From contig NZ_CP049244.1 in NCBI RefSeq assembly GCF_011046245.1, positions 558,001-622,000 of the forward strand: a stretch of 64,000 bases of DNA. The letters run 5' to 3'. The stretch comes from Allorhizobium pseudoryzae (GTDB lineage Bacteria; Pseudomonadota; Alphaproteobacteria; Rhizobiales; Rhizobiaceae). A model generated the notes under the pieces. That model had not been told where the DNA came from. It was given only the letters and a program-made list of their open reading frames with translations, and made no database searches. The position numbers and the translations under genes were made by a program. Shown here piece by piece: positions 1-64,000 of the stretch; position 1 is the stretch's first letter; each line of letters starts with the position of its first letter.

Positions 1-949
1 TGCCGATCAGGTCTCCCGAGGGCCGGATGGTGCTGAGCGGCGGGTTGCAGGCGGCGCTGAAGCTCAGATCGCCGAAGCCGATGGTGGCGAGACGCTCCGG
101 CACCGCAATCTTCAACCGTTCGCATTCGAACAGGACGCCGAGCGCCACATGATCATTCGAGCAGGCAATGCCATCTGTCTGCGGAAAATCCTGCATCGTT
201 TCCGATAGCAGCATGGCCCCCACTTCCGCCGAGGAGGGAGCGGGGTGCTGAACGACGTTGACCTCCAGCCCCGCTTCTTTCGCCGCTTGGACAAAGCCAT
301 CGCAGCGCAACCGCGCACGCCGGTCTTCGTGCATGCGAGCACCCAGATAGGCAAGATGCCGCCTGCCCTGCTGGATCAGATGCCGCGCGGCCGCCGCGCC
401 CACCTGGTCATGATGAAACCCGATGGCTGCGTCGATCTGCGGTCCGCCAAGTTCCCAGATCTCGATGACCGGCACCTTGACCTTGCTCAGCATACGGCTT
501 GTGGTCTCGCTGTGCGACAGACCGGTGAGCACGATCGCCGCCGGAGCCCAGGATAGTGCCGTGCGCACGAGGTCCTCTTCCTCCCGCTCGTCATATTCCG
601 TATGTCCCAGGATGACCTGCAGGCGCTCCTTGCGCAACGCCGCCTGCATGGCGGCCACCGTTTCGGCAAAGAAGGCGTTGCGCACCGAAGGAACGATGAT
701 GCTGACCGCGCGCGACGAGGCGGCTGCAAGCCCGCCCGCCACCAGATTGGGCACGTAGTTGAGCTTGTCGATGGCATGCGCTATGGCGCTTCCGGCACTG
801 GCCGACACCGCCTCCGGCCGGCGCAGATAGAGCGACACGGTGGACGGCGAGACCTTCGCATAGTCCGCCACGTCCATCATGGTGATGCTCTGCATCTTGC
901 GGCGCTGCCGCGCCGGGCGCGCAGATCCTGGCTTGATGACTTCCGACAT
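1..949 (-). CDS. LacI-family transcriptional repressor (3' end cut by window edge)
   Basis: This is a DNA-binding repressor of the LacI/GalR family, read on the minus strand from ATG at 949 through the left edge (316 codons visible). A LacI helix-turn-helix lies at about residues 22-45 (MDVADYAKVSPSTVSLYL), followed by a periplasmic-binding-protein-like sensor domain, including a typical segment near the end (ATIGFGDLSFS). A GGGGAGA ribosome site sits just upstream of the ATG. It is divergent from the SQ operon, with a palindromic operator candidate in the shared gap, so I infer it is the local repressor. LacI-type control of a sulfo-ED cluster has been described in Rhizobium leguminosarum. 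The inducer (SQ or an intermediate) is inferred. The last few dozen residues lie outside the window. Confidence 0.9.
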   Translation of the reverse strand, partial: MSEVIKPGSARPARQRRKMQSITMMDVADYAKVSPSTVSLYLRRPEAVSASAGSAIAHAIDKLNYVPNLVAGGLAAASSRAVSIIVPSVRNAFFAETVAAMQAALRKERLQVILGHTEYDEREEEDLVRTALSWAPAAIVLTGLSHSETTSRMLSKVKVPVIEIWELGGPQIDAAIGFHHDQVGAAAARHLIQQGRRHLAYLGARMHEDRRARLRCDGFVQAAKEAGLEVNVVQHPAPSSAEVGAMLLSETMQDFPQTDGIACSNDHVALGVLFECERLKIAVPERLATIGFGDLSFSAACNPPLSTIRPSGDLIG

Positions 950-1111
950 GTCTCCCCCCATGCAGCGCTATGACGATGAAATTAGACTTTTCTGTTGCGA
1001 GGAGCAATGCATAGTCACGCCTATTTTGTCACAAAGTTTCTATAAATCAGCAGCCTGTTAGCCAAGCATTCATCGTACAGATCCATCCTGTCAAAATCGC
1101 AAAAACAGCTC

Positions 1112-1139
1112 TTGCATTCAAAAATCGTAGCGCTATGAT
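1112..1139 (+). promoter_or_regulatory. Candidate promoter with overlapping LacI-type operator
   Basis: A -35-like TTGCAT (1112-1117) and a -10-like TATGAT (1134-1139) are separated by 16 bp. A 16-bp near-palindrome, ATCGTAGCGCTATGAT (1124-1139), with a central CG and one mismatched base pair, covers the spacer and the -10. LacI-family operators have this form, and the position would block RNA polymerase. It lies 55 bp before the ATPase start. The function is inferred. Confidence 0.5.
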
Positions 1140-1194
1140 CCGGCTCCATTGGAATGCGGCTGGGACGACCGGTTCCGGCGGTCGGGAGGATGGA

Positions 1195-2271
1195 ATGGCT
1201 TCAGTAAGCCTTCGCAAGCTCGAAAAGAGCTATGGTGCGCTGCGCATCGTCAAAGGAATTGATCTCGAAATTCAGGATGGCGAATTCGTCGTCTTCGTCG
1301 GCCCCTCGGGCTGCGGCAAATCGACGACGCTCAGAATGATCGCCGGTCTGGAAACGATCAGCGATGGCGAGATCCGCATTGGTGAGCGCGCGGTCAACAA
1401 GCTGGCACCGCGTGAGCGCGACATCGCCATGGTCTTCCAGGATTACGCGCTTTATCCGCACAAGACGGTGCGGGAAAACATGGGCTTCAGCCTGAAGGTT
1501 CGCGGCGTCGCGATGAAGGACGCCGAAACGCGCATCGCTGACGCGGCCGAAATGCTCGGCATCGGCCACCTTCTGGATCGCCGCCCGGGGCAATTGTCCG
1601 GCGGCCAGCGCCAGCGCGTCGCCATGGGCCGCGCCATCGTGCGCCGTCCTCAGGTGTTCCTTTTTGACGAGCCGTTGTCCAATCTCGACGCGAAACTGCG
1701 CGGTCAGGTCCGCACGGAAATCAAGCGGCTGCACCAGCAGATCGGCACCACCATCATCTATGTCACGCATGACCAGGTCGAGGCGATGACGCTCGCCGAT
1801 CGGATCGTCATCCTGCGCGGCGGCGATATCGAACAGGTCGGCACGCCGGACGAAGTCTACAACCAGCCGCAAAGCGTGTTTGTCGGCGGCTTCGTCGGTT
1901 CGCCTGCAATGAACTTCGCCAAGGCGAAGGTTCAGGATGGTGCGCTCACCTTCGCCAATGGCGACCGTATTCCGCTGTCCGCGCTGGCTGCCGGCAAACA
2001 GGGCGTGGCGGATGGCCGCGAGGTGATCGTCGGCATCCGTCCGGAACACTTCGTAACGCTGGCAGACCCAGCCATGACGCTGACGGCGAAGGTTCAGGTC
2101 GTCGAGCCGCTGGGCTCCGATACGCTCGTGCATTTTTCGATCGGCGGTGAAACACTGACCGCGCGCATGCCGCCCGAGATGCGGCCGCAGGTCGGCGCAG
2201 ATCTGCGCCTCGGCCTCGACCCGACAAAGGTCCACCTTTTCGATGCCGCAACGGAACGCGTCATCGCTTGA
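1195..2271 (+). CDS. Sugar ABC transporter ATPase (MalK/UgpC type), SQ operon
   Basis: This is the cytoplasmic ATPase of a carbohydrate importer, 358 aa, first gene of the SQ operon. It has Walker A GPSGCGKST (residues 36-44), a Q-loop at about 82, signature LSGGQ (134-138), Walker B FLFDEP (about 155-160), an H-loop in YVTHDQ, and a C-terminal OB-type regulatory domain (IRPEH). I chose ATG 1195 because GGGAGGA lies just before it; the reading frame remains open back to 1135, but those extra residues resemble no MalK N-terminus. It is followed by a binding protein and two permeases on the same strand, so it completes a full importer. The substrate, SQ or sulfoquinovosyl glycerol, is inferred from the catabolic genes downstream. 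Confidence 0.93.
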   Translation: MASVSLRKLEKSYGALRIVKGIDLEIQDGEFVVFVGPSGCGKSTTLRMIAGLETISDGEIRIGERAVNKLAPRERDIAMVFQDYALYPHKTVRENMGFSLKVRGVAMKDAETRIADAAEMLGIGHLLDRRPGQLSGGQRQRVAMGRAIVRRPQVFLFDEPLSNLDAKLRGQVRTEIKRLHQQIGTTIIYVTHDQVEAMTLADRIVILRGGDIEQVGTPDEVYNQPQSVFVGGFVGSPAMNFAKAKVQDGALTFANGDRIPLSALAAGKQGVADGREVIVGIRPEHFVTLADPAMTLTAKVQVVEPLGSDTLVHFSIGGETLTARMPPEMRPQVGADLRLGLDPTKVHLFDAATERVIA

Positions 2272-2318
2272 TGCTCCGCGCGCGGGGGAGTTTCAAAGGG
2301 CCCGCGTACAGGTAGTGA

Positions 2319-3569
<1,251 letters not shown>

Positions 3570-3584
3570 ACCATGATCGACCAC

Positions 3585-3607
3585 AGGGCGGTGGACCACG
3601 CCGCCCT
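3585..3607 (+). other. Intercistronic hairpin after the binding-protein gene
   Basis: The arms AGGGCGG (3585-3591) and CCGCCCT (3601-3607) form a 7-bp GC-rich stem with a 9-nt loop, 15 nt after the binding-protein stop and before the permeases. There is no U-run, so a 3'-end-stabilising hairpin that raises receptor expression over permease is more likely than full termination. The role is inferred. Confidence 0.5.
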
Positions 3608-3688
3608 GACCCCGATGCTGTCCAGCAGGCGCCAAGGCCGCCACGACACATCATCGCCCTTTCTATCTTGCATGCGGGAGCTGCAAAG

Positions 3689-4621
3689 GTGACCACCTCC
3701 ACCCTCAACATCACCGACCGGATGGAAAAGCAGCCACCTGCGTGGTCACGCCTCCTCGACCTCAGCGACAAGGCGCTTGCCGTGCTGCTGCTGGCCCCTG
3801 CCGGCCTGCTTCTGTCGCTCATCATCGTTTATCCGGTGCTGCGGCTGATCTACACCAGCTTCTTTTCGCTCTCGCTCACCTCGGGGCTTCCGGCCGAGTT
3901 CGTCGGACTGGAAAACTACCAGCTGATGATCGAGGATCCGGTTTTCTGGGAAACCACCTGGAACACCGTGCTGATCACGTTGATCACCGTTCCTGGCGCG
4001 CTCGTCGTCGGCATGGGACTGGCGCTTCTCGCCAACCTGCCGTTTCGCCGCCAGTGGCCGGTTCGCCTGTCGCTTCTGATCCCCTGGGCGCTGCCGCTCT
4101 CCTTTGCCGGCCTGATCTTCGCCTGGTTCTTCCACTCGGAATATGGCGTCGTGAATGATGTGCTCTCCCGCTTCGGCATCGAGGGCGTCATCTGGTTCAA
4201 CTCGCCGAACCTCGCCTTCGCCGCGATCTGTCTCACCATCATCTGGAAGACCTCGTCCTTCATGGCGCTGATCATCCTCGCCGGGCTGCAAACCATTCCG
4301 CGCTCGCTCTACGAAGCTGCTGACGTGGACGGTGCAGGCCGCATCCGCCAGTTCTTCGAAATCACGTTGCCGCTTCTGAAGCCGGCTATCGTGGTGGCGC
4401 TGATCTTCCGCACCATCACCGCGTTGCAGACCTTCGACATTCCCTTCATGATGACCGGTGGCGGTCCCGGCACGTCGACTGCGACGCTTGCCATGTACAT
4501 CCACCAGAACACCGTCTCCTTCCTCGATCTCGGTTACGGCTCCGCACTGGCTGTGGTGATGTTCGCGCTCTCGATGTGCGTCACCGTCATCTATCTGCGC
4601 ATCATCCGGACCAAGGAGTAA
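3689..4621 (+). CDS. Sugar ABC transporter permease (MalF/UgpA type), SQ operon
   Basis: This is an inner-membrane permease, about 310 aa with six predicted membrane segments, the first at about residues 35-58. The EAA loop that docks to the ATPase is visible ([21 protein letters not shown]). I prefer the GTG at 3689 because GGGAG sits 8 nt upstream; the frame also allows TTG at 3668, and ATG at 3722 is a further alternative. It is followed after 4 nt by the second permease, so the two are translated together. The substrate is inferred from the operon. Confidence 0.9.
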
Positions 4622-4625
4622 GCCC

Positions 4626-5480
4626 ATGAGCCAGGTTACCGCCTCCGGCCCGCAGTCCGTCCTCTCCGGCAAGCCGCTCAGGCTGATCGCCGCCGCCATC
4701 CTCCTGGTCAACGGCATGTTCCCAGCCCTCTGGATCCTCTTCACCTCGTTGAAGACCGAAGCCGAGTTGACGGTAAAACCGATCACCTGGCTGCCGCATG
4801 CGCCGACGATCGCCAATTACCTGCAGGCCTTTTCCGACCAGCCGCTGCACATCTTCCTGTTCAACAGCTTCATGGTGGCCTTGCTGTCGACCTGCATGAC
4901 GCTGCTGGTCTCCGTGCTGGCGGCCTATGCGCTCGCCCGCCTCAACCTGAAATACCGGGGCCTTATCCTGTCGGCCATCATCGCGGTCTCGACCTTTCCG
5001 CTGGTCACGCTGCTGGTGCCGCTTTTCGAGATCATGCGGGCATTGAACCTGCTCAACACCTGGATTGCACTCATCCTGCCTTATACGGTGCTCTCTCTGC
5101 CGGTTTGCACGTTGATGCTCGTCTCCTTTTTCGAAGGTATTCCGCGCGATCTTGAAAACGCAGCGATGATCGATGGCTGCACGCGGCTGGGTGCCCTCTT
5201 CAAGGTCGTCGTGCCGCTTTGCGCACCCGGCGTGTTCACGGCCGGCATTCTTGCCTTCGTCAACGCCTGGGACGAGTTCCTGCTGGCGCTCTCCTTCAAC
5301 TCCAATCCGGCGCTCCGCACCCTGCCGGTCGGCATCCAGCTCTATCAGGGTGAGTTCGCCTTCCCCTGGCCGGTGATTTCCGCCGCCCTCGTCGTCGGCA
5401 TCGTGCCGGTCGCGATCCTTATCGTGATCTTCCAGGAGCGCGTCGTCTCCGGCCTCACCGCAGGCGGCATCAAGGGATAA
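4626..5480 (+). CDS. Sugar ABC transporter permease (MalG/UgpE type), SQ operon
   Basis: This is the second inner-membrane permease, 284 aa with six predicted membrane spans. The EAA motif region reads LENAAMIDGCTRLGALFKVV, and the C-terminus (VVSGLTAGGIKG) is typical of MalG-type subunits. The stop codon overlaps the ATG of the dehydratase by one base (TAATG), tying import to catabolism in one transcript. Confidence 0.92.
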   Translation: MSQVTASGPQSVLSGKPLRLIAAAILLVNGMFPALWILFTSLKTEAELTVKPITWLPHAPTIANYLQAFSDQPLHIFLFNSFMVALLSTCMTLLVSVLAAYALARLNLKYRGLILSAIIAVSTFPLVTLLVPLFEIMRALNLLNTWIALILPYTVLSLPVCTLMLVSFFEGIPRDLENAAMIDGCTRLGALFKVVVPLCAPGVFTAGILAFVNAWDEFLLALSFNSNPALRTLPVGIQLYQGEFAFPWPVISAALVVGIVPVAILIVIFQERVVSGLTAGGIKG

Positions 5481-7222
5481 TGCGCATGACACGCAGAAAA
5501 GATCTCTCCGAACTGCGCAGCCAGCGCTGGTTTGCCTCGGATGACATGCGCGGCTTCGCGCACCGCCAGCGCACGCAGCAGATGGGCATGCGCCGCGAGG
5601 AGTTCATGGGCCGGCCGGTCATCGGCATCATCAACACCTGGAGCGAGATGAGCCCCTGCCACGCGCATCTGCGCGACCGCGCCGAAGCGGTCAAACGCGG
5701 CGTCTGGCAGGCGGGCGGCTATCCGGTGGAAATGCCGGCACTGTCCGTCGGCGAGGTGATGGTGAAGCCCACCACCATGCTCTACCGCAACTTCCTTGCC
5801 ATGGAATGCGAGGAACTGCTGCGCTCGCACCCGATCGATGGTGCCGTGCTGCTTGGCGGTTGCGACAAGTCCACGCCCGGCCTGCTGATGGGTGCCTTCT
5901 CGATGGATATTCCGGTCATCTATTGCCCGGCGGGCCCGATGGCGAACGGCCAGTGGCGCGGCATCAAGACCGGTGCGGGAACGCACACGAAGAAATACTG
6001 GGACGAACTTCGCGCCGGCAACATCACCAAGGATGACTGGGTAGATCTCGAAAGCCGGATGACCCGATCCGCCGGCACCTGTAACACCATCGGCACCGCC
6101 TCGACCATGACCTCGATTGCCGATGCGATGGGCATGACGCTGCCCGGCGCCTCCTCCATTCCCGCCGTCGATTCCGGCCATCCGCGCATGGCCTCTGCCT
6201 GTGGCGTGCGGATTGTCGAGATGGTCTGGGAGGATCTCAAACCCTCCGATATCCTCAACAAGGCAAGCTTCGAGAACGGGCTTGTGGCCTATATGGCGAT
6301 GGGCGGATCGACCAATGCCGCCGTGCATCTGATCGCCATGGCGAACCGCGCCGGCGTCACGCTGACGCTCGACGACATGTCGGCCATGGCCGCGAAGGTG
6401 CCGGTCGCCGCCAACGTCTTTCCCTCGGGCGAGTACCTGATGGAAGACTTCTATTTCGCTGGCGGCCTCAATGCGCTGCTCAAGAAATTCTCGCATCATC
6501 TCGATCTCACCCGCCCCACTGTGAACGGCAAGACGATCGGCGAAAATATTGCCGATGCGGAATGCTGGAACGACGAGATCATCCGCGACGAAAGCAATCC
6601 GGTCGTGCCGCTGTCAAAGGGCAAGACGCTGGAAGTGCTGCGCGGCAATCTGGCGCCGAACGGCGCGGTGATGAAATCCTCTGCGGCTAACCCCAAATTC
6701 CTAAAGCATGTCGGTCCGGCGATCGTCTTTGATGACCCCGCCACCATGAACAAGACGCTCGACAATCAGGATCTCGATGTGACGGAAGACACCGTCATCA
6801 TCCTGCGCAATGCCGGTCCGGTCGGCGCGCCCGGCATGCCGGAATGGGGCAACCTGCCGATCCCGAAGAAGCTTCTGAAACAGGGGGTGCGCGACATGGT
6901 GCGGATTTCCGATGCGCGCATGAGCGGCACGCATTACGGCACCTGCATTCTCCACGTCGCGCCGGAAGCGGCTGTCGGTGGGCCTCTGGCGCTCGTGAAA
7001 ACCGGTGACCTGATCGAACTCGATGTCGCCGCCGGTACCATCAACATGAAGGTCAGCGACGAGGAACTGGCGGCGCGCTGGGCCGAATGGAAGCCGACCG
7101 CGCGCATCTATGAACGGTCCTTCGCAGCTCTCTACCAGCAGCATGTCAGCCAGGCGGATAAAGGCTGCGATTTCGATTTCCTGAGCGGCCCGGCCAAGGT
7201 GCCGGACCCGGTCATTTTCTAA
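5480..7222 (+). CDS. IlvD/EDD-family sugar-acid dehydratase, probable 6-deoxy-6-sulfogluconate dehydratase
   Basis: This is a 580-aa member of the dihydroxy-acid/6-phosphogluconate dehydratase family. The three cluster-binding cysteines are C60 (SPCHAH), C128 (GGCDKSTPG) and C201 (GTCNTIGTAST). The C-terminal domain carries RISDARMSGTHYGT. The family removes water from aldonic acids to give 2-keto-3-deoxy acids. In the sulfo-ED pathway this step turns 6-deoxy-6-sulfogluconate into KDSG. The same fold serves L-arabinonate and D-xylonate dehydratases, so specificity comes from context: a sulfoquinovosidase, lactonase, SDR and KDG-type aldolase in the same operon. The start overlaps the upstream stop; an alternative ATG lies at 5486. 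Confidence 0.88.
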   Translation: MRMTRRKDLSELRSQRWFASDDMRGFAHRQRTQQMGMRREEFMGRPVIGIINTWSEMSPCHAHLRDRAEAVKRGVWQAGGYPVEMPALSVGEVMVKPTTMLYRNFLAMECEELLRSHPIDGAVLLGGCDKSTPGLLMGAFSMDIPVIYCPAGPMANGQWRGIKTGAGTHTKKYWDELRAGNITKDDWVDLESRMTRSAGTCNTIGTASTMTSIADAMGMTLPGASSIPAVDSGHPRMASACGVRIVEMVWEDLKPSDILNKASFENGLVAYMAMGGSTNAAVHLIAMANRAGVTLTLDDMSAMAAKVPVAANVFPSGEYLMEDFYFAGGLNALLKKFSHHLDLTRPTVNGKTIGENIADAECWNDEIIRDESNPVVPLSKGKTLEVLRGNLAPNGAVMKSSAANPKFLKHVGPAIVFDDPATMNKTLDNQDLDVTEDTVIILRNAGPVGAPGMPEWGNLPIPKKLLKQGVRDMVRISDARMSGTHYGTCILHVAPEAAVGGPLALVKTGDLIELDVAAGTINMKVSDEELAARWAEWKPTARIYERSFAALYQQHVSQADKGCDFDFLSGPAKVPDPVIF

Positions 7223-7235
7223 AGGATTTTTGTCT

Positions 7236-8039
7236 ATGAGCACGCTGAACCCCTTCAAATCCTGGCTCTTTGACAAGACCCGCGCGACGCCGCTCGGCAC
7301 ATGGCTGATGGCGGCGGCGCCCGCCAGCGCCGAAGCGCTCGGTTACGCCGGCTTCGACTTCCTCGTGGTGGACATGGAGCATGTGCCGATCGAGGTCCCC
7401 GACCTTGCCCATATTCTCCGCGCCATCGGCTGCACGCCGGCGGATGCGGTTGTGCGACTGGCCTGGAACGACCAGGTTCTCGTCAAGCGCTGCATGGATG
7501 CCGGTGCGCGCACCGTGATGCTGCCCTTCGTGCAGACGGCGGAAGAGGCGGAAGCCGCCGCCTCTTACACGCGTTACCCCCCTCATGGTATTCGGGGCGT
7601 CGCCGCGGTTCATCGCGGCTCGAAGTTCGGCACGATCCCGAACTACCTGAAAAATGCGAATGACGATGTCTGCACCATCGTGCAGCTGGAAACGCCGGAA
7701 GCGATCGAGCGTCTGCCGGAGATCGCCGCCGTGGATGGGATCGACGCGCTGTTCGTCGGTCCGGGCGACCTGTCGGCGGCCATGGGCCATATCGGCAACA
7801 TCGCCCACCCAGAGGTTCAAGCGCTGATCGAAAAGGCGGCCAAGGACGCTCATGCGGCCGGCAAGCCGATCGGCATCGTCGGCCCCAACCCGGACATGGT
7901 GAAGCGCTTCATCGGCTACGGTTACGACTACGCGGCAATCGCCTCCGATATCGCCATGATGACGGGCCGCGCCAATGAGTGGCTGGGCCAGATGAAGGGC
8001 GAGGCAAAGCCGGCCGCCACCCCCACCGCGGCCTACTGA
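7236..8039 (+). CDS. HpcH/HpaI-family aldolase, probable KDSG aldolase
   Basis: This is a class II, metal-dependent 2-keto-3-deoxy acid aldolase, 267 aa. Family marks are DFLVVDMEH near residue 45, a lysine/arginine-rich VRLAWNDQVLVKR segment, the metal ligand glutamate in VQLETPEA, and the metal ligand aspartate in FVGPGDLSAAMG. In this operon it should cleave 2-keto-3,6-dideoxy-6-sulfogluconate to pyruvate and 3-sulfolactaldehyde. ATG 7236 follows AAAGGATT; the frame also allows TTG at 7230. It sits 13 nt after the dehydratase, consistent with consecutive steps. A paralogue lies at 14324. Confidence 0.87.
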   Translation: MSTLNPFKSWLFDKTRATPLGTWLMAAAPASAEALGYAGFDFLVVDMEHVPIEVPDLAHILRAIGCTPADAVVRLAWNDQVLVKRCMDAGARTVMLPFVQTAEEAEAAASYTRYPPHGIRGVAAVHRGSKFGTIPNYLKNANDDVCTIVQLETPEAIERLPEIAAVDGIDALFVGPGDLSAAMGHIGNIAHPEVQALIEKAAKDAHAAGKPIGIVGPNPDMVKRFIGYGYDYAAIASDIAMMTGRANEWLGQMKGEAKPAATPTAAY

Positions 8040-8040
8040 G

Positions 8041-9706
<1,666 letters not shown>

Positions 9707-9717
9707 AAGCCTTGTCC

Positions 9718-11709
9718 ATGCAGCTGAACCTCATCCCCGGCGGCTTTACCCTCACCCTCGCTGGCCGCGAGATCCTGCGCCACACCGAGGCCGCTCCCGC
9801 CCTCTTCGTCGGTCAGGGCGAAGAACGCATGGACATGTACCGCGGCAACTTCGACATCGAAGACTATGTTGTCGAGCGAACCGCGCTTCCCCATGTCGAG
9901 ATCAATGGCAATCGTCTCGAGTTTTCGGCAGCGCGCGGGCTCCCGGCGCGTTTCGCCGTAACCCTCGAAGGTAAACACCTGCTGACTCAGTCGCTGGATG
10001 CCTCCATCAACCGCGTCTGGATCCGCGTGACCGCAGAGGCGGGCGAGCATGTCTGGGGTGGCGGCGAGCAGATGTCGTACTTCGACATGCGCGGCCGCAA
10101 GTTCCCGCTCTGGACCTCGGAACCGGGCGTGGGTCGCGACAAATCGACCGAGATCACCTTCAAGGCGGATGTGACCGGCAAGTCGGGCGGTGATTACTAC
10201 AACACCAACTATCCGCAGCCGACCTATATCTCATCCCGTCGTTATGCACTGCATGTGGAAACGATGGCCTATTCGGTGTTCGATTTCCGCCGCGAGGGTT
10301 TCCACGAGATTGAAATCTGGGCGGTACCGGAACGCCTTGAACTCTTTGCCGCCCCAACCTTTGTCGAGCTCGTCGGCGCGCTCTCAACCCGCTTTGGTCG
10401 TCAGCCGGAACTTCCCGAATGGGTGTATGGCGGCGCGATCCTTGGCCTGAAGGATGGCGAGAATTCTTTTGCGCGGATGGAAAAAATGCGCGCCGCCGGC
10501 GTCAAGGTGTCCGGCCTCTGGTGTGAGGACTGGGTCGGCCTTCGCCACACCTCCTTCGGCGCGCGGCTGTTCTGGGACTGGCAGGCCAACGAGACCCGCT
10601 ACCCGAACCTTCGCCAGAAGATCGCCGAACTCCAGAACGACGGCATCCGTTTCCTCGGTTATGTGAACCCGTATCTCTGCGTCGATGGGCCGCTTTACCC
10701 AGTCGCCGACGCAAAGGGCTATTTCGCCAAGGATGAAGCCGGGAAGACCGCATTGGTGGATTTCGGCGAGTTTGATTGCGGCGTCGTCGATTTTACCAAT
10801 CCCGACGCTTCTGCCTGGTTTGCCGAAGAGGTGATCGGCAAGAACATGCTGGATTACGGCCTGTCCGGCTGGATGGCAGATTTCGGCGAATACCTGCCGA
10901 TCGACGTGAAGCTTCAGAACGGCATCGATGCCAAGCTCATGCACAATGCCTGGCCAACGCTGTGGGCCGAGGTGAATGCGCGAGCCGTCGAAAGCCGCGG
11001 CAAGACCGGCGAGACCCTGTTCTTCATGCGCGCTGGCTTCACCGGCGTGCAAGCCCATTGCCCGCTCCTGTGGGGCGGTGACCAGTCGGTGGATTTCTCC
11101 CGCCACGATGGTCTCGTGACCGTTATCTGCGGCGCACTCTCCTCCGGCCTGCTTGGCAATGCCTACCATCATTCGGATATCGGCGGGTACACGAGCCTGT
11201 TCGGCAATGTCCGCACCGCAGAACTCATCATGCGCTGGGCGGAGATGGCAGCGTTTACGCCGGTCATGCGCAGCCACGAAGGCAACCGCCCGCGCGACAA
11301 CCTGCAGATCGACCAGGACGCCGAAGTTCTCGCGCATTTCGCCCGGATGACGGCGATCTACGTGCATCTCGCACCCTATCTGAAGACGTTGTCTTCCGAA
11401 GCGGCCGCCACTGGCTTGCCGGTGCAGCGCCCGCTCTTCCTGCATCACGAAGACGATGCCCAGACCTACATCATACAGGATAGCTACCTCTATGGCCGCG
11501 ACCTGCTGGTGGCCCCGGTGTGGAAGGCCGCGGAAACCACACGCGAGGTCTACCTGCCGCAAGGCGAACGCTGGGTGCATATCTGGTCAGGCACCGCGTT
11601 CGAAGGCGGTCAGACGGTTTCGGTCGATGCTCCGCTCGGAAAACCCGCCGTCTTCCGCCGCGACGGTGCTGCGATGAGCGAATTGTTCGACGGGCTGCGG
11701 ACACTCTGA
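9718..11709 (+). CDS. yihQ: GH31 sulfoquinovosidase
   Basis: This is a retaining alpha-glycosidase of family GH31, 663 aa, that releases SQ from sulfoquinovosides such as SQ-glycerol. Counting from ATG 9718, the residues at the SQ-binding positions are K245, E270, R283, W286 and Y491, the KERWY set I recall for Agrobacterium sulfoquinovosidase with the same numbering. E. coli YihQ has QQRWY. The nucleophile is D388 in WMADFGEYLP and the acid/base is D455 in WGGDQSVD. Further YihQ-like blocks are HHSDIGGYT and RSHEGNRP. Simple alpha-glucosidases lack the R/W sulfonate pair, so this residue set decides the substrate of the whole operon. There is no signal peptide, so hydrolysis is cytoplasmic after uptake. 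Confidence 0.93.
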   Translation: MQLNLIPGGFTLTLAGREILRHTEAAPALFVGQGEERMDMYRGNFDIEDYVVERTALPHVEINGNRLEFSAARGLPARFAVTLEGKHLLTQSLDASINRVWIRVTAEAGEHVWGGGEQMSYFDMRGRKFPLWTSEPGVGRDKSTEITFKADVTGKSGGDYYNTNYPQPTYISSRRYALHVETMAYSVFDFRREGFHEIEIWAVPERLELFAAPTFVELVGALSTRFGRQPELPEWVYGGAILGLKDGENSFARMEKMRAAGVKVSGLWCEDWVGLRHTSFGARLFWDWQANETRYPNLRQKIAELQNDGIRFLGYVNPYLCVDGPLYPVADAKGYFAKDEAGKTALVDFGEFDCGVVDFTNPDASAWFAEEVIGKNMLDYGLSGWMADFGEYLPIDVKLQNGIDAKLMHNAWPTLWAEVNARAVESRGKTGETLFFMRAGFTGVQAHCPLLWGGDQSVDFSRHDGLVTVICGALSSGLLGNAYHHSDIGGYTSLFGNVRTAELIMRWAEMAAFTPVMRSHEGNRPRDNLQIDQDAEVLAHFARMTAIYVHLAPYLKTLSSEAAATGLPVQRPLFLHHEDDAQTYIIQDSYLYGRDLLVAPVWKAAETTREVYLPQGERWVHIWSGTAFEGGQTVSVDAPLGKPAVFRRDGAAMSELFDGLRTL

Positions 11710-11711
11710 TC

Positions 11712-12482
11712 ATGGATGTCTCCGGATTGGCGGGCCTTCTCGCCATCGCCTTCATCGCATCCTATACCCAGACGCTGACCGGTTTTGCCCTCGGCCTCAT
11801 CATGATGGGCGGCATCGGCCTGACGGGGGGTCTGCCGCTCACGGATGCCGCCGTTCTCGTCAGCATTCTCGTGGTCGTGAACGCCGCACAGGTGCTGGCC
11901 AAGGGGTGGCGGGACATCGCGTTCCGGCAACTGGCGCCCGCCCTCCTCTCAAGCTTGCTCTTCCTGGGTGTCGGGTATTGGCTACTCAACCTCTTGGCCG
12001 CAGCCTCGCTCGAATGGGTCAAGATCGTGCTGGGGCTGGTCATCATCATTTCCAGCGTGCAGTTGTCGCTGAAGCCGCAGGGGCTGGAGAGAATGTCCTC
12101 CCAGGCCTCCTTTGCCGGGTTCGGCGCCGCCGCCGGTCTGATGGGCGGCCTGTTCTCGACCGCCGGACCGCCGCTCATCTACCACTTCTACCGCCAGCCC
12201 CTGAACGCATCCACCGTTCGCGAGACGCTTGTTGCGATCTTTGCCACCAACGCGCTGATTCGGCTTGGCATCGTTGCGGGCGCCGGGCAGATGCCGACTG
12301 CCTCCTTCTGGTGGGGCCTTGTGGCCATCCCGGTCGTCATTCTGGCAACGTGGCTGGCAAAACGCTATCCGCCGCCGCTCTCGCCGTTGAGCATGCGGCG
12401 CAGCGCCTTTCTCCTGCTCTTTCTCTCGGGTGTTTCGCTGGCGCTGCCGCCTTTGTGGAAGCTGGCGCAGGCGGCCGCCTAA
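11712..12482 (+). CDS. TauE/SafE-family membrane exporter, probable organosulfonate exporter
   Basis: This is a polytopic membrane protein of 256 aa with about eight hydrophobic segments and the duplicated TauE/SafE layout, including FSTAGPPLIYHFYRQPL near residues 152-168. Members move sulfite or organosulfonates outward and occur in sulfoglycolysis clusters as sulfolactate or sulfolactaldehyde exporters. It begins 2 nt after the sulfoquinovosidase stop and is the last gene of the tightly spaced SQ operon. The cargo is inferred from context. The frame is open much further upstream, but that stretch lies inside the GH31 gene. Confidence 0.85.
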   Translation: MDVSGLAGLLAIAFIASYTQTLTGFALGLIMMGGIGLTGGLPLTDAAVLVSILVVVNAAQVLAKGWRDIAFRQLAPALLSSLLFLGVGYWLLNLLAAASLEWVKIVLGLVIIISSVQLSLKPQGLERMSSQASFAGFGAAAGLMGGLFSTAGPPLIYHFYRQPLNASTVRETLVAIFATNALIRLGIVAGAGQMPTASFWWGLVAIPVVILATWLAKRYPPPLSPLSMRRSAFLLLFLSGVSLALPPLWKLAQAAA

Positions 12483-12739
12483 GCGCTTCGTTCGGACGGC
12501 GCTCGGGGACCGCGTGTGGTGCAAGACGCAAGGCACGTGAAAAATGACTTGGGCGAAGCGTCAACTATGCTACCAATTCGAAGAACCGCGGGGGAGCGGT
12601 GGGAGGCAACGCAAGCAGGGAAGCTCGGCAGCAGGTGCCGGTGCGTTCCGTTTCTTTTGCCAGCAAACCGGCTGTTTCTTTCTGGAAAGGCAGCGCTCCC
12701 GCGCCTGTCTGACGTCATGATGAACCATGGAAGCTGTAC
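12483..12739. other. Intergenic region between the SQ operon and glpK
   Basis: This 257-bp gap separates the exporter from glycerol kinase. I see no convincing terminator with a U-run and no clear -35/-10 pair. GGAAG lies 6 nt before the glpK ATG. A 75-codon open frame (12516-12743) overlaps the glpK start and has no recognisable product. Whether glpK is transcribed from the SQ operon or from its own promoter cannot be decided from sequence. Confidence 0.4.
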
Positions 12740-14233
12740 ATGAAGGACTTCATTCTCGCCATCGACCAGGGTACCACATCCACCCGATCGATCGTCTTCG
12801 ACCGGAGTTACAAGGCCCGCGGCGTCGGACAGCAGGAGTTCACCCAGCACTTCCCGCACTCGGGCTGGGTGGAGCATGAGGCCGAGGACCTCTGGACGAC
12901 CACGGTGGAGACGGTCCGCAAGGCCATGCAGGCTGCCTCTGTCACCGCGGCAGAGATCGCCGCGATCGGTATCACCAATCAGCGTGAGACAGCCCTCGTC
13001 TGGGACCGCCGCACCGGCAAGGCGATCCACAGAGCCATCGTCTGGCAGGATCGCCGCACGGCCGAGCATTGTGCCAAGCTGCGCGAAGACGGTCATTCCG
13101 ATCTGGTGGCCGAGCGCACCGGGCTTCTGATCGATCCCTATTTCTCCGCCACGAAGATCGCCTGGCTGCTGGACAATGTGTCGGGCGCTCGTGAAGCCGC
13201 CGAAGCGGGGCATCTGGCCTTCGGCACGGTCGATAGCTGGCTGATCTACAAGCTGACGGCTGGCCGCCGCCATGTCATCGACGTTACCAATGCCTCGCGC
13301 ACCATGCTGTGCAACATCGGCACCGCCGAATGGGACGACGATCTGCTGAAGCTCTTCAACATTCCCCGGTCCATGCTGCCGGAGATCCTGTCGAACATCG
13401 ACGATTTCGGCACCACGGAACCGGATCTGTTCGGCGGCCCCATTGCCATCAAGGGCGTTGCCGGCGACCAGCAGGCGGCCGTCATCGGCCAGGCCTGTTT
13501 TACGCCGGGCATGATGAAATCCACCTATGGCACCGGCTGCTTTGCGCTGCTGAACACCGGCACCGACCGGGTCACCTCCAAGAATCGGCTGCTGACGACG
13601 ATCGCCTACCGGCTGAACGGCGAAATTCATTATGCGCTGGAGGGGTCGATCTTCATCGCCGGCGCGGCGGTGCAATGGCTGCGCGATGGCTTGAAGATGA
13701 TCGGCAAGGCATCGGAGACCGCCGAACTCGCGGCAAAGGCCGATCCCGGCCAGCGCGTCTATCTCGTGCCGGCCTTCACCGGGCTTGGCGCGCCCTGGTG
13801 GGATGCCGAAGCACGCGGCGCCATGTTCGGCATGACCCGCAATACGGGGCCCGCCGAATTTGCCCGTGCGGCACTGGAATCAGTCTGCTTCCAGACGCGC
13901 GACCTGCTCGGCGCCATGCGCAAGGACTGGCCGCGGCAGGCCGATACGCTGCTGCGCGTCGATGGTGGCATGGCCGCCAATGACTGGACCATGCAGCGGC
14001 TCTCCGACATCCTCGGCGTTGCCGTCGATCGATCCGACTCGTCCGAAGTGACGGCCCTCGGGGCCGCCTGGCTCGCCGGCCATGGCGCGGGGATCTGGCC
14101 GGACCAGGCCGGATTTGCCGCAGAGTGGCATCTGGAGAGACAGTTCACGCCATCCATGGATGCAAACGAGCGAGACCTTCTGCTGAAAGGCTGGGATTGC
14201 GCCGTGCAATGCACGCTTGCCTTCGGCAAGTGA
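12740..14233 (+). CDS. glpK: Glycerol kinase
   Basis: This is an FGGY-family glycerol kinase of 497 aa that makes sn-glycerol 3-phosphate from glycerol and ATP. Signatures are the phosphate loop [13 protein letters not shown] (residues 8-20), [13 protein letters not shown] (about 80) with the glycerol-binding R-E pair, VWQDRRT (about 102), the FGGY-like block [16 protein letters not shown] (about 257), and a C-terminal DGGMAANDW. It sits 257 bp after the SQ exporter rather than in the glp operon at 36-45 kb, which has glpD but no kinase. It therefore probably serves both glycerol imported by that operon and glycerol freed from SQ-glycerol. Confidence 0.95.
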
Positions 14234-14323
14234 TCGGTCAAAGTCCATAAGCAACAGGAAGAGTGCGGGCTTGCAACATAAGCTTCGCCTTACATCCGCC
14301 CGTATGAGCAAGGGATCGCACAG

Positions 14324-15145
14324 ATGTTCAAGACCAATACTCTCAAGGCCCGCCTGCACGCCGGTGATGCCGTTTATGGCTGCTGGGTGGCCGGTGGCTC
14401 CCCCACCAACGCCGAAATCCTGGGTCACGCAGGCTTCGACTTCGTTCTCGCCGATCATGAGCACGGCATCGGTGATACGCGGGATGTCGTGGATGTGCTG
14501 CGTGCTCTCGAGACCACGCCAACACCGGCCGTGGTGCGGGTTGCCTGGAATGATCACGTGCTACTGAAGCGCGTCATCGATGCCGGCGTGCAATCGGTGA
14601 TGATCCCTTCGGTCGATACGCCGGATCTGGCAGAGGCAGCCGTGCAGGCCTGCCTTTATCCACCGGCGGGTTTTCGTGGTTACGCGGCGTCCGTGGTCAG
14701 AGCCTCGACCTTCGGTCTGGAGCCGGACTATGTCCGCAAGGCCAATGACAACATGCTGACGATCATCCAGCTGGAATCGGCCCTGGCGGCAGAAAACGCC
14801 GCTGCGATCGCGGCTATCGACGGCGCGGACGTCATCTTCATCGGCATCAATGATCTGGCCGCATCCATGGGCCTGATCGGCCAGACCGGCCATCCGGACG
14901 TGCAGGCGCTGGCCCGCAAGGTAGAGCGCGAGGTCTTGGCCGCCGGCAAGGTTCTGGGAACGGTGCCCAATGCCGGTGCGGGTGTAAACGACCTGCTGGA
15001 CCGCGGCTACCGCTTCATCCCCGGCCCTTACGATGTTGCGCTGCTGCGAGATGCCGGGATGGCCGCCATGGCACAATATCGGGAACTGCAGGCAGCCAAA
15101 GCCCGTGGCGAAACCCCTGCCGATGGCAAGGGGACATCCTACTGA
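14324..15145 (+). CDS. HpcH/HpaI-family aldolase, second copy
   Basis: This is a 273-aa class II aldolase-type protein, a distant paralogue of the one at 7236: both have a WND..LLKR/LVKR block, a glutamate metal ligand (IIQLESA here) and an aspartate metal ligand (FIGINDLAASMG here). The residues around the substrate pocket differ (HEHGIGD instead of MEHVPIE). The family cleaves 2-keto-3-deoxy sugar acids or 4-hydroxy-2-oxo diacids. It follows glpK by 90 nt on the same strand and ends 27 nt from the convergent arginase gene. It could be a second KDSG aldolase or act on another acid; the sequence does not decide. Confidence 0.8.
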   Translation: MFKTNTLKARLHAGDAVYGCWVAGGSPTNAEILGHAGFDFVLADHEHGIGDTRDVVDVLRALETTPTPAVVRVAWNDHVLLKRVIDAGVQSVMIPSVDTPDLAEAAVQACLYPPAGFRGYAASVVRASTFGLEPDYVRKANDNMLTIIQLESALAAENAAAIAAIDGADVIFIGINDLAASMGLIGQTGHPDVQALARKVEREVLAAGKVLGTVPNAGAGVNDLLDRGYRFIPGPYDVALLRDAGMAAMAQYRELQAAKARGETPADGKGTSY

Positions 15146-15172
15146 ACACGCCGAAAGCCGACCCAGCCGGCC

Positions 15173-16093
15173 TCAGTACCGGCGCGTCGGGCGGTCCATC
15201 ACCTTGCGCCCCATCAGGCTGGCGGTGAGATCCACCAGCAGGGTGGCGGTGCGCCCGCGCTCGTCCAGAAACGGATTGAGTTCGACCAGATCCAGGCTCG
15301 TCACCAGTCCGCTTTCATGCAGCATCTCCATCACCAGATGCGCCTCGCGGAATGTGGCGCCGCCCGGCACCGTTGTGCCCACTGCCGGTCCGATGGAAGG
15401 ATCAAGGAAATCCACATCCAGGCTCACATGCAGGCAACCCTTGGCGGCGGCAACCCGGTCCAGGAAGACGCGAAGTGGTGCTGCAATGCCCTGCTCATCG
15501 ATCACGCGCATGTCGTGTACCGTCAAGGCGGTGCCGGAGATTGCAGACCGTTCCGCGGGATCGACGCTGCGGATGCCGACCATGCAGACATCGGCCGGAT
15601 CGACGGGATGGGTGAGCGTCGGGAAATATCCGTCGAACCCCGGCTGGCCGGTAAAGTAGGCAACCGGCACGCCATGCAGATTGCCACTCGTCGTTGACTG
15701 AAGGCTATGAAAATCCGTATGGGCATCGAGCCACAGGACGAAGAGCGGCCTCTCTTGTTCAGCCGCACGTCGAGCGACACCGGCGACACTACCGGCCGAC
15801 AAAGCATGATCGCCGCCGAGAAAAATCGGCAGCCCGTCACGGCTTTCGCGGTAGGCGGTCTCGGCGATTTCGGAGACCCAGCCGCTGATCACCGGCAGGT
15901 TCTTGAGGGCCGGATTGGGATGAACAGGTACATCGGCTGTTTGGGGTGAAAGATTGCCGAAATCCACGACCTCATGGCCAAGCTCCCGAAGCGCCCCTGC
16001 AAGGCCCGCGGTTCGAAGCGCGCTCGGCCCCATCTCGCAGCCCAACTGTGCCGCGCCATCCTGCAGAGGAACACCAATCAACTTGCACAACAT
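15173..16093 (-). CDS. rocF: Arginase (ureohydrolase family)
   Basis: This is a 306-aa ureohydrolase that converts arginine to ornithine and urea. The manganese-binding motifs are complete: GGDHALS (about residue 97), DAHTDFHS (about 125) and SLDVDFLDPSIGP (about 231), with a C-terminal glutamate in LVELNP. The length and the N-terminus (CKLIGVPLQDGAAQLGCEMGP) fit arginase better than agmatinase. It stands alone on the minus strand, convergent with the second aldolase; no ornithine cyclodeaminase or urease gene is nearby. No terminator is evident in the 27-bp convergent gap. Confidence 0.9.
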   Translation of the reverse strand: MLCKLIGVPLQDGAAQLGCEMGPSALRTAGLAGALRELGHEVVDFGNLSPQTADVPVHPNPALKNLPVISGWVSEIAETAYRESRDGLPIFLGGDHALSAGSVAGVARRAAEQERPLFVLWLDAHTDFHSLQSTTSGNLHGVPVAYFTGQPGFDGYFPTLTHPVDPADVCMVGIRSVDPAERSAISGTALTVHDMRVIDEQGIAAPLRVFLDRVAAAKGCLHVSLDVDFLDPSIGPAVGTTVPGGATFREAHLVMEMLHESGLVTSLDLVELNPFLDERGRTATLLVDLTASLMGRKVMDRPTRRY

Positions 16094-16348
16094 TCTTCCG
16101 TCTCCATTTCAAGGCTATCAGACCACAGGCCGGTGCAGAACGGTACCTGCCGCACGGGCAGATTGGCACGATGCGCCTGTCAGATTGTCTTGAACGGATG
16201 AACAGATTGATCAGTTGCCCCACCGCATCTTCCGCACGATATCCGCTGCGGTCGCAAGACGCTCGTTGAGGTCGGTGCGCGTGTCGTTCGCTCTCTCCCA
16301 TGCAGCGATCGGCAAGGTACGCGAAAGCCGAGCACCTTGCCTGCCAAG

Positions 16349-18064
16349 TCAAGCCGCCCGATGGAAGGACGCACCTGCGCTGCCTGTCCAGACATGGGTG
16401 GAATGGTTGCCGGATGCGCTTAACGTGAACTGACCAATCATCTCGCGCAGCTTGGCTGTTTCGGAGGCGAGCGTGCTGGCAGCGGCGCTGCTTTCCTCCA
16501 CCATGGCCGCGTTCTGCTGCGTGGATTGATCCATGCTGTTGACTGCGCCATTCACCTCGCTCAGCCCGGTGGACTGTTCCTTGGCCGCCGTGGAGATGGC
16601 GACGATGTGATCGTTGATCTCGACAATCAACTGGCTGATATTGCGCAGCGCATTTCCGGTATCGCGCACCAGCTTGACCCCGCCTGCCACTTCCGAGACC
16701 GAGTGATGGATGAGGTCCTTGATCTCCTTCGCGGCCTTGGCGGACCGTTGCGCCAGTTCGCGCACCTCCTGCGCCACGACGGCGAAACCGCGCCCCGCCT
16801 CTCCGGCACGAGCGGCCTCGACACCGGCATTGAGGGCAAGAAGGTTGGTCTGGAAGGCGATCTCGTCGATCACGCCGATGATGTTGGAAATCTTGCCGGA
16901 CGAATCCTCGATGCGGCTCATGGCGTCCACCGCATGCGAAACCACCTCGCCGGATTGTTCCGCGCTCGTCTTGGCGCGGGAGGCCACATCGCGGGCATCC
17001 TGAGCCCGTTGCGCGGACGAACCGACATTGGCCGTGATCTCTTCCAGCGCTGCTGCGGTTTCTTCCAGGTTCGCCGCCTGCCCTTCCGTTCTGCGCGACA
17101 GATCGGTGACGCCCTGGCTGATTTCCCGCGTGCCAGTCCCGATCAGATCGACGCTCTGGGCGATCTGGCGAAAGGTGTCGCAAAGCTGGGTGACGGATGT
17201 GTTGAGATCGAGCCGGAGGAATTCGAATTCCGGAGCAAACGGTTCGTTGAGCTGGAAGGCAAAGTCGCCGGAACAGAGGCGCTTCAAGCTGTCGCCCAGT
17301 GCATTGACGGTGTGGACGCGCTTCGTGACATCCGACGCGAACTTCACCACCTTCGTGACTTCACCGTTAATGCCCAAGATCGGGTTGTAGGATGCGGCGA
17401 TGACGACTTCACGCCCGTCTTTGCGGGTCCGCTTGAATTCGGCAGCCTGGTAGCGCCCTTCGGACAGCTCCTTCCAGAACGCCTTGTAGTCTGCACTCGC
17501 TGCATATTCGGGTGACACGAACATGCTGTGGTGTTTACCCTTGATCTCGTCCACAGAGGCGTAGCCCATCGTGTCGAGAAAGTTCTTGTTCGCGCTGATG
17601 ATCTGACCGGTAACGGTGAACTCGATGATGGCCTGCGAGCGGCTGATGGCGGCGATCTGGGCGGCATAATCGAGATTGAGAAGACGCTCCTTGGCATCCG
17701 CCCATTCCACCACGAATCCCGTCGTCTTGTTGCCGCTCTTCAGCGGCGTGACCAGAAGGTCGAAAATGCGCGTGCCAACGCGAATGGTTGCGCTATGCCG
17801 GTTCTTGAGCGCCGACAACATGCCGCGTTGATGTGCCGGGTTCTTGTGGAAGACGTCGATATTGCTGCCAATCAACGTGGCGACGGAAAATCGCGGCAGC
17901 TCCTTCTTCAGGTCATCTTCCGCTTCCTTGAGGAGCTCCACGACGGCCGGGTTCATATACATGATGTTTAACTTGGCGTCGGCGACCATGACATTGGCCT
18001 TCAGCGCATCCAGCGCCAGAAGCTTGTTGGTCTCCTTCGAATTCAGCAATGATGCGATTCCCAT
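16349..18064 (-). CDS. Soluble PAS-domain methyl-accepting chemotaxis protein
   Basis: This is a chemoreceptor of 571 aa without any hydrophobic membrane segment, so it should be cytoplasmic. Two PAS domains precede the signalling region: one at about 20-125 ([19 protein letters not shown]) and one at about 135-255 ([20 protein letters not shown]), the second ending in the common VVKFASDVT. The receptor signalling hairpin contains [20 protein letters not shown]. There is no C-terminal CheR-docking pentapeptide. I chose ATG 18064 because AAGAGGTAGAGGT lies directly upstream; the frame also allows GTG at 18103 without a ribosome site. The signal (redox, oxygen or metabolite) is unknown. No che genes are nearby. 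Confidence 0.9.
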
Positions 18065-18439
18065 ACCTCTACCTCTTGGCGCACCGATGACGGCAGTCGT
18101 CACGACGATCTGACATGATGTATTCCTGGAGACAAAATATATACAAACTTCAAACTAACCGTTAATTTCGCAATGCTTGTATATTTAAAAACACCACGTC
18201 AAAAGCGCCTGATATTTGAATTCAGGGAACGAAACCGCCAGAAAGAACAATGACAAACGGTGACTTGCTTAAATTTGTAATGAATAGTCGGATTTTTTAA
18301 GGGGCATCGATCGCGCGAATTTGTATAGGAACTATGCCCGGGACGAATGTCGTCTTCAACAAGCGTCTATCTTGCTACAGGGAGGCGACGGTGGGCGGCG
18401 GAAGACCGCTGCCTGCATCGACTGCACATCCGAGACAGA
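18065..18439. other. AT-rich intergenic region upstream of the chemoreceptor
   Basis: This 375-bp stretch holds the upstream region of the chemoreceptor and the 3' flank of the MerR-type gene. It is clearly more AT-rich than its surroundings between about 18121 and 18320, which suits a promoter and leader for the minus-strand chemoreceptor. I cannot fix a promoter with confidence, and see no RNA gene or real coding frame. Confidence 0.5.
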
Positions 18440-19366
18440 CTATCTTGTCTCGTTCGATAGGCCCCGGGCCGGCAATGCTGCCGTTCCGATGTCTCGCAAG
18501 GCGGCATTGATGCTTTCGATGTTGGGGAAGATGCTCACCCCGTCGAGCGGTGCCATGTCGCTGGCTCCAGGCCCTCCGACAAACAAGGCGATGTGCGGCG
18601 GCAAGGCGCCCCGCAGCGCCACAATGGGGCCGGACGCGTTACGGCGGGAGGACACAAGGCAACTGAGGAAGACGACCCTTGCGCCGCTTCGAAGAGCAGC
18701 GTTGACAATCTGGTCGTTTGGCAGGTTGGGGCCAAGATAAAGCGTATCGATCCCGTGGCTCCGGGAGAGGAGCGTAATCACCAGGGCACCCAGTTCGTGC
18801 AACTCACCTTCCGGTGTCGTCGCGACCGCCCTGGTCGCGTCCGGCGCTACGGGAAACCGATGAAGGCAATCAGAGAGAATTCGTCGAACTTCGGCCGAAA
18901 CCAGATGTTCGGCAGCGATCGACATGGTGCCGTCCTGCCATCGCTTGCCAATCTCGTCCATCAGGGGAGAAACGACCCGGCGGACAAAGTCGAGGGGGCC
19001 GAGTTCGCTTACGCGCCGCTCGAGGTCCGCGGAAAGTGCTGCCGAATCCAGTCGTTGAGCCGCGTCGAGGGTCGAGCAGAGGTCGAGACGAAGCGCGTGC
19101 TGCTCTGCGATGCGCAAGAGTTCCAGATCGGGAAGACTGATGATGTTCGCGATACGATAACCCGCATCGGTGCACAGCTTGAGGAGGCGCAGCCGTTCCA
19201 CCTGCGTCTCGGTCATGAAGCGGCGTCCCGTCGCGGTACGTTCGCTCAGTTGCACGTCGTAGCGTCTTTCCCAGGCATGCAGGACGAGCTTGGAAATCCC
19301 GGCACGCTGAAGCGCATCGGCAAACTTCACGATACAGGCAGCCTCCCGCGGTTCGTCGTCCCTCAT
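18440..19366 (-). CDS. MerR-type regulator with cobalamin-binding domain (CarH/LitR-like)
   Basis: This is a 308-aa transcription regulator. Residues 12-75 form a MerR winged helix-turn-helix (FADALQRAGISKLVLHAWERR). A helical cobalamin-capping region carries W-x9-EH at W143 and E153-H154, and a Rossmann B12-binding domain carries the E-x-H-x-x-G motif at E188-H190-G193, where H190 would be the lower axial ligand. This architecture is that of CarH/LitR, which sense light through adenosylcobalamin. The residue after W143 is Q144, whereas CarH has a histidine there that binds cobalt after photolysis. ATG 19366 follows GGGAGC; the longer frame from 19429 is less likely. No carotenoid or photolyase genes are in the window, so targets are unknown. 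Confidence 0.83.
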   Translation of the reverse strand: MRDDEPREAACIVKFADALQRAGISKLVLHAWERRYDVQLSERTATGRRFMTETQVERLRLLKLCTDAGYRIANIISLPDLELLRIAEQHALRLDLCSTLDAAQRLDSAALSADLERRVSELGPLDFVRRVVSPLMDEIGKRWQDGTMSIAAEHLVSAEVRRILSDCLHRFPVAPDATRAVATTPEGELHELGALVITLLSRSHGIDTLYLGPNLPNDQIVNAALRSGARVVFLSCLVSSRRNASGPIVALRGALPPHIALFVGGPGASDMAPLDGVSIFPNIESINAALRDIGTAALPARGLSNETR

Positions 19367-19488
19367 TCTTCTGCTCCCGATGGACCCGCAAACCGAATGA
19401 AAGCTTATCACATGCACGGACCGCAGCAAGCGAAGACGTTTTTAAACCTCACCTTTCCGCCAGCAGATGAAGGCGCCGCAACCGCCGA

Positions 19489-19881
19489 TCAACTGGGCGG
19501 CAAAAGATGCCGGTAACCCACATAGGCCGTCAGGGCAGCCCAGGCGACGAGCAGGCAAAAGACGGCGAAGGAACCCAGATCCTTGGCATGGCGGCCGGTC
19601 GCCGACAGTTCCGGAGAGATCCGGTCGATGATTTCCTCAATGGCGGTGTTGATCGCCTCAACCGCACAAACGATGCAAAACAGGATGATGAGCGCCACAT
19701 AGTCCTGGAGTTCGGCACCGATCAGGGCGAACAGGAGAAGCGAACCGAGGAAGGCCAGCACTTCGTGGCGGAACGCCGTCTCCCGCAGAAGACGCCGAAA
19801 ACCGCTGATGGAATAGCTCTGGGCAGCCAGGAGATGCCGCCATCCCCGCACCTTGGGCGGGTTGTTCCGATGATCCATCAT
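19489..19881 (-). CDS. dgkA: Diacylglycerol kinase (DgkA)
   Basis: This is a 130-aa integral membrane lipid kinase with three hydrophobic segments, which recycles diacylglycerol to phosphatidic acid. The family signature is clear: EAINTAIEEIIDRISPE (about residues 74-90) followed by HAKDLGSFAVF, with the catalytic glutamate and metal-binding residues in these stretches. Rhizobial DgkA is linked to cyclic glucan decoration, which releases diacylglycerol. An AAGGAG lies close to the tandem ATG codons, so the second ATG (19878) may be the start. It is upstream of the MerR-type gene on the same strand with a gap of about 120 bp. Confidence 0.92.
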   Translation of the reverse strand: MMDHRNNPPKVRGWRHLLAAQSYSISGFRRLLRETAFRHEVLAFLGSLLLFALIGAELQDYVALIILFCIVCAVEAINTAIEEIIDRISPELSATGRHAKDLGSFAVFCLLVAWAALTAYVGYRHLLPPS

Positions 19882-20005
19882 GCTCCTTGCGGCTTCCGCC
19901 TGACGACTGGTTGATGCGGCTTATTTCAACCATGTGGACGTCAATCGCAATTCACATTTGCCAGGTTTCTGTCAGCCAGATCGTTGGCAGGCGTCCTTCC
20001 GTTCC

Positions 20006-20035
20006 ATCGACCGGCGCACAAGGGCGCCGGTCGAT
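20006..20035 (-). terminator. Terminator-like hairpin after the hydratase/lyase gene
   Basis: A perfect 12-bp stem, ATCGACCGGCGC (20006-20017) with GCGCCGGTCGAT (20024-20035), and a 6-nt loop lie 8 nt beyond the stop of the minus-strand gene at 20044. There is no U-run, so it may be a factor-assisted terminator or an mRNA end-protecting hairpin. Confidence 0.55.
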
Positions 20036-20043
20036 TCAATGCG

Positions 20044-20871
20044 TCAGCCCTTGCGGGACTTGTCGTAGGCACCAAGCCCCGGCTTGTAGCTCTTCTCGTC
20101 GATGAACTGGCGGATGCCCTCCTTGCGTCCATCGTTGTCGTAGGAGTTGGCTGCTTCCTGTGCGCGGACCAGGTAATCCTCCGCCTCGTCATAGGTCATG
20201 ACGCCGACGCGGCGCACCGCATCCTTTGTGGCCTTCAGCGCGACGGGATTCTTCTCCAGGAGCACCTTTGCCACGGCGGTCACGCGTGCCTCGAGTTCGG
20301 CCAGCGGAAGGCTTTCGTTGACCAGTCCCCAGTCGGCTGCGGTTTTCCCGTCAACCGGTTCACCGAGCATGGCGTGATACATGGCCTTGCGGAAGGGCAG
20401 AAGTTCGACGGCGACCTTGGTCGCGCCGCCGCCCGGCAGGATGCCCCAGTTGATTTCGGAGAGACCGAACTTTGCCTCGTTCGCGCAGAAGGCGAGGTCA
20501 CAGGCGAACAGCGGGCCATAGCCGCCGCCAAAGCACCAGCCATTGACCATGGCGATCGTCGGCTTCTGGTACCAGCGCAGACGACGCCACCAGCCGTAGC
20601 TCTCGCGTTGCGCCTTGCGAGTGCCCTTCAGGCCCTGCGACTCGGTCTCGCGGAAGTATTCCTTGAGGTCCATTCCCGCAGTCCAGGCGCTGCCTTCCCC
20701 GGTCAGTACCAGAACACCGACATCGTCGCGAAATTCCAGTTCGTCCAGCACGTCCATCATCGCCCGGTTCAGCGTCGGGCTCATCGCGTTGCGCTTATCC
20801 GGACGGTTGAAGCGAACCCAGGCGATGCGGTCCTTGACCTCGAAGACCACCGTATCAACATCATTTGCCAT
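20044..20871 (-). CDS. Hydroxycinnamoyl-CoA hydratase/lyase (crotonase family)
   Basis: This is a 275-aa crotonase-fold enzyme that hydrates and cleaves feruloyl-, p-coumaroyl- or caffeoyl-CoA to the aromatic aldehyde and acetyl-CoA. It resembles the Pseudomonas enzyme along its length: RPDKRNAMSPTLNR, WTAGMDLKEYFRE (about residues 62-75, with the substrate-binding Met and Tyr), MVNGWCFGGG, FGLSEINWGI with the catalytic glutamate, and a C-terminal KPGLGAYDKS. The tyrosine in DEAEDYL fits the phenol-binding residue. No feruloyl-CoA synthetase or vanillin dehydrogenase is beside it, so it is an orphan. A divergent MarR regulator is the likely controller. Confidence 0.9.
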   Translation of the reverse strand: MANDVDTVVFEVKDRIAWVRFNRPDKRNAMSPTLNRAMMDVLDELEFRDDVGVLVLTGEGSAWTAGMDLKEYFRETESQGLKGTRKAQRESYGWWRRLRWYQKPTIAMVNGWCFGGGYGPLFACDLAFCANEAKFGLSEINWGILPGGGATKVAVELLPFRKAMYHAMLGEPVDGKTAADWGLVNESLPLAELEARVTAVAKVLLEKNPVALKATKDAVRRVGVMTYDEAEDYLVRAQEAANSYDNDGRKEGIRQFIDEKSYKPGLGAYDKSRKG

Positions 20872-21105
20872 ATCGATATCCTTGCGTGTTTGGTTGAAGC
20901 CGCCAGCGAAAGATCGATGGCGGCCCGAATGAGGGCTCAGGAAAACCTGCCGCGGCTAAAGCTTGGGGAGCAGCGTGACTGGATTCTGTTGGGAGAGAAT
21001 TGATACCCGTGACTCGATGCGGCGTAGGCCATATCGTCTTGACCGATCCTCCCCCGGCAGGATCACCAACCAGACAGTGCTGCGCGCCTCCTCGCGTTGA
21101 CTGCT

Positions 21106-21122
21106 ATGATGTATAACATTAT
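21106..21122. promoter_or_regulatory. Candidate MarR-type operator in the divergent gap
   Basis: A 17-bp near-palindrome, ATGATGTATAACATTAT, with a single mismatched pair lies 35 bp before the MarR start. MarR regulators bind palindromes of this size. It sits in the gap shared by the hydratase/lyase gene and the regulator, so one site could control both. Function is inferred. Confidence 0.55.
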
Positions 21123-21157
21123 TGTCGCCCGAACGAAGCGCGTCAAGAGGGGAACTG

Positions 21158-21643
21158 ATGAAGAAGACAAACCTCTCCGAAACACTCACCACCGTCTCTT
21201 CCGCCCACATCCGCCACGCGCTCGATCAACTTGTGGGCTATCACCTGCGTCGGGCCTCGGTGCATGATCTGAATGGCGCCGTGGCCGCGCTGGACGAGGC
21301 CGGCGCACGGCCGATCACCATGAGCGTGCTCCTGTCCATCGTTGAACAGCCGGGCAGCACCTCGGCCGATATCTGCCGGATGCTGGGCATCAAGCGCGCC
21401 AACATCGTCGCTTTGCTCCAGCAACTGGAAGCGCGGGATCTATTCTTTCGCAAGGATGATCCGTCCGATCAGCGCATCCAGCGGCTCTACCCGACAGAAA
21501 CGGGCCTCACAACCGCACTGGATTGGCTGAGCCGGATCCAGCAGCATGAGGAAAAGACGCTGCGCCGTCTGTCGAAGGCCGAGCGCGAGGAACTGCGCCG
21601 TCTGCTTTCCCTGATCTGGAGCGAGGATACAGCCGCCGATTGA
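21158..21643 (+). CDS. MarR-family transcriptional regulator
   Basis: This is a 161-aa winged-helix regulator. The recognition region is STSADICRMLGIKRANIVALLQQLEARDLFFRK (about residues 65-98), followed by the MarR wing DPSDQRIQRLYPTETG. It is divergent from the hydroxycinnamoyl-CoA hydratase/lyase, and CoA thioesters of hydroxycinnamates are established ligands of MarR regulators of such genes (CouR, FerC). I infer the same ligand class here. ATG 21158 follows GGGGAACTG; the frame is open back to 21122 but lacks a ribosome site there. Confidence 0.88.
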   Translation: MKKTNLSETLTTVSSAHIRHALDQLVGYHLRRASVHDLNGAVAALDEAGARPITMSVLLSIVEQPGSTSADICRMLGIKRANIVALLQQLEARDLFFRKDDPSDQRIQRLYPTETGLTTALDWLSRIQQHEEKTLRRLSKAEREELRRLLSLIWSEDTAAD

Positions 21644-21658
21644 GATCGTCGCCGGACC

Positions 21659-22561
21659 TCAGCTTGCCTGCCGCAGCGATCGCTTTTCGAACACCAGGAC
21701 CAAGATCAGCGAGAGCGCAAAGGGGATGAGAAGATAGAGGACGCGGAAGACGATCAGCGCCGCCAGCACGTCAGACTTGTCCATCTCCGGCAATCCATTA
21801 ACGAAAACCAGTTCGAGAACACCGAGACCACCCGGAGCGGTGGAGAGCAATGCGGCTGAAAATGACATCAAAAAGATGCCGAGAACGGTGAAGAAGCCGG
21901 GATTGCCGGCACTTGGCAAGGCGAAATAGATGATGCCGGCAGCAGCAACCAATTCGATCGGACCAATGATCAACTGGAGCGCCACGGTTCTGAGATCGGG
22001 ATAGGCGATCTTCACTGGCCCGATCGACCAGGGACGGAAGTTCTTCCAGCTGCCATAGACATAGGCTGCCACAAGCAGAAGAATGAGAAGACCGATCGCG
22101 CGGGCGGCGTTCTGGGACAATCCGTGGATGAACCTCTCGCCCAAAGAGGGCTCGATCAGGAGCGTGACGCCGGACAACAGGACCGTGCCGAATGCGAAGG
22201 TGAAGGAGCAGAAGGCGACCAGTTGCCCGATCTCGATGGCACTCAGCCCCTTGGACGAATAAGCACGGTAGCGAATGACCGAGCCGGAGACGACGGATGC
22301 GCCGAGATTGTGGGAAAGCGCATAGGTGGTGAAGGAGGTCAGCGTGATGAAACACCAGCTGACCCAACGGCGCAGGTATAACAAGGCGAGCGCATCATAA
22401 CCTGCCAAAGCGCCATAGGCTGCGATGGAACACGCGATGGCGAGACACCAATGCGATATCGGGATGGCTGCGAGGCTGTCACCCAGTTCGTCCAGCGAAA
22501 GACCGCGCAGTTCCTTGTAGAGAAGCCAGGCCGACACAGCGACAACCAGCAGGCCCAGCAC
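21659..22561 (-). CDS. YbhN/UPF0104-type membrane protein (MprF N-terminal-like)
   Basis: This is an integral membrane protein of about 300 aa with some eight hydrophobic segments. It matches the flippase-like N-terminal half of lysyl-phosphatidylglycerol synthase: the conserved block SHNLGASVVSGSVIRYRAYS near residue 85 is diagnostic, followed by GLSAIEIGQLVAFCS. There is no C-terminal aminoacyl-transferase domain, so lipid translocation rather than synthesis is the likely role. The only standard start is GTG 22561, which lacks a ribosome site. Eight codons upstream, an ATT at 22585 has GGAGAAGG 5 nt before it. A TGA closes the frame just above. Convergent with the MarR gene. Confidence 0.82.
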   Translation of the reverse strand: MLGLLVVAVSAWLLYKELRGLSLDELGDSLAAIPISHWCLAIACSIAAYGALAGYDALALLYLRRWVSWCFITLTSFTTYALSHNLGASVVSGSVIRYRAYSSKGLSAIEIGQLVAFCSFTFAFGTVLLSGVTLLIEPSLGERFIHGLSQNAARAIGLLILLLVAAYVYGSWKNFRPWSIGPVKIAYPDLRTVALQLIIGPIELVAAAGIIYFALPSAGNPGFFTVLGIFLMSFSAALLSTAPGGLGVLELVFVNGLPEMDKSDVLAALIVFRVLYLLIPFALSLILVLVFEKRSLRQAS

Positions 22562-22993
22562 CGACCATCCATATTTCCTGAGAATGAACCCTTCTCCCGC
22601 TCATGCACATGTCATGGCCGCCATTGTGGGCGCCATTCTTTAATCGATGGATAAGCAGACCTGCCATCTTTTGACCAATGCGTAAAGACGGGCGAAAGTT
22701 CTACGCCTCGTCAAATTCCCGTGGCAAACGGGACAGAGCGCCGACGGCAATGCCAAGCCTCAAGCCGGGCGCACACCGTTGATGAGAAGCATGGGCTGGA
22801 AGAAACAGACCCTGGGCGGGCTCATCATCTGAGCATGGGCTCATTGGCACGAGTCTCTGGCACCATCCGCGCAGCCCTGCAGGCTGCCCCCCTGCAGGTT
22901 TTGAAGAACACTTGTCCCGGCGGCCATAATCATTCAATGGGCCGCCCGACAGGACGCCGCGGGCAAATGCGGCGTCCCCTAACGTCAATCCGG
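22562..22993. other. Intergenic region between the membrane protein and GH42 genes
   Basis: This gap of about 430 bp contains the upstream region of the YbhN-type gene, a terminator-like hairpin at 22952-22977, and otherwise nothing I can assign. Long open frames crossing it on either strand lack family resemblance and overlap the GH42 gene. Confidence 0.4.
22952..22977 (-). terminator. Terminator-like hairpin after the alpha-galactoside operon
   Basis: A perfect 9-bp stem, GGACGCCGC (22952-22960) with GCGGCGTCC (22969-22977), and an 8-nt loop lie 17 nt past the stop of the last operon gene on the minus strand. There is no U-run. Likely the 3' end of the transcript, possibly with Rho. Confidence 0.5.
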
Positions 22994-24928
22994 TCAGATC
23001 CTCTGCCAGGCGGCAACCGCCTGCGGCTTCAACACCGGCTCGCCCAGCGCTGGAACGGCTCCGTCGGGCAAAGCCCAGTCCTGCGTGCCGTAGTTGAAGG
23101 CGAAGACGAGATTGCCGCGTCGGCGAATGCGGATGAAATCCGGAACGGAGAGCGTGGAAAGGCCGGCTTTTTCGGCCGCAAGCGTCATGATGCCGGAGAG
23201 GAGCGCCTCATCCGCCCAGCAGGCCAGGTAGAGCACCCGATCCTTCTCAGTCAGCGCCGGATGGCCATCGTCGAAGCGGGCGAGAACGTTCCCCGTCGCC
23301 TCGATGTGTTCGCGCCAGCGGACGCCCGCACCCGACACCTGCCCATTCACCGGATGCGACAGCCCCGGACGCAAGGTTGCGACCTGCACCACGCGGTTAC
23401 CGGTGAGAGAGGCGAGCGGCCCCGGCGGCAGGTTCTCCGGGAAACGAAAGTTGCGATCACGGGAGCCGCTGCGGGCGCCGATCAACACGGTGCCGCCTGC
23501 CTTTTCGAGTGCTGCCCGCGCGGCCTCGTCCACTTCCGTCATGCACGGAACAACCACCAGCGGATAACCTTCAAGGCGGGCGCCGGGACGGACAAAATCG
23601 ACGTTCAGCCCCAGACGACGCAGCGCCTCGTACCAGCGGAAGCAAAGCTCCTCATAGCGGAAATCCCTGCCCTGCGGCTGGATCACCGTTGACCAGTAGC
23701 TCTGATAGTCGAAGACAAGAGCGACGGGAGCACGGTCGGTCTGCGGCAGATTGCCGAGCGCAGCCAGCTCCTGCGCCACCTGACGCGCCTCAAGCCCGCC
23801 CGGCGACCATTCGTCCAGACCGGCGAGGTTTAATCCGGCATGCATCATTTCCTGCGCGAACGTGGCCTGCCGCCAGCGGAAATAGCTGACAACCTCCGCA
23901 CCATGCGCCAGCGCCTCCCAGGTCCACAGCCGCACCATGCCCGGCTTCGGTACCGGGTTCCAGGGCGCCCAGTTCACTGGTCCCGGCTGCTGCTCCATAA
24001 CCCAGAATTTGCCTTTGCCCACCGCGCGGTAGAGGTCGTGATGGAAGGGAGCGATGTCCGGATGCGAGGTCTCCGCCCATCGATTGCGTTCGGCCTCCGA
24101 GAAGGGGAATTTTTCGACGAAACCGATCGGGTAACTGTCCCAGGAGGCGAGATCCAGATTGTCGCCGACCTTGAAGTGGTCGAAATCCAGCGTGAAGCCC
24201 ATGAAATTGTGGGTGATCCAGCGGTCGGGCGAATGTTTGCGGATGATATCGCATTGCATCCTGTCATAGGCGGCGACCTGTTCGGAGTGGAAACGCCAAA
24301 AATCCAGTCGCGTCGCCGGGTTCGGCTCTGTCACGGTGAGATTCGGCAGCACGACATCCTCAAAGCCGTTCAACTCCATCGACCAGAAAACCGAGCCCCA
24401 GGCTTCGTTCAACTGATCGACGGATTGATAGCGTAGCCGCAGCCAGCGCTTGAAGCTTTTGAGATCCTCCGGCCCCCAGGAGATCGTCGTATCGTGGCAA
24501 CCATATTCATTATCCGTCTGCCAGCCGGCAAGACCCGGATGGTTGCCATACCGCTTGGCAACGATGTCAACGATGCGCGCGCTCTCCTTCCACCAGGTCT
24601 CGGAGGAGAAGGTATAGTGGCGGCGCGACCCGAACCCGCGGGGCTTGCCGTCCTTGTCGTAGGGAAGGATGTCCGGGCACTCGTCGACCAGCCATTTCGG
24701 CGGCGTTGCGGTCGGGGTGCCGAGCACGATCTTCAGGCCCGCCTTGGCAAGAATGTCCATTGCCCGGTCCAGCCAGGCAAACTCGAACCGGTCCCGTAAC
24801 GGCTCGATGCGCGACCAGGCGAATTCGCCGATCCGAACGAAAGAGATCCCGAGTTCGACCATGCGCCGCGCATCGGTTTCCCAGCGGCTCTCATCCCAGT
24901 GTTCCGGGTAATAACAAACGCCCAGCAT
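22994..24928 (-). CDS. GH42 beta-galactosidase
   Basis: This is a 644-aa glycoside hydrolase of family GH42. The N-terminal barrel begins with the typical LGVCYYPEHWDESRWETDA and continues with GISFVRIGEFAWSRIEP and TATPPKWL. The acid/base glutamate is in WQTDNEYGCHDT (about residue 143) and the nucleophile is in the WVMEQQPGPVNWAP block (about 310). There is no signal peptide. It is the last gene of the alpha-galactoside operon, its start overlapping the ATPase stop by one base. Together with the GH36 enzyme it lets the cell strip both alpha- and beta-linked galactose after uptake. Confidence 0.92.
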   Translation of the reverse strand: MLGVCYYPEHWDESRWETDARRMVELGISFVRIGEFAWSRIEPLRDRFEFAWLDRAMDILAKAGLKIVLGTPTATPPKWLVDECPDILPYDKDGKPRGFGSRRHYTFSSETWWKESARIVDIVAKRYGNHPGLAGWQTDNEYGCHDTTISWGPEDLKSFKRWLRLRYQSVDQLNEAWGSVFWSMELNGFEDVVLPNLTVTEPNPATRLDFWRFHSEQVAAYDRMQCDIIRKHSPDRWITHNFMGFTLDFDHFKVGDNLDLASWDSYPIGFVEKFPFSEAERNRWAETSHPDIAPFHHDLYRAVGKGKFWVMEQQPGPVNWAPWNPVPKPGMVRLWTWEALAHGAEVVSYFRWRQATFAQEMMHAGLNLAGLDEWSPGGLEARQVAQELAALGNLPQTDRAPVALVFDYQSYWSTVIQPQGRDFRYEELCFRWYEALRRLGLNVDFVRPGARLEGYPLVVVPCMTEVDEAARAALEKAGGTVLIGARSGSRDRNFRFPENLPPGPLASLTGNRVVQVATLRPGLSHPVNGQVSGAGVRWREHIEATGNVLARFDDGHPALTEKDRVLYLACWADEALLSGIMTLAAEKAGLSTLSVPDFIRIRRRGNLVFAFNYGTQDWALPDGAVPALGEPVLKPQAVAAWQRI

Positions 24929-26022
24929 TATCGTGTCAGATCCCCATTGATGACGGCGAGCCCGTTCGCGTCGAACAGATGGCAGGCCTTTGCATTGATT
25001 CCGAGCCGGATCGTGTCGCCCGGTCTTTCCCGCGCCAACCCATCGGCCTTGACGGCGAGTTCCGAGCCGTCCGATAGCGTGACAAAGAAGAGCGTTTCCG
25101 AACCGAGATATTCGGCGAGCTTCACGGTTGCCTCGATCACCACATCGCCCTTGCCGGTGGCATCGATGTGCTCCGGGCGCAGGCCAAAACTCATCTCGCC
25201 GCCACTGACGCTAGCACCGTGGGTCGGCAGGTGAAGATCTGCGCCGGGCAGGGCGATGGTCACAGAACCGCCCTCGCCAGCGGCAACCGCCACCTTGAGG
25301 ACATTCATCTTCGGCGAGCCGATGAACCCGGCCACAAAGAGGTTGTTCGGTCGGTGATAGAGTTCCAACGGCGTGCCAACCTGTTCGATCCGGCCGGCCG
25401 ACAGCACGACGATCTTGTCGGCCATGGTCATCGCCTCGACCTGGTCATGCGTCACGTAGATCATCGTCGCCTTCAGGTCCTGGTGCAGTGTCGACAGCTC
25501 AGTGCGCATCTGAACGCGCAAGGCCGCATCCAGGTTCGACAGCGGCTCGTCGAACAGGAAGACTTCCGGATTACGCACGATTGCGCGACCGATAGCAACG
25601 CGCTGGCGCTGGCCACCGGAAAGCTGGCCGGGCTTGCGCTTCAGAAGCGCATCGAGCTGCAGCATCTTCGCCGCACGTGCCGTGCGTTCGGCGATCAGCT
25701 CCTTCGGGTGGCCGGTCATCTTGAGGCCGAAGCCGATGTTTTCGGCCACCGTCATGTGCGGATAGAGCGCATAGGACTGGAAAACCATGGCCACGCCGCG
25801 TTCCGACGGCCCGACCTTCGTCATCTCGCGCCCGCCGATCGACAGCGCCCCCGAAGTGATCTCCTCAAGGCCGGCAATCATGCGCAGCAAGGTCGATTTT
25901 CCGCAGCCGGACGGGCCGACGAACACGCAGAACTCGCCGTCCCTCACATCGAGATCGACGCCCTTGATGACCTCGAGCGCACCGAACTGTTTTCTGACCT
26001 GGCGAAGGCTGACATCAGCCAT
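24928..26022 (-). CDS. Sugar ABC transporter ATPase (MalK/UgpC type), alpha-galactoside operon
   Basis: This is a 364-aa importer ATPase. It has Walker A GPSGCGKST (about residues 36-44), Q-loop in VFQSYALYPH, signature LSGGQRQR (about 134), Walker B FLFDEPLSNLD, H-loop YVTHDQVEA, and a C-terminal regulatory domain with FGLRPEHID. The start at 26022 overlaps the end of the GH36 gene by 8 nt; the longer open frame to 26130 lies in that gene. It is separated from its permeases by the alpha-galactosidase gene, but has only one importer to serve in this operon. Confidence 0.92.
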   Translation of the reverse strand: MADVSLRQVRKQFGALEVIKGVDLDVRDGEFCVFVGPSGCGKSTLLRMIAGLEEITSGALSIGGREMTKVGPSERGVAMVFQSYALYPHMTVAENIGFGLKMTGHPKELIAERTARAAKMLQLDALLKRKPGQLSGGQRQRVAIGRAIVRNPEVFLFDEPLSNLDAALRVQMRTELSTLHQDLKATMIYVTHDQVEAMTMADKIVVLSAGRIEQVGTPLELYHRPNNLFVAGFIGSPKMNVLKVAVAAGEGGSVTIALPGADLHLPTHGASVSGGEMSFGLRPEHIDATGKGDVVIEATVKLAEYLGSETLFFVTLSDGSELAVKADGLARERPGDTIRLGINAKACHLFDANGLAVINGDLTR

Positions 26023-28120
26023 GGATCTTGCCCCCCTTTGATGGAATGAGTTCAAGCAGCATCGCGCTTTCCGGCCTGAGCATCGGCAGCGGCAACCCGC
26101 CCATGCCGGCACTTTCGAGATTGAACGCAATGGCGCCGGAGAGAAGCCGAGTCTGCCCCTCGGACATGCGGATGACGTTGGGCTGCGCCGGCAGAACGGT
26201 CCGGATCGTCCACGCCCCGCCCAAACGGGTCACATGCTCCGGCAGCACCAGCGGTGCCGGCTGCTCGTTGACCATCTGCGGCCCCTGCGCGACGATCAGC
26301 ACGATCCTTTCGGCACCGGCGGCGCCCCAGACGTAACGACCATCCACGGGCTCCATGTGGAAATTGGCGCCCGACGCGTGGAAGAGGTCACGCAGGCGCT
26401 TGTAGGTCTCGATATACACCTTGAGCTCATCACGTTCGTCCGCGCTCAACTCCAACGGGTTGAGTTCGACGCCGAGATGATAGGCAATCGCCACCAGGGC
26501 ACGGAAAGACAGCGTGTGCCGGCGGCCCGTCTGGTGGTTCGGCGACGCGGAGATATGGCTGCCGAGGATTTCCGGCGGCACGAAACGGGAAGCACCCCGC
26601 TGGATCTCCAGCCGCTCCAGAGCGTCGGTGCAATCCGAGGCCCAGACCCGATGGGTCCTTGCCAGCACGCCGTAATCGATGCGACCACCGCCGGACGCGC
26701 AGCTTTCAATCTCGACACCCGGATGCGCCGCGCGGATACGGTCCATCAGAGCGTAGACCGCGCGGGTCTGCGCCGCGATCCTGGCGCGACCATCGCCACC
26801 GCCGGCATGGGTCAGGTCACGGTTCATGTCCCATTTGATGTAGGAGACCGCGTGGTTGGACAGCACCGCGTCGATCTTCGAAAACAGGTAATCGGAGACT
26901 TCGGGCCGCGTCAGGTCCAGCACCAGCTGCGTGCGCGATTGGAGGATCGGCCTGCCCTCGATCGTCAGTGCCCAGTCCGGATGCGCCTTGTAGAGCTCGG
27001 AGACGGGATTGACCATTTCCGGTTCGAACCAGATGCCGAACTGCATGCCGAGCCCGGTTACGTGATCGACCAGCGGCTTCAACCCGTCGGGATATTTGCG
27101 CGGATCGATATCCCAGTCGCCGAGGCTCGTCGTGTCGTCGTCGCGCCGGCCGAACCAGCCGTCGTCCAGCACGAAACGTTCAATGCCGAGTTCCGCCGCA
27201 GCCGTTGCCTGCGCCTTCAGCGAATCCATCCGGTGATCGAAGTAGTTGCCTTCCCAGGTGTTCAGCATCACCGGGCGCGGGCTCATCGCTCCGTGGGGCC
27301 AGGTCATCAACCCGCCGCGCACGAATGAGTGGAAGGCTGCCGTATCCGGACCGGCATAGGCAGTCGGGCTCTCGTAGCGCGCGCCCGGCACCAGGATCAT
27401 CTCGCCCGGCTCGAACAGCTCTCCCAGATGGACCAGACGCCGGCCATCATCCGTGCGGTCGATGACCATCTGATGATTGCCGCTGAAACCGAGCGTCACA
27501 CCGAAGCGCTGGCCGGCACCTTCAACGAAGAGCATGGGGAAACGGTCATGCGAGGTGCGGCCGCGGCGGTTTTCCTGCGCCCAGATGCCGTTGCCCAGCA
27601 CCTCGCGCCGGGTCTGGAATTCTCGTCCCCACATGCCGGTAAAGCTCATGACCTCCACCGCACCGGCAGGCGCCAGGAAGGTTCCGGCCATGCATCGGTC
27701 GAGGTGGTAATCGCTGTCGCCGTCATTGATGAGCGTGGTAGCGATCGAGATGACGCCCCCGGCATGTTCCTTGAGCGTAACGGACAGCGAGAGCCTGGCC
27801 ACGGTATCTGTGGCCGACAGCATGATCTGGTTTGCCGCCCGTTGGACGGTCCATCCCGCAAGCTGCACAACAAAATCACGGCCGGACCGATGACCGGCAA
27901 TCGCCGGCCAGCCGAAAAAACCCATGCCGCCGGTGGGCAGCAGGACGGCAGACGGCACGGCAATGTCCATGCCGTTGATGCGGCTCGCGCGTTCGACCTC
28001 AACGAGCGGGTCGGCAATCGCGGCGGCCGATCCCAAATTCAGGATTTCCGGCATGCCGCGATCGGGCAGTCGCAGGCTCATGACAAAATTGCCGGAGCCG
28101 ATATGCACAATCTCACTCAT
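26015..28120 (-). CDS. GH36 alpha-galactosidase
   Basis: This is a 701-aa cytoplasmic alpha-galactosidase of family GH36, the bacterial retaining type. The nucleophile aspartate is in the hallmark SYIKWDMNRD (about residue 442), and the acid/base aspartate is in ASDCTDALERL (about 505), with ESCASGGGRIDYG between them. FVLDDGWFGRRDDD and WFEPEMVNP are further family blocks. ATG 28120 overlaps the stop of the upstream permease (ATGA); the frame open to 28411 reads through that permease. The enzyme would hydrolyse raffinose- or melibiose-type sugars delivered by the surrounding ABC genes. Confidence 0.93.
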   Translation of the reverse strand: MSEIVHIGSGNFVMSLRLPDRGMPEILNLGSAAAIADPLVEVERASRINGMDIAVPSAVLLPTGGMGFFGWPAIAGHRSGRDFVVQLAGWTVQRAANQIMLSATDTVARLSLSVTLKEHAGGVISIATTLINDGDSDYHLDRCMAGTFLAPAGAVEVMSFTGMWGREFQTRREVLGNGIWAQENRRGRTSHDRFPMLFVEGAGQRFGVTLGFSGNHQMVIDRTDDGRRLVHLGELFEPGEMILVPGARYESPTAYAGPDTAAFHSFVRGGLMTWPHGAMSPRPVMLNTWEGNYFDHRMDSLKAQATAAAELGIERFVLDDGWFGRRDDDTTSLGDWDIDPRKYPDGLKPLVDHVTGLGMQFGIWFEPEMVNPVSELYKAHPDWALTIEGRPILQSRTQLVLDLTRPEVSDYLFSKIDAVLSNHAVSYIKWDMNRDLTHAGGGDGRARIAAQTRAVYALMDRIRAAHPGVEIESCASGGGRIDYGVLARTHRVWASDCTDALERLEIQRGASRFVPPEILGSHISASPNHQTGRRHTLSFRALVAIAYHLGVELNPLELSADERDELKVYIETYKRLRDLFHASGANFHMEPVDGRYVWGAAGAERIVLIVAQGPQMVNEQPAPLVLPEHVTRLGGAWTIRTVLPAQPNVIRMSEGQTRLLSGAIAFNLESAGMGGLPLPMLRPESAMLLELIPSKGGKIHG

Positions 28121-28968
28121 CCCTTGGTGGCTCCAAGCGTCAGGCCGGCGATGAAATGCCGCTGCATCAGGAAAAACATGGCGACCGGCGGCAGCGCCGC
28201 GACGATCGAACCGGCGGAAACCAGGTGCCAGGCGGCAACCCACTGGCCGTTCAGCGAGTAAAGCCCGGCGGTCACGGGCATGGCATGCTGGCCCTGAACC
28301 AGCACCGTCGCCCAGAAATAGTCGTTCCAGACGAAGGTGAAGACGAGCACGGAGAGCGCTGCGATGGCAGGCCGCATCAGGGGCAGCACGATGTAGCGAA
28401 AGATCCGCCATTCGGAGACGCCTTCGACGCGGGCGGATTCGATCAGCGCAAAGGGCAGGCCCTTGATGAAGTTGCGCATGAACAGCGTGCAGAAACCGGT
28501 CTGGAAGGCAACATGGAAGAGCACCAACCCAAGCGTCGTATCATAGAGCCCGGCGCGCAAGGTCATGTCGCGCACCGGCACCATCAGGATTTGGAACGGG
28601 ATGAAATTGCCGGCCACGAACAGGAAGAAGAGCAGCAGATTGCCCTTGAACCGGTAGACGGCCAAAGCAAAACCCGTGAGGCAGGAGAGCGCCACGGCGC
28701 CGATGACGGTCGGGATCGTCACCTTGAAGGAATTCAGGATGTAAAGACCAATCGGCGAATCGCGGAAGACGGTCGTATAGTTCTCGACGCCTGCAAAGCC
28801 GGAGGGAATGCCGAAATAGTTGCCGGCCGCCAGGTCGCCCACCGGACGCACCGAGGTGATGGCGACACCGATGAGCGGCAGAAGCCACAGGATCAGCGCC
28901 AGCGGCAGCACAATCTTGTACGCTATCTGCGCAAAGGGGCTCGCCTTGTGGATGGGTGTCGGAAACAT
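28117..28968 (-). CDS. Sugar ABC transporter permease (MalG type), alpha-galactoside operon
   Basis: This is an inner-membrane permease of 283 aa with six hydrophobic segments, an EAA-type loop (LIESARVEGVSEWRIFRYIV) and the C-terminal FIAGLTLGATKG typical of MalG proteins. Its start overlaps the preceding permease stop by one base, and its stop overlaps the GH36 start by 4 nt, so translation is coupled. Confidence 0.92.
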   Translation of the reverse strand: MFPTPIHKASPFAQIAYKIVLPLALILWLLPLIGVAITSVRPVGDLAAGNYFGIPSGFAGVENYTTVFRDSPIGLYILNSFKVTIPTVIGAVALSCLTGFALAVYRFKGNLLLFFLFVAGNFIPFQILMVPVRDMTLRAGLYDTTLGLVLFHVAFQTGFCTLFMRNFIKGLPFALIESARVEGVSEWRIFRYIVLPLMRPAIAALSVLVFTFVWNDYFWATVLVQGQHAMPVTAGLYSLNGQWVAAWHLVSAGSIVAALPPVAMFFLMQRHFIAGLTLGATKG

Positions 28969-29876
28969 CAGGCGTTCCTTTCCTGCGACAGCATGCGCAC
29001 GATGAAAAGCGTGATGAAGACCATCATGATGAGGAACAGCACCACGGCGATGGCCGCGCCATAGCCCATGCGGAAGCCGTATTCGGATAGCGCCTGTTCA
29101 TACATGAAATACGACAGCACCTGACTGGAGCCATAGGGGCCGCCGGCCGTCATGATCGACACGAGATCGAACGAACGCAGCGAGCCGATGACGGTGACGA
29201 CCATGGCGATGAAGGTGGCCGGCGCCAGTTGCGGCAGGATGACGAACCATAGAAGCTTCGCTCCCTTCGCGCCGTCCATGCGGGCGGCTTCCACCTGCTC
29301 CGGATTGATGTTGTTGAGACCGGTCAGGTAGAGGATCATGCAATAGGCCGTCTGCGGCCAGAGGCCGGCGGCGATAATGCCGTAGGTAACAAACCGTTCG
29401 TCGGCCAGGACAGCGACCTGTTCCCCCGTCAGCCATGCGATCAGCTGAGAAAAGAGCCCGAAATTCGGCGCATAGAACCAGGTGAACATGAGGCCCACGA
29501 CCACCTGGCTGATCACGAACGGGAAAAAGAACAGCGACTTGTAGAGCCGAATGCCCGTGACCGTCTGATTGAGAAAGAGAGCAACCGCAAGCCCTGCCGG
29601 AATCGACAGCAGATAGAGGACCAGCCAGATGACGTTGTTCTTCAGCGACGTGTAGAAATCGTCGTCATCCAGAAGCTCGATGTAGTTGCCGAGCCCGATC
29701 CATACCTTTTCGCCCAGCCCGTCCCATTCGTGAAAGCTGATCCAGATGGATTGGACGATCGGCACCAGCACGTAGATGATGAACATCAGGAAGCCGGGCG
29801 CGAGAAACAGCCAGGGAGCAAGCTTCTGCTGGTTCTGCTTCCAGAAGCCCGGCGGGGAAGAAACGACCTCGGTCAC
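28968..29876 (-). CDS. Sugar ABC transporter permease (MalF type), alpha-galactoside operon
   Basis: This is the partner permease, about 302 aa, with six predicted membrane spans beginning with WLFLAPGFLMFIIYVLVP and an EAA loop (QVEAARMDGAKGAKLLWFVI). I place the start at GTG 29876, 5 nt after GAGGTG; the open frame extends to 29945 but lacks a ribosome site there. An inverted repeat lies between it and the binding-protein gene. Confidence 0.9.
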   Translation of the reverse strand: MTEVVSSPPGFWKQNQQKLAPWLFLAPGFLMFIIYVLVPIVQSIWISFHEWDGLGEKVWIGLGNYIELLDDDDFYTSLKNNVIWLVLYLLSIPAGLAVALFLNQTVTGIRLYKSLFFFPFVISQVVVGLMFTWFYAPNFGLFSQLIAWLTGEQVAVLADERFVTYGIIAAGLWPQTAYCMILYLTGLNNINPEQVEAARMDGAKGAKLLWFVILPQLAPATFIAMVVTVIGSLRSFDLVSIMTAGGPYGSSQVLSYFMYEQALSEYGFRMGYGAAIAVVLFLIMMVFITLFIVRMLSQERNA

Positions 29877-29910
29877 GGCGACACCTCGCAATGTTTCACG
29901 AGAAGAAGCA

Positions 29911-29949
29911 CCGGATGCCATCCTTCTTATGGGAGGCTTCGGCATCCGG
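29911..29949 (-). other. Intercistronic inverted repeat after the binding-protein gene
   Basis: Perfect 9-nt arms, CCGGATGCC (29911-29919) and GGCATCCGG (29941-29949), are separated by 21 nt and lie just past the binding-protein stop. As in the SQ operon, a hairpin here could stabilise the receptor part of the message. The role is inferred. Confidence 0.5.
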
Positions 29950-29964
29950 CGCCGGGAGGATCAC

Positions 29965-31197
29965 TTATTTGTAGACGCGCTGGCGGATCTTATCGAGGCG
30001 AGCCAGAATGGCGTCCGCCTTGTCCGGCTTGACCATGAACTCCTGGAACCCTTCCATGCCGGCCTTGGCCATTTCGGCCGGCGCATCGCGGTCGTAGAAC
30101 TGTGCCAGCGCATAGGCGTTGGACAGCATTTCGAAACCCGCCCGCAGGAAAGGATCGTCAGACTTGGTCGCCTGGTTGTTGATCGGCAACTGCCCCAGGA
30201 TCGCATTCATCTTCGTCTGGGTTTCGGGCAGCGCCAGATAGGCCAGGAACGTGCGGGCATCCGCCTTGTTCTTGGCGCCCGACGGGATGTGGAAGGATTC
30301 GGTCGGCGCATCCTCGGCCATCGGAATGCCGGGCGTGATGACCGGGAACTGCAGGAAGCCGATCTGGTCTTCCTTCAGCCCGCCATCCTTCATGGTGGCA
30401 ACCGCAAAATTGCCCATCAGATACATGGCCGCCTTGCCCTGCACCATCAGCGGTACCGCGTCCTGCCAGTCAATGGCCGCATGGTTTTCGTTGAAATAGC
30501 CCGGCTTCACGAGTTCGGCCCATTTGTCGAACACGGCTTTGACGCGCGGGTCGGTGTAGGGGACCTTCCCGGCCGTCAGATCCATATGGAACTCGTACCC
30601 GTTGACGCGAAGGTTCAGGTAATCGAACCAGCCGCCCGTTGGCCAGAGCGCCTTGGTGCCGATGGTGAATGGCGTGATACCGGCGGCCTTCAGTTTTTCA
30701 CACGCAGCCAGCAGTTCCGCCCAGGTCTTCGGCGGGGCAATGCCCTTCTCCGCAAAGATGTCCTTGCGATAGTAGATGCCCCATTGATACGTGGAATAAG
30801 GGATCCCCCACTTCTTGCCGTCGATTTCCATCGACTTGGTCGCCGACTTCAGCTGGTTGTTCAGGTCACCCTGCGCCCAGAGATCGCTCACATCCTCGAA
30901 TAGTCCCGCCTTGACGAAGGGAGCCATCCGGTTGCCGGAGTACCAGGACACGACATCCGGCGGGTCCGCCGTCAGGAAGTTGCGAATGGCGGACTTGTAG
31001 CCTTCGTGGTCAAAGTTGTTCCACTTGACCTTGATATCTGGATGCGCCTTCTGGAAATCCGCGATCAGCTGCTCCATCGCCTTTTTCGGGGCCGGATCGG
31101 ACTGGTCCGAATTGATCACCAGGTCGCCGGCGAAAGCGGTCGCCGCGGTCAGGGCATAGGCAAGGCTGAAGCCTGCCAAAGACTTACGTGTTATCAT
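29965..31197 (-). CDS. Extracellular solute-binding protein family 1, probable alpha-galactoside receptor
   Basis: This is a periplasmic receptor of 410 aa with a Sec signal (basic MITRKS, hydrophobic core, cleavage after AFA at about residue 23). Family-1 marks are FQKAHPDIKVKWN near residue 45 and YYRKDIFAEKGIAPPKTWAE near 150. ATG 31197 follows GGGAGG at a good distance; a much longer frame to 32103 runs antisense through the regulator gene and is rejected. It is the first gene of the minus-strand operon and is divergent from the MelR-like regulator. Ligand inferred from the alpha-galactosidase. Confidence 0.9.
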   Translation of the reverse strand: MITRKSLAGFSLAYALTAATAFAGDLVINSDQSDPAPKKAMEQLIADFQKAHPDIKVKWNNFDHEGYKSAIRNFLTADPPDVVSWYSGNRMAPFVKAGLFEDVSDLWAQGDLNNQLKSATKSMEIDGKKWGIPYSTYQWGIYYRKDIFAEKGIAPPKTWAELLAACEKLKAAGITPFTIGTKALWPTGGWFDYLNLRVNGYEFHMDLTAGKVPYTDPRVKAVFDKWAELVKPGYFNENHAAIDWQDAVPLMVQGKAAMYLMGNFAVATMKDGGLKEDQIGFLQFPVITPGIPMAEDAPTESFHIPSGAKNKADARTFLAYLALPETQTKMNAILGQLPINNQATKSDDPFLRAGFEMLSNAYALAQFYDRDAPAEMAKAGMEGFQEFMVKPDKADAILARLDKIRQRVYK

Positions 31198-31374
31198 GTC
31201 ATCCTCCCAAAGATCCCTTGCATGCCTGCCCGGAAGCGCAATGCATCGCGTCCGCCTCCCCGCAGTCGCAGGCTTGACAGTGACCGAGAAAGCCGCAACT
31301 TTCCTCCATGGTTTGGCGATAAATTTCCGGAATCCTAACATCTGGAGGACGCACCGACGATTCGTTCTGCAACA
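31198..31374. promoter_or_regulatory. Divergent promoter region, alpha-galactoside operon and MelR-like gene
   Basis: This 177-bp gap must hold the promoters for both directions. A TTGACA hexamer occurs at 31274-31279 but without a good -10 at the right distance. I found no clear AraC-type direct repeats by eye. A GGAGG at about 31344 is too far from the annotated GTG to serve it. Confidence 0.4.
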
Positions 31375-32277
31375 GTGAACCATCTGGGAGCCGTCCCGGC
31401 GCATCCGGAACTTGACCCGTCTCATCCGCTCGTGGTGTTTGGCGACCATCAGTTCTGCGCTGGAAACCTGATGGAGGTCCAGCGGATGGCTGGTCCCCAC
31501 ATGCACAGCCAGATCGAACTCAACTTCGTTCTGGATGGCCATATGACCTATTTGTTTGACGGGCGCGAACTGACCGTCGACAAGAACAGGCTTTGTCTCT
31601 TCTGGGGCATGATCCCGCATCAGGTGATAGACTGCGCGGAGAGCACGCGTTTCGTCTGCCTTTACGTTCCGATGTCGGTGCTTCTCGGCTTTCCCAATCT
31701 CAGCCGGTTTCGCGATGCGGTGTTCCGGGGCGCGGTGATCGAGGCGCTCGATATGCGTCCCTGGGACCGGGATGTCTTTCTTCGCTGGCGCGACGAGATT
31801 CTGTCGGGTGATGCGGAAGTGATGGAGATCGTCCGTTCGGAACTGATGGCGCGGGTGATGCGCATTGAGCGCGAGGGCTGGCGAGACCTGCGCGAGCAGG
31901 GCGCGGCCATTTTCTCCTCCGGTCAACGCGATGCCGATTGGGTGGTGCATGTGGAAAACATGCTGCGTTTCATCGGCGAAGGGGCGCTTGGCAATATCTC
32001 CGCCGAAGATGTGGGACGTGCGGCCGGCCTGCATCCGAACTATGCGATGACGCTGTTTCGCAAGGCGGTCGGCATGACCATCAACCAGGCGATCATCCGT
32101 CACCGGCTGGATACGGCGCAGTCGCTGTTGATCGCGACGGACCTGCCGATCACTGAGGTGGCGTATGAGTCCGGCTTCGGCTCGCTATCGACCTTCTACG
32201 ATGCCTTCCAGAAACGGTTTCGCGAGAAGCCTGTCCAGTTCCGCCGCCGCATGCGACCCGCCGCGGGCGCGGCATAA
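31375..32277 (+). CDS. AraC-family activator resembling MelR
   Basis: This is a 300-aa regulator with an N-terminal cupin sugar-sensing domain and a C-terminal pair of helix-turn-helices (from about residue 195: ISAEDVGRAAGLHPNYAMTLF and ITEVAYESGFGSLSTFYDAF). Similarity to E. coli MelR shows in CLFWGMIPHQVID against LFWACTPHQLTD and in the NYAM helix. MelR activates melibiose genes, which matches the divergent alpha-galactosidase operon. The start is GTG 31375 with no good ribosome site; translation may begin elsewhere nearby. Confidence 0.88.
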   Translation: MNHLGAVPAHPELDPSHPLVVFGDHQFCAGNLMEVQRMAGPHMHSQIELNFVLDGHMTYLFDGRELTVDKNRLCLFWGMIPHQVIDCAESTRFVCLYVPMSVLLGFPNLSRFRDAVFRGAVIEALDMRPWDRDVFLRWRDEILSGDAEVMEIVRSELMARVMRIEREGWRDLREQGAAIFSSGQRDADWVVHVENMLRFIGEGALGNISAEDVGRAAGLHPNYAMTLFRKAVGMTINQAIIRHRLDTAQSLLIATDLPITEVAYESGFGSLSTFYDAFQKRFREKPVQFRRRMRPAAGAA

Positions 32278-32367
32278 ATCGGCGCGACCGACGCGGCGAA
32301 GCGTCTCCGCAGCGGTGATCGGACCCTGTCCGAATTTGAGCAATTCCTTACGTCGCGAGCGGTGGCG

Positions 32368-32382
32368 TTAACCATTCGTTAA
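32368..32382. promoter_or_regulatory. CtrA-binding box (TTAA-N7-TTAA) upstream of minC
   Basis: TTAACCATTCGTTAA matches the full alphaproteobacterial CtrA consensus TTAA-N7-TTAA, 42 bp before the minC start. In Sinorhizobium, CtrA is reported to control minCD. I infer cell-cycle control of division-site selection here. Confidence 0.7.
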
Positions 32383-32424
32383 CCAAATCAGCGCTACCCA
32401 TACGTCAACGATTTGTTTACGTAG

Positions 32425-33186
32425 ATGACCGAAGTGCTAACAGACTCTCGCTCCATCAGGATCAAAGGCCGCTCCTTTCTGGCGGTCGTTTTGTCTCCGG
32501 ACCTGCCGCTGGATGACTGGCTGGTGCGGCTGGACGATCTGGCTGCCCGTTCTGCTGGTTTTTTCCTGAACCGCCCCGTGGTTCTGGATGTTGAAGGTCT
32601 CGGCATCAACCGGGCCGAGCTGACGGAATTCCTGGACAAGCTTGCCGACCGCAATGTCCGCATCATGGGCATCGAAGGGGCAAAGCCGTCGATGATCTCG
32701 CCCGGCATGCCGCCGGTGCTGAAAGGTGGCCGCCCGGCTGGCGATGTCGAGGTGCCGGAAACCGAGGTCCCGGACGACAAAACCGCCGAGGACCGCCCGG
32801 AAACCGCTGCCTCCCATGCGCCGGCACCCACCGTCGCGCAGGACAGCCGTTCTTCCCACCCGTCGCTGGTGATCAACGAACCCGTAAGGTCCGGGCAATC
32901 GATCATCTTTACGGAAGGGGATGTGACCGTTGTCGGGTCCGTCGCCTCCGGCGCGGAAGTCATCGCCGGCGGCTCCGTCCATATCTATGGCGCCCTGCGG
33001 GGGCGAGCCATGGCGGGCTCCGTCGGAAATGCGTCCGCGCGCATCTTCTGCCGGAAACTGGAGGCGGAGCTGATCGCAATCGACGGCATCTACAAAATGG
33101 CTGAGGACTTGCCGCCGGAGCTGCTGGGGAAACCCGTCCAGCTATGGCTCGAAGGCGATGCAGTCATGGCCGAGAAACTTAACTGA
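32425..33186 (+). CDS. minC: Septum site-determining protein MinC
   Basis: This is a division inhibitor of 253 aa that antagonises FtsZ with MinD. The N-terminal domain (1-100) starts IRIKGRSFLAVVL, a Pro/Glu/Ala-rich linker covers about 100-150, and the C-terminal beta-helix has the hallmark GDVTVVGSVASGAEVIAGGS and HIYGALRGRAMAGS blocks. The N-terminal ATG lies 42 bp after a CtrA box. First gene of minCDE, 31 nt before minD. Confidence 0.95.
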   Translation: MTEVLTDSRSIRIKGRSFLAVVLSPDLPLDDWLVRLDDLAARSAGFFLNRPVVLDVEGLGINRAELTEFLDKLADRNVRIMGIEGAKPSMISPGMPPVLKGGRPAGDVEVPETEVPDDKTAEDRPETAASHAPAPTVAQDSRSSHPSLVINEPVRSGQSIIFTEGDVTVVGSVASGAEVIAGGSVHIYGALRGRAMAGSVGNASARIFCRKLEAELIAIDGIYKMAEDLPPELLGKPVQLWLEGDAVMAEKLN

Positions 33187-33217
33187 GCCCAATCACGCTC
33201 ATTCACAGGAGATAAAG

Positions 33218-34030
33218 ATGGGGAAGGTAATCGTCGTCACGTCAGGCAAGGGCGGAGTTGGCAAGACCACATCGACCGCTGCACTGGGTGCAGCACTCGC
33301 CCAACGCAATGAAAAGGTCGTCGTCGTGGACTTCGACGTGGGCCTGCGCAACCTCGACCTCGTGATGGGCGCCGAGCGCCGCGTGGTCTACGACCTGATC
33401 AACGTGATCCAGGGCGATGCGAAGCTCACCCAGGCGCTGATCCGCGACAAGCGGCTGGAAAACCTGTTCCTGCTGCCGGCCTCCCAGACCCGCGACAAGG
33501 ACAACCTCACGCCGGAAGGTGTCGAGTGGGTGATCAACGAGCTGAAGCGCTATTTCGACTGGGTGATCTGCGACAGCCCCGCCGGTATCGAACGCGGCGC
33601 GACGCTGGCCATGCGCCATGCCGACATCGCCGTCGTGGTCACGAACCCGGAAGTCTCCTCGGTGCGCGATTCCGACCGCATCATCGGCCTGCTCGATTCG
33701 AAGACCATGAAGGCCGAGCGCGGCGAGCGGATGGAGAAGCACCTGCTTCTGACCCGTTACGACGGGGCCCGCGCCCAGCGTGGCGACATGCTGAAGGTCG
33801 ATGACGTTCTGGAAATCCTGTCGATCCCGCTGCTCGGCATCATTCCGGAAAGCTCCGACGTGCTGCGCGCATCGAACCTCGGCGCACCGGTGACGCTCGC
33901 CGACGCCCGCTGCGCTCCGTCGCTTGCCTATTTCGAGGCAGCCCGTCGCCTTGCCGGCGAAGACATTCCGGTTTCCATTCCGGAAGAAAAGCGCGGCATC
34001 TTCGGCAAGATCTTCGGGAGGGCTGCATGA
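33218..34030 (+). CDS. minD: Septum site-determining ATPase MinD
   Basis: This is a membrane-cycling ATPase of 270 aa. It has the deviant Walker [11 protein letters not shown] (residues 9-18), [16 protein letters not shown], and [11 protein letters not shown]. The C-terminus carries an amphipathic membrane-targeting helix ([13 protein letters not shown]). ATG 33218 follows GGAG; the frame extends back to 33158 inside minC. The stop overlaps the minE start by 4 nt (ATGA). Confidence 0.97.
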
Positions 34031-34287
34031 ATATTTTCCGCCTCTTCAACAAGCAGCGTTCCGCGCCTCTTGCTCGGGAGCGGCTGCAGGTTCTCCTCGC
34101 CCATGAACGCGCGTCCTCCGGAACCGATCTCGTCGCGGTGCTGCGCGAAGAAATCCTGGCCGTCATCGCCAAGCATGTCGAACTCGATAACGACCGGGTT
34201 CACGTGAAGATGGATCGCGATGAAAACATGTCGATCCTCGAGATCGACGTGGAAATCCCGCTCAACGCGAGCCGTCAGGCCGCCTGA
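34027..34287 (+). CDS. minE: Cell division topological specificity factor MinE
   Basis: This is an 86-aa protein that stimulates MinD ATPase and drives Min oscillation. The N-terminal membrane-binding segment is [13 protein letters not shown], the MinD-contact helix is [17 protein letters not shown], and the C-terminal dimerisation domain ends in LEIDVEIPL. Coupled to minD by a 4-nt overlap; followed by a strong terminator. Confidence 0.96.
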
Positions 34288-34316
34288 TCCGGCACAGACC
34301 GCAAATGCCAGACATC

Positions 34317-34345
34317 AAAAAGGGCCGCTCATGACGGCCCTTTTT
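34317..34345. terminator. Bidirectional intrinsic terminator between minE and SCO1 gene
   Basis: AAAAAGGGCCG (34317-34327) pairs perfectly with CGGCCCTTTTT (34335-34345) around a 7-nt loop. U-runs are present in both directions, so it ends the min operon on the plus strand and the convergent copper-delivery genes on the minus strand. Confidence 0.88.
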
Positions 34346-34369
34346 CCATGGCACCTCTGGCTTGCCCCA

Positions 34370-34960
34370 TCAGAGCAAGGTGTCGCGGATCTTCTTCAGC
34401 GCAAGCTCGTCATCCTCGCCGTAGGGGATCATGCCTTTCAGCCGCCCGTCGGGGCCAATGAGCAACAGCGAGGTGGTGTGGCTCATGTGATAGTCGCTGT
34501 CGTCACCATAGGTGCGCGCGGCGTGGATCATCCAGCCATCGGTGACTTTCTGCATTTCCTCAGGCGTGCCGGTGATGCCGGTGATCCGATCCGTGATCGA
34601 GGTCACGTAGGCATGCATGACATCCGGCATATCGCGTGCAGGGTCAATCGTGAAGAAATAGGCCTTCAGCTTTTCACCCTCCGGCCCGAGCTTGTTCAGC
34701 CAGCCAGAAACCTCGAACAGGGTGGTCGGGCAGACCTCCGGGCAATGAGTATAGCCGAAATAGACAATTGAGGGACGTCCCTTGAACAGGGTCTGATCGA
34801 CCGATGCACCCCGATCGTCCACCAGCGAGAATTTTGCGTCGAACGGGCCGGTGCGGGCCCGCGCGCTATCGGCCGAGACCCAGAACATGATGCCGACCAG
34901 TCCGGCAAAGAAGATGCCGGCGATCCCGATCGCCAGCAACGCCATGGGGTTCCGGTTCAC
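34370..34960 (-). CDS. senC: SCO1/SenC copper-delivery protein
   Basis: This is a membrane-anchored thioredoxin-fold protein of 196 aa that helps load copper into cytochrome oxidase. One N-terminal membrane helix (about 8-28) precedes the periplasmic domain; copper ligands are the CPEVCP motif (about residue 76) and the histidine in DYHMSHTTS (about 160). The upstream PCuAC gene overlaps its start by 4 nt, so the two are coupled. Confidence 0.93.
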   Translation of the reverse strand: MNRNPMALLAIGIAGIFFAGLVGIMFWVSADSARARTGPFDAKFSLVDDRGASVDQTLFKGRPSIVYFGYTHCPEVCPTTLFEVSGWLNKLGPEGEKLKAYFFTIDPARDMPDVMHAYVTSITDRITGITGTPEEMQKVTDGWMIHAARTYGDDSDYHMSHTTSLLLIGPDGRLKGMIPYGEDDELALKKIRDTLL

Positions 34961-35451
34961 TTCTTGTGCTCCTTGTGTGCATCGCCCGCATGCGCATCAC
35001 CGCCTGCCGGGCCAACCGCAAACTCGACCTCCACCGGCCCCGCCTTTTCGAAGGTCAGAACCGCCTTGACCATCTCACCCTCCTTGAACGGTTGAGAGAC
35101 GTTCATGAACATCAGATGGTATCCACCCGGTTTCAGCTCAACCGTATCGCCGGCCGGAACAACGATGCCTTGTGGCAATTCTCGCATCTTCATGATGGTT
35201 CCGTCCATGCTCATCTCGTGAATTTGAACGGAAGTTGCGCGATCCGACGAGACGGAGACCAGGCGATCGTCGGTGTTGCCGGGATTGACGATCTTGAAAT
35301 ATCCGCCGCCAACCTTGGCGCCCGGCAGCATGGCCCGGCTGTAGGGATGGCCGATTTCGAGTTCTCCCACCTTGAAGCCGTGCGCGCCGGCAAGGCCGGT
35401 GCCGAGAAGGAAGGCCGCAAGGAAGGCTGCGCTGTTCAAAAATTTTCTCAT
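34957..35451 (-). CDS. Periplasmic copper chaperone PCuAC
   Basis: This is a 164-aa secreted protein of the PCuAC/DUF461 family that passes Cu(I) to the oxidase CuA site. A Sec signal ends at about AGAHG (residue 24). The copper motif of His and Met residues is visible: HEMSMDGTIMKMRE (about 88-101) and PGGYHLMFMN (about 118-127). The C-terminal tail is His-rich (GDAHAGDAHKEHKK), which may bind extra metal. Stop and start overlap the SCO1 gene (ATGA). Confidence 0.92.
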   Translation of the reverse strand: MRKFLNSAAFLAAFLLGTGLAGAHGFKVGELEIGHPYSRAMLPGAKVGGGYFKIVNPGNTDDRLVSVSSDRATSVQIHEMSMDGTIMKMRELPQGIVVPAGDTVELKPGGYHLMFMNVSQPFKEGEMVKAVLTFEKAGPVEVEFAVGPAGGDAHAGDAHKEHKK

Positions 35452-35599
35452 GATCGTGCTCGTCTGTTCAGGAATTACGTGACGGGCTGGTTCGGAAGAG
35501 ACCGTTCAGACAGGTCCGTGCGCCGCACCCTTTGCCCCTATCGGGGCCGTTCCCGCAGGCAATGGCAGCCCCAGGCTCCATCCGCAGGAATCGACACCA

Positions 35600-36013
35600 T
35601 CAGGCCGCAGCGACCGGCGGTGCGCGTGGTGCGGCATTCGGTTGGAAAGGCGGGCGTCCTGGAACATCCAACCGCGGCGGCAACGGCAGGTGAGCCGACA
35701 GGGTTGTCCGCACCGTCTCGACGTAAGAAGCAGCGGGCAGCAGAAGCGCCGCACTCAAGCGACACGCCTCGCAACCATTGGGGCCGAGGCCAGAATGACG
35801 CTGATGATCATCGTGACCGCTTGTCGCCAGGCAAAGCACCGGCACCGTTCCGTCGGGAAGCGTGTAGGCGGCCACCTCGGAGAGTGGAATACCGAAGGCT
35901 CTGGCATCAATCGGCGTATGGGCAAACGCCAGAGCGCAGAGTGCAAACGCACAGATCAGGCGAAGAGCCGCCTGCCAATTCCGTCGTCTGCCATGTCTGC
36001 GCGCCAAAGTCAT
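35600..36013 (-). CDS. DUF2946-type small secreted/membrane protein
   Basis: This is a small protein of about 137 aa with an N-terminal hydrophobic stretch (RLICAFALCALAFAH) and a CEAC motif in a block LGPNGCEACRLSAAL, as in DUF2946 proteins. These often sit beside copper transport or copper chaperone genes, as here (148 bp upstream of PCuAC). The C-terminus is Pro/Ala-rich. The function is unknown. ATG 36013 and GTG 36046 are both possible starts; neither has a good ribosome site. Confidence 0.7.
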   Translation of the reverse strand: MTLARRHGRRRNWQAALRLICAFALCALAFAHTPIDARAFGIPLSEVAAYTLPDGTVPVLCLATSGHDDHQRHSGLGPNGCEACRLSAALLLPAASYVETVRTTLSAHLPLPPRLDVPGRPPFQPNAAPRAPPVAAA

Positions 36014-36141
36014 AACGGGAGTGTTAGCAGAAGATTTGCACCGCACAATGCGGCAGTTTGTCGGGCGTCAGTTTGTCAGGCAACCGTCTCCGGTCCGCGC
36101 ATTGTCAAGCGCTGCCCCAGTGCGGGCATGAATCATCTCCC

Positions 36142-36174
36142 AAAAAAACCGGCGCGTGATACGTCACGCGCCGG
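36142..36174 (-). terminator. Intrinsic terminator of the glp operon
   Basis: An 11-bp perfect stem, CCGGCGCGTGA (36149-36159) with TCACGCGCCGG (36164-36174), has a 4-nt loop. Read on the minus strand it is followed by seven U residues (36142-36148), 25 nt after the glpV stop. A textbook Rho-independent terminator. Confidence 0.92.
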
Positions 36175-36198
36175 CCACAGGTCACTGGTCCGCCCGTC

Positions 36199-37923
36199 TT
36201 ATTTCTTCTGCCAGCTCTTCACGAGGTCGTCGTAATTGACCGTGATCGGCTTTTCCTTCTCGTTTTCGATCTTCAGCTGCGGCGCGAGATTGCCCTTGGA
36301 AACGGCATCCTTGTTCCAGTAGGCCAGATCGTGTTCTTCCGCGAGCTTCGGGCCGATATCACCCTGCACGCCGGCACGTTCCAGGCGCTGCATCACCTTT
36401 TCCTGCTCGGCGCAGAGCGAATCCATCGCCGCCTGCGCGGTCTTGGCGCCGGAGGATGCGTCACCGATCGCCTGCCACCACAACTGGGCAAGCTTCGGAT
36501 AATCCGGAACGTTGGTGCCGGTCGGCGACCACTGCAGACGCGCCGGCGAGCGATAGAACTCGACCAGACCGCCAAGCTTTGGCGCCCGTTCGGTGAACGA
36601 CTTGTGATCGAGCGTGGACTGGCGGATGAAGGTCAGACCCACATGGCTCTTCTTCACATCCACCGTCTTCGACGTGACGAACTGGGCGTAGAGCCAGGCC
36701 GCCTTGGCGCGGTCTTCCGGGGTGGACTTCATCAGCGTCCAGGAGCCGGCATCCTGATAGCCGAGCTTCATGCCGTCCTTCCAGTAGACACCATGCGGGC
36801 TCGGCGCAAAGCGCCACTTCGGAGTGCCGTCCTCATTCACCACCGGCAGGCCCGGCTTCACGAAGTCCGCGGTAAAGGCGGTATAGGTGAACATCTGCTG
36901 GGCGACTTCACCCTGCGACGGCACCGGTCCGGATTCCGAGAAGGTCATGCCCTGGGCAGCCGGAGGCGCGTATTTCTTCATCCAGTCGAGATACTTCTGG
37001 ATGGCGTAGACGGAGGCGGGACCGTTCGTATCACCGCCGCGCGCGACGCATGATCCGACCGGCTGGGACTTCTCGTTGACCTTGATGCCCCATTCATCGA
37101 CCGGCAGGCCGTTCGGGATGCCCTTGTCGCCGTTGCCGGCCATCGACAGCCAGGCATCGGTAAAGCGCCAGCCGAGCGAGGGGTCCTTCTTGCCGTAGTC
37201 CATGTGACCATAGACCTTCTTCCCGCCAATCTCGCGGCCGGTGAAGAACTCGGCAATATCCTCATAGGCCGACCAGTTGACCGGCACGCCGAGATCATAG
37301 CCGTACTTTGCCTTGAAGTCGGCCTTGTTCTTCTCGTCGTTGAACCAGTCGTAGCGGAAGAAATAGAGGTTGGCGAATTGCTGTGTCGGAAGCTGGTAGA
37401 GCTTGCCGTCCGGTGCGGTGGTAAACGACTTGCCGATGAAGTCGTCGATGTCGAGGTTGGGGTTGGTGACCGCCTTGCCTTCGTTCGCCATCCAGTCCGT
37501 CAGGTTGCGGACCTGCTTGTAGCGCCAGTGGGTCCCGATGAGATCGCTGTCGTTGATGTAGGCGTCGTAGATGTTCTCGCCCGACTGCATCTGGGTCTGC
37601 AGCTTTTCGACGACATCACCTTCACCGATCAGGTCATGGGTGATCTTGATGCCGGTAATGGCGGTGAAGGCGGGTGCCAGCACTTTGGATTCATACTCAT
37701 GCGTGGTGATGGTTTCCGAGACCACCTTGATGTCCATACCGGCAAAGGGCTTTGCCGCATCGATAAACCACTGCATTTCCTGTTCCTGGGCAGCGCGATC
37801 GAGGACGGACATGTCCTTGATCTCCTTGTCCAGGAAGGATTTTGCGGCGTTCATGTCGGCAAAGGCCGCACCGCTGGTGGCCAGCAGCATCGCTGCCGTC
37901 GTGGTCAAAAGTCGCTTTCGCAT
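36199..37923 (-). CDS. glpV: Glycerol ABC transporter substrate-binding protein GlpV
   Basis: This is a large periplasmic receptor of 574 aa, longer than the usual 410-430 aa of sugar receptors, as is typical of the rhizobial glycerol system described in R. leguminosarum. A Sec signal ends at about AAFAD. Internal blocks include IKITHDLIGEGDVVEKLQTQ and YQLPTQQFANLYFFRYDWF. I chose ATG 37923 because GGGAGG lies 6 nt upstream; ATG 37929 is adjacent to that site and too close. Last gene of the glp operon. Confidence 0.92.
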   Translation of the reverse strand: MRKRLLTTTAAMLLATSGAAFADMNAAKSFLDKEIKDMSVLDRAAQEQEMQWFIDAAKPFAGMDIKVVSETITTHEYESKVLAPAFTAITGIKITHDLIGEGDVVEKLQTQMQSGENIYDAYINDSDLIGTHWRYKQVRNLTDWMANEGKAVTNPNLDIDDFIGKSFTTAPDGKLYQLPTQQFANLYFFRYDWFNDEKNKADFKAKYGYDLGVPVNWSAYEDIAEFFTGREIGGKKVYGHMDYGKKDPSLGWRFTDAWLSMAGNGDKGIPNGLPVDEWGIKVNEKSQPVGSCVARGGDTNGPASVYAIQKYLDWMKKYAPPAAQGMTFSESGPVPSQGEVAQQMFTYTAFTADFVKPGLPVVNEDGTPKWRFAPSPHGVYWKDGMKLGYQDAGSWTLMKSTPEDRAKAAWLYAQFVTSKTVDVKKSHVGLTFIRQSTLDHKSFTERAPKLGGLVEFYRSPARLQWSPTGTNVPDYPKLAQLWWQAIGDASSGAKTAQAAMDSLCAEQEKVMQRLERAGVQGDIGPKLAEEHDLAYWNKDAVSKGNLAPQLKIENEKEKPITVNYDDLVKSWQKK

Positions 37924-38007
37924 TGTCATCCTCCCGAAGTTTGCGAATGCAGTTTCCCGTCTAATCCGGACAGACGACCTCCCGCCGCCTGCACCGGCAA
38001 TCCGGCC

Positions 38008-38289
38008 CTAGACGAAGCGGAATACGCCGACGGCGTAGACCACGGACAGGGCAAGAGCCCACCACAGGTTCGGCCCTCCCAGGCCGAGCCAGGCAAGATG
38101 AATAAAGGCCGATCCGAGGAGCGAGATGAACAGGCGGTCGCCGCGCGTCGTCTCGAAGCGCAGGATGCCCACTCTCGGGCCACCGCCCGGCCGAACATAT
38201 TCCCAAACGCCCATCGCGGCGATCAGGCAGAAGATCACGATGAAGAAGAGCGCCGTTGGCAGCGTCCAGGCCATCCAGGAAAAGTCCAT
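38008..38289 (-). CDS. glpU: GlpU, small DUF2160 membrane protein of the glycerol transporter
   Basis: This is a 93-aa protein with three hydrophobic segments (about 8-28, 52-70 and 73-92) and the DUF2160 block GVWEYVRPGGGPRVGILRFETTRGDR. It is a constant member of the rhizobial glycerol ABC operon between permease and receptor. The exact role in transport is not established to my knowledge. Confidence 0.9.
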   Translation of the reverse strand: MDFSWMAWTLPTALFFIVIFCLIAAMGVWEYVRPGGGPRVGILRFETTRGDRLFISLLGSAFIHLAWLGLGGPNLWWALALSVVYAVGVFRFV

Positions 38290-38301
38290 CGGAACCTCCT
38301 C

Positions 38302-39114
38302 TCACACGCGGCCGAGGGCAAAGCCCTTGGCAATGTAGTTGCGGACGAAATAGATAACGAGCGCGCCTGGAATGATGGTCAGCACGCCGGCCGCCGCCAG
38401 CACGCCCCAATCCATGCCCGAGGCGGACACCGTGCGCGTCATCGTCGCGGCAATCGGCTTGGCATCCGTCGTCGTCAGCGTGCGGGCAATCAGCAGTTCC
38501 ACCCACGAGAACATGAAGCAGAAGAAGGCGGCCACCCCGATGCCGGACGCGATCAACGGCATGAAGATCTTCACGAAGAATTTCGGGAAGGAATAGCCGT
38601 CGATATAAGCCGTCTCGTCGATCTCCTTCGGCACGCCCGACATGAAACCTTCGAGGATCCAGACCGCCAGCGGCACGTTGAACAGGCAGTGGGCGATCGC
38701 CACGGCGATATGCGTATCGATCAGGCCGAAGGCGGAATAGAGCTGGAAGAAGGGCAGCGCGAAGACGGCGGGCGGTGCCATGCGGTTGGTCAAAAGCCAG
38801 AAGAACAGGTGCTTGTCGCCCAGGAACCGGTAGCGGGAAAACGCATAGGCTGCCGGCAGCGCCGCGGAGACCGAGATCACCGTGTTCAGCACCACATAGA
38901 TGATCGAGTTGATGTAACCGCCATACCAGGCGGGATCGGTGAAGATCACCCGGTAGTTCTGCAATGTTGGGCTTTGTGGCCAGAGCGAGAAGTCGCCGAG
39001 GATTTCCGTGTTCGTCTTGAAGCTCATATTCGCCAGCCAGTAGATCGGCAGGATGAGGAAGACGATATAGAGCGTCGGGATCAGGAAGCCGTAGCTGCGT
39101 TTGGTGTGTGACAT
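38302..39114 (-). CDS. glpQ: Glycerol ABC transporter permease GlpQ
   Basis: This is a MalG-type inner-membrane permease of 270 aa with six spans and the EAA loop PKEIDETAYIDGYSFPKFFV. ATG 39114 follows GAGGAGG by 6 nt; the frame open to 39177 reads into glpP. It lies 11 nt downstream of glpP and 12 nt upstream of glpU. Confidence 0.92.
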   Translation of the reverse strand: MSHTKRSYGFLIPTLYIVFLILPIYWLANMSFKTNTEILGDFSLWPQSPTLQNYRVIFTDPAWYGGYINSIIYVVLNTVISVSAALPAAYAFSRYRFLGDKHLFFWLLTNRMAPPAVFALPFFQLYSAFGLIDTHIAVAIAHCLFNVPLAVWILEGFMSGVPKEIDETAYIDGYSFPKFFVKIFMPLIASGIGVAAFFCFMFSWVELLIARTLTTTDAKPIAATMTRTVSASGMDWGVLAAAGVLTIIPGALVIYFVRNYIAKGFALGRV

Positions 39115-39125
39115 ACCCGGCCTCC

Positions 39126-39998
39126 TCAATTCTGCTGCTGTTCGTCGCTCTGCGTCATGACGGTGTAGAAGACCCATGACAGGAGCAGGATGATCAGAAA
39201 GTAGATGATCGACATGGCCGCAGCCGGACCGAGGTCGAACTGGCCGACCGCCATCTTGACGAGATCGATCGACAGGAAGGTGGTGGAATTGCCGGGCCCG
39301 CCGCCGGTGACGACGAAGGGCTCGGTATAGATCATGAAACTGTCCATGAAGCGCAGCAGCACGGCGATCAAAAGCACCCGCTTCATCTTCGGCAGCTGGA
39401 TGTAGCGGAACACCGACCAGCGCGAGGCGCCGTCAATCTTGGCCGCCTGGTAATACGCATCCGGAATGGAGACGAGGCCGGCATAGCAGAGCAGCACGAC
39501 AAGGCTCGTCCAGTGCCAGACATCCATGACGATGACCGTCACCCAGGCATCCACCGGGTCCTGCGTATAGTTGTAATCGACGCCGATGCTGTTCAGCGTA
39601 TAGCCGAGCAGGCCGATATCGACGCGTCCAAACACCTGCCAGATCGTACCGACAACGTTCCACGGGATGAGCAACGGCAGGGCCATCAGCACCAGGCAGA
39701 CCGGCACGCCGAGCCCCTTCTTCGGCATGTTGAGCGCGATCAGGATACCGAGCGGCACTTCAATTGCCAGAATGATGGCCGAGAAGCTGAGATTGCGCAT
39801 CAGCGCATTCCAGAAGCGGTCGGAATTGAGCATCTGGGTGAACCAGTCTGTGCCCGCCCAGAAGAACTGATTGTTGCCGAACGTATCCTGAACCGAATAG
39901 TTGACGACCGTCATCAGCGGGATGACGGCGGAAAAGGCGACCAGCACCAGCACCGGCAGCACCATGAACCAGGCCTTGTTGTTCCAGGTCTTGTTCAT
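39126..39998 (-). CDS. glpP: Glycerol ABC transporter permease GlpP
   Basis: This is a MalF-type inner-membrane permease of 290 aa, with a first span WFMVLPVLVLVAFSAVIPL and the EAA loop YYQAAKIDGASRWSVFRYIQ. It is followed by GlpQ and preceded by GlpT with 3 nt spacing, so the ATPases and permeases are translated in sequence. Confidence 0.92.
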   Translation of the reverse strand: MNKTWNNKAWFMVLPVLVLVAFSAVIPLMTVVNYSVQDTFGNNQFFWAGTDWFTQMLNSDRFWNALMRNLSFSAIILAIEVPLGILIALNMPKKGLGVPVCLVLMALPLLIPWNVVGTIWQVFGRVDIGLLGYTLNSIGVDYNYTQDPVDAWVTVIVMDVWHWTSLVVLLCYAGLVSIPDAYYQAAKIDGASRWSVFRYIQLPKMKRVLLIAVLLRFMDSFMIYTEPFVVTGGGPGNSTTFLSIDLVKMAVGQFDLGPAAAMSIIYFLIILLLSWVFYTVMTQSDEQQQN

Positions 39999-40001
39999 CG
40001 C

Positions 40002-41072
40002 TCAGGCCTCCATCTCTGTGCGCCAGGAATTGGCGTAGATGCCGATCGCCGTCGGATCGAAAGTGACCCGCGGATCGGCCGGGATTACCTCGTCCTCCGG
40101 CACGACGATCGCCAGCGGATGGCCTTCAAACACCGCACGCACGATCTTCTGGCGGCCGATATCCTCCACCTTCGACACATGGATCGGCATTCCCGCCCGA
40201 TCCAGGCGGACGAACTCCGGCCGGATGCCCAGTTCCAAAGATGCTCCGTTTCCACTGCGCGGACGCGCCGACAAGGGGATCGCCTGGGCACCCACATGGG
40301 CAACGGCTCCCTCCAGTTTCGCCGGCATGACATTCATGCCGGGCGAACCGATGAAGTAACCGACGAAGGTGTGCATCGGTCGCTCGAAGAGATCGGCCGG
40401 CGTGCCGATCTGGACGATCTGCCCGTCATGCATCACGACGACCTTGTCGGCAAAGGTCAGCGCCTCCGTCTGGTCATGGGTGACATAGACCATGGTGAAA
40501 CCCGACTGGCGGTGCAGGCGCTTCAGCTGCGAGCGCAGCACCCATTTCATGTGCGGGTCGATGACGGTCAGTGGTTCATCGAACAGGATGGCGCTCACAT
40601 CGTTGCGAACCAAGCCGCGGCCGAGCGAGATCTTCTGCTTCTGGTCTGCCGTCAGGCCCTGCGCCCGACGCTTAGCCATCGGCGCGAGATCGATCATCTC
40701 AAGGATATGATCGACGCGGGTCTTCACCTCGGTCTCGGCCACACCGCGATTGCGCAAGGGGAAGGCCAGATTGTCGTAGACGGTCATCGTGTCGTAGATG
40801 ACCGGGAACTGGAAGACCTGCGCGATATTGCGCTGTTCCGTCGGCAGATCCGTCACGTCGCGACCGTCGAATTCGATCCGGCCCTCATAGGGATGCAAGA
40901 GCCCTGAGATGATGTTGAGCAGGGTCGTCTTGCCGCAACCGGAAGGCCCGAGCAGGGCATAGGCCCCGCCATCCTCCCAGGCATGGTTGACCTCTTTCAA
41001 GGCGTAATCCCCGGCGGCGGCGGCCTTGGCGCTGTAGGCGTGGCGGATATGATTGAGGTTGATGCGTGCCAT
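40002..41072 (-). CDS. glpT: Glycerol ABC transporter ATPase GlpT, degenerate signature motif
   Basis: This is one of two ATPases of the glycerol importer, 356 aa. Walker A is GPSGCGKTT (residues 42-50), Walker B ILFDEP (162-167), and the H-loop histidine H199 in VYVTHDQ is present. The ABC signature reads LTADQ (140-144) instead of LSGGQ, and the D-loop reads TVID. A C-terminal regulatory domain ends the chain. The partner GlpS has the opposite defects. ATG 41072 is the conserved start; the longer frame to 41222 reads into glpS. Not to be confused with the G3P antiporter also called GlpT. Confidence 0.92.
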   Translation of the reverse strand: MARINLNHIRHAYSAKAAAAGDYALKEVNHAWEDGGAYALLGPSGCGKTTLLNIISGLLHPYEGRIEFDGRDVTDLPTEQRNIAQVFQFPVIYDTMTVYDNLAFPLRNRGVAETEVKTRVDHILEMIDLAPMAKRRAQGLTADQKQKISLGRGLVRNDVSAILFDEPLTVIDPHMKWVLRSQLKRLHRQSGFTMVYVTHDQTEALTFADKVVVMHDGQIVQIGTPADLFERPMHTFVGYFIGSPGMNVMPAKLEGAVAHVGAQAIPLSARPRSGNGASLELGIRPEFVRLDRAGMPIHVSKVEDIGRQKIVRAVFEGHPLAIVVPEDEVIPADPRVTFDPTAIGIYANSWRTEMEA

Positions 41073-41083
41073 CGTCTTTCCCT

Positions 41084-42166
41084 CTAAGCCGCTTCGTGCC
41101 CGGCGCCGGCGAGCGACTGGCCGGTGCGGGGGTGGAAAGCCATCAGGTGGCGGGTGTCGAGATGCACGTCGATGGTCTGATCGGCATCGACATCGTGGAT
41201 GCCGTGCGTCAGCAGAACCCATTTCTGCCCGGCAAACTCGAGATGGATGAAACTTTCGGACCCGGCAATTTCGGAGATCTGCGTGCGGGCAGACAGGCGC
41301 TCGCTCGTGGGCTTGGCATGCAGGTGCAGATGATGCGGCTGGAAGGCGATCCGAACGGGCCCTGCCGGGATGCCCGTCAGATGCATCGGCACCGGCAGGA
41401 TCGGCTTTTCTCCCAGCAGGAACTGATCGCCCTGACGCGTCACGTCGAGGCTGTTGAGCGGCGGATCGGCGAAGGTTTTCGCGGTCGTGAAATCCGCAGG
41501 GTCGCGGTAGACCTGGATCGTTTCGCCGAACTGGGTCACCCGCCCTTCGCTGAGCGTCGCGGTATTGCCGCCAAGCAGCAGCGCTTCGGAAGGTTCCGTC
41601 GTGGCGTAGACGAAGATGGCACCGGAGGCGGAAAAGATCTTCGGCAGTTCCTCGCGCAGTTCCTCGCGCAGCTTGTAATCCAGGTTGGCCAGCGGCTCGT
41701 CGAGCAGAACGAGATTGGCATTCTTGACGATCGCACGCGCCAGCGCCGTGCGCTGCTGCTGGCCACCGGAAAGATTGAGCGGCGTGCGATCAAGATACGG
41801 CGTCAGCCGCAGAAGCTCGGCGGCCTTGCGCACCTCGCGGTCGATGGTGGCCGAATCCTTGCCCGCCGTGCGCATCGGCGAGGCGATGTTCTCATAGACC
41901 GTGAGCGCCGGATAATTGATGAACTGCTGGTAGACCATCGCGACATTGCGCTTCTGCACCGGCATGCCGGTGACATCCTGCCCGTCGAACAGGATCTGCC
42001 CTTCCGTCGGCCGATCGAGACCGGCCATCAGGCGCATCAGTGACGTCTTGCCGGAGAGCGTTGGCCCCAGCAGGACATTCAGCGTACCACGGTGAAGTGT
42101 CAGGCTCGTCGGGTGAATATGAATGTCACGACCGACGTGTTTCGACACGTTGCGCAATTCAAGCAT
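41084..42166 (-). CDS. glpS: Glycerol ABC transporter ATPase GlpS, H-loop histidine replaced
   Basis: This is the second ATPase, 360 aa. Walker A is GPTLSGKTS (residues 34-42), signature LSGGQ (132-136) intact, Walker B LVLLDEP (about 152-158), D-loop ANLD. The switch region reads VYATTEP (186-192), with T190 where the catalytic histidine should be. Paired with GlpT, which keeps the histidine but lost LSGGQ, the dimer should have one complete and one incomplete ATP site. It is 55 nt downstream of glpD on the same strand. Confidence 0.92.
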   Translation of the reverse strand: MLELRNVSKHVGRDIHIHPTSLTLHRGTLNVLLGPTLSGKTSLMRLMAGLDRPTEGQILFDGQDVTGMPVQKRNVAMVYQQFINYPALTVYENIASPMRTAGKDSATIDREVRKAAELLRLTPYLDRTPLNLSGGQQQRTALARAIVKNANLVLLDEPLANLDYKLREELREELPKIFSASGAIFVYATTEPSEALLLGGNTATLSEGRVTQFGETIQVYRDPADFTTAKTFADPPLNSLDVTRQGDQFLLGEKPILPVPMHLTGIPAGPVRIAFQPHHLHLHAKPTSERLSARTQISEIAGSESFIHLEFAGQKWVLLTHGIHDVDADQTIDVHLDTRHLMAFHPRTGQSLAGAGHEAA

Positions 42167-42221
42167 TGACGCCTCGGGCCTCCCAACCCTCGGTTCAATG
42201 GCAACCCGCTTTTGCCCCTCC

Positions 42222-43736
42222 TCAGGCGGCGCGGCGGGTTCCTGCCATGTAGTCCTCCAACCCTGCGGCTTCAGAAGCCGTCAGGAACAATCCCTGCTTG
42301 GTGCGGCGCCAGAGAACATCCTCCGCCGTCACCGCCCATTCCTTGTCAATCAGCCAACGAACCTCGACCTCATAGAGCGAGCCGCCGAAATGGCGCCCGA
42401 GGTCGCCGTCGGACTTTGCGTGTCCCATCAGCGCAATCGCATCCGTCCCGTAACAGCGGACCAGCCGCTCGGCATGGATCTTCGAGAGGAACGGAAACAG
42501 CGAACGCAGGCGCTTCACCTGCATCTCATAGGCATCGACGCCGAAATCCGCCCCCGGCAGCTTGCTGCCCGCCGTCCAGGGCGACCCCTTCGCGCCGATG
42601 GTTTCGCCGATCTTTTCCAGCGCATGCTCGGCGAGGCGACGGTAGGTCGTCAGCTTGCCGCCGAAGACGTTGAGAAGCGGCGCATCGCTGCCCTCGCCTT
42701 CCACCTTCAGCACGTAATCGCGCGTTGCTTCCTGCGCCTTCGAGGCGCCATCGTCGAACAGCGGGCGCACGGCCGAATAGCTCCAGACGATATCGCTCGG
42801 GCGAACCGGTTCGGCAAAATATTCGCTGGCGGCGTTACAGAGGTAGTTCACCTCCTCGTCGCTGATCTTCACGTCCTTCGGATCATCCTTGTAATCGCGA
42901 TCCGTGGTGCCGATGAGCGTGAATTCGCCCTCGTAGGGAATGGCGAAGAAGATGCGATTGTCCGGGTTCTGGAAGAAGTAGGCGCGCGAGTGATCGAACT
43001 TCTTGCGCACGATGATATGCGAGCCCTGCACCAGGCGCACGTTGTGGGCGTTGTTGCGGCCCATCACGCCGTTCAGCACCTGATCGACCCAGGGGCCGGC
43101 AGCGTTCACCAGCATCCGCGCCTTCAGAACCGTCGTGTCACCGGTTTCCGTGTGGCGGATCGTCACCGTCCAGACGCCGTTCTCGCGGCGGGCCGAGATA
43201 ACCTTCGCGCGGCTGTAGATCGTCGCGCCACGGATCGCCGCGTCGCGGGCGTTCAGCACCACCATGCGCGCATCATCGACCCAGCCATCCGAATATTCGA
43301 AAGCGCGACCGAAGATCGGCTTCAGCGACTTGCCCGCCTCGTCGCGCCGCAGGTCGAGCGTGCGGGTCGGCGGCAAAAGCTTGCGACCGCCCAGGTGATC
43401 GTAGAAAAACAGGCCGAGGCGGATGAGCCAGGCTGGACGGATACCGCCCTTCTGATAGGGCAGCACGAAACGCAGCGGCCAGATGACATGCGGCGCCATG
43501 GCCCACAGCACCTCGCGCTCCATCAGAGCCTCGCGCACCAGACGAAATTCGTAATGTTCCAGATACCGCAACCCGCCATGGATGAGCTTGGTGGCACCCG
43601 AGGACGTGCCGGAGGCGAAATCGTTCATCTCCGCCAGCGCTACGGAATAACCGCGGCCCGCCGCATCACGGGCGATGCCGCAACCGTTGATGCCGCCACC
43701 AATCACAAACAGGTCGTAAATGCGTTCGTCTGTCAT
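42222..43736 (-). CDS. glpD: Aerobic glycerol-3-phosphate dehydrogenase GlpD
   Basis: This is an FAD-dependent membrane-associated dehydrogenase of 504 aa feeding electrons from glycerol 3-phosphate to quinone and giving DHAP. The N-terminal FAD motif is DLFVIGGGINGCGIARDAAG (about residues 8-27), followed by SGTSSGATKLIHGGLRYLE. ATG 43736 is preferred (AAAGGTGAG upstream); GTG 43745 also fits. It lies between glpR and the transporter genes and needs the kinase at 12740 for substrate. Confidence 0.95.
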   Translation of the reverse strand: MTDERIYDLFVIGGGINGCGIARDAAGRGYSVALAEMNDFASGTSSGATKLIHGGLRYLEHYEFRLVREALMEREVLWAMAPHVIWPLRFVLPYQKGGIRPAWLIRLGLFFYDHLGGRKLLPPTRTLDLRRDEAGKSLKPIFGRAFEYSDGWVDDARMVVLNARDAAIRGATIYSRAKVISARRENGVWTVTIRHTETGDTTVLKARMLVNAAGPWVDQVLNGVMGRNNAHNVRLVQGSHIIVRKKFDHSRAYFFQNPDNRIFFAIPYEGEFTLIGTTDRDYKDDPKDVKISDEEVNYLCNAASEYFAEPVRPSDIVWSYSAVRPLFDDGASKAQEATRDYVLKVEGEGSDAPLLNVFGGKLTTYRRLAEHALEKIGETIGAKGSPWTAGSKLPGADFGVDAYEMQVKRLRSLFPFLSKIHAERLVRCYGTDAIALMGHAKSDGDLGRHFGGSLYEVEVRWLIDKEWAVTAEDVLWRRTKQGLFLTASEAAGLEDYMAGTRRAA

Positions 43737-43791
43737 CCATCTCACCTTTCGCAGCGCAACATATTGTGCATTTGCGAAACTATATTCATGA

Positions 43792-43810
43792 GAAACGAAA
43801 ATGAAACGAA
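43792..43810. promoter_or_regulatory. Candidate GlpR operator, glpR-glpD gap
   Basis: GAAACGAA occurs twice, at 43792-43799 and 43803-43810, start-to-start spacing 11 bp, about one helical turn. The same core (TTCGTTT/AAACGAA) is found as an inverted repeat upstream of glpR. I infer a DeoR-type operator controlling glpD and the transporter genes. Confidence 0.55.
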
Positions 43811-43823
43811 TGTCAAATGAATG

Positions 43824-44615
43824 TTAATCGGTGTTTGTCGATTGGCTCGAAACGCCGTTCGTTTCAAAGAGCCTCACATCCTGCTCGCGGCAGATGGATC
43901 GGATACTGCTCGATGGACACTGGTCCGTGATGAAGGTGTGGATCTGCGACAAATGCCCGATGCGGACCGGTGCCGTCCGCTCGAATTTCGAGGAATCCGA
44001 AACCAGGATAACGTGACGAGCGTTGGCGATGATCGCCTGCGCCACCTTTACCTCGCGAAAGTCGAAATCCAGAAGGGCGCCGTCCGCATCGATCGCCGAG
44101 ACACCGATGACAGCAAAATCCACCTTGAATTGGCGGATGAAATCGACCGCGGCCTCGCCGACGACACCACCGTCCGAGCCGCGCACCACGCCACCGGCGA
44201 TGACCACCTCGATCGAGGGGAATACGCGCAAGCGATTGGCAACATTGATATTGTTGGTGATGACCATCAGGCCCTGGTGATCCGCCAAAGCTTCGCCGAC
44301 AGCTTCCGTCGTCGTCCCGATATTGATGAAGAGAGACGCATTGTCCGGAATGAGGTCGGCCGCGGCGCGACCGATCGCCTGCTTTTCCGCCGCCGCCATG
44401 GAGCGGCGGGCTTCGTATTGCATGTTCTCATTGCCGGTTGGAAACAGGGCGCCGCCATGGATGCGCGTCAGGGCGCGCGAATCACACAGATCGTTCAGGT
44501 CCTTGCGGATGGTCTGCGGAGTGACGGCAAAGCGCACCGCAAGTTCATCGACCATCACGCGGCCATGCTCCTTGGCAATCGCCATGATCTCGGTCTGGCG
44601 CGTCGACAGCAGCAT
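43824..44615 (-). CDS. glpR: DeoR-family repressor GlpR
   Basis: This is a 263-aa regulator with an N-terminal DeoR helix-turn-helix (RQTEIMAIAKEHGRVMVDEL ... VTPQTIRKDLNDLC, about residues 6-43) and a phosphosugar-sensing domain (INIGTTTEAVGEAL near 103, DGALLDFDFREV near 196). It is the first gene of the glp operon and most likely responds to glycerol 3-phosphate, the established GlpR inducer. Candidate sites flank it on both sides. Confidence 0.92.
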   Translation of the reverse strand: MLLSTRQTEIMAIAKEHGRVMVDELAVRFAVTPQTIRKDLNDLCDSRALTRIHGGALFPTGNENMQYEARRSMAAAEKQAIGRAAADLIPDNASLFINIGTTTEAVGEALADHQGLMVITNNINVANRLRVFPSIEVVIAGGVVRGSDGGVVGEAAVDFIRQFKVDFAVIGVSAIDADGALLDFDFREVKVAQAIIANARHVILVSDSSKFERTAPVRIGHLSQIHTFITDQCPSSSIRSICREQDVRLFETNGVSSQSTNTD

Positions 44616-44627
44616 GGTTTCCCCCGA

Positions 44628-44660
44628 TTTCGTTTTTCTTCACTTTATGACAAAACGAAA
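44628..44660. promoter_or_regulatory. Candidate GlpR operator upstream of glpR
   Basis: Perfect inverted arms TTTCGTTTT (44628-44636) and AAAACGAAA (44652-44660) are 15 bp apart, 12 bp above the glpR start. The core matches the direct repeats in the glpR-glpD gap, which suggests autoregulation. Confidence 0.6.
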
Positions 44661-44718
44661 AAGGGGCAACTGATGATTTGCCAAAGCCCTGGCCCACGTG
44701 CGCCGGAAAGCAAACGAA

Positions 44719-44748
44719 GACCGGGACGCGGGCTTCCGCGCCCCGGTC
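44719..44748 (-). terminator. Terminator-like hairpin after scoAB
   Basis: Arms 44719-44731 and 44736-44748 form 12 base pairs with one mismatch around a GCTT tetraloop, starting 7 nt past the scoB stop. The following minus-strand sequence is moderately U-rich (TTCGTTTGCTTT). Likely ends the CoA-transferase operon. Confidence 0.7.
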
Positions 44749-44755
44749 AGTGTGA

Positions 44756-45382
44756 TCACACGATCGTTGCCTGGGTGGCGGCGCGCAGTTCGTCCTCGCT
44801 CACGCCATCGGCGAGTTCGACGATCTTCAACCCGCCTTCGACGACATCCAGCACGCCGAGATTGGTGATGATCCTGTGAACCACGGCCTTGCCGGTCAGC
44901 GGCAGGGTGCATTCGTGCAGCACCTTGGATTCACCCGTCTTGCTGGCATGGTCCATGACGACGACGACACGACCGACGCCGGCGACCAGATCCATTGCGC
45001 CGCCCATGCCCTTGACGAGCTTGCCGGGGATCATCCAGTTGGCGAGATCGCCCTTTTCGGAGACCTCCATGGCGCCGAGGATCGCCATGTTGATCTTGCC
45101 GCCGCGGATCATGCCAAACGACATGGCGCTGTCGAAATAGGCGGTGTGCGGCAATTCGGTGATCGTCTGCTTGCCGGCATTGATCAGATCCGGATCCTCC
45201 TCCCCCTCAAAGGGGAAAGGCCCCATGCCCAGCATGCCGTTTTCCGATTGCAGCGTTACATCGACGCCATCGGGAATATAGTTGGCAACGAGCGTCGGTA
45301 TGCCGATGCCGAGATTGACGTACCAGCCGTCCTGCAATTCCTTGGCCGCCCGAGCGGCCATCTGGTTACGATCCCATCCCAT
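44756..45382 (-). CDS. scoB: 3-oxoacid CoA-transferase subunit B
   Basis: This is the beta subunit, 208 aa, of a family I CoA-transferase that moves CoA from succinyl-CoA to acetoacetate (or 3-oxoadipate in the pca type). The catalytic glutamate is in [12 protein letters not shown] (about residue 46). The N-terminal [19 protein letters not shown] is typical. It follows subunit A by 3 nt. Confidence 0.9.
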
Positions 45383-45385
45383 GGC

Positions 45386-46087
45386 TCAAGCCTCCTTCTT
45401 GCGCACGGTGCGCTGCTCGATACGCTTTTCGTGTTCGCCCTGCACCAGACGATGCACGTAGATCCCCGGCAGGTGGATATGATCCGGGTCGAGCGAGCCG
45501 ACGGGCACGATTTCCTCCACTTCGGCCACGCAGACCTTGCCGCAGGTGGCGGCCGGCAGGTTGAAGTTGCGGGCGGTCTTGCGGAAGACGAGATTGCCGG
45601 AGGTGTCGGCCTTCCAGGCTTTCACGATGGCGAGGTCGGCAAACAGGCCCTGTTCCAGAATATAGGTCTGGCCGTTGAAGTCCTTGTGCTCCTTGCCCTC
45701 GGCAATCACCGTGCCAACACCGGTGCGGGTATAAAAGCCCGGAATGCCGGCACCACCGGCGCGCATGCGCTCCGCAAGGGTGCCCTGCGGGTTGAACTCC
45801 AGTTCAAGCTCGCCGGAAAGGTACTGCCGCATGAATTCGGCATTTTCACCCACATAGGACGAGATCATCTTCTTGATCTGCCTTGTCTTCAGAAGAATAC
45901 CGAGGCCGAAATCGTCGACACCGGCATTGTTCGAGGCAATCACCAGGTTCTTCGTTCCAGCATCACGGATTGCTGCAATCAGAAGTTCCGGAATACCACA
46001 AAGACCAAACCCGCCCGCGGCAATCAACATGCCGTCGGAAAGAAGGCCGTCCAGCGCCTCCTTTGCGGTAGGATAGATTTTCTGCAT
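45386..46087 (-). CDS. scoA: 3-oxoacid CoA-transferase subunit A
   Basis: This is the alpha subunit, 233 aa. Motifs are the glycine-rich [16 protein letters not shown] (about residue 23) and [14 protein letters not shown] (about 51) with the downstream [15 protein letters not shown]. No pca genes are nearby, which favours the acetoacetate (Sco) role over 3-oxoadipate. ATG 46087 follows GGGAG at 7-8 nt; a six-codon extension to 46105 is possible. Confidence 0.9.
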
Positions 46088-46119
46088 GCAATGACTCCCA
46101 TCCAAAGGCGGGGAGTATC

Positions 46120-46167
46120 AGCCCCCGCTCGCAGGCTTTTTACCGTCCTGCAAATCGCACGGGGGCT
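46120..46167 (-). promoter_or_regulatory. Nested inverted repeat in the scoA leader
   Basis: Outer arms AGCCCCCG (46120-46127) and CGGGGGCT (46160-46167) enclose inner arms GCAGG (46131-46135) and CCTGC (46147-46151). The structure lies 33 nt before the scoA start and could fold in the leader RNA or mark the 3' region of upstream transcription. Function unknown. Confidence 0.4.
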
Positions 46168-46246
46168 ATACTGATAGGCTGCCGGATCAAAGGTCAACTG
46201 CACTTGCTCATGCAGTGTGCTTTGCAACAAAATTCAATCGATCCAA

Positions 46247-49200
46247 TCAGCCGGCGGCCTGATAGGCGGCGGCGATGGCGGCAATCTGGTCAGCATTCAT
46301 CATCAGAAGCTGCTGCGAGGTGATCGCACGCAGCTGCGTTGTGTTGAGGCTGGACAGGTTTGCCGTGGTCAGGCCGGCAATGCCGGCGCTCGACAGGGCA
46401 GAAATGTCGGCCGTGGAGAAGGTCGCCAGATCATTGGCATCCAGGGCCGCCACCTGGGCAGAAGAGAGAGCCGCCACCTGGCTCGGCGTGAAGGCTTCCA
46501 CCTGAGCCAGAGACAACTGGCCGATTGCCGATGTGGTGAGCCCTGTGATCGCGCCGGCGGAGATTGCGCTGATCTGCGCGGTAGAGAGCACCGACACCTT
46601 GTCGGCCCCGACGGCCGCGAGTTGCAGACCGTTGAGCGCGCTCACCTGTTCCGTCGTCAACGCGGCAATCTGGCCGGACGTCAGCGAGCGCGTCTGATAG
46701 AAGGTGAGGCTCGCCACCTGCGCCGGCTTCAGGGCAGCAAGCTGCTCGTGATCCAGCCCCGAGACCTGCTGCGTCGTCAGTCCGGCGATGGCGCCGGGGC
46801 TGATGGCTGCGAGGTCTGCGGTCGAAAGGGTACCGATCGCCGCCGTGCTGAGCGATCCGATTTGCGCCTCGGTGAGGCTCGCAATCTGATCTGTCGAAAA
46901 GGCATCCACCTGCGCGGGAGACAGGTTGGCAACCTGCGAGGTCGTCATGGCCGAAAGCGTGGCTGGTTTCACGGCCGCAATCTGCGTCGATGACAAGGCA
47001 GCGACGGCGGTGGGGTGAAGCGCGGAGATCTGCAGGCTCGACAGAGCAGCAATCTGCCCGGTCGTGAACGACGAGACCTGCGCCGCCGTCAGTCCTTCCA
47101 GCTGCGCCGTGCCAAGACCGGAGACCTGCGCCGAGGAAAGCGCGGCCAGTTGCTCGCCGGTCATCGCCGCGATCTGCAGCGCCGGGATGCCGGCAATCGC
47201 ACCGGCAGAAAGGGCCGCGATGTCTCCCGTTGTGAGCGCGCCCCAGGCATCGGCGCTCAGGGCGCCCAGCTGCGTCGAGGTCAGGGCGGACAGTTGCGCG
47301 GTGGTCAGCGCATCGACCTGTGTCCTGTTGAGGGCGCCGATCTGCGCGGTGGTGAGGCCCACGAGGGCTGCCGTCTTGATCGCGCTCACCTGCTCCAGAG
47401 AGAAGCCTGCAACGCCGCTCACCGAAAGAGCCGCCACCTGTGCACTGGTCAGCGCGCCAATCTGGCCGGAGGAGAGAGCCGAGACCTGTGCCGCCGGCAA
47501 TGCGCCCAGCTGTTCGGTGGTCAAGGAGGCGGTCTGTGCCGTGGTGAGAGCAGCCAGTTGCGACTGGGTGATGGAACCAAAGACGGAGGCCGACATCCCG
47601 GCCAGGGCGGATGGGCTGATCGCCGACAGCGCTTCCGCCGAAAACTGCTGCAGATTGCTGGTCGTCAGCGCCGCGACCTGGGTGGAGGTCAAAGCACCCA
47701 GTTGCGCAGTCGACAAGGTACCGACCTGATCCGCAGTCAAGGCTTTGATCTGCGTCGATGTCAGACCGGCCATCGCCCGGGTGGACAGCGCGCCGATCTG
47801 TTCGTCGGAAAGGGCGGAGAACCCGGACGCAGACAAGGCGCCCGCCTGCGCGGCGGTCAGCGCGGCCACCTGCGCAGTGGACAACTGGCCGATCTGCGAT
47901 GTGGTCAGTGCCGCGATCTGCCCGGTGCTCATTCCGGCAATCTGGGAGGTCGTGAAGCTGTTGATCTTGTCGGGTGACAGTTTTGCGATGGTCTCGTCAG
48001 AGATGCCGGCAATTGCAGCGGGGCTCAGCGATGCCAGCTCGCTGGCCGACAGGCCGTCGAGCGTCGTAAACGACATCGCGCCAAGCTGGCTGGAGGTGAG
48101 TGCGCCGAACTGTGCAGCGGTGAGACTGTTCAACTGATCGACACTCAGCGATGCGATCTGCTGGGTTGTCAGCGCCGCGATTGACCCAGTGCTCAAGGCG
48201 CGGAGCTGCTCGACCGACAGAGCAGCGATACTCTCCTGAGACAGCGCAGCAACCTGGGCCGTCCCCAGACTTTTCACCTGCTCGGCGGTCATGGCCTCGA
48301 CCTGGCTCGAGGACAGTGAAGCGACTTGTGAAGATTGCAGAGACGAGACCTGCGCGGTGGTGAGCGCCTCCATCTGTTCGGCAGTCAGTCCCGCAAGCTC
48401 GCCTGTCGGCATACCGGCAAGCGCCGATGGTGTGATGGCGGCCAGTTCCTCCAGCGTAAAGAGACCGAGGCTTCCCGCCGTCAGGGAGCCGAGTTGCGCA
48501 CTGGTGAACGCGGCAATCTGCGCCTTTCCAAGCGATTCCACCTGTTCGCTGTTCAGACCGCTCAACTGACCGGTCGTCAATCCTGCGGCACCCTTGGCAC
48601 TCAGCGCGGCGATCTGACTGTTGGACAGGGCCGTTACCTGGTCGACGCTCAACACACCCACTTGGGCCGCCGTCAGAGCTGCCACCTGCGCCGTCGACAG
48701 TGCGGTGATCTGCGACATGGTCATCGCCGCAACCTGAGCCGTTTTCAGCGCCGCGATCTGTGCGGCCGTGAGCGCACCCAACTGACTGGGGTCGAGCGAC
48801 GCGAGAGTGCCGGTCGAGAGAGCCGCAAGAGCCGTGGTGCTCAGAGCTGCAATGCTGCTGCTCGACAGCTGTGTCAGCACGTCGGACCCAAGCTGTGCGG
48901 CTTGCCTCGACGTCAGCCCCCCAAGCTGGGCCGTGGTGAACGAGGCAACCGTCGCCGGCGTCAGGGTCGCAAGCTGTGCGGTCGTCAGCCCGGAGATGGC
49001 GGCAGCCGTGACGCCTGCCAACTGATCGGTGGTGAGAAGAGCCACCGCATTGGTGGAAAGGGCCGCGACTTGGGTCGCGGTCAGGGCCCTCAGCTGCTGG
49101 CTCGATAGGACCTCTACCTGAGAGGGCGACAAGGCGGACACCTGGTTTGCCCTCAAAGAGGCGATTTGCGCCGTCGTCAGCGCTGCAACCTGTTGCGTGC

Positions 49201-50905
49201 TCAGCGACGCCAGACGTTCGGCCGACAGCGAAGACAGGGTGCCCGTTGAAAGGGCGGCAATCTCATCCGTCGTGAAGGTCGCAAGGCCTGCCGTTCCGAT
49301 GGCTTCGACCTGTCGTGCACTCATCACCTTGATCTGCGCGCTGCCAAGCGCTTCCACCTGACTTTGGTCGAGAGCCGTCACCTGCGCCGCCGTAAGCGCC
49401 ACGACAGCCTTGGTGTTCAGCGTGGCAATCTGATCCGCCGACAGCGCGCCGATCTTGCCTGCCCCCCAAGCGGCGACCTGACTGCCGCTCAAGACATTGA
49501 CCTGCGCCGTGGTGAGGGCCTGGATCTGCGCGCTCGTCAGCGCTCCGACCTGATCCGCCTTCAGGCCAGGGATCTGCGCCGTCTTCAAACTTGCAATCTG
49601 GCTGGAGGTCAGCGCGCCGATCTGCAGCGTCGTAAGACCGGACAGCGCCGCGGAATTCAGAGACGAAACTTCGCTGGTCGAAAATGTCGCAAGCCCTTCG
49701 GGGCTGAGTGCCGCCAACTGGGTGGCACTGAAGGCACCGACCTGGGTTGCCGTGAAGGCTTCCACCTGATCGGTCGAAAGCGCCGAGAGCTGTACGGCCT
49801 TGAACCCGGCAACAGCCGTGCGCTCCAGGGCCGCAACCTGCGCTGTTCCGAGCGCCGCAACATTGGCTGCCGGAATGGCGCCGATCTGACCCGCGCTGAA
49901 GGCCCGCATCTGCGTTGTGGTGAAGGAACTCAGCTGCGAAGTCGTCAGCGCTCCGATCTGGCGCGTCGAAAGCGCCGCCACCTGCTTGGTCGTCAGGGAA
50001 GCAACCTGCTCGGTGCCCAGGGCGGCGACAGTACTGTTGGTCAGGCCGGTCAGAGCCGCCGTGCTCAGTGACATCACCGTCGATGCAGAAAGCGCCGTGA
50101 CCTTGTCTGCGGTAATCGCAGAGGCCTGACTCGCCGTCATGGCTGCGGCCTGCGAGGCGGAAAGCGCACCCAATTGATCGGAGGTGAGCGCAGCAACCTG
50201 CGCGGTCGTCATGCCGGGAACGGACTTCACATTGATCGCCCGGATCTGATCCGTGGACAACGCGGCGATGCTGGAGGTCGGCAAACCCGCGATTTGAGCG
50301 GATGTCATCGACGTGACCTGACTGGCCGACAAGCCGGCGAGCTGCTCCGGCGAGAGCGCGGCGAGCTGTGTGGGTTTGAGGGCCGCGATCTGCGCCGGCT
50401 TCAGAGCGGCGAGTTGCGAGGAAGACAGCGCGGCAAAGGTGTCGGTCGACAGGCCGGATATGGAGCCGGTGCTGATGGCGGCGATATCCGAGGGGGAGAA
50501 CGTGGCCACGCCTGCAGACGTAATCGCTGCCACCTGTCGCGCGTTCAGGCCAGCGATCTGCCCGGACGTCAGCGCCTCAGCCTGACTGGTGCTGAGCGAG
50601 GCGAGCTGCGCCGTAGTGAGCGCTGCCACCTGGATGGTCGTCAGGCTGGAGATCTTGTCGGCCGAGATCGCGGCAATCTGGTCAAGGGTGAGACCCACGG
50701 TCGCTTGGGCGCTAATGGCCGTCAGCTGCGACGTCGACATGATGCCGACATTGTCGGCCTGGATCGCGGCCACCTGGGTCGCCGACATCTCCTTCAACTG
50801 CGTCGGCTTGAGCGCGGCGATGTCTTCGCTGTTCCACGCCGCAATCACCGTCGGTGAGAGCTGCTTGATCTGCGCGGCGGAAAGCGACCCAATAATCGAC
50901 GTCAT
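46247..50905 (-). CDS. Giant octapeptide-repeat protein, function unknown
   Basis: This 1552-aa protein consists of a 7-residue start (MTSIIGS), 192 consecutive octads of consensus L-[ST]-x-x-Q-[VIL]-x-[AGS], and a 9-residue end (IAAAYQAAG). The register never slips. It has no cysteine, three tryptophans, two tyrosines and two histidines, and I see no signal peptide, membrane span or known enzymatic domain. A 17-octad super-period is superimposed. S/T-x-x-Q resembles a helix N-cap, so an alpha-solenoid is one guess; a beta-solenoid is another. Surface, secreted or scaffold roles are all possible. ATG 50905 has a weak AAGAGAAC upstream; the frame extends to 50962 with residues outside the repeat. 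Downstream of recX on the same strand with a 177-bp gap. Confidence 0.85.
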   Translation of the reverse strand: MTSIIGSLSAAQIKQLSPTVIAAWNSEDIAALKPTQLKEMSATQVAAIQADNVGIMSTSQLTAISAQATVGLTLDQIAAISADKISSLTTIQVAALTTAQLASLSTSQAEALTSGQIAGLNARQVAAITSAGVATFSPSDIAAISTGSISGLSTDTFAALSSSQLAALKPAQIAALKPTQLAALSPEQLAGLSASQVTSMTSAQIAGLPTSSIAALSTDQIRAINVKSVPGMTTAQVAALTSDQLGALSASQAAAMTASQASAITADKVTALSASTVMSLSTAALTGLTNSTVAALGTEQVASLTTKQVAALSTRQIGALTTSQLSSFTTTQMRAFSAGQIGAIPAANVAALGTAQVAALERTAVAGFKAVQLSALSTDQVEAFTATQVGAFSATQLAALSPEGLATFSTSEVSSLNSAALSGLTTLQIGALTSSQIASLKTAQIPGLKADQVGALTSAQIQALTTAQVNVLSGSQVAAWGAGKIGALSADQIATLNTKAVVALTAAQVTALDQSQVEALGSAQIKVMSARQVEAIGTAGLATFTTDEIAALSTGTLSSLSAERLASLSTQQVAALTTAQIASLRANQVSALSPSQVEVLSSQQLRALTATQVAALSTNAVALLTTDQLAGVTAAAISGLTTAQLATLTPATVASFTTAQLGGLTSRQAAQLGSDVLTQLSSSSIAALSTTALAALSTGTLASLDPSQLGALTAAQIAALKTAQVAAMTMSQITALSTAQVAALTAAQVGVLSVDQVTALSNSQIAALSAKGAAGLTTGQLSGLNSEQVESLGKAQIAAFTSAQLGSLTAGSLGLFTLEELAAITPSALAGMPTGELAGLTAEQMEALTTAQVSSLQSSQVASLSSSQVEAMTAEQVKSLGTAQVAALSQESIAALSVEQLRALSTGSIAALTTQQIASLSVDQLNSLTAAQFGALTSSQLGAMSFTTLDGLSASELASLSPAAIAGISDETIAKLSPDKINSFTTSQIAGMSTGQIAALTTSQIGQLSTAQVAALTAAQAGALSASGFSALSDEQIGALSTRAMAGLTSTQIKALTADQVGTLSTAQLGALTSTQVAALTTSNLQQFSAEALSAISPSALAGMSASVFGSITQSQLAALTTAQTASLTTEQLGALPAAQVSALSSGQIGALTSAQVAALSVSGVAGFSLEQVSAIKTAALVGLTTAQIGALNRTQVDALTTAQLSALTSTQLGALSADAWGALTTGDIAALSAGAIAGIPALQIAAMTGEQLAALSSAQVSGLGTAQLEGLTAAQVSSFTTGQIAALSSLQISALHPTAVAALSSTQIAAVKPATLSAMTTSQVANLSPAQVDAFSTDQIASLTEAQIGSLSTAAIGTLSTADLAAISPGAIAGLTTQQVSGLDHEQLAALKPAQVASLTFYQTRSLTSGQIAALTTEQVSALNGLQLAAVGADKVSVLSTAQISAISAGAITGLTTSAIGQLSLAQVEAFTPSQVAALSSAQVAALDANDLATFSTADISALSSAGIAGLTTANLSSLNTTQLRAITSQQLLMMNADQIAAIAAAYQAAG
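46277..50884 (-). repeat. 192 x 24-bp coding repeat with 17-unit (408-bp) super-period
   Basis: Codons for octads 1-192 run from 50884 down to 46277 without an insertion or deletion. The units are conserved in protein pattern but diverged in DNA, so this is not a fresh tandem array. Octads numbered 17n, 17n+1 and 17n-1 lack the position-5 glutamine in all copies, defining a higher unit of 17 octads (136 aa, 408 bp) present about 11 times. Confidence 0.9.
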
Positions 50906-51082
50906 GAAGATGTTCTCTTGCCTAGCCTGTTCAGCCGCACGGCGCCGCCGACTGAACACCATGAAAAAACGACGAGCACAGAATCTGCCCGATCACAGAC
51001 TAGAAGTTGCTGCTGGTGTGAAGCTGACCTTGGAACAAGCATCGGCGCCAAACGCCTTGCAATGCGGAGCGCACTGCGATGC

Positions 51083-51634
51083 TCAGGGCATTGCGAGCAG
51101 TTCTTCTGCCTCGTCACGATCCATGCGGACAATGCGGGCGCCGATCTCGAAGGAAAAACCCTGTCGGGCGAAGGCGGAAAGCTCTTTCGCCTTCTGTCTT
51201 TCGTCCATGTCTACCCGACGAAACGGGCCGAAGGCACGCCGGCGCGCATAGATGATCGCGGACTTCAGGTCATCGGTCTCCTGAACCGCCGCCTGCACGA
51301 TCTCACGATCCACACCCTTCTGGACCAGCGTCTGGGCAATCGCTTTGCGGGATTTGCCGGCGCGGACGGACGACCGGGTGCGGATTTCCGCATAGGCGGC
51401 GTCATCCAACGCGCTGACGGAATGGCCGAAGGCGACAGCGGCCTCCGCCAACGCCTTCACCTGCTCATCGGTAATCCCTTCGAATTTCTGCCGCGCCTTG
51501 CGGCCGACGGCCTCTGCCAACTGGCGCTCGGTCATCATGCGCCGGGACAGCCGGTAGGCGGCAGAGTTCTTGGCCCAGGCGAGCATGCGCGGGGTCGGCG
51601 CCTCGGGGGCGGAGGGAGTGTCGTCATCAACCAT
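51083..51634 (-). CDS. recX: Regulatory protein RecX
   Basis: This is a 183-aa all-helical RecA modulator. Family features are LSRRMMTERQLAEAVGRKA (about 29-48), the middle AYAEIRTRSSVRAGKSRKAIAQTL block with the ROD/KSR-type residues, and DRDEAEELL at the end. recA is not in the window. Stop of the TRAP binding-protein gene is 68 nt upstream, so it may be read through from the thiamine operon or have its own promoter. ATG 51634 and GTG 51637 are adjacent. Confidence 0.88.
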   Translation of the reverse strand: MVDDDTPSAPEAPTPRMLAWAKNSAAYRLSRRMMTERQLAEAVGRKARQKFEGITDEQVKALAEAAVAFGHSVSALDDAAYAEIRTRSSVRAGKSRKAIAQTLVQKGVDREIVQAAVQETDDLKSAIIYARRRAFGPFRRVDMDERQKAKELSAFARQGFSFEIGARIVRMDRDEAEELLAMP

Positions 51635-51702
51635 CACCGCTTCGCTTTAAGCCGAAACGGGCCGGCGTACCAGAGACCGGATCGGAGGGCGCCCCGGCCC
51701 CG

Positions 51703-52692
51703 TCACGCGCTAATCACGCTTTCGATGCGGTCCATGCCGCCGACGACCGGCGCGAAATTCTGCCAGACCGTCTTGGCTCCGGCCTGCCAGCTTTCGATCG
51801 ATTCCGGCTGCAGCACCTTGCCGCCCTCGGATGAGGCCACCTCCATGGATCGTGCCTCGTCAGTGAGGATCAGATCATTGAAATACAGCGCTCCATCCGC
51901 CGCCGCCGCCGCGAGAACGGCCTGTTCTTCGGGGTTAAGCCCCTTCCAGAAGGAGGCGGCGAAATAGACGACACCGGCGGCCCGGATATGTGCCGTTTCC
52001 GTGAGGTACGGCACGACCTCGTAGAGCTTAAAGCCGGCATAGGCGGATTTTGTCAGGTCCATGGCATCGGCGACGCCGGTGGACAGCGCATTGTAGGTTT
52101 CGGTGATCGGAATGCCGATGGGCGCTGCGCCGTAAGCGCTCCAGAGTTTCGTGTGCAGCGGGCTCTGGATCACGCGGATGCGCTTGCCCTGCAGCTGCTC
52201 CGGCCGGGTAACCGGTTTCTTCGTCAGGAGATGCCGCGCGCCGTAATCGATGAAGCCGCAGGCGACGAAATTCTGGTCGGCGAGCTGCTGCTTCAGGTCC
52301 GCCCCCACCGGGCCGGACACGACCCGGCCGAGATGGGCAGCATCCCTGAACAGGAAGGGCAGATCCAGCAGTTGGAGCTCAGGCACCCAGCCGGAGAGTG
52401 CCGAGACCGTCGAGAGGCTGGCCTGCACCGACCCGAGGCGGCTTGCTTCCGCCACCTCTTTTTCGCCGCCCAAGGCACCGTTCGTCACGACGTTGAAACG
52501 AAAGCGACCGGGCAGTTTCGCCTCCACCGTCTCGGCAATCCGCCGCCAGATGCGGGTTTCCGGCTTGTCCTCGGCCAGCAGCGAGGCAACGGTGATGACC
52601 GTTGTTCTTGCAAACGCCGGGCGGACAAGAGCAGGCGCCGACAGGGCAGCGGTGGCGGTGGCGGTGGCGAGGAAGGTGCGGCGGGACAGCAT
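51703..52692 (-). CDS. TRAP transporter substrate-binding protein (DctP family)
   Basis: This is a periplasmic receptor of 329 aa. It has a twin-arginine signal (LSRRTFLATA near residues 2-11) rather than a plain Sec signal. DctP marks are NGALGGEKEVAEASRLGSVQ, QLLDLPFLFRDAAH, and the ligand-carboxylate arginine block GKRIRVIQSPLH (about 170). GGAGG lies 6 nt before ATG 52692. It is the last gene of the operon that starts at the TPP riboswitch, 9 nt after the fused membrane subunit. The ligand is unknown; context suggests a thiamine precursor or related carboxylate. Confidence 0.88.
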   Translation of the reverse strand: MLSRRTFLATATATAALSAPALVRPAFARTTVITVASLLAEDKPETRIWRRIAETVEAKLPGRFRFNVVTNGALGGEKEVAEASRLGSVQASLSTVSALSGWVPELQLLDLPFLFRDAAHLGRVVSGPVGADLKQQLADQNFVACGFIDYGARHLLTKKPVTRPEQLQGKRIRVIQSPLHTKLWSAYGAAPIGIPITETYNALSTGVADAMDLTKSAYAGFKLYEVVPYLTETAHIRAAGVVYFAASFWKGLNPEEQAVLAAAAADGALYFNDLILTDEARSMEVASSEGGKVLQPESIESWQAGAKTVWQNFAPVVGGMDRIESVISA

Positions 52693-52701
52693 GGATGCCT
52701 C

Positions 52702-54480
52702 CTAGACGATCAGGATCAGAACACAGAGAATGAAGAGGGCGGCAAGAAGTGCCGCGAGATAGGGCAAGACGGCCCGAAACAGATCCGCCGCCGGCACGCG
52801 CGTGACGCCCGAGACCACATAGATCAGCATGCCGAGCGGCGGCGTCAGGCCGTGGATCATCAGGTTGACGACGAGGATCACGCCGAAATGCACCGGATCG
52901 ATGCCGGCGGCCACCGCGACCGGTACCAGGATGGGCCCGATCAGCAGGATCGCCGCGCCGATATCGAGAAACAAACCGGCCACCAGGAGCACCAGATTGC
53001 AGCTCAGCAGAACAAGCCAGGGGCTGCTGCCGAGCGTGTGGACGAGACTGGCAATCAGCCCGCCGACATCATCCACCGCCAGCAGGAACGCGAAGGGACC
53101 GGCGGACCCGATCAAGAGCCCGATGGCCCCCGCCTCCACCGCCGACTGGCGAAAGGCAGCCACAACGGATCCTCCGCTGCAGCGGGCGAAGACGGCAAGC
53201 CCGAGCGCATAAAGGGCGGCAAGCGCGGCGGCTTCCGTGGGTGTCGCAACGCCGAACCGAATGCCGACGACGACGATGGCTCCAAGCCCGAAAGCGGGCA
53301 AAGCCGCCGCCGCGGCGCGCAATCTCTGGCCGCCCGTCGCCGGCCGCCCCTCGCCCGTTGTCCGGATGCTGAGGTGGATGGCAATGGCAAGGCACGCGGC
53401 CATCAGGGCCCCGGCGAAAAAGCCGCCCGTCAGGAGGGCGCCGACGGAGAGATTGGTGGCCGCCGCCAGCAGCAGGAAGGCAATCGACGGCGGAATGACA
53501 TTATCGAGCACCGAGGTGGCGGCGATGATGGCACCCGCCTGCGCCGGGGGATAACCATTCTTCACCAGTTGCGGCTGGAAGGTCGCGGCCCCGAAGGCCG
53601 CATTGGCAACCGATGAGCCGGAAGCGCCGGAAAAGATGACACTGGTCAGCAGCACCGTCTGACCGAGACCTGCCCGCCGGTGCCCGACCATGGCGGCGGC
53701 AAAGCCGACCAGTCGCGTTGCCGCACCGGACGCGGTCAGAAGCGACCCGACCAGCAGGAAGAAGGGAATGGCCAGCAGCAGGAATTTCGACATGCCGTTG
53801 ACCGCCGTCGAGACGAGTGCGGGTTCCGGCAGGCTGCTGCCGAAGGCGCCGACAAGCGCGGCCGAGGCAAGGAAGGCATGCGCCAGCGGTGCCGAGACGA
53901 GAAGGCCCAACCCGGCGAGCAGACCGAGGATAGCGCTCGGCGGCCAGGACGCGGAAAAATCCGCAAGCAGAATGGCAATATAGGCCCCGGTCCCGGCCAG
54001 CAGGGACAGAAGCAGCCCCACCGCCCGATTCTCTTTCAGTCGCGATAGAGCAAGGATTGCCAGCAGAAGCCCGCCACCGACCGCGACAACCGAAAACCGC
54101 AGCCATTCCGGCAGGCCAAGCGCAGGAGAGGTACCGCCGACGAGGCCGGTCACCTTCCAGGCTCCCAACAGCAGGGTCAGGCCGGCGATGACACTGAATG
54201 CATCCGCCAGCATCAAGGCCACGCCCCGAAGGGACCGCGGCAGGAATTTCAGGCCGATATCGAAGCGCATCGACAGCGGACCATTGAGGGCCAGCGGCGC
54301 GGCGAGCGAGATCAACGCCAGATGCAGCCAGATGCCGGCCTCTTCCGCACCAATGAAGCCGGTGTGAAAAACGTAGCGCAGGCCGACATTTGTGAGAACG
54401 AGGACCAGCAGGGCGCAGAGGATCAGGGCGACGACAGCGCCCAGCCCCCTCTCCAGCCCTGCCAGGAGCCGCGCCGTCAT
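52702..54480 (-). CDS. TRAP transporter fused DctQ-DctM membrane protein
   Basis: This is a 592-aa integral membrane protein. The first 170 residues are a four-span DctQ-type small subunit (NVGLRYVFHTGFIGAEEAGIW), joined by extra hydrophobic segments to a DctM large subunit with the family blocks FFLLVGSLL, FSGASGSSVANAAF, ATSVLDNVIPPSIA and LTPPLGMLIYV. Such fusions are common in TRAP systems. ATG 54480 lies 13 nt after the thiD stop, so it is in the thiamine operon; the frame open to 54675 reads into thiD. Confidence 0.9.
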   Translation of the reverse strand: MTARLLAGLERGLGAVVALILCALLVLVLTNVGLRYVFHTGFIGAEEAGIWLHLALISLAAPLALNGPLSMRFDIGLKFLPRSLRGVALMLADAFSVIAGLTLLLGAWKVTGLVGGTSPALGLPEWLRFSVVAVGGGLLLAILALSRLKENRAVGLLLSLLAGTGAYIAILLADFSASWPPSAILGLLAGLGLLVSAPLAHAFLASAALVGAFGSSLPEPALVSTAVNGMSKFLLLAIPFFLLVGSLLTASGAATRLVGFAAAMVGHRRAGLGQTVLLTSVIFSGASGSSVANAAFGAATFQPQLVKNGYPPAQAGAIIAATSVLDNVIPPSIAFLLLAAATNLSVGALLTGGFFAGALMAACLAIAIHLSIRTTGEGRPATGGQRLRAAAAALPAFGLGAIVVVGIRFGVATPTEAAALAALYALGLAVFARCSGGSVVAAFRQSAVEAGAIGLLIGSAGPFAFLLAVDDVGGLIASLVHTLGSSPWLVLLSCNLVLLVAGLFLDIGAAILLIGPILVPVAVAAGIDPVHFGVILVVNLMIHGLTPPLGMLIYVVSGVTRVPAADLFRAVLPYLAALLAALFILCVLILIV

Positions 54481-54493
54481 GCGGGCCGCTCCC

Positions 54494-55294
54494 TCACGCC
54501 GGCCACCAGGCGTGGAAATGATGCACCGGCCCCCGGCCTTGGCCGACGACGAGATTGCGCCCAGCCTCCAGTGCCGCATGGACATAGACCTTCGCCGCAC
54601 GGCAGGCTTCGTCGAGCGAGAGACCACGCGCCAGCCCGGCGGTGACGGCCGCCGCCAGCGTGCATCCGGTGCCATGATCGTTGCGGGTCTCGATGCGGGG
54701 TGCCGCGAGCGGGGTGATCACCTCGTCCGTTACCAGGTAGTCGATGCTCTCCGCCGTCCGGCCATGCCCACCCTTGATCAAAACCGCCTTCGCGCCGAAA
54801 CCAAGGATTGCCTGCGCCTGCGCGATCATCTGTTCGCGGCTTTCGGCCACCGGGCGCCGGGTCAGCAGTGCTGCTTCCGGCAGATTGGGCGTGACGATGG
54901 TCGCGAGCGGCAGAAGACGCGCGATCAAGGTCTCGATCGCCTCCTCCTGCAGTAGCCGATCCCCGGACGTCGCCACCATCACGGGATCGACCACGACCGG
55001 CCCCTGAAAGCCGGCAAGACCATCGGCAATCACATGGATCGTCTCGCTGCGCGACACCATGCCGACCTTGACGGCATTGACCGCAAGATCGGAAAACACC
55101 GCCTGCATCTGCGCCGCGATCATGCCGGGGGAAATATCCTCGACGGCGGTGACGCCAAGCGTATTCTGCGCGGTAACGGCGGTCAGCACGCTCGCCCCGA
55201 AGGCACCGAGCGCGGAAAAGCTCTTCAGGTCCGCCTGGATGCCGGCACCGCCGCCACTGTCGGACCCGGCAATGGTGAGGGCAATGGCGGTCAT
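54494..55294 (-). CDS. thiD: Hydroxymethylpyrimidine/phosphomethylpyrimidine kinase ThiD
   Basis: This is a ribokinase-fold kinase of 266 aa that phosphorylates HMP twice for coupling to the thiazole. The start [20 protein letters not shown] (residues 5-24) and the anion hole [16 protein letters not shown] (about 210-225) are diagnostic. GGAGAG precedes the ATG, which overlaps the thiE stop by 4 nt. It follows thiM and thiE, forming a salvage set. Confidence 0.95.
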
Positions 55295-55953
55295 GGGCGT
55301 CTCTCCTTCAGGCATTGGTCGATGGTGGTGCGAAAGGCGCGGATGGCACCGGCCGGATCGTCGGCGCGAAACAGCGAAGAGATCGCCGCGACCCCGTCTG
55401 CCCCGGCGGCAATGACATCCGGAAGGCGGGTGAGCGTGATGCCGGCAATGGCACTGACCGGCAGGCCGGGATTGAGCGCGCGGATCTCCTCGCGCAGCGC
55501 CCGCAATCCGTCAAGACCGACCGGCGGATCGGGATTAACCTTCGACAGGGTTTCGAACACGCCGCCGATGCAGGCATAGTCGCAGGGCGCGCGACCCGCC
55601 CTCACCGCATCGGCGCCTGCCTTGACCGTCAGCCCGATGATGGCATCCGGTCCCAGCAGGCGGCGCGCGGTTTCAGCATCCATGTCATCGGCTCCGAGAT
55701 GCACGCCGTCAGCGCCGCTGGCAAGCGCCACATCCACCCGGTCATTGACGACGAAGGGCACGCCGGTCCCCGCCAAAGCCTCACGGATCGCCGTGGCACG
55801 CTCGATCATCGTGCGGGTCGAAGCGGTCTTGTCGCGGTACTGGATCAGTGTCGCGCCGGCCTTCGCCGCCAGACGCGCCAGGTCGTTGAGCGGTGCCAGA
55901 TCCAGAAGCGAGGCATCGACAATGGCATTCAGCCGGTCATCAAGCGGTTTCAT
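55291..55953 (-). CDS. thiE: Thiamine-phosphate synthase ThiE
   Basis: This is a 220-aa TIM-barrel synthase joining HMP-PP and thiazole phosphate. Motifs are [10 protein letters not shown] (about 36-45) and [27 protein letters not shown] (split here: [18 protein letters not shown] near 72), with [10 protein letters not shown] near the end. The start at 55953 overlaps thiM by 14 nt; the longer frame to 56085 lies in thiM. Confidence 0.93.
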
Positions 55954-56686
55954 GATCGATCCTTGCATCTTTCGAGAGGTCTTCGCCGCTAAGTTCGGCC
56001 AGCGCATCAAGGAAGGCGGGTTCGAAGGACCCCGGCCCCCGTGCCTCCACCGCCGCACGTTCGGCGGCCACACCGGTGGTGGCAAGTGCGGCTGCGGCAG
56101 CCTTCAGCGCATTCTTCTCAACCGCCAGGAAGGCGGCGATCACACCGCCGGACAGGCAGCCGGTGCCGGTGACCTTCGCCATCAGGGGGTGACCGTTGCG
56201 GACGACCACATGCACCGGCCCATCCTGCAGATGATCCACGGGCCCGGTTTCGATCCGGAGGCTTGCCTGCGTGTCACCGATCAGGGCCATCTCCGCCCTG
56301 TTGCCACGCACGACTGTCGGACCGAGCGCGATCAGCTCGCGCGCGAACGCCAGCCGCCCCGGCGAATAGTCACAGTGGACAGGATCGACGATCCAGGGTT
56401 TGCCGGCGGCATTCGCCACCTCGACCGCCAGCCGGATGACCTTACGGCGCTCCTGATCCAGCGTGCCGAGATTGATCGTCAGCGCATCGGCCTTGGTGAC
56501 GAAATCGGCGATCTCCTCCAGCGAAGAAGTCATGGAGGGTATGGCGCCGACGGCGGTGATGCCGTCAGCGGTGAATTTCTGCACCACGGTGTTCATCAGC
56601 GCATGCACGCGGGGGCGTCTCTCCCGGACCCGCTGCAGCAGCACACCCGCCTCGGCGGCACTCATGCGTTCAATGATCTCGTTCAT
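55940..56686 (-). CDS. thiM: Hydroxyethylthiazole kinase ThiM
   Basis: This is a 248-aa kinase of the ribokinase-like fold that phosphorylates the thiazole alcohol in salvage. The family blocks are RPRVHALMNTVVQKFTADG (about 24-42), NLGTLDQER (about 72), WIVDPVHCDYSPGR and VTGTGCLSGGVIAAF (about 191) with the catalytic cysteine. It is coupled to thiY by a 4-nt overlap. Confidence 0.93.
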   Translation of the reverse strand: MNEIIERMSAAEAGVLLQRVRERRPRVHALMNTVVQKFTADGITAVGAIPSMTSSLEEIADFVTKADALTINLGTLDQERRKVIRLAVEVANAAGKPWIVDPVHCDYSPGRLAFARELIALGPTVVRGNRAEMALIGDTQASLRIETGPVDHLQDGPVHVVVRNGHPLMAKVTGTGCLSGGVIAAFLAVEKNALKAAAAALATTGVAAERAAVEARGPGSFEPAFLDALAELSGEDLSKDARIDHETA

Positions 56687-57627
56687 TTCAACTCCACGGC
56701 CAGGTCCTCGACCTTCGGCGCCTCTGGGATCAGCTTCGCTTCTGCCATGAACTGGCCGAAACGCTCGTAGCGCCCCCGATCGAGCGCCGCCGGACGCTTG
56801 GCAAACCGCGGCAGTGTGTCGAAGAAGGCCGTCTTGTTCAGCTCATCATCCAGATTCGGATAGGCCTTGATGAACAGTTCCCAGCCCTGCTGCGGATGGT
56901 TGGTGATGAAGATCGCCGCCTCCTCCACCGCCTTGAGGAACCGCGGCAGGCGACTGTCGCCGGCAAGATCGGTGCGGGTGACGTAGATCAGTTCGTCATA
57001 GGCCGGGACGCCATGCTCTTCCGGGTAGAAGGCCTTGCCGATATGGCCTTCGAGCCGCATCTGGGTGAGTTCGAAATTGCGGAAGCCGCCGACCGTCGCA
57101 TCCACCTGTCCACCGATCAGCGACGGGGAGAGCGAAAAGTTCACGTTGACCAGCTCGGTCTTGTCGGCCGAAACCCCTTCGGAGGCGAGCATGCGCTGCA
57201 GCATGACGGTTTCGAAACCGGTGACCGAGAAGCCGATTTTCTTGCCCGCCAGGTCTTTCAGGCTCTTGATCGGTCCATCCGCCAGCACGGTGACTGTGTT
57301 GAGCGGCGTTTCGACCAGCGTGCCAAAGCGCTTGAGCGGCACGCCGGCAGCATGATCGAGATAGAGGTTCGGCTGGTAATGAATGCCGATATCGGCCTGA
57401 CCGGTGGAGACGAGCCGCGGCACGGCGGAGGGATCGGCCGGCGGGATCAGCTCCACCTCCAGCCCTTCGGCCTTGAAGTAACCGAGTTCCTTCGCCACCA
57501 CCATGGGGGCATGATCGGGGTTGACGAACCATTCCAGCAGAACGGAGAGCTTGTCCTCCGCATGGGCGGCAAGCGGCGCGAGTGCGGTAACGACGGCAAG
57601 GGTCGTTGCGGCAAGAAACCGTTTCAT
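56683..57627 (-). CDS. thiY: ThiY, pyrimidine-precursor binding protein (NMT1/THI5-like)
   Basis: This is a periplasmic receptor of 314 aa with a Sec signal (MKRFLAATTLAVVTALAPLA, cleavage after AHA). The mature start LSVLLEWFVNPDHAPMVVAK and GYFKAEGLEVELIPPADPS are typical of NMT1/THI5-like proteins that bind formylaminopyrimidine or HMP. It overlaps the ThiX stop by 4 nt. The open frame continues to 58365 through thiX and is not used. Confidence 0.9.
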   Translation of the reverse strand: MKRFLAATTLAVVTALAPLAAHAEDKLSVLLEWFVNPDHAPMVVAKELGYFKAEGLEVELIPPADPSAVPRLVSTGQADIGIHYQPNLYLDHAAGVPLKRFGTLVETPLNTVTVLADGPIKSLKDLAGKKIGFSVTGFETVMLQRMLASEGVSADKTELVNVNFSLSPSLIGGQVDATVGGFRNFELTQMRLEGHIGKAFYPEEHGVPAYDELIYVTRTDLAGDSRLPRFLKAVEEAAIFITNHPQQGWELFIKAYPNLDDELNKTAFFDTLPRFAKRPAALDRGRYERFGQFMAEAKLIPEAPKVEDLAVELK

Positions 57628-58412
57628 GACGGGGATATCCTTCGAGACAGAGGAATGGATCGGAATGAATGCGCCTCCTCGCGTGCCCAGGGGGCAAGAC
57701 CGGCCGTCAGCCGATCGACAAGGAGACGCAGGAAAACGGACAGAAGCGCCAGCACCAGCATGGCGGCAAACAACTGGTCGGCCTGCATGCGGGCATTGGC
57801 TTGGATCATGATGAAACCAAGCCCGCCGGCGGCACCCACCCATTCGCCGACGACTGCGCCGAGAGGCGCAAGCGGCGCGGCGACCCGCAGGCCGGAGACC
57901 AGCGAGGGCAAGGCGAGCGGCAGGCGAATGCGGATCAGGATCTGCCAGTGGCTCGCCTGAGTGAGCGAAGCGGCATCGAGTATGTCGCGGTCGGTGCGGT
58001 TCAGGCCATCGGCAAAGGCGGAGGCGACGGGAAAGAAGATGATGATCACCGTCATCACCACCTTGGAGGCGAGCCCAAAGCCGAACCAGAGCACCAGAAC
58101 CGGTGCCAGCACGAAGACCGGCAGCGCCTGCAGCACCAGCACGACCGGCCAGACGAACTGGCCAAACCTCGGCAGGGCGGCGACGAAGAGAGCGGTGAGA
58201 AAGCCAAGCAGGGAGCCCGCGATCAGTCCGGCCACCACTTCCGTTGCGGTGATCATCATGTGATGGGCGAGAAAGTCCGGCTGGCGCAGAAAGACCTGCA
58301 GAACGGCCTGCGGCGATGGCAGCAGATAGCGCGGCGGTTCGACGACGACCACCACCGCCTGCCAAAGCATGATCAGACCGGCCAGAGCCAGGGCCGCTTG
58401 CGGCATTCGCAT
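57624..58412 (-). CDS. thiX: ThiX, pyrimidine-precursor ABC permease
   Basis: This is a 262-aa SsuC/TauC-type permease with about six spans and an EAA loop (ILDAASLTQASHWQILIRIR). It is the first gene after the TPP riboswitch. No ThiZ ATPase gene accompanies it in the window, unlike the usual thiXYZ set. ATG 58412 or 58406 could be the start; neither has a strong ribosome site, which would suit riboswitch-controlled translation. Confidence 0.88.
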   Translation of the reverse strand: MRMPQAALALAGLIMLWQAVVVVVEPPRYLLPSPQAVLQVFLRQPDFLAHHMMITATEVVAGLIAGSLLGFLTALFVAALPRFGQFVWPVVLVLQALPVFVLAPVLVLWFGFGLASKVVMTVIIIFFPVASAFADGLNRTDRDILDAASLTQASHWQILIRIRLPLALPSLVSGLRVAAPLAPLGAVVGEWVGAAGGLGFIMIQANARMQADQLFAAMLVLALLSVFLRLLVDRLTAGLAPWAREEAHSFRSIPLSRRISPS

Positions 58413-58576
58413 GACGTCAGCCGACGCGGATCGAAGGGGGCGTCAGAATAACCAGGCTGCCAGGGGCAGCAGCAAAAGCAATGTGCATCACGATCTCCAA
58501 ACCTTGCAGTGCGGAGATCCAGGCAAAAGCGGAGAAGAGAAAGTACGCGAGAGCCTTGACGGTGCCGTTTGCGCGT

Positions 58577-58664
58577 TTCCGTTCCTACGCCGGCATGACC
58601 CGGATCAGGTTCAAGGGTCCGGCTCACCGCCATCTCAGCATCGTCACGATGCCCCCCTCGGAAT
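58577..58664 (-). promoter_or_regulatory. TPP (thi-box) riboswitch
   Basis: On the minus strand the conserved CTGAGA and ACCTGATCCGGGTCATGC / GCGTAGGAA segments of the thiamine-pyrophosphate aptamer are present, closed by a P1 stem pairing TTCCG (5' side) with CGGAA (3' side). It lies 165 nt before thiX and should switch off thiX-Y-M-E-D and, if no promoter intervenes, the TRAP genes when TPP is high. The expression platform is not clear. Confidence 0.95.
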
Positions 58665-58770
58665 GGCGCGAATGTCGTGCAAAGCGGAACGGATGTCAAC
58701 GCCTGTGGTTAAACGGGCGAGAATGGACCGGGAACATTGCCGGGTGCCGGCCGGCGGTCTAGAACGGCGC

Positions 58771-60042
58771 ATGGCTTTCCGGTTCATTCACACTGCCGAC
58801 CTCCATCTCGATTCGCCGCTCCGGTCGCTGTCGCTGCGCAATGCCGATCTGGCCGGCCTCATCGGCGACGCTACCCGTCAGGCGCTGGTCCGGATCGTTG
58901 ATCTGTGCCTGGAGGAACAGGTCGATGCGCTGATCATCGCCGGCGATCTCTACGATGGTGACCAGACCTCGATGAAGACTGCCCGTTTTCTGGCAAGCCA
59001 GATGCAGCGGCTCTCCGAGGCGGGGATCGCCGTTTTCAAGATCCGCGGCAATCACGATGCGCTCTCGAAGATCACTCAGGAACTGGTGCTGCCGCCCTCG
59101 GTGAAGATCTTTTCCGGCCGGGCGGAGGCCGTGGAGTTGTCGCGTGGCGGCCAGACCGTCGCCATCCACGGGTTGAGTTTCGCCAAGCCGCAGGCGCCGG
59201 AAAGCCTGCTGCCCAAGTTCAAGACGCCGATTGCCGGTGCCGTCAACATCGGCATCATGCACACCAGCCTTGCCGGCGCACCGGGACACGATGCCTATGC
59301 GCCCTGCGCCGTTGCCGACCTGCACGCCTCCGGTTTCGACTACTGGGCGCTCGGCCATATTCACCAGCGCACCCACCACGCCGGGGAAAAAACCGTGATC
59401 ATGCCCGGCATGCCGCAAGGGCGTGATATCAACGAGGCTGGCGAAAAGACGGTTTCGCTGGTGACGATCGGCGATGACGGGTCCGTTCGGGTAGAGGAAC
59501 GGCTGACCAGCCTTGCCCAGTTCGCCCGCGTGACCGTGGATATCTCCGGCACCTCCGACTGGCGCGGTCTGGTCGATCAGATCGGCACCGCACTCGAGGC
59601 AGAACGGGAACGGACCCGCTCGGATCATCTGGTGGCACGGCTGCGGCTGACGGGTAGAAGTCCGCTTGCCTTTGCCATCCGCCGGGATTTCGACCTGTTG
59701 CAGACGGAGGCCGAGCAGCGGGCGGAACGCGCCGGCCAAACGTGGATCGAGAAGCTGGAACTGGAGCTTTCGGCAGCGCCGGCCATCACCCGCAATGCCG
59801 CAACCGCGGACCCCGTGCAGGAACTCGGCACCCTGATGCGCGACGATGTCACGGCATCGGATGCCTTTCGCCAGGAGGTACGCGACATGGTGCAGAGCCT
59901 GCTCGACGATCTGCCGCCGGAAAGCCGCCGCTTTGCCGGCGATAATGAGGCAGCGCTTGACGCCTTCGTGGACGAAATCATCCGCGATGGCAGCGAAGAC
60001 CTGATGGCGCGGCTCTCCGCCGCTGCGGACGAGGCATCCTGA
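58771..60042 (+). CDS. Mre11/SbcD-type exonuclease (YhaO-like)
   Basis: This is a calcineurin-like metallophosphoesterase of 423 aa that would process DNA ends with the partner ATPase. All metal motifs are visible: HTADLHLDSP (residues 6-15), IIAGDLYDGD (about 53), IRGNHD (about 89), IMHTSLAG (about 165) and WALGHIHQR (about 192). The YhaO/YhaN pair is a recognised Mre11/Rad50-like family in bacteria. ATG 58771 starts MAFRFIHTAD; the open frame to 58369 crosses the riboswitch and is rejected. Stop overlaps the next start by one base. Confidence 0.9.
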   Translation: MAFRFIHTADLHLDSPLRSLSLRNADLAGLIGDATRQALVRIVDLCLEEQVDALIIAGDLYDGDQTSMKTARFLASQMQRLSEAGIAVFKIRGNHDALSKITQELVLPPSVKIFSGRAEAVELSRGGQTVAIHGLSFAKPQAPESLLPKFKTPIAGAVNIGIMHTSLAGAPGHDAYAPCAVADLHASGFDYWALGHIHQRTHHAGEKTVIMPGMPQGRDINEAGEKTVSLVTIGDDGSVRVEERLTSLAQFARVTVDISGTSDWRGLVDQIGTALEAERERTRSDHLVARLRLTGRSPLAFAIRRDFDLLQTEAEQRAERAGQTWIEKLELELSAAPAITRNAATADPVQELGTLMRDDVTASDAFRQEVRDMVQSLLDDLPPESRRFAGDNEAALDAFVDEIIRDGSEDLMARLSAAADEAS

Positions 60043-63000
60043 TGCGGCTCAGACGGCTCGATCTCACCCGCTACGGCAAGTTCACCGACCATGCGATCGA
60101 TTTCGGTCCGGCGGCGGCGGGAAGCCCGGACCTGCACATCGTCTACGGCCTGAACGAGGCGGGAAAATCCACCGCCTTCTCCGCCTATCTCGACCTGTTG
60201 TTCGGCATTCCGGAACGCAGCGCCTATAATTTCCTGCACGCCTACACGGCGATGCAGATCGGTGGCGTTCTGGAATTCGGCGGCGAGGCGCATGAGCTGG
60301 TGCGCCTGAAACAGAGGACGAACGCGCTGCTCGACGCCCGCGGCCAGCCGGTCAACGAAGCCCTGCTGGCGTCCGCGCTGGGCGGGCTGACACGCGGTAG
60401 CTATCGCACGATGTTCTCGCTGGACGAACATTCCCTGCGGGATGGCGGCGAAGCGATCGTCGAAAGCAAGGGCGATCTCGGCGAGCTCTTGTTTTCCGCC
60501 AGCGCCGGCCTTGCCGATGTCAGCGCGGTGCTGACCGCTGCCTCCGAGGAGGCGCAGCGCTTTCACCGCAAGCGGGCCCGCAACACGCAGTTGGCCGAGT
60601 TCAAGCAACAGCTGGCGACACTGAAGAGCGAACGCGACGCGATCGATACATTTGCCGCCACCTATGCGTCGCTCGTCACCACCGAAGCCCAGGCGCAGAA
60701 GGCCTATGAGGAGGCGCTGTCCGAGGGTGGGCGGGCAAAGGCCCGCCTTGCGCGGATCGATGCGCAGATGCGGGCGCTTCCGCTGCTGAAGGATCTCGAA
60801 CGCCTGTCCGCCGAGCTTCTGCTCTTGGCGGATCTGCCACGACCGCCGCGGGAATGGGGAGCGCAGCTCGACGGCCTGATGCGCGACGAGACGCGGCTTT
60901 CCACCCAGATGGCAGGGCTTGTGCAACAGGCCGAGCGGTTGGACGGCGACATTGCCGGCATTGTCGTGGACGAGCGCCTGCTTGCCGCCTCCGCCGAGAT
61001 CGAAGCGCTGGAGGAGGGCCGCGCCCGCTTCCGCACCGCCGAAAACGATCTGCCGAAACGGCGCCAGGCACTTGCCGAGCAGGAGGCATCCCTTGCCGAG
61101 GTCCTGAAATCGCTTGGCCAGCCGGGCCACCCGGACCCGGCCGCCCTGGTGCTGCCGGCGGCACTCACGGCGCGGCTGCGCGACCTGATCGAGGCCCGAT
61201 CCGGCATCCTCACCCGTCTGCGGACAGCCGAACGCGAAGCGGAACGGGCACGGTACGCGCTGGAAGAGCTGAGCGAAACGCTGCCTGACGAGAGCGCGAC
61301 ACAGGCGAATGCACCGGCCCTTCGCCGGCTGGAGGCACTTCTGGCGCGCCTGCATAAAGGCGAACGTCAGGCCCTGCTGGTCATCGAACAACGGGCGGAG
61401 GCACAGCAGGCGGAGCAGGTGGCACGCGCCCTCGACATGCTGCGCCCCTGGATGGGCAGCGTCGAGGATCTGGAACGGTTGGAAATTGCCGATGCGCGGC
61501 AGATCGAACGCTGGCGAACGCAAGCTGACGAGCTGGAACGCCGCCTGTCGCGGCACACCGAGCGTCGGCGCGAAATCGAAACCCGTCTGGCGGATTTGGC
61601 CATCCGCTTGCAGGCGATCGAACAGCGCGGCGAAGTGATCGATGATGCCGCGGCCGCGAAGGCGCGGACGGCGCGGGACACGGCATGGAAGACGCATATC
61701 GACACACTCGACCGGGAGAGCGCGCAGCGCTTTGAGGAGGCTTTGCGCGTGGACGACCGGATCGGCGCAGAGCGCCTGTCACGGGCAAGCGATCTCGCCG
61801 AGCTTCGGCAATTGCAGCAGGACCAAGCACTGCAGACGGCCATGCTGGGGCGCGAGATCGACGCATCTCGCGTAACCGAGGCCGAATTGCACGCGTTGGG
61901 CGACACCATCCGGGCGGCTATCCCGTTCGTCAGTGACGAACAGCCGGATATTCATCGTCTGCTATCAACGTATGACACGTGGCTGGGGCGGCGGGCTCAG
62001 TGCCTATCGCTGGCTATGGAACTTGCGGCGCGACGGCAGCGGCGCGGCGCGCTGACGGAAGATCTGGCTTCCGAGCAGCGCGATCTGGAAGCGACGCTCG
62101 CCGATCTCGATTGGCCCGTGAAAAGCGGAACGGATCTGCCGCGCCTGGTGCAAGCGGCGTCGGACCGGCTGTCGGATGTTCTGGATCGGCAGGCCCGGCA
62201 GGAGGCACAGCAGAAGCGGCAGGCCGAGCTGAAGCGGGAGCTTAAGGCGCGCGAACGCGACCTGGAGGAGGCACACCAGGCGGACGAGCTTTGGCAAGCC
62301 GCCTGGACGGAGGCGCTTTCCGCCACCTGGTTTGCCGAAGAACGGGAGCCATTTCCGGTTCGCGCCATTCTCGATGCGCTTGCCGACCTGCCCGCCATCT
62401 TGCGCGAGCGCGACCAGATGGCGCAGCGCATCGGCCTGATGGAACGCGACATGGAGCGCTTTGCCGCCGATGTGGAACGTGTATCGGCACTGACGGGAAT
62501 GGCCGCGGGCGCCTCGCCTCTGGATCTTGCCGACCAGATGGCACGGCTGAAGGCCCGCGCTGATCGCGACCGGCTCCAGCGCGAGGCGAAGGAGGCTGAG
62601 CGCACGGCCCTTCACCAGGACATCGAACTTCTGAAAGCTCGGATAGCCGAACATGCCGCACGCCGGCAGGACATGGCGCGCTTCTTTGACGTCGAGACGT
62701 TGGCCGAAGTCAGCCAGCGGATGGAGCAGGCGGCAGAGCGGGACCGGCAGGAACAGCGGGTGCGGGAGCTCTCGGCCCAGTTGCTGGCGATCGTTCCGGG
62801 AGACGATCTCGAAACGATCAAACAGGACCTTCTCCAGCTTGATCCGGATCTCGCCGCGCAGGAGGCTGCCGAACTGACAGCGCGCATCGAGGATCTCGAC
62901 CAGCGCAGCCGACAGCTGTTTGCCGATCTCACCCGCGCCAGGGACAGGCTGGCAGCGGTGGGGGGCGACGATGCGGTGGCGCGCCTGGAAGCGAAGCGCA

Positions 63001-63506
63001 CGACGATCCTGATCGAGATCGAGGATCTGGCCGTGCGTCATCTGAGGCTGAGAGCTGGCACGCTGGCCGCCGAACGGGCGCTTTCCATTTACCGTGAAAA
63101 ACATCGCAGCTCGATGATGCAGCGCGCCTCGCAGGCCTTTTCGCAGATCACCCGCGGCGACTATTCCGGTCTTGCCGCCCTGCCGGACCGCGACAAGGAG
63201 ATCCTGATCGGCGTCGCAAAGGATGGCGCTTCAAAACTCTCGGATGCCATGTCGACCGGCACCCGCTACCAGCTGTACCTCGCACTTCGCCTGGCTGGCT
63301 ACGAGGAATTTGCCGCCGTGCGACCGGCGGTCCCCTTCGTTGCCGACGACATCATGGAAACTTTTGACGAACTGCGCTCGGAAGAGGTGTTCCGCCTGTT
63401 CGGAGACATGGCCAAGCTCGGTCAGGTGATCTACCTCACCCATCACCGGCATCTCTGCGACATTGCAAAAGAGGTGGTGCCGGGCGTGAAGATCCATAAT
63501 CTGTGA
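60042..63506 (+). CDS. Rad50/SbcC-like SMC-type ATPase (YhaN-like)
   Basis: This is an 1154-aa ATPase with an N-terminal Walker A YGLNEAGKST (residues 35-44), a long central coiled coil rich in Arg, Glu, Leu and Ala (about 170-1000), and a C-terminal head with the signature LSDAMSTGTRYQLYLALRLA (about 1065) and Walker B FVADDIMETFDE. No CxxC zinc hook is present in the coiled coil, unlike classical Rad50/SbcC. It pairs with the upstream nuclease, overlapping it by one base, so the two form one complex. Confidence 0.9.
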   Translation: MRLRRLDLTRYGKFTDHAIDFGPAAAGSPDLHIVYGLNEAGKSTAFSAYLDLLFGIPERSAYNFLHAYTAMQIGGVLEFGGEAHELVRLKQRTNALLDARGQPVNEALLASALGGLTRGSYRTMFSLDEHSLRDGGEAIVESKGDLGELLFSASAGLADVSAVLTAASEEAQRFHRKRARNTQLAEFKQQLATLKSERDAIDTFAATYASLVTTEAQAQKAYEEALSEGGRAKARLARIDAQMRALPLLKDLERLSAELLLLADLPRPPREWGAQLDGLMRDETRLSTQMAGLVQQAERLDGDIAGIVVDERLLAASAEIEALEEGRARFRTAENDLPKRRQALAEQEASLAEVLKSLGQPGHPDPAALVLPAALTARLRDLIEARSGILTRLRTAEREAERARYALEELSETLPDESATQANAPALRRLEALLARLHKGERQALLVIEQRAEAQQAEQVARALDMLRPWMGSVEDLERLEIADARQIERWRTQADELERRLSRHTERRREIETRLADLAIRLQAIEQRGEVIDDAAAAKARTARDTAWKTHIDTLDRESAQRFEEALRVDDRIGAERLSRASDLAELRQLQQDQALQTAMLGREIDASRVTEAELHALGDTIRAAIPFVSDEQPDIHRLLSTYDTWLGRRAQCLSLAMELAARRQRRGALTEDLASEQRDLEATLADLDWPVKSGTDLPRLVQAASDRLSDVLDRQARQEAQQKRQAELKRELKARERDLEEAHQADELWQAAWTEALSATWFAEEREPFPVRAILDALADLPAILRERDQMAQRIGLMERDMERFAADVERVSALTGMAAGASPLDLADQMARLKARADRDRLQREAKEAERTALHQDIELLKARIAEHAARRQDMARFFDVETLAEVSQRMEQAAERDRQEQRVRELSAQLLAIVPGDDLETIKQDLLQLDPDLAAQEAAELTARIEDLDQRSRQLFADLTRARDRLAAVGGDDAVARLEAKRTTILIEIEDLAVRHLRLRAGTLAAERALSIYREKHRSSMMQRASQAFSQITRGDYSGLAALPDRDKEILIGVAKDGASKLSDAMSTGTRYQLYLALRLAGYEEFAAVRPAVPFVADDIMETFDELRSEEVFRLFGDMAKLGQVIYLTHHRHLCDIAKEVVPGVKIHNL

Positions 63507-63530
63507 TGGCGGCGGTCGCCGTAGAACCCC

Positions 63531-63552
63531 GTCTGCCATCAAGCTGGCAGAC
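63531..63552. terminator. Convergent-gene hairpin
   Basis: GTCTGCCA (63531-63538) pairs perfectly with TGGCAGAC (63545-63552) around a 6-nt loop, between the convergent ATPase and GH105 genes. No U-run in either direction. Likely a bidirectional 3'-end hairpin. Confidence 0.5.
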
Positions 63553-63573
63553 GCCACACAGCCGGCCGGCCTG

Positions 63574-64000
63574 TCAGGCCACGGCTTCCCTTCGGGCGGA
63601 TGTTGCGCGCTTTGCCAGCTCGCCTTCCGCATGGGCCATCATCAGCGGACCGACGCCCTTGATATCGTCATCGCGCAGCACCTCGGACAGATAATAGGCG
63701 GGCGTTCCATCGCGGTAATTGCCGTCGAAGCCGCCAAGTCCTGCGACGCAACAGATCTTCTGGAGCACCATGCGGCCCGAGGCGTCCGCTCCCATGGCGT
63801 TTTCCACAAGACTGGTCGCCGCGTCAGCGCCAACCTGTTGCATGGCCCCCTTGATGCCGAGCCGCGCAGCCTTCAGGAAGGCATAGGCGAACATCGCCGT
63901 CGCGGAGCTTTCCGCATAATTCCCTTTCAGCGACGGCTGGTCGATCACCTGCAGCCAGCGGCCATCCGTCGTGCGCAGGCCGGCAAGCACCGTCAGCAAA
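63574..64000 (-). CDS. GH105-type unsaturated rhamnogalacturonyl hydrolase (C-terminal fragment)
   Basis: This is the last 142 codons of a minus-strand gene that continues past the right edge. GNYAESSATAMFAYAFLKAA and the terminal TPAYYLSEVLRDDDIKGVGP are blocks of the GH88/GH105 (YteR-like) family, which act on unsaturated sugar ends left by pectin lyases. The catalytic half and any signal are outside the window. Confidence 0.85.
   Translation of the reverse strand, partial: LLTVLAGLRTTDGRWLQVIDQPSLKGNYAESSATAMFAYAFLKAARLGIKGAMQQVGADAATSLVENAMGADASGRMVLQKICCVAGLGGFDGNYRDGTPAYYLSEVLRDDDIKGVGPLMMAHAEGELAKRATSARREAVA

Follow-up and report, generated by a model that had tools for sequence, protein, structure and literature searches.

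An octad-repeat ALTTAQ protein of Allorhizobium pseudoryzae and the glycosyltransferase and secretion genes linked to its relatives

In the HMW1-HMW1C system and in that of the serine-rich-repeat adhesins, a giant secreted adhesin is associated with a dedicated cytoplasmic glycosyltransferase, HMW1C being a member of family GT41. HMW1 is exported by two-partner secretion and carries its glycans on Asn; the serine-rich-repeat proteins use the accessory Sec system. The LapA-like adhesins are giant, repetitive proteins exported by type I secretion systems (T1SS). To our knowledge, neither HMW1 nor the serine-rich-repeat adhesins form an alpha-solenoid of octads. Among enzymes that modify other exported proteins, FlmG (PMC7591256) combines a TPR part and a GT-B enzyme. 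It acts in the cytoplasm, where it glycosylates flagellins, to which its TPR part binds.

The gene described here is located at 46247..50905 (minus strand) of a 64,000-nucleotide stretch of the A. pseudoryzae genome (contig NZ_CP049244.1, positions 558,001 to 622,000; hereafter the window). It encodes a 1552-aa octad-repeat protein belonging to Pfam family PF20080 (ALTTAQ). This work establishes its sequence anatomy, family membership and superperiod, as well as the gene linkage displayed by its relatives (loci are numbered L and genomes G). The linkage evidence suggests, without proving it, that these proteins are sugar-coated surface rods.

The octad array and its family

The reading frame at 46247-50905 (minus strand), supported by translation, Pfam and a dN/dS comparison with an orthologue, gives 1552 aa with zero internal stops. 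The program-called ORF begins at 50962; relatives favour the start at 50905 that had been adopted in a preliminary description of this DNA, and a start of the type M-x-S-[IL] or similar is common among many of them. The protein can be parsed as 7 + 192x8 + 9 residues, i.e. an N-terminal leader, MTSIIGS (50885..50905, minus strand, from the translation and the relatives), 192 octads encoded by tandem 24-bp units (46277..50884, minus strand) and a final IAAAYQAAG, in a single phase and with zero indels. The array of 192 units without any slip announced in the preliminary description is therefore confirmed; translation and lag analysis divide it into ~11.3 blocks of 17 octads. On inspection by eye, the protein shows no signal peptide. 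The residues MTSI are shared by the start of the flagellin encoded next to the paralogue described below, a stretch too short for an export signal to be claimed.

Position 1 of the octad is L, I, F, M, V or W in 192/192 units, position 2 is S or T in 148, position 5 is Q in 124, position 6 is V, I or L in 175 and position 8 is A, G or S in 166. The strict motif initially proposed, L-[ST]-x-x-Q-[VIL]-x-[AGS], fits just 57 of the 192 octads in the true phase and 0 of 193-194 units in each of the seven other phases. Therefore, the register is not due to chance. The 1552 residues include no Cys, as previously noticed, 2 His, 2 Tyr, 3 Trp and 24 Phe. The DNA has indeed diverged: Tandem Repeats Finder detects three short 24-bp arrays, repeats at the DNA level being almost gone, and in 55 pairwise comparisons of the 17-octad blocks, 64% of synonymous sites differ on average.

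The comparison with a 1550-aa orthologue encoded by another genome of the genus (G006; 48.5% identity, 2 gap columns) yields a dN of ~0.48 and a dS of ~1.7, the latter near saturation, and this dN/dS points to purifying selection. The strong selection on the eight-residue period put forward earlier is supported by the comparison with this orthologue and by the superperiod. However, 37 of the 94 relatives that reach 640 aa or more (the window protein counted) change frame, the 57 that stay in one frame including the window protein, so that a strict register was rejected as a family rule. The neighbouring genes, a RecX-like ORF upstream (51083..51637, minus strand) and two ORFs downstream (44756..46105, minus strand) that we take to resemble 3-oxoacid CoA-transferase subunits, show no sign of belonging to the system.

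The window protein matches PF20080 (ALTTAQ_rpt) with 742.6 bits (cut-off 26.4) over 61 stretches. The profile search thus gives a name to a repeat family first presented as unrecognised, for which no characterising paper was found: the open PMC literature returned no paper containing 'ALTTAQ' or 'HeliScrew' or dealing with the function of the family and, judging from titles and abstracts, nothing on it under OGT and type I secretion, octapeptide solenoid or 'heme utilization protein'. Among PDB sequences, the sole strong match is chain 9zem_A ("HeliScrew4"), whose octads align to the window protein over 112 of 120 residues (E 1.6e-17), the next ones being LRR proteins, from 2e-4. From the name HeliScrew4, we infer that 9zem is a designed, screw-shaped protein.

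The window protein has further Pfam matches, to CAAP1 and LRR_EndoS above their cut-offs and to DUF4351 below its own; each is confined to a single short stretch and is likely a cross-match to the repeat. A leucine-rich repeat was rejected, as neither AlphaFold2 model contains strands and the LRR_EndoS match, over its cut-off, is limited to its short stretch. The Pfam search found no RTX GD-rich nonapeptide repeat (PF00353) in the window protein. Phage origin and anti-phage defence were also rejected, with no match among 50,697 phage records and no PADLOC match for the window protein, its paralogue or the OGT.

Predicted fold and superperiod

An AlphaFold2 model of residues 1-303 built with 28 sequences (mean pLDDT 95.5, pTM 0.84) assigns 37 short helices to its 37 octads, without any strand, and a model of the last 300 residues built with 15 sequences (pLDDT 95.7, pTM 0.86) is also devoid of strands. 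Each octad is thus predicted to consist of one short helix and a turn, and the predictions for both ends back the solenoid that had been suggested from the sequence. The C-terminal model ends in a capping helix of 14 residues (46253..46294, minus strand, predicted from the alignment and the model), whose Tyr is invariant in 15/15 aligned rhizobial-type relatives. Helix N-caps, capping boxes and hydrophobic staples are well-known features of proteins, and the model would fit an N-cap by the S/T of position 2, a capping box involving the Gln of position 5 and a hydrophobic staple between positions 1 and 6 (L1/V6); the octad would then be a short helix followed by a tight turn in an alpha-solenoid. 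Among the matches listed by Foldseek against the PDB (best 50), only mesothelin appears, weakly, and 9zem is not found; the likeness to mesothelin was rejected (TM 0.20-0.41, local only).

The window protein also displays, along the whole array, a superperiod of 136 residues (17 octads) that is absent from the preliminary description (lag 17, z = 9.3 against 2000 unit shuffles). Similarity at lags 34, 51, 68 and 85 almost equals that at lag 17, and in 7 of the 9 proteins of the genus, similarity is highest at 136 residues or at a multiple of this lag. The 17-octad blocks of the paralogue (L009:3451-10554) are nearly homogenised, with 79% identity at lag 136 and a pN between neighbours down to 0.01, versus 40% identity in the window copy.

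Among 94 proteins with at least 80 octads, the top lag is 17 in 54 and 1 in 16. Their median autocorrelation peaks at 3/4, 7, 10, 13/14, 17, 24, 27, 34, 44 and 51 octads, and its Fourier peak lies at 0.2945 per octad, i.e. 3.40 octads, ~2x the next peak. The largest spectral peak falls at 0.285-0.305 in 50 of 60 non-redundant in-register proteins, and all 60 have this band within the top 25 of 481 grid points. The window protein is one of the ten exceptions, its largest peak being at 0.117, near 2/17. This set includes six proteins of the genus: the paralogue (L009) is alone in peaking near 0.294, whereas the window protein and three others do so at ~2/17, and the last one at ~7/17.

The main peak at ~3.4 octads in 50 of 60 relatives suggests that ALTTAQ proteins form a superhelix of ~3.4 octads per turn, 17 octads corresponding to five turns, with a twist per octad deduced from this period. 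The octads would wind into a long screw with, probably, ~3.4 of them per superhelical turn, and similarity would therefore recur at 7, 10, 17, 24, 27 and 34 octads. It is unlikely that the 17-octad period is instead the mere trace of a tandem duplication of 136-residue blocks and reflects no superhelical register. Such duplications would agree with the close resemblance of neighbouring blocks in the paralogue (the pN minimum of 0.01) and with the largest peak of the window protein itself, near 2/17; however, the similarity in the window protein hardly decays from lag 17 to lag 85, and other proteins use lags 7, 10, 24, 27 or 34, each of which lies close to a multiple of 3.4.

Glycosyltransferase, exporter and flagellar genes around ALTTAQ genes

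The ALTTAQ matches in the genome containing the window (G000; 150 of 190 candidates scored) correspond to two ORFs, the window gene and a gene encoding a 2367-aa paralogue. This genome carries only two genes of GT41 O-glycosyltransferases (OGTs), which both flank the paralogue (L009), and no GT41 gene lies near the window gene. A flagellin gene is located upstream of the paralogue, and the flagellin gene and the second, flagellin-type GT41 gene beside it were placed at L009:11506-12447 and L009:12760-14685. According to a strict protein search, 5 of 12 genomes of the genus, this one included, encode ALTTAQ proteins. Each of these five carries, beside an ALTTAQ copy, a GT41 gene with 58-64% identity to that of the window's genome. 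This OGT type is absent from the seven other genomes, which have only the flagellin-side GT41 type (five genomes) or no GT41 at 1e-20 (two genomes).

The linkage was examined in 75 loci (69 named loci from a scan of the genome collection and seven stretches from the genus, minus L091, in which no ALTTAQ ORF was called), which do not all represent independent events since some share a genome. A GT41 OGT gene lies within 2.5 kb in 26 of the 75 loci, being downstream, on the same strand and within 300 bp in 22 of them; where the downstream flank reaches 2 kb or more (46 loci), the gene is found in 23. An OGT gene just past the end of three other loci (L033, L037 and L040) brings the total to 29/75. 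The 46 remaining loci, many of them cut by contig ends, have no OGT gene nearby.

In a 67-row GT41 tree, which like a smaller 50-row tree comes from a quick search with long-branch warnings, the ALTTAQ-adjacent OGTs, except that of L056, fall in two supported groups, one rhizobial-azospirillal (16 rows, SH-aLRT 100) and one mainly beta- and gammaproteobacterial (35 rows, SH-aLRT 99). Both stand apart from the flagellin-side GT41 type of the genus. A single clade for these OGTs was rejected: the 50-row tree united nearly all of them (SH-aLRT 94) but the 67-row tree does not.

A GT41 gene is present in each of the 24 ALTTAQ genomes selected for this count, the background being drawn from alphaproteobacteria only. 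Among 241 evenly drawn alphaproteobacterial genomes, that of the window included, ALTTAQ (1e-8) was found in 6 and GT41 (1e-20) in 71, i.e. in 5 of the 6 ALTTAQ genomes versus 66 of the 235 others; this class-wide co-occurrence is weak evidence by itself. The ALTTAQ genome devoid of GT41 at 1e-20 (G164) combines cadherin-like domains and a short run of octads in one ORF (L122:7559-10987), where the octads lie next to Cadherin_4 domains.

Enrichment in Ser/Thr was rejected as a sign of glycosylation, the comparison of 29 OGT-linked proteins with 71 from other loci giving p = 0.12, 0.39 and 0.56; furthermore, the S/T of position 2 doubles as a helix N-cap, as in HeliScrew4, which counts against such a use. 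Within the genus, OGT-linked copies are mostly richer in S/T at position 3 than unlinked ones, a trend that the wide set does not follow. Sugar-nucleotide genes are found in L057, L092, L120 and L121. They include, near OGT or ALTTAQ genes, NAD-dependent epimerase/dehydratase genes at L120:1066-2004 (G214) and L121:14873-15499 (G189), whose products possibly make the donor sugar, and NeuB and cytidylyltransferase genes near the OGT gene of L057.

Exporter genes occur in the flanks of one of the 75 primary loci (L056, ABC gene only), the other direct cases coming from extra records. Exporter genes share one locus with ALTTAQ and OGT genes in L056, L118, L124, L125, which is on a Cereibacter plasmid, and L126, a Pseudomonas asturiensis plasmid with three ALTTAQ ORFs, OGT, TolC, HlyD and a PrtD-type ABC gene. 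L118 and L124 carry tandem OGT genes, one from each group, beside HlyD, a C39-type ABC gene and ALTTAQ; only in these two loci, both with two OGT types, is the rhizobial-type OGT group joined to T1SS genes. Two of the four plasmid stretches examined (L127 and L128) have neither OGT nor exporter genes.

Of 15 GT41 loci fetched from ALTTAQ genomes in which the OGT gene lies away from ALTTAQ, 13 are OGT-ABC-HlyD loci, 11 of them with a TolC-like gene. L119 is a fourteenth OGT-ABC-HlyD case, its ABC protein passing the LssB cut-off and its HlyD protein the type I cut-off. The two remaining fetched loci are L136 (a further OGT gene of G028, beside three flagellin genes) and L142 (G075). In the 67-row tree, the OGTs of these 14 operons cluster as a single clade within the second group and therefore do not represent 14 independent events. 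The genome containing the window has no match to PF03412 (Peptidase_C39) and no PrtD-type exporter over cut-off (TIGR01842, best score 253.8 versus 510.15), whereas four other ALTTAQ genomes of the genus (G003, G004, G006 and G007) exceed the TIGR01842 cut-off.

Flagellar genes lie in the flanks of 6 of the 75 loci (L009, L022, L025, L054, L083 and L085; gene families were confirmed for examples, L022 and L025 being alike), and ALTTAQ genes of Rhizobiaceae are found beside fliC, flgE or flgD-L-K. In Shinella fusca (L085:3963-17809), three flagellin genes, two ALTTAQ ORFs, an OGT gene and a fourth flagellin gene follow each other in a row. Elsewhere (L137:13868-16999, G034), flagellin and FliD-like genes lie a few kb from an OGT-ABC-HlyD-TolC operon.

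The tail that follows the last octad has 9 residues in the window protein and 29-275 in most Burkholderiales copies; rhizobial copies mostly stop within ~11 residues of the last octad. The proteins of L118, L124 and L125 have exporter genes alongside, yet 3-residue tails. Five Burkholderiales C-termini (L036, L053, L073, L086 and L097) share a DVWF motif followed by a PLI or VLI end, and many Duganella-type copies end with W-F-x-x-P-x-R. The C-termini of the Pseudomonas ALTTAQ proteins L050 and L126 presumably resemble the ends of giant RTX-type adhesins.

A candidate glycosylated rod and the known systems

From these linkages, we infer the glycosylation, export and function of ALTTAQ proteins. 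The reading that we favour, at about even chances, is that they are giant octad-screw rods glycosylated by GT41 enzymes in the cytoplasm and then exported to the cell surface or outside. Cytoplasmic GT41 OGTs would glycosylate the Ser/Thr-rich surface of family members, and type I secretion would export these proteins in Burkholderiales, a Cereibacter, a Pseudomonas and some other alphaproteobacteria. Once exported, they could function on the cell surface or outside the cell as glycosylated rods of great length. In this scheme, the window gene would be an additional copy, unlinked to the first, whose product would depend in trans on the OGT encoded beside the 2367-aa paralogue; as it has no adjacent OGT or exporter gene and its genome lacks the two exporter kinds tested, its own glycosylation and export are deduced via the paralogue only. 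The surface fibre or secreted adhesin envisaged in the preliminary description is supported indirectly by the relative that has cadherin-like domains and by the type I secretion genes located close to certain relatives or to the OGTs of these. For the window copy, such a role would be putative, its genome having neither a Peptidase_C39 match nor a PrtD-type exporter over cut-off.

It is somewhat unlikely that ALTTAQ proteins are never exported and serve as cytoplasmic scaffolds or binding platforms, comparable to TPR or HEAT solenoids, whose clients or regulators would be the OGT and flagellar genes. The lack of a signal peptide visible by eye, the rhizobial copies that mostly end in a capped helix without tail, the window genome without the exporter kinds tested (Peptidase_C39, PrtD) and the cytoplasmic location given for the comparable OGT FlmG in PMC7591256 would all suit such a role. 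They have to be weighed against the OGT and T1SS operons of 14 genomes and the ALTTAQ-OGT-exporter loci of other lineages, the long non-octad C-terminal tails of most Burkholderiales copies and the cadherin-like domains beside the octads in L122.

A variant of the glycosylated rod, in which the octad screw would plug into differing exporters, mostly type I secretion and, in Rhizobiaceae, flagellar export, through or along the flagellum, is improbable; it is proposed because of the adjacency to fliC, flgE or flgD-L-K, the own OGT group of these bacteria and the lack in the window genome of the T1SS kinds tested. Still less probable is that the OGTs and exporters serve other substrates, such as flagellins or RTX adhesins, ALTTAQ genes being mere neighbours. 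Flagellin-side GT41 genes of a separate type, some of them beside fliC, an RTX protein near L021, the window copy unlinked to any OGT gene and the Burkholderiales exporter operons away from ALTTAQ genes would be expected in that case. However, two OGT groups adjoin ALTTAQ genes across alpha-, beta- and gammaproteobacteria, including cases in which no flagellin turned up, and the OGT type of the genus is missing from the 7 genomes without ALTTAQ. Haem binding, suggested only by the annotation 'heme utilization protein' in the records of L125 and L126, is scarcely credible for a protein with no haem family in the Pfam search and no Cys, 2 His and 2 Tyr in 1552 residues.

If the glycosylated rod proves true, proteobacteria would own a class of giant secreted glycoproteins with dedicated GT41 enzymes and exporters, and a function would be given both to a Pfam family for which no paper was found in open PMC and to a group of bacterial OGTs. 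The octad, with its eight residues, may be among the shortest natural helical repeats. Such proteins would furthermore supply protein design with a modular rod, and O-glycosylation could be counted site by site along their regular array.

The description of PF20080 ALTTAQ_rpt concerns the same repeat as that of the window protein, its name being silent on structure, superperiod and OGT or exporter linkage. HeliScrew4 (9zem) has the same octads but differs by its length of 120 residues and by being proline-rich at position 3. The likeness to LapA-like T1SS adhesins lies in the LssB-class exporter of L119, in a giant repetitive substrate and, presumably, in the C-termini of L050 and L126; unlike them, the window protein has no RTX or Ig-like domains according to Pfam, and GT41 genes are linked in its relatives. 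As in the present proposal, the FlmG-flagellin pair of Caulobacter associates, according to PMC7591256, a cytoplasmic TPR and GT-B enzyme with a dedicated exported substrate. It differs in that this substrate is flagellin; in the genus of the window, the OGT on the ALTTAQ side and the GT41 on the flagellin side belong to different types.
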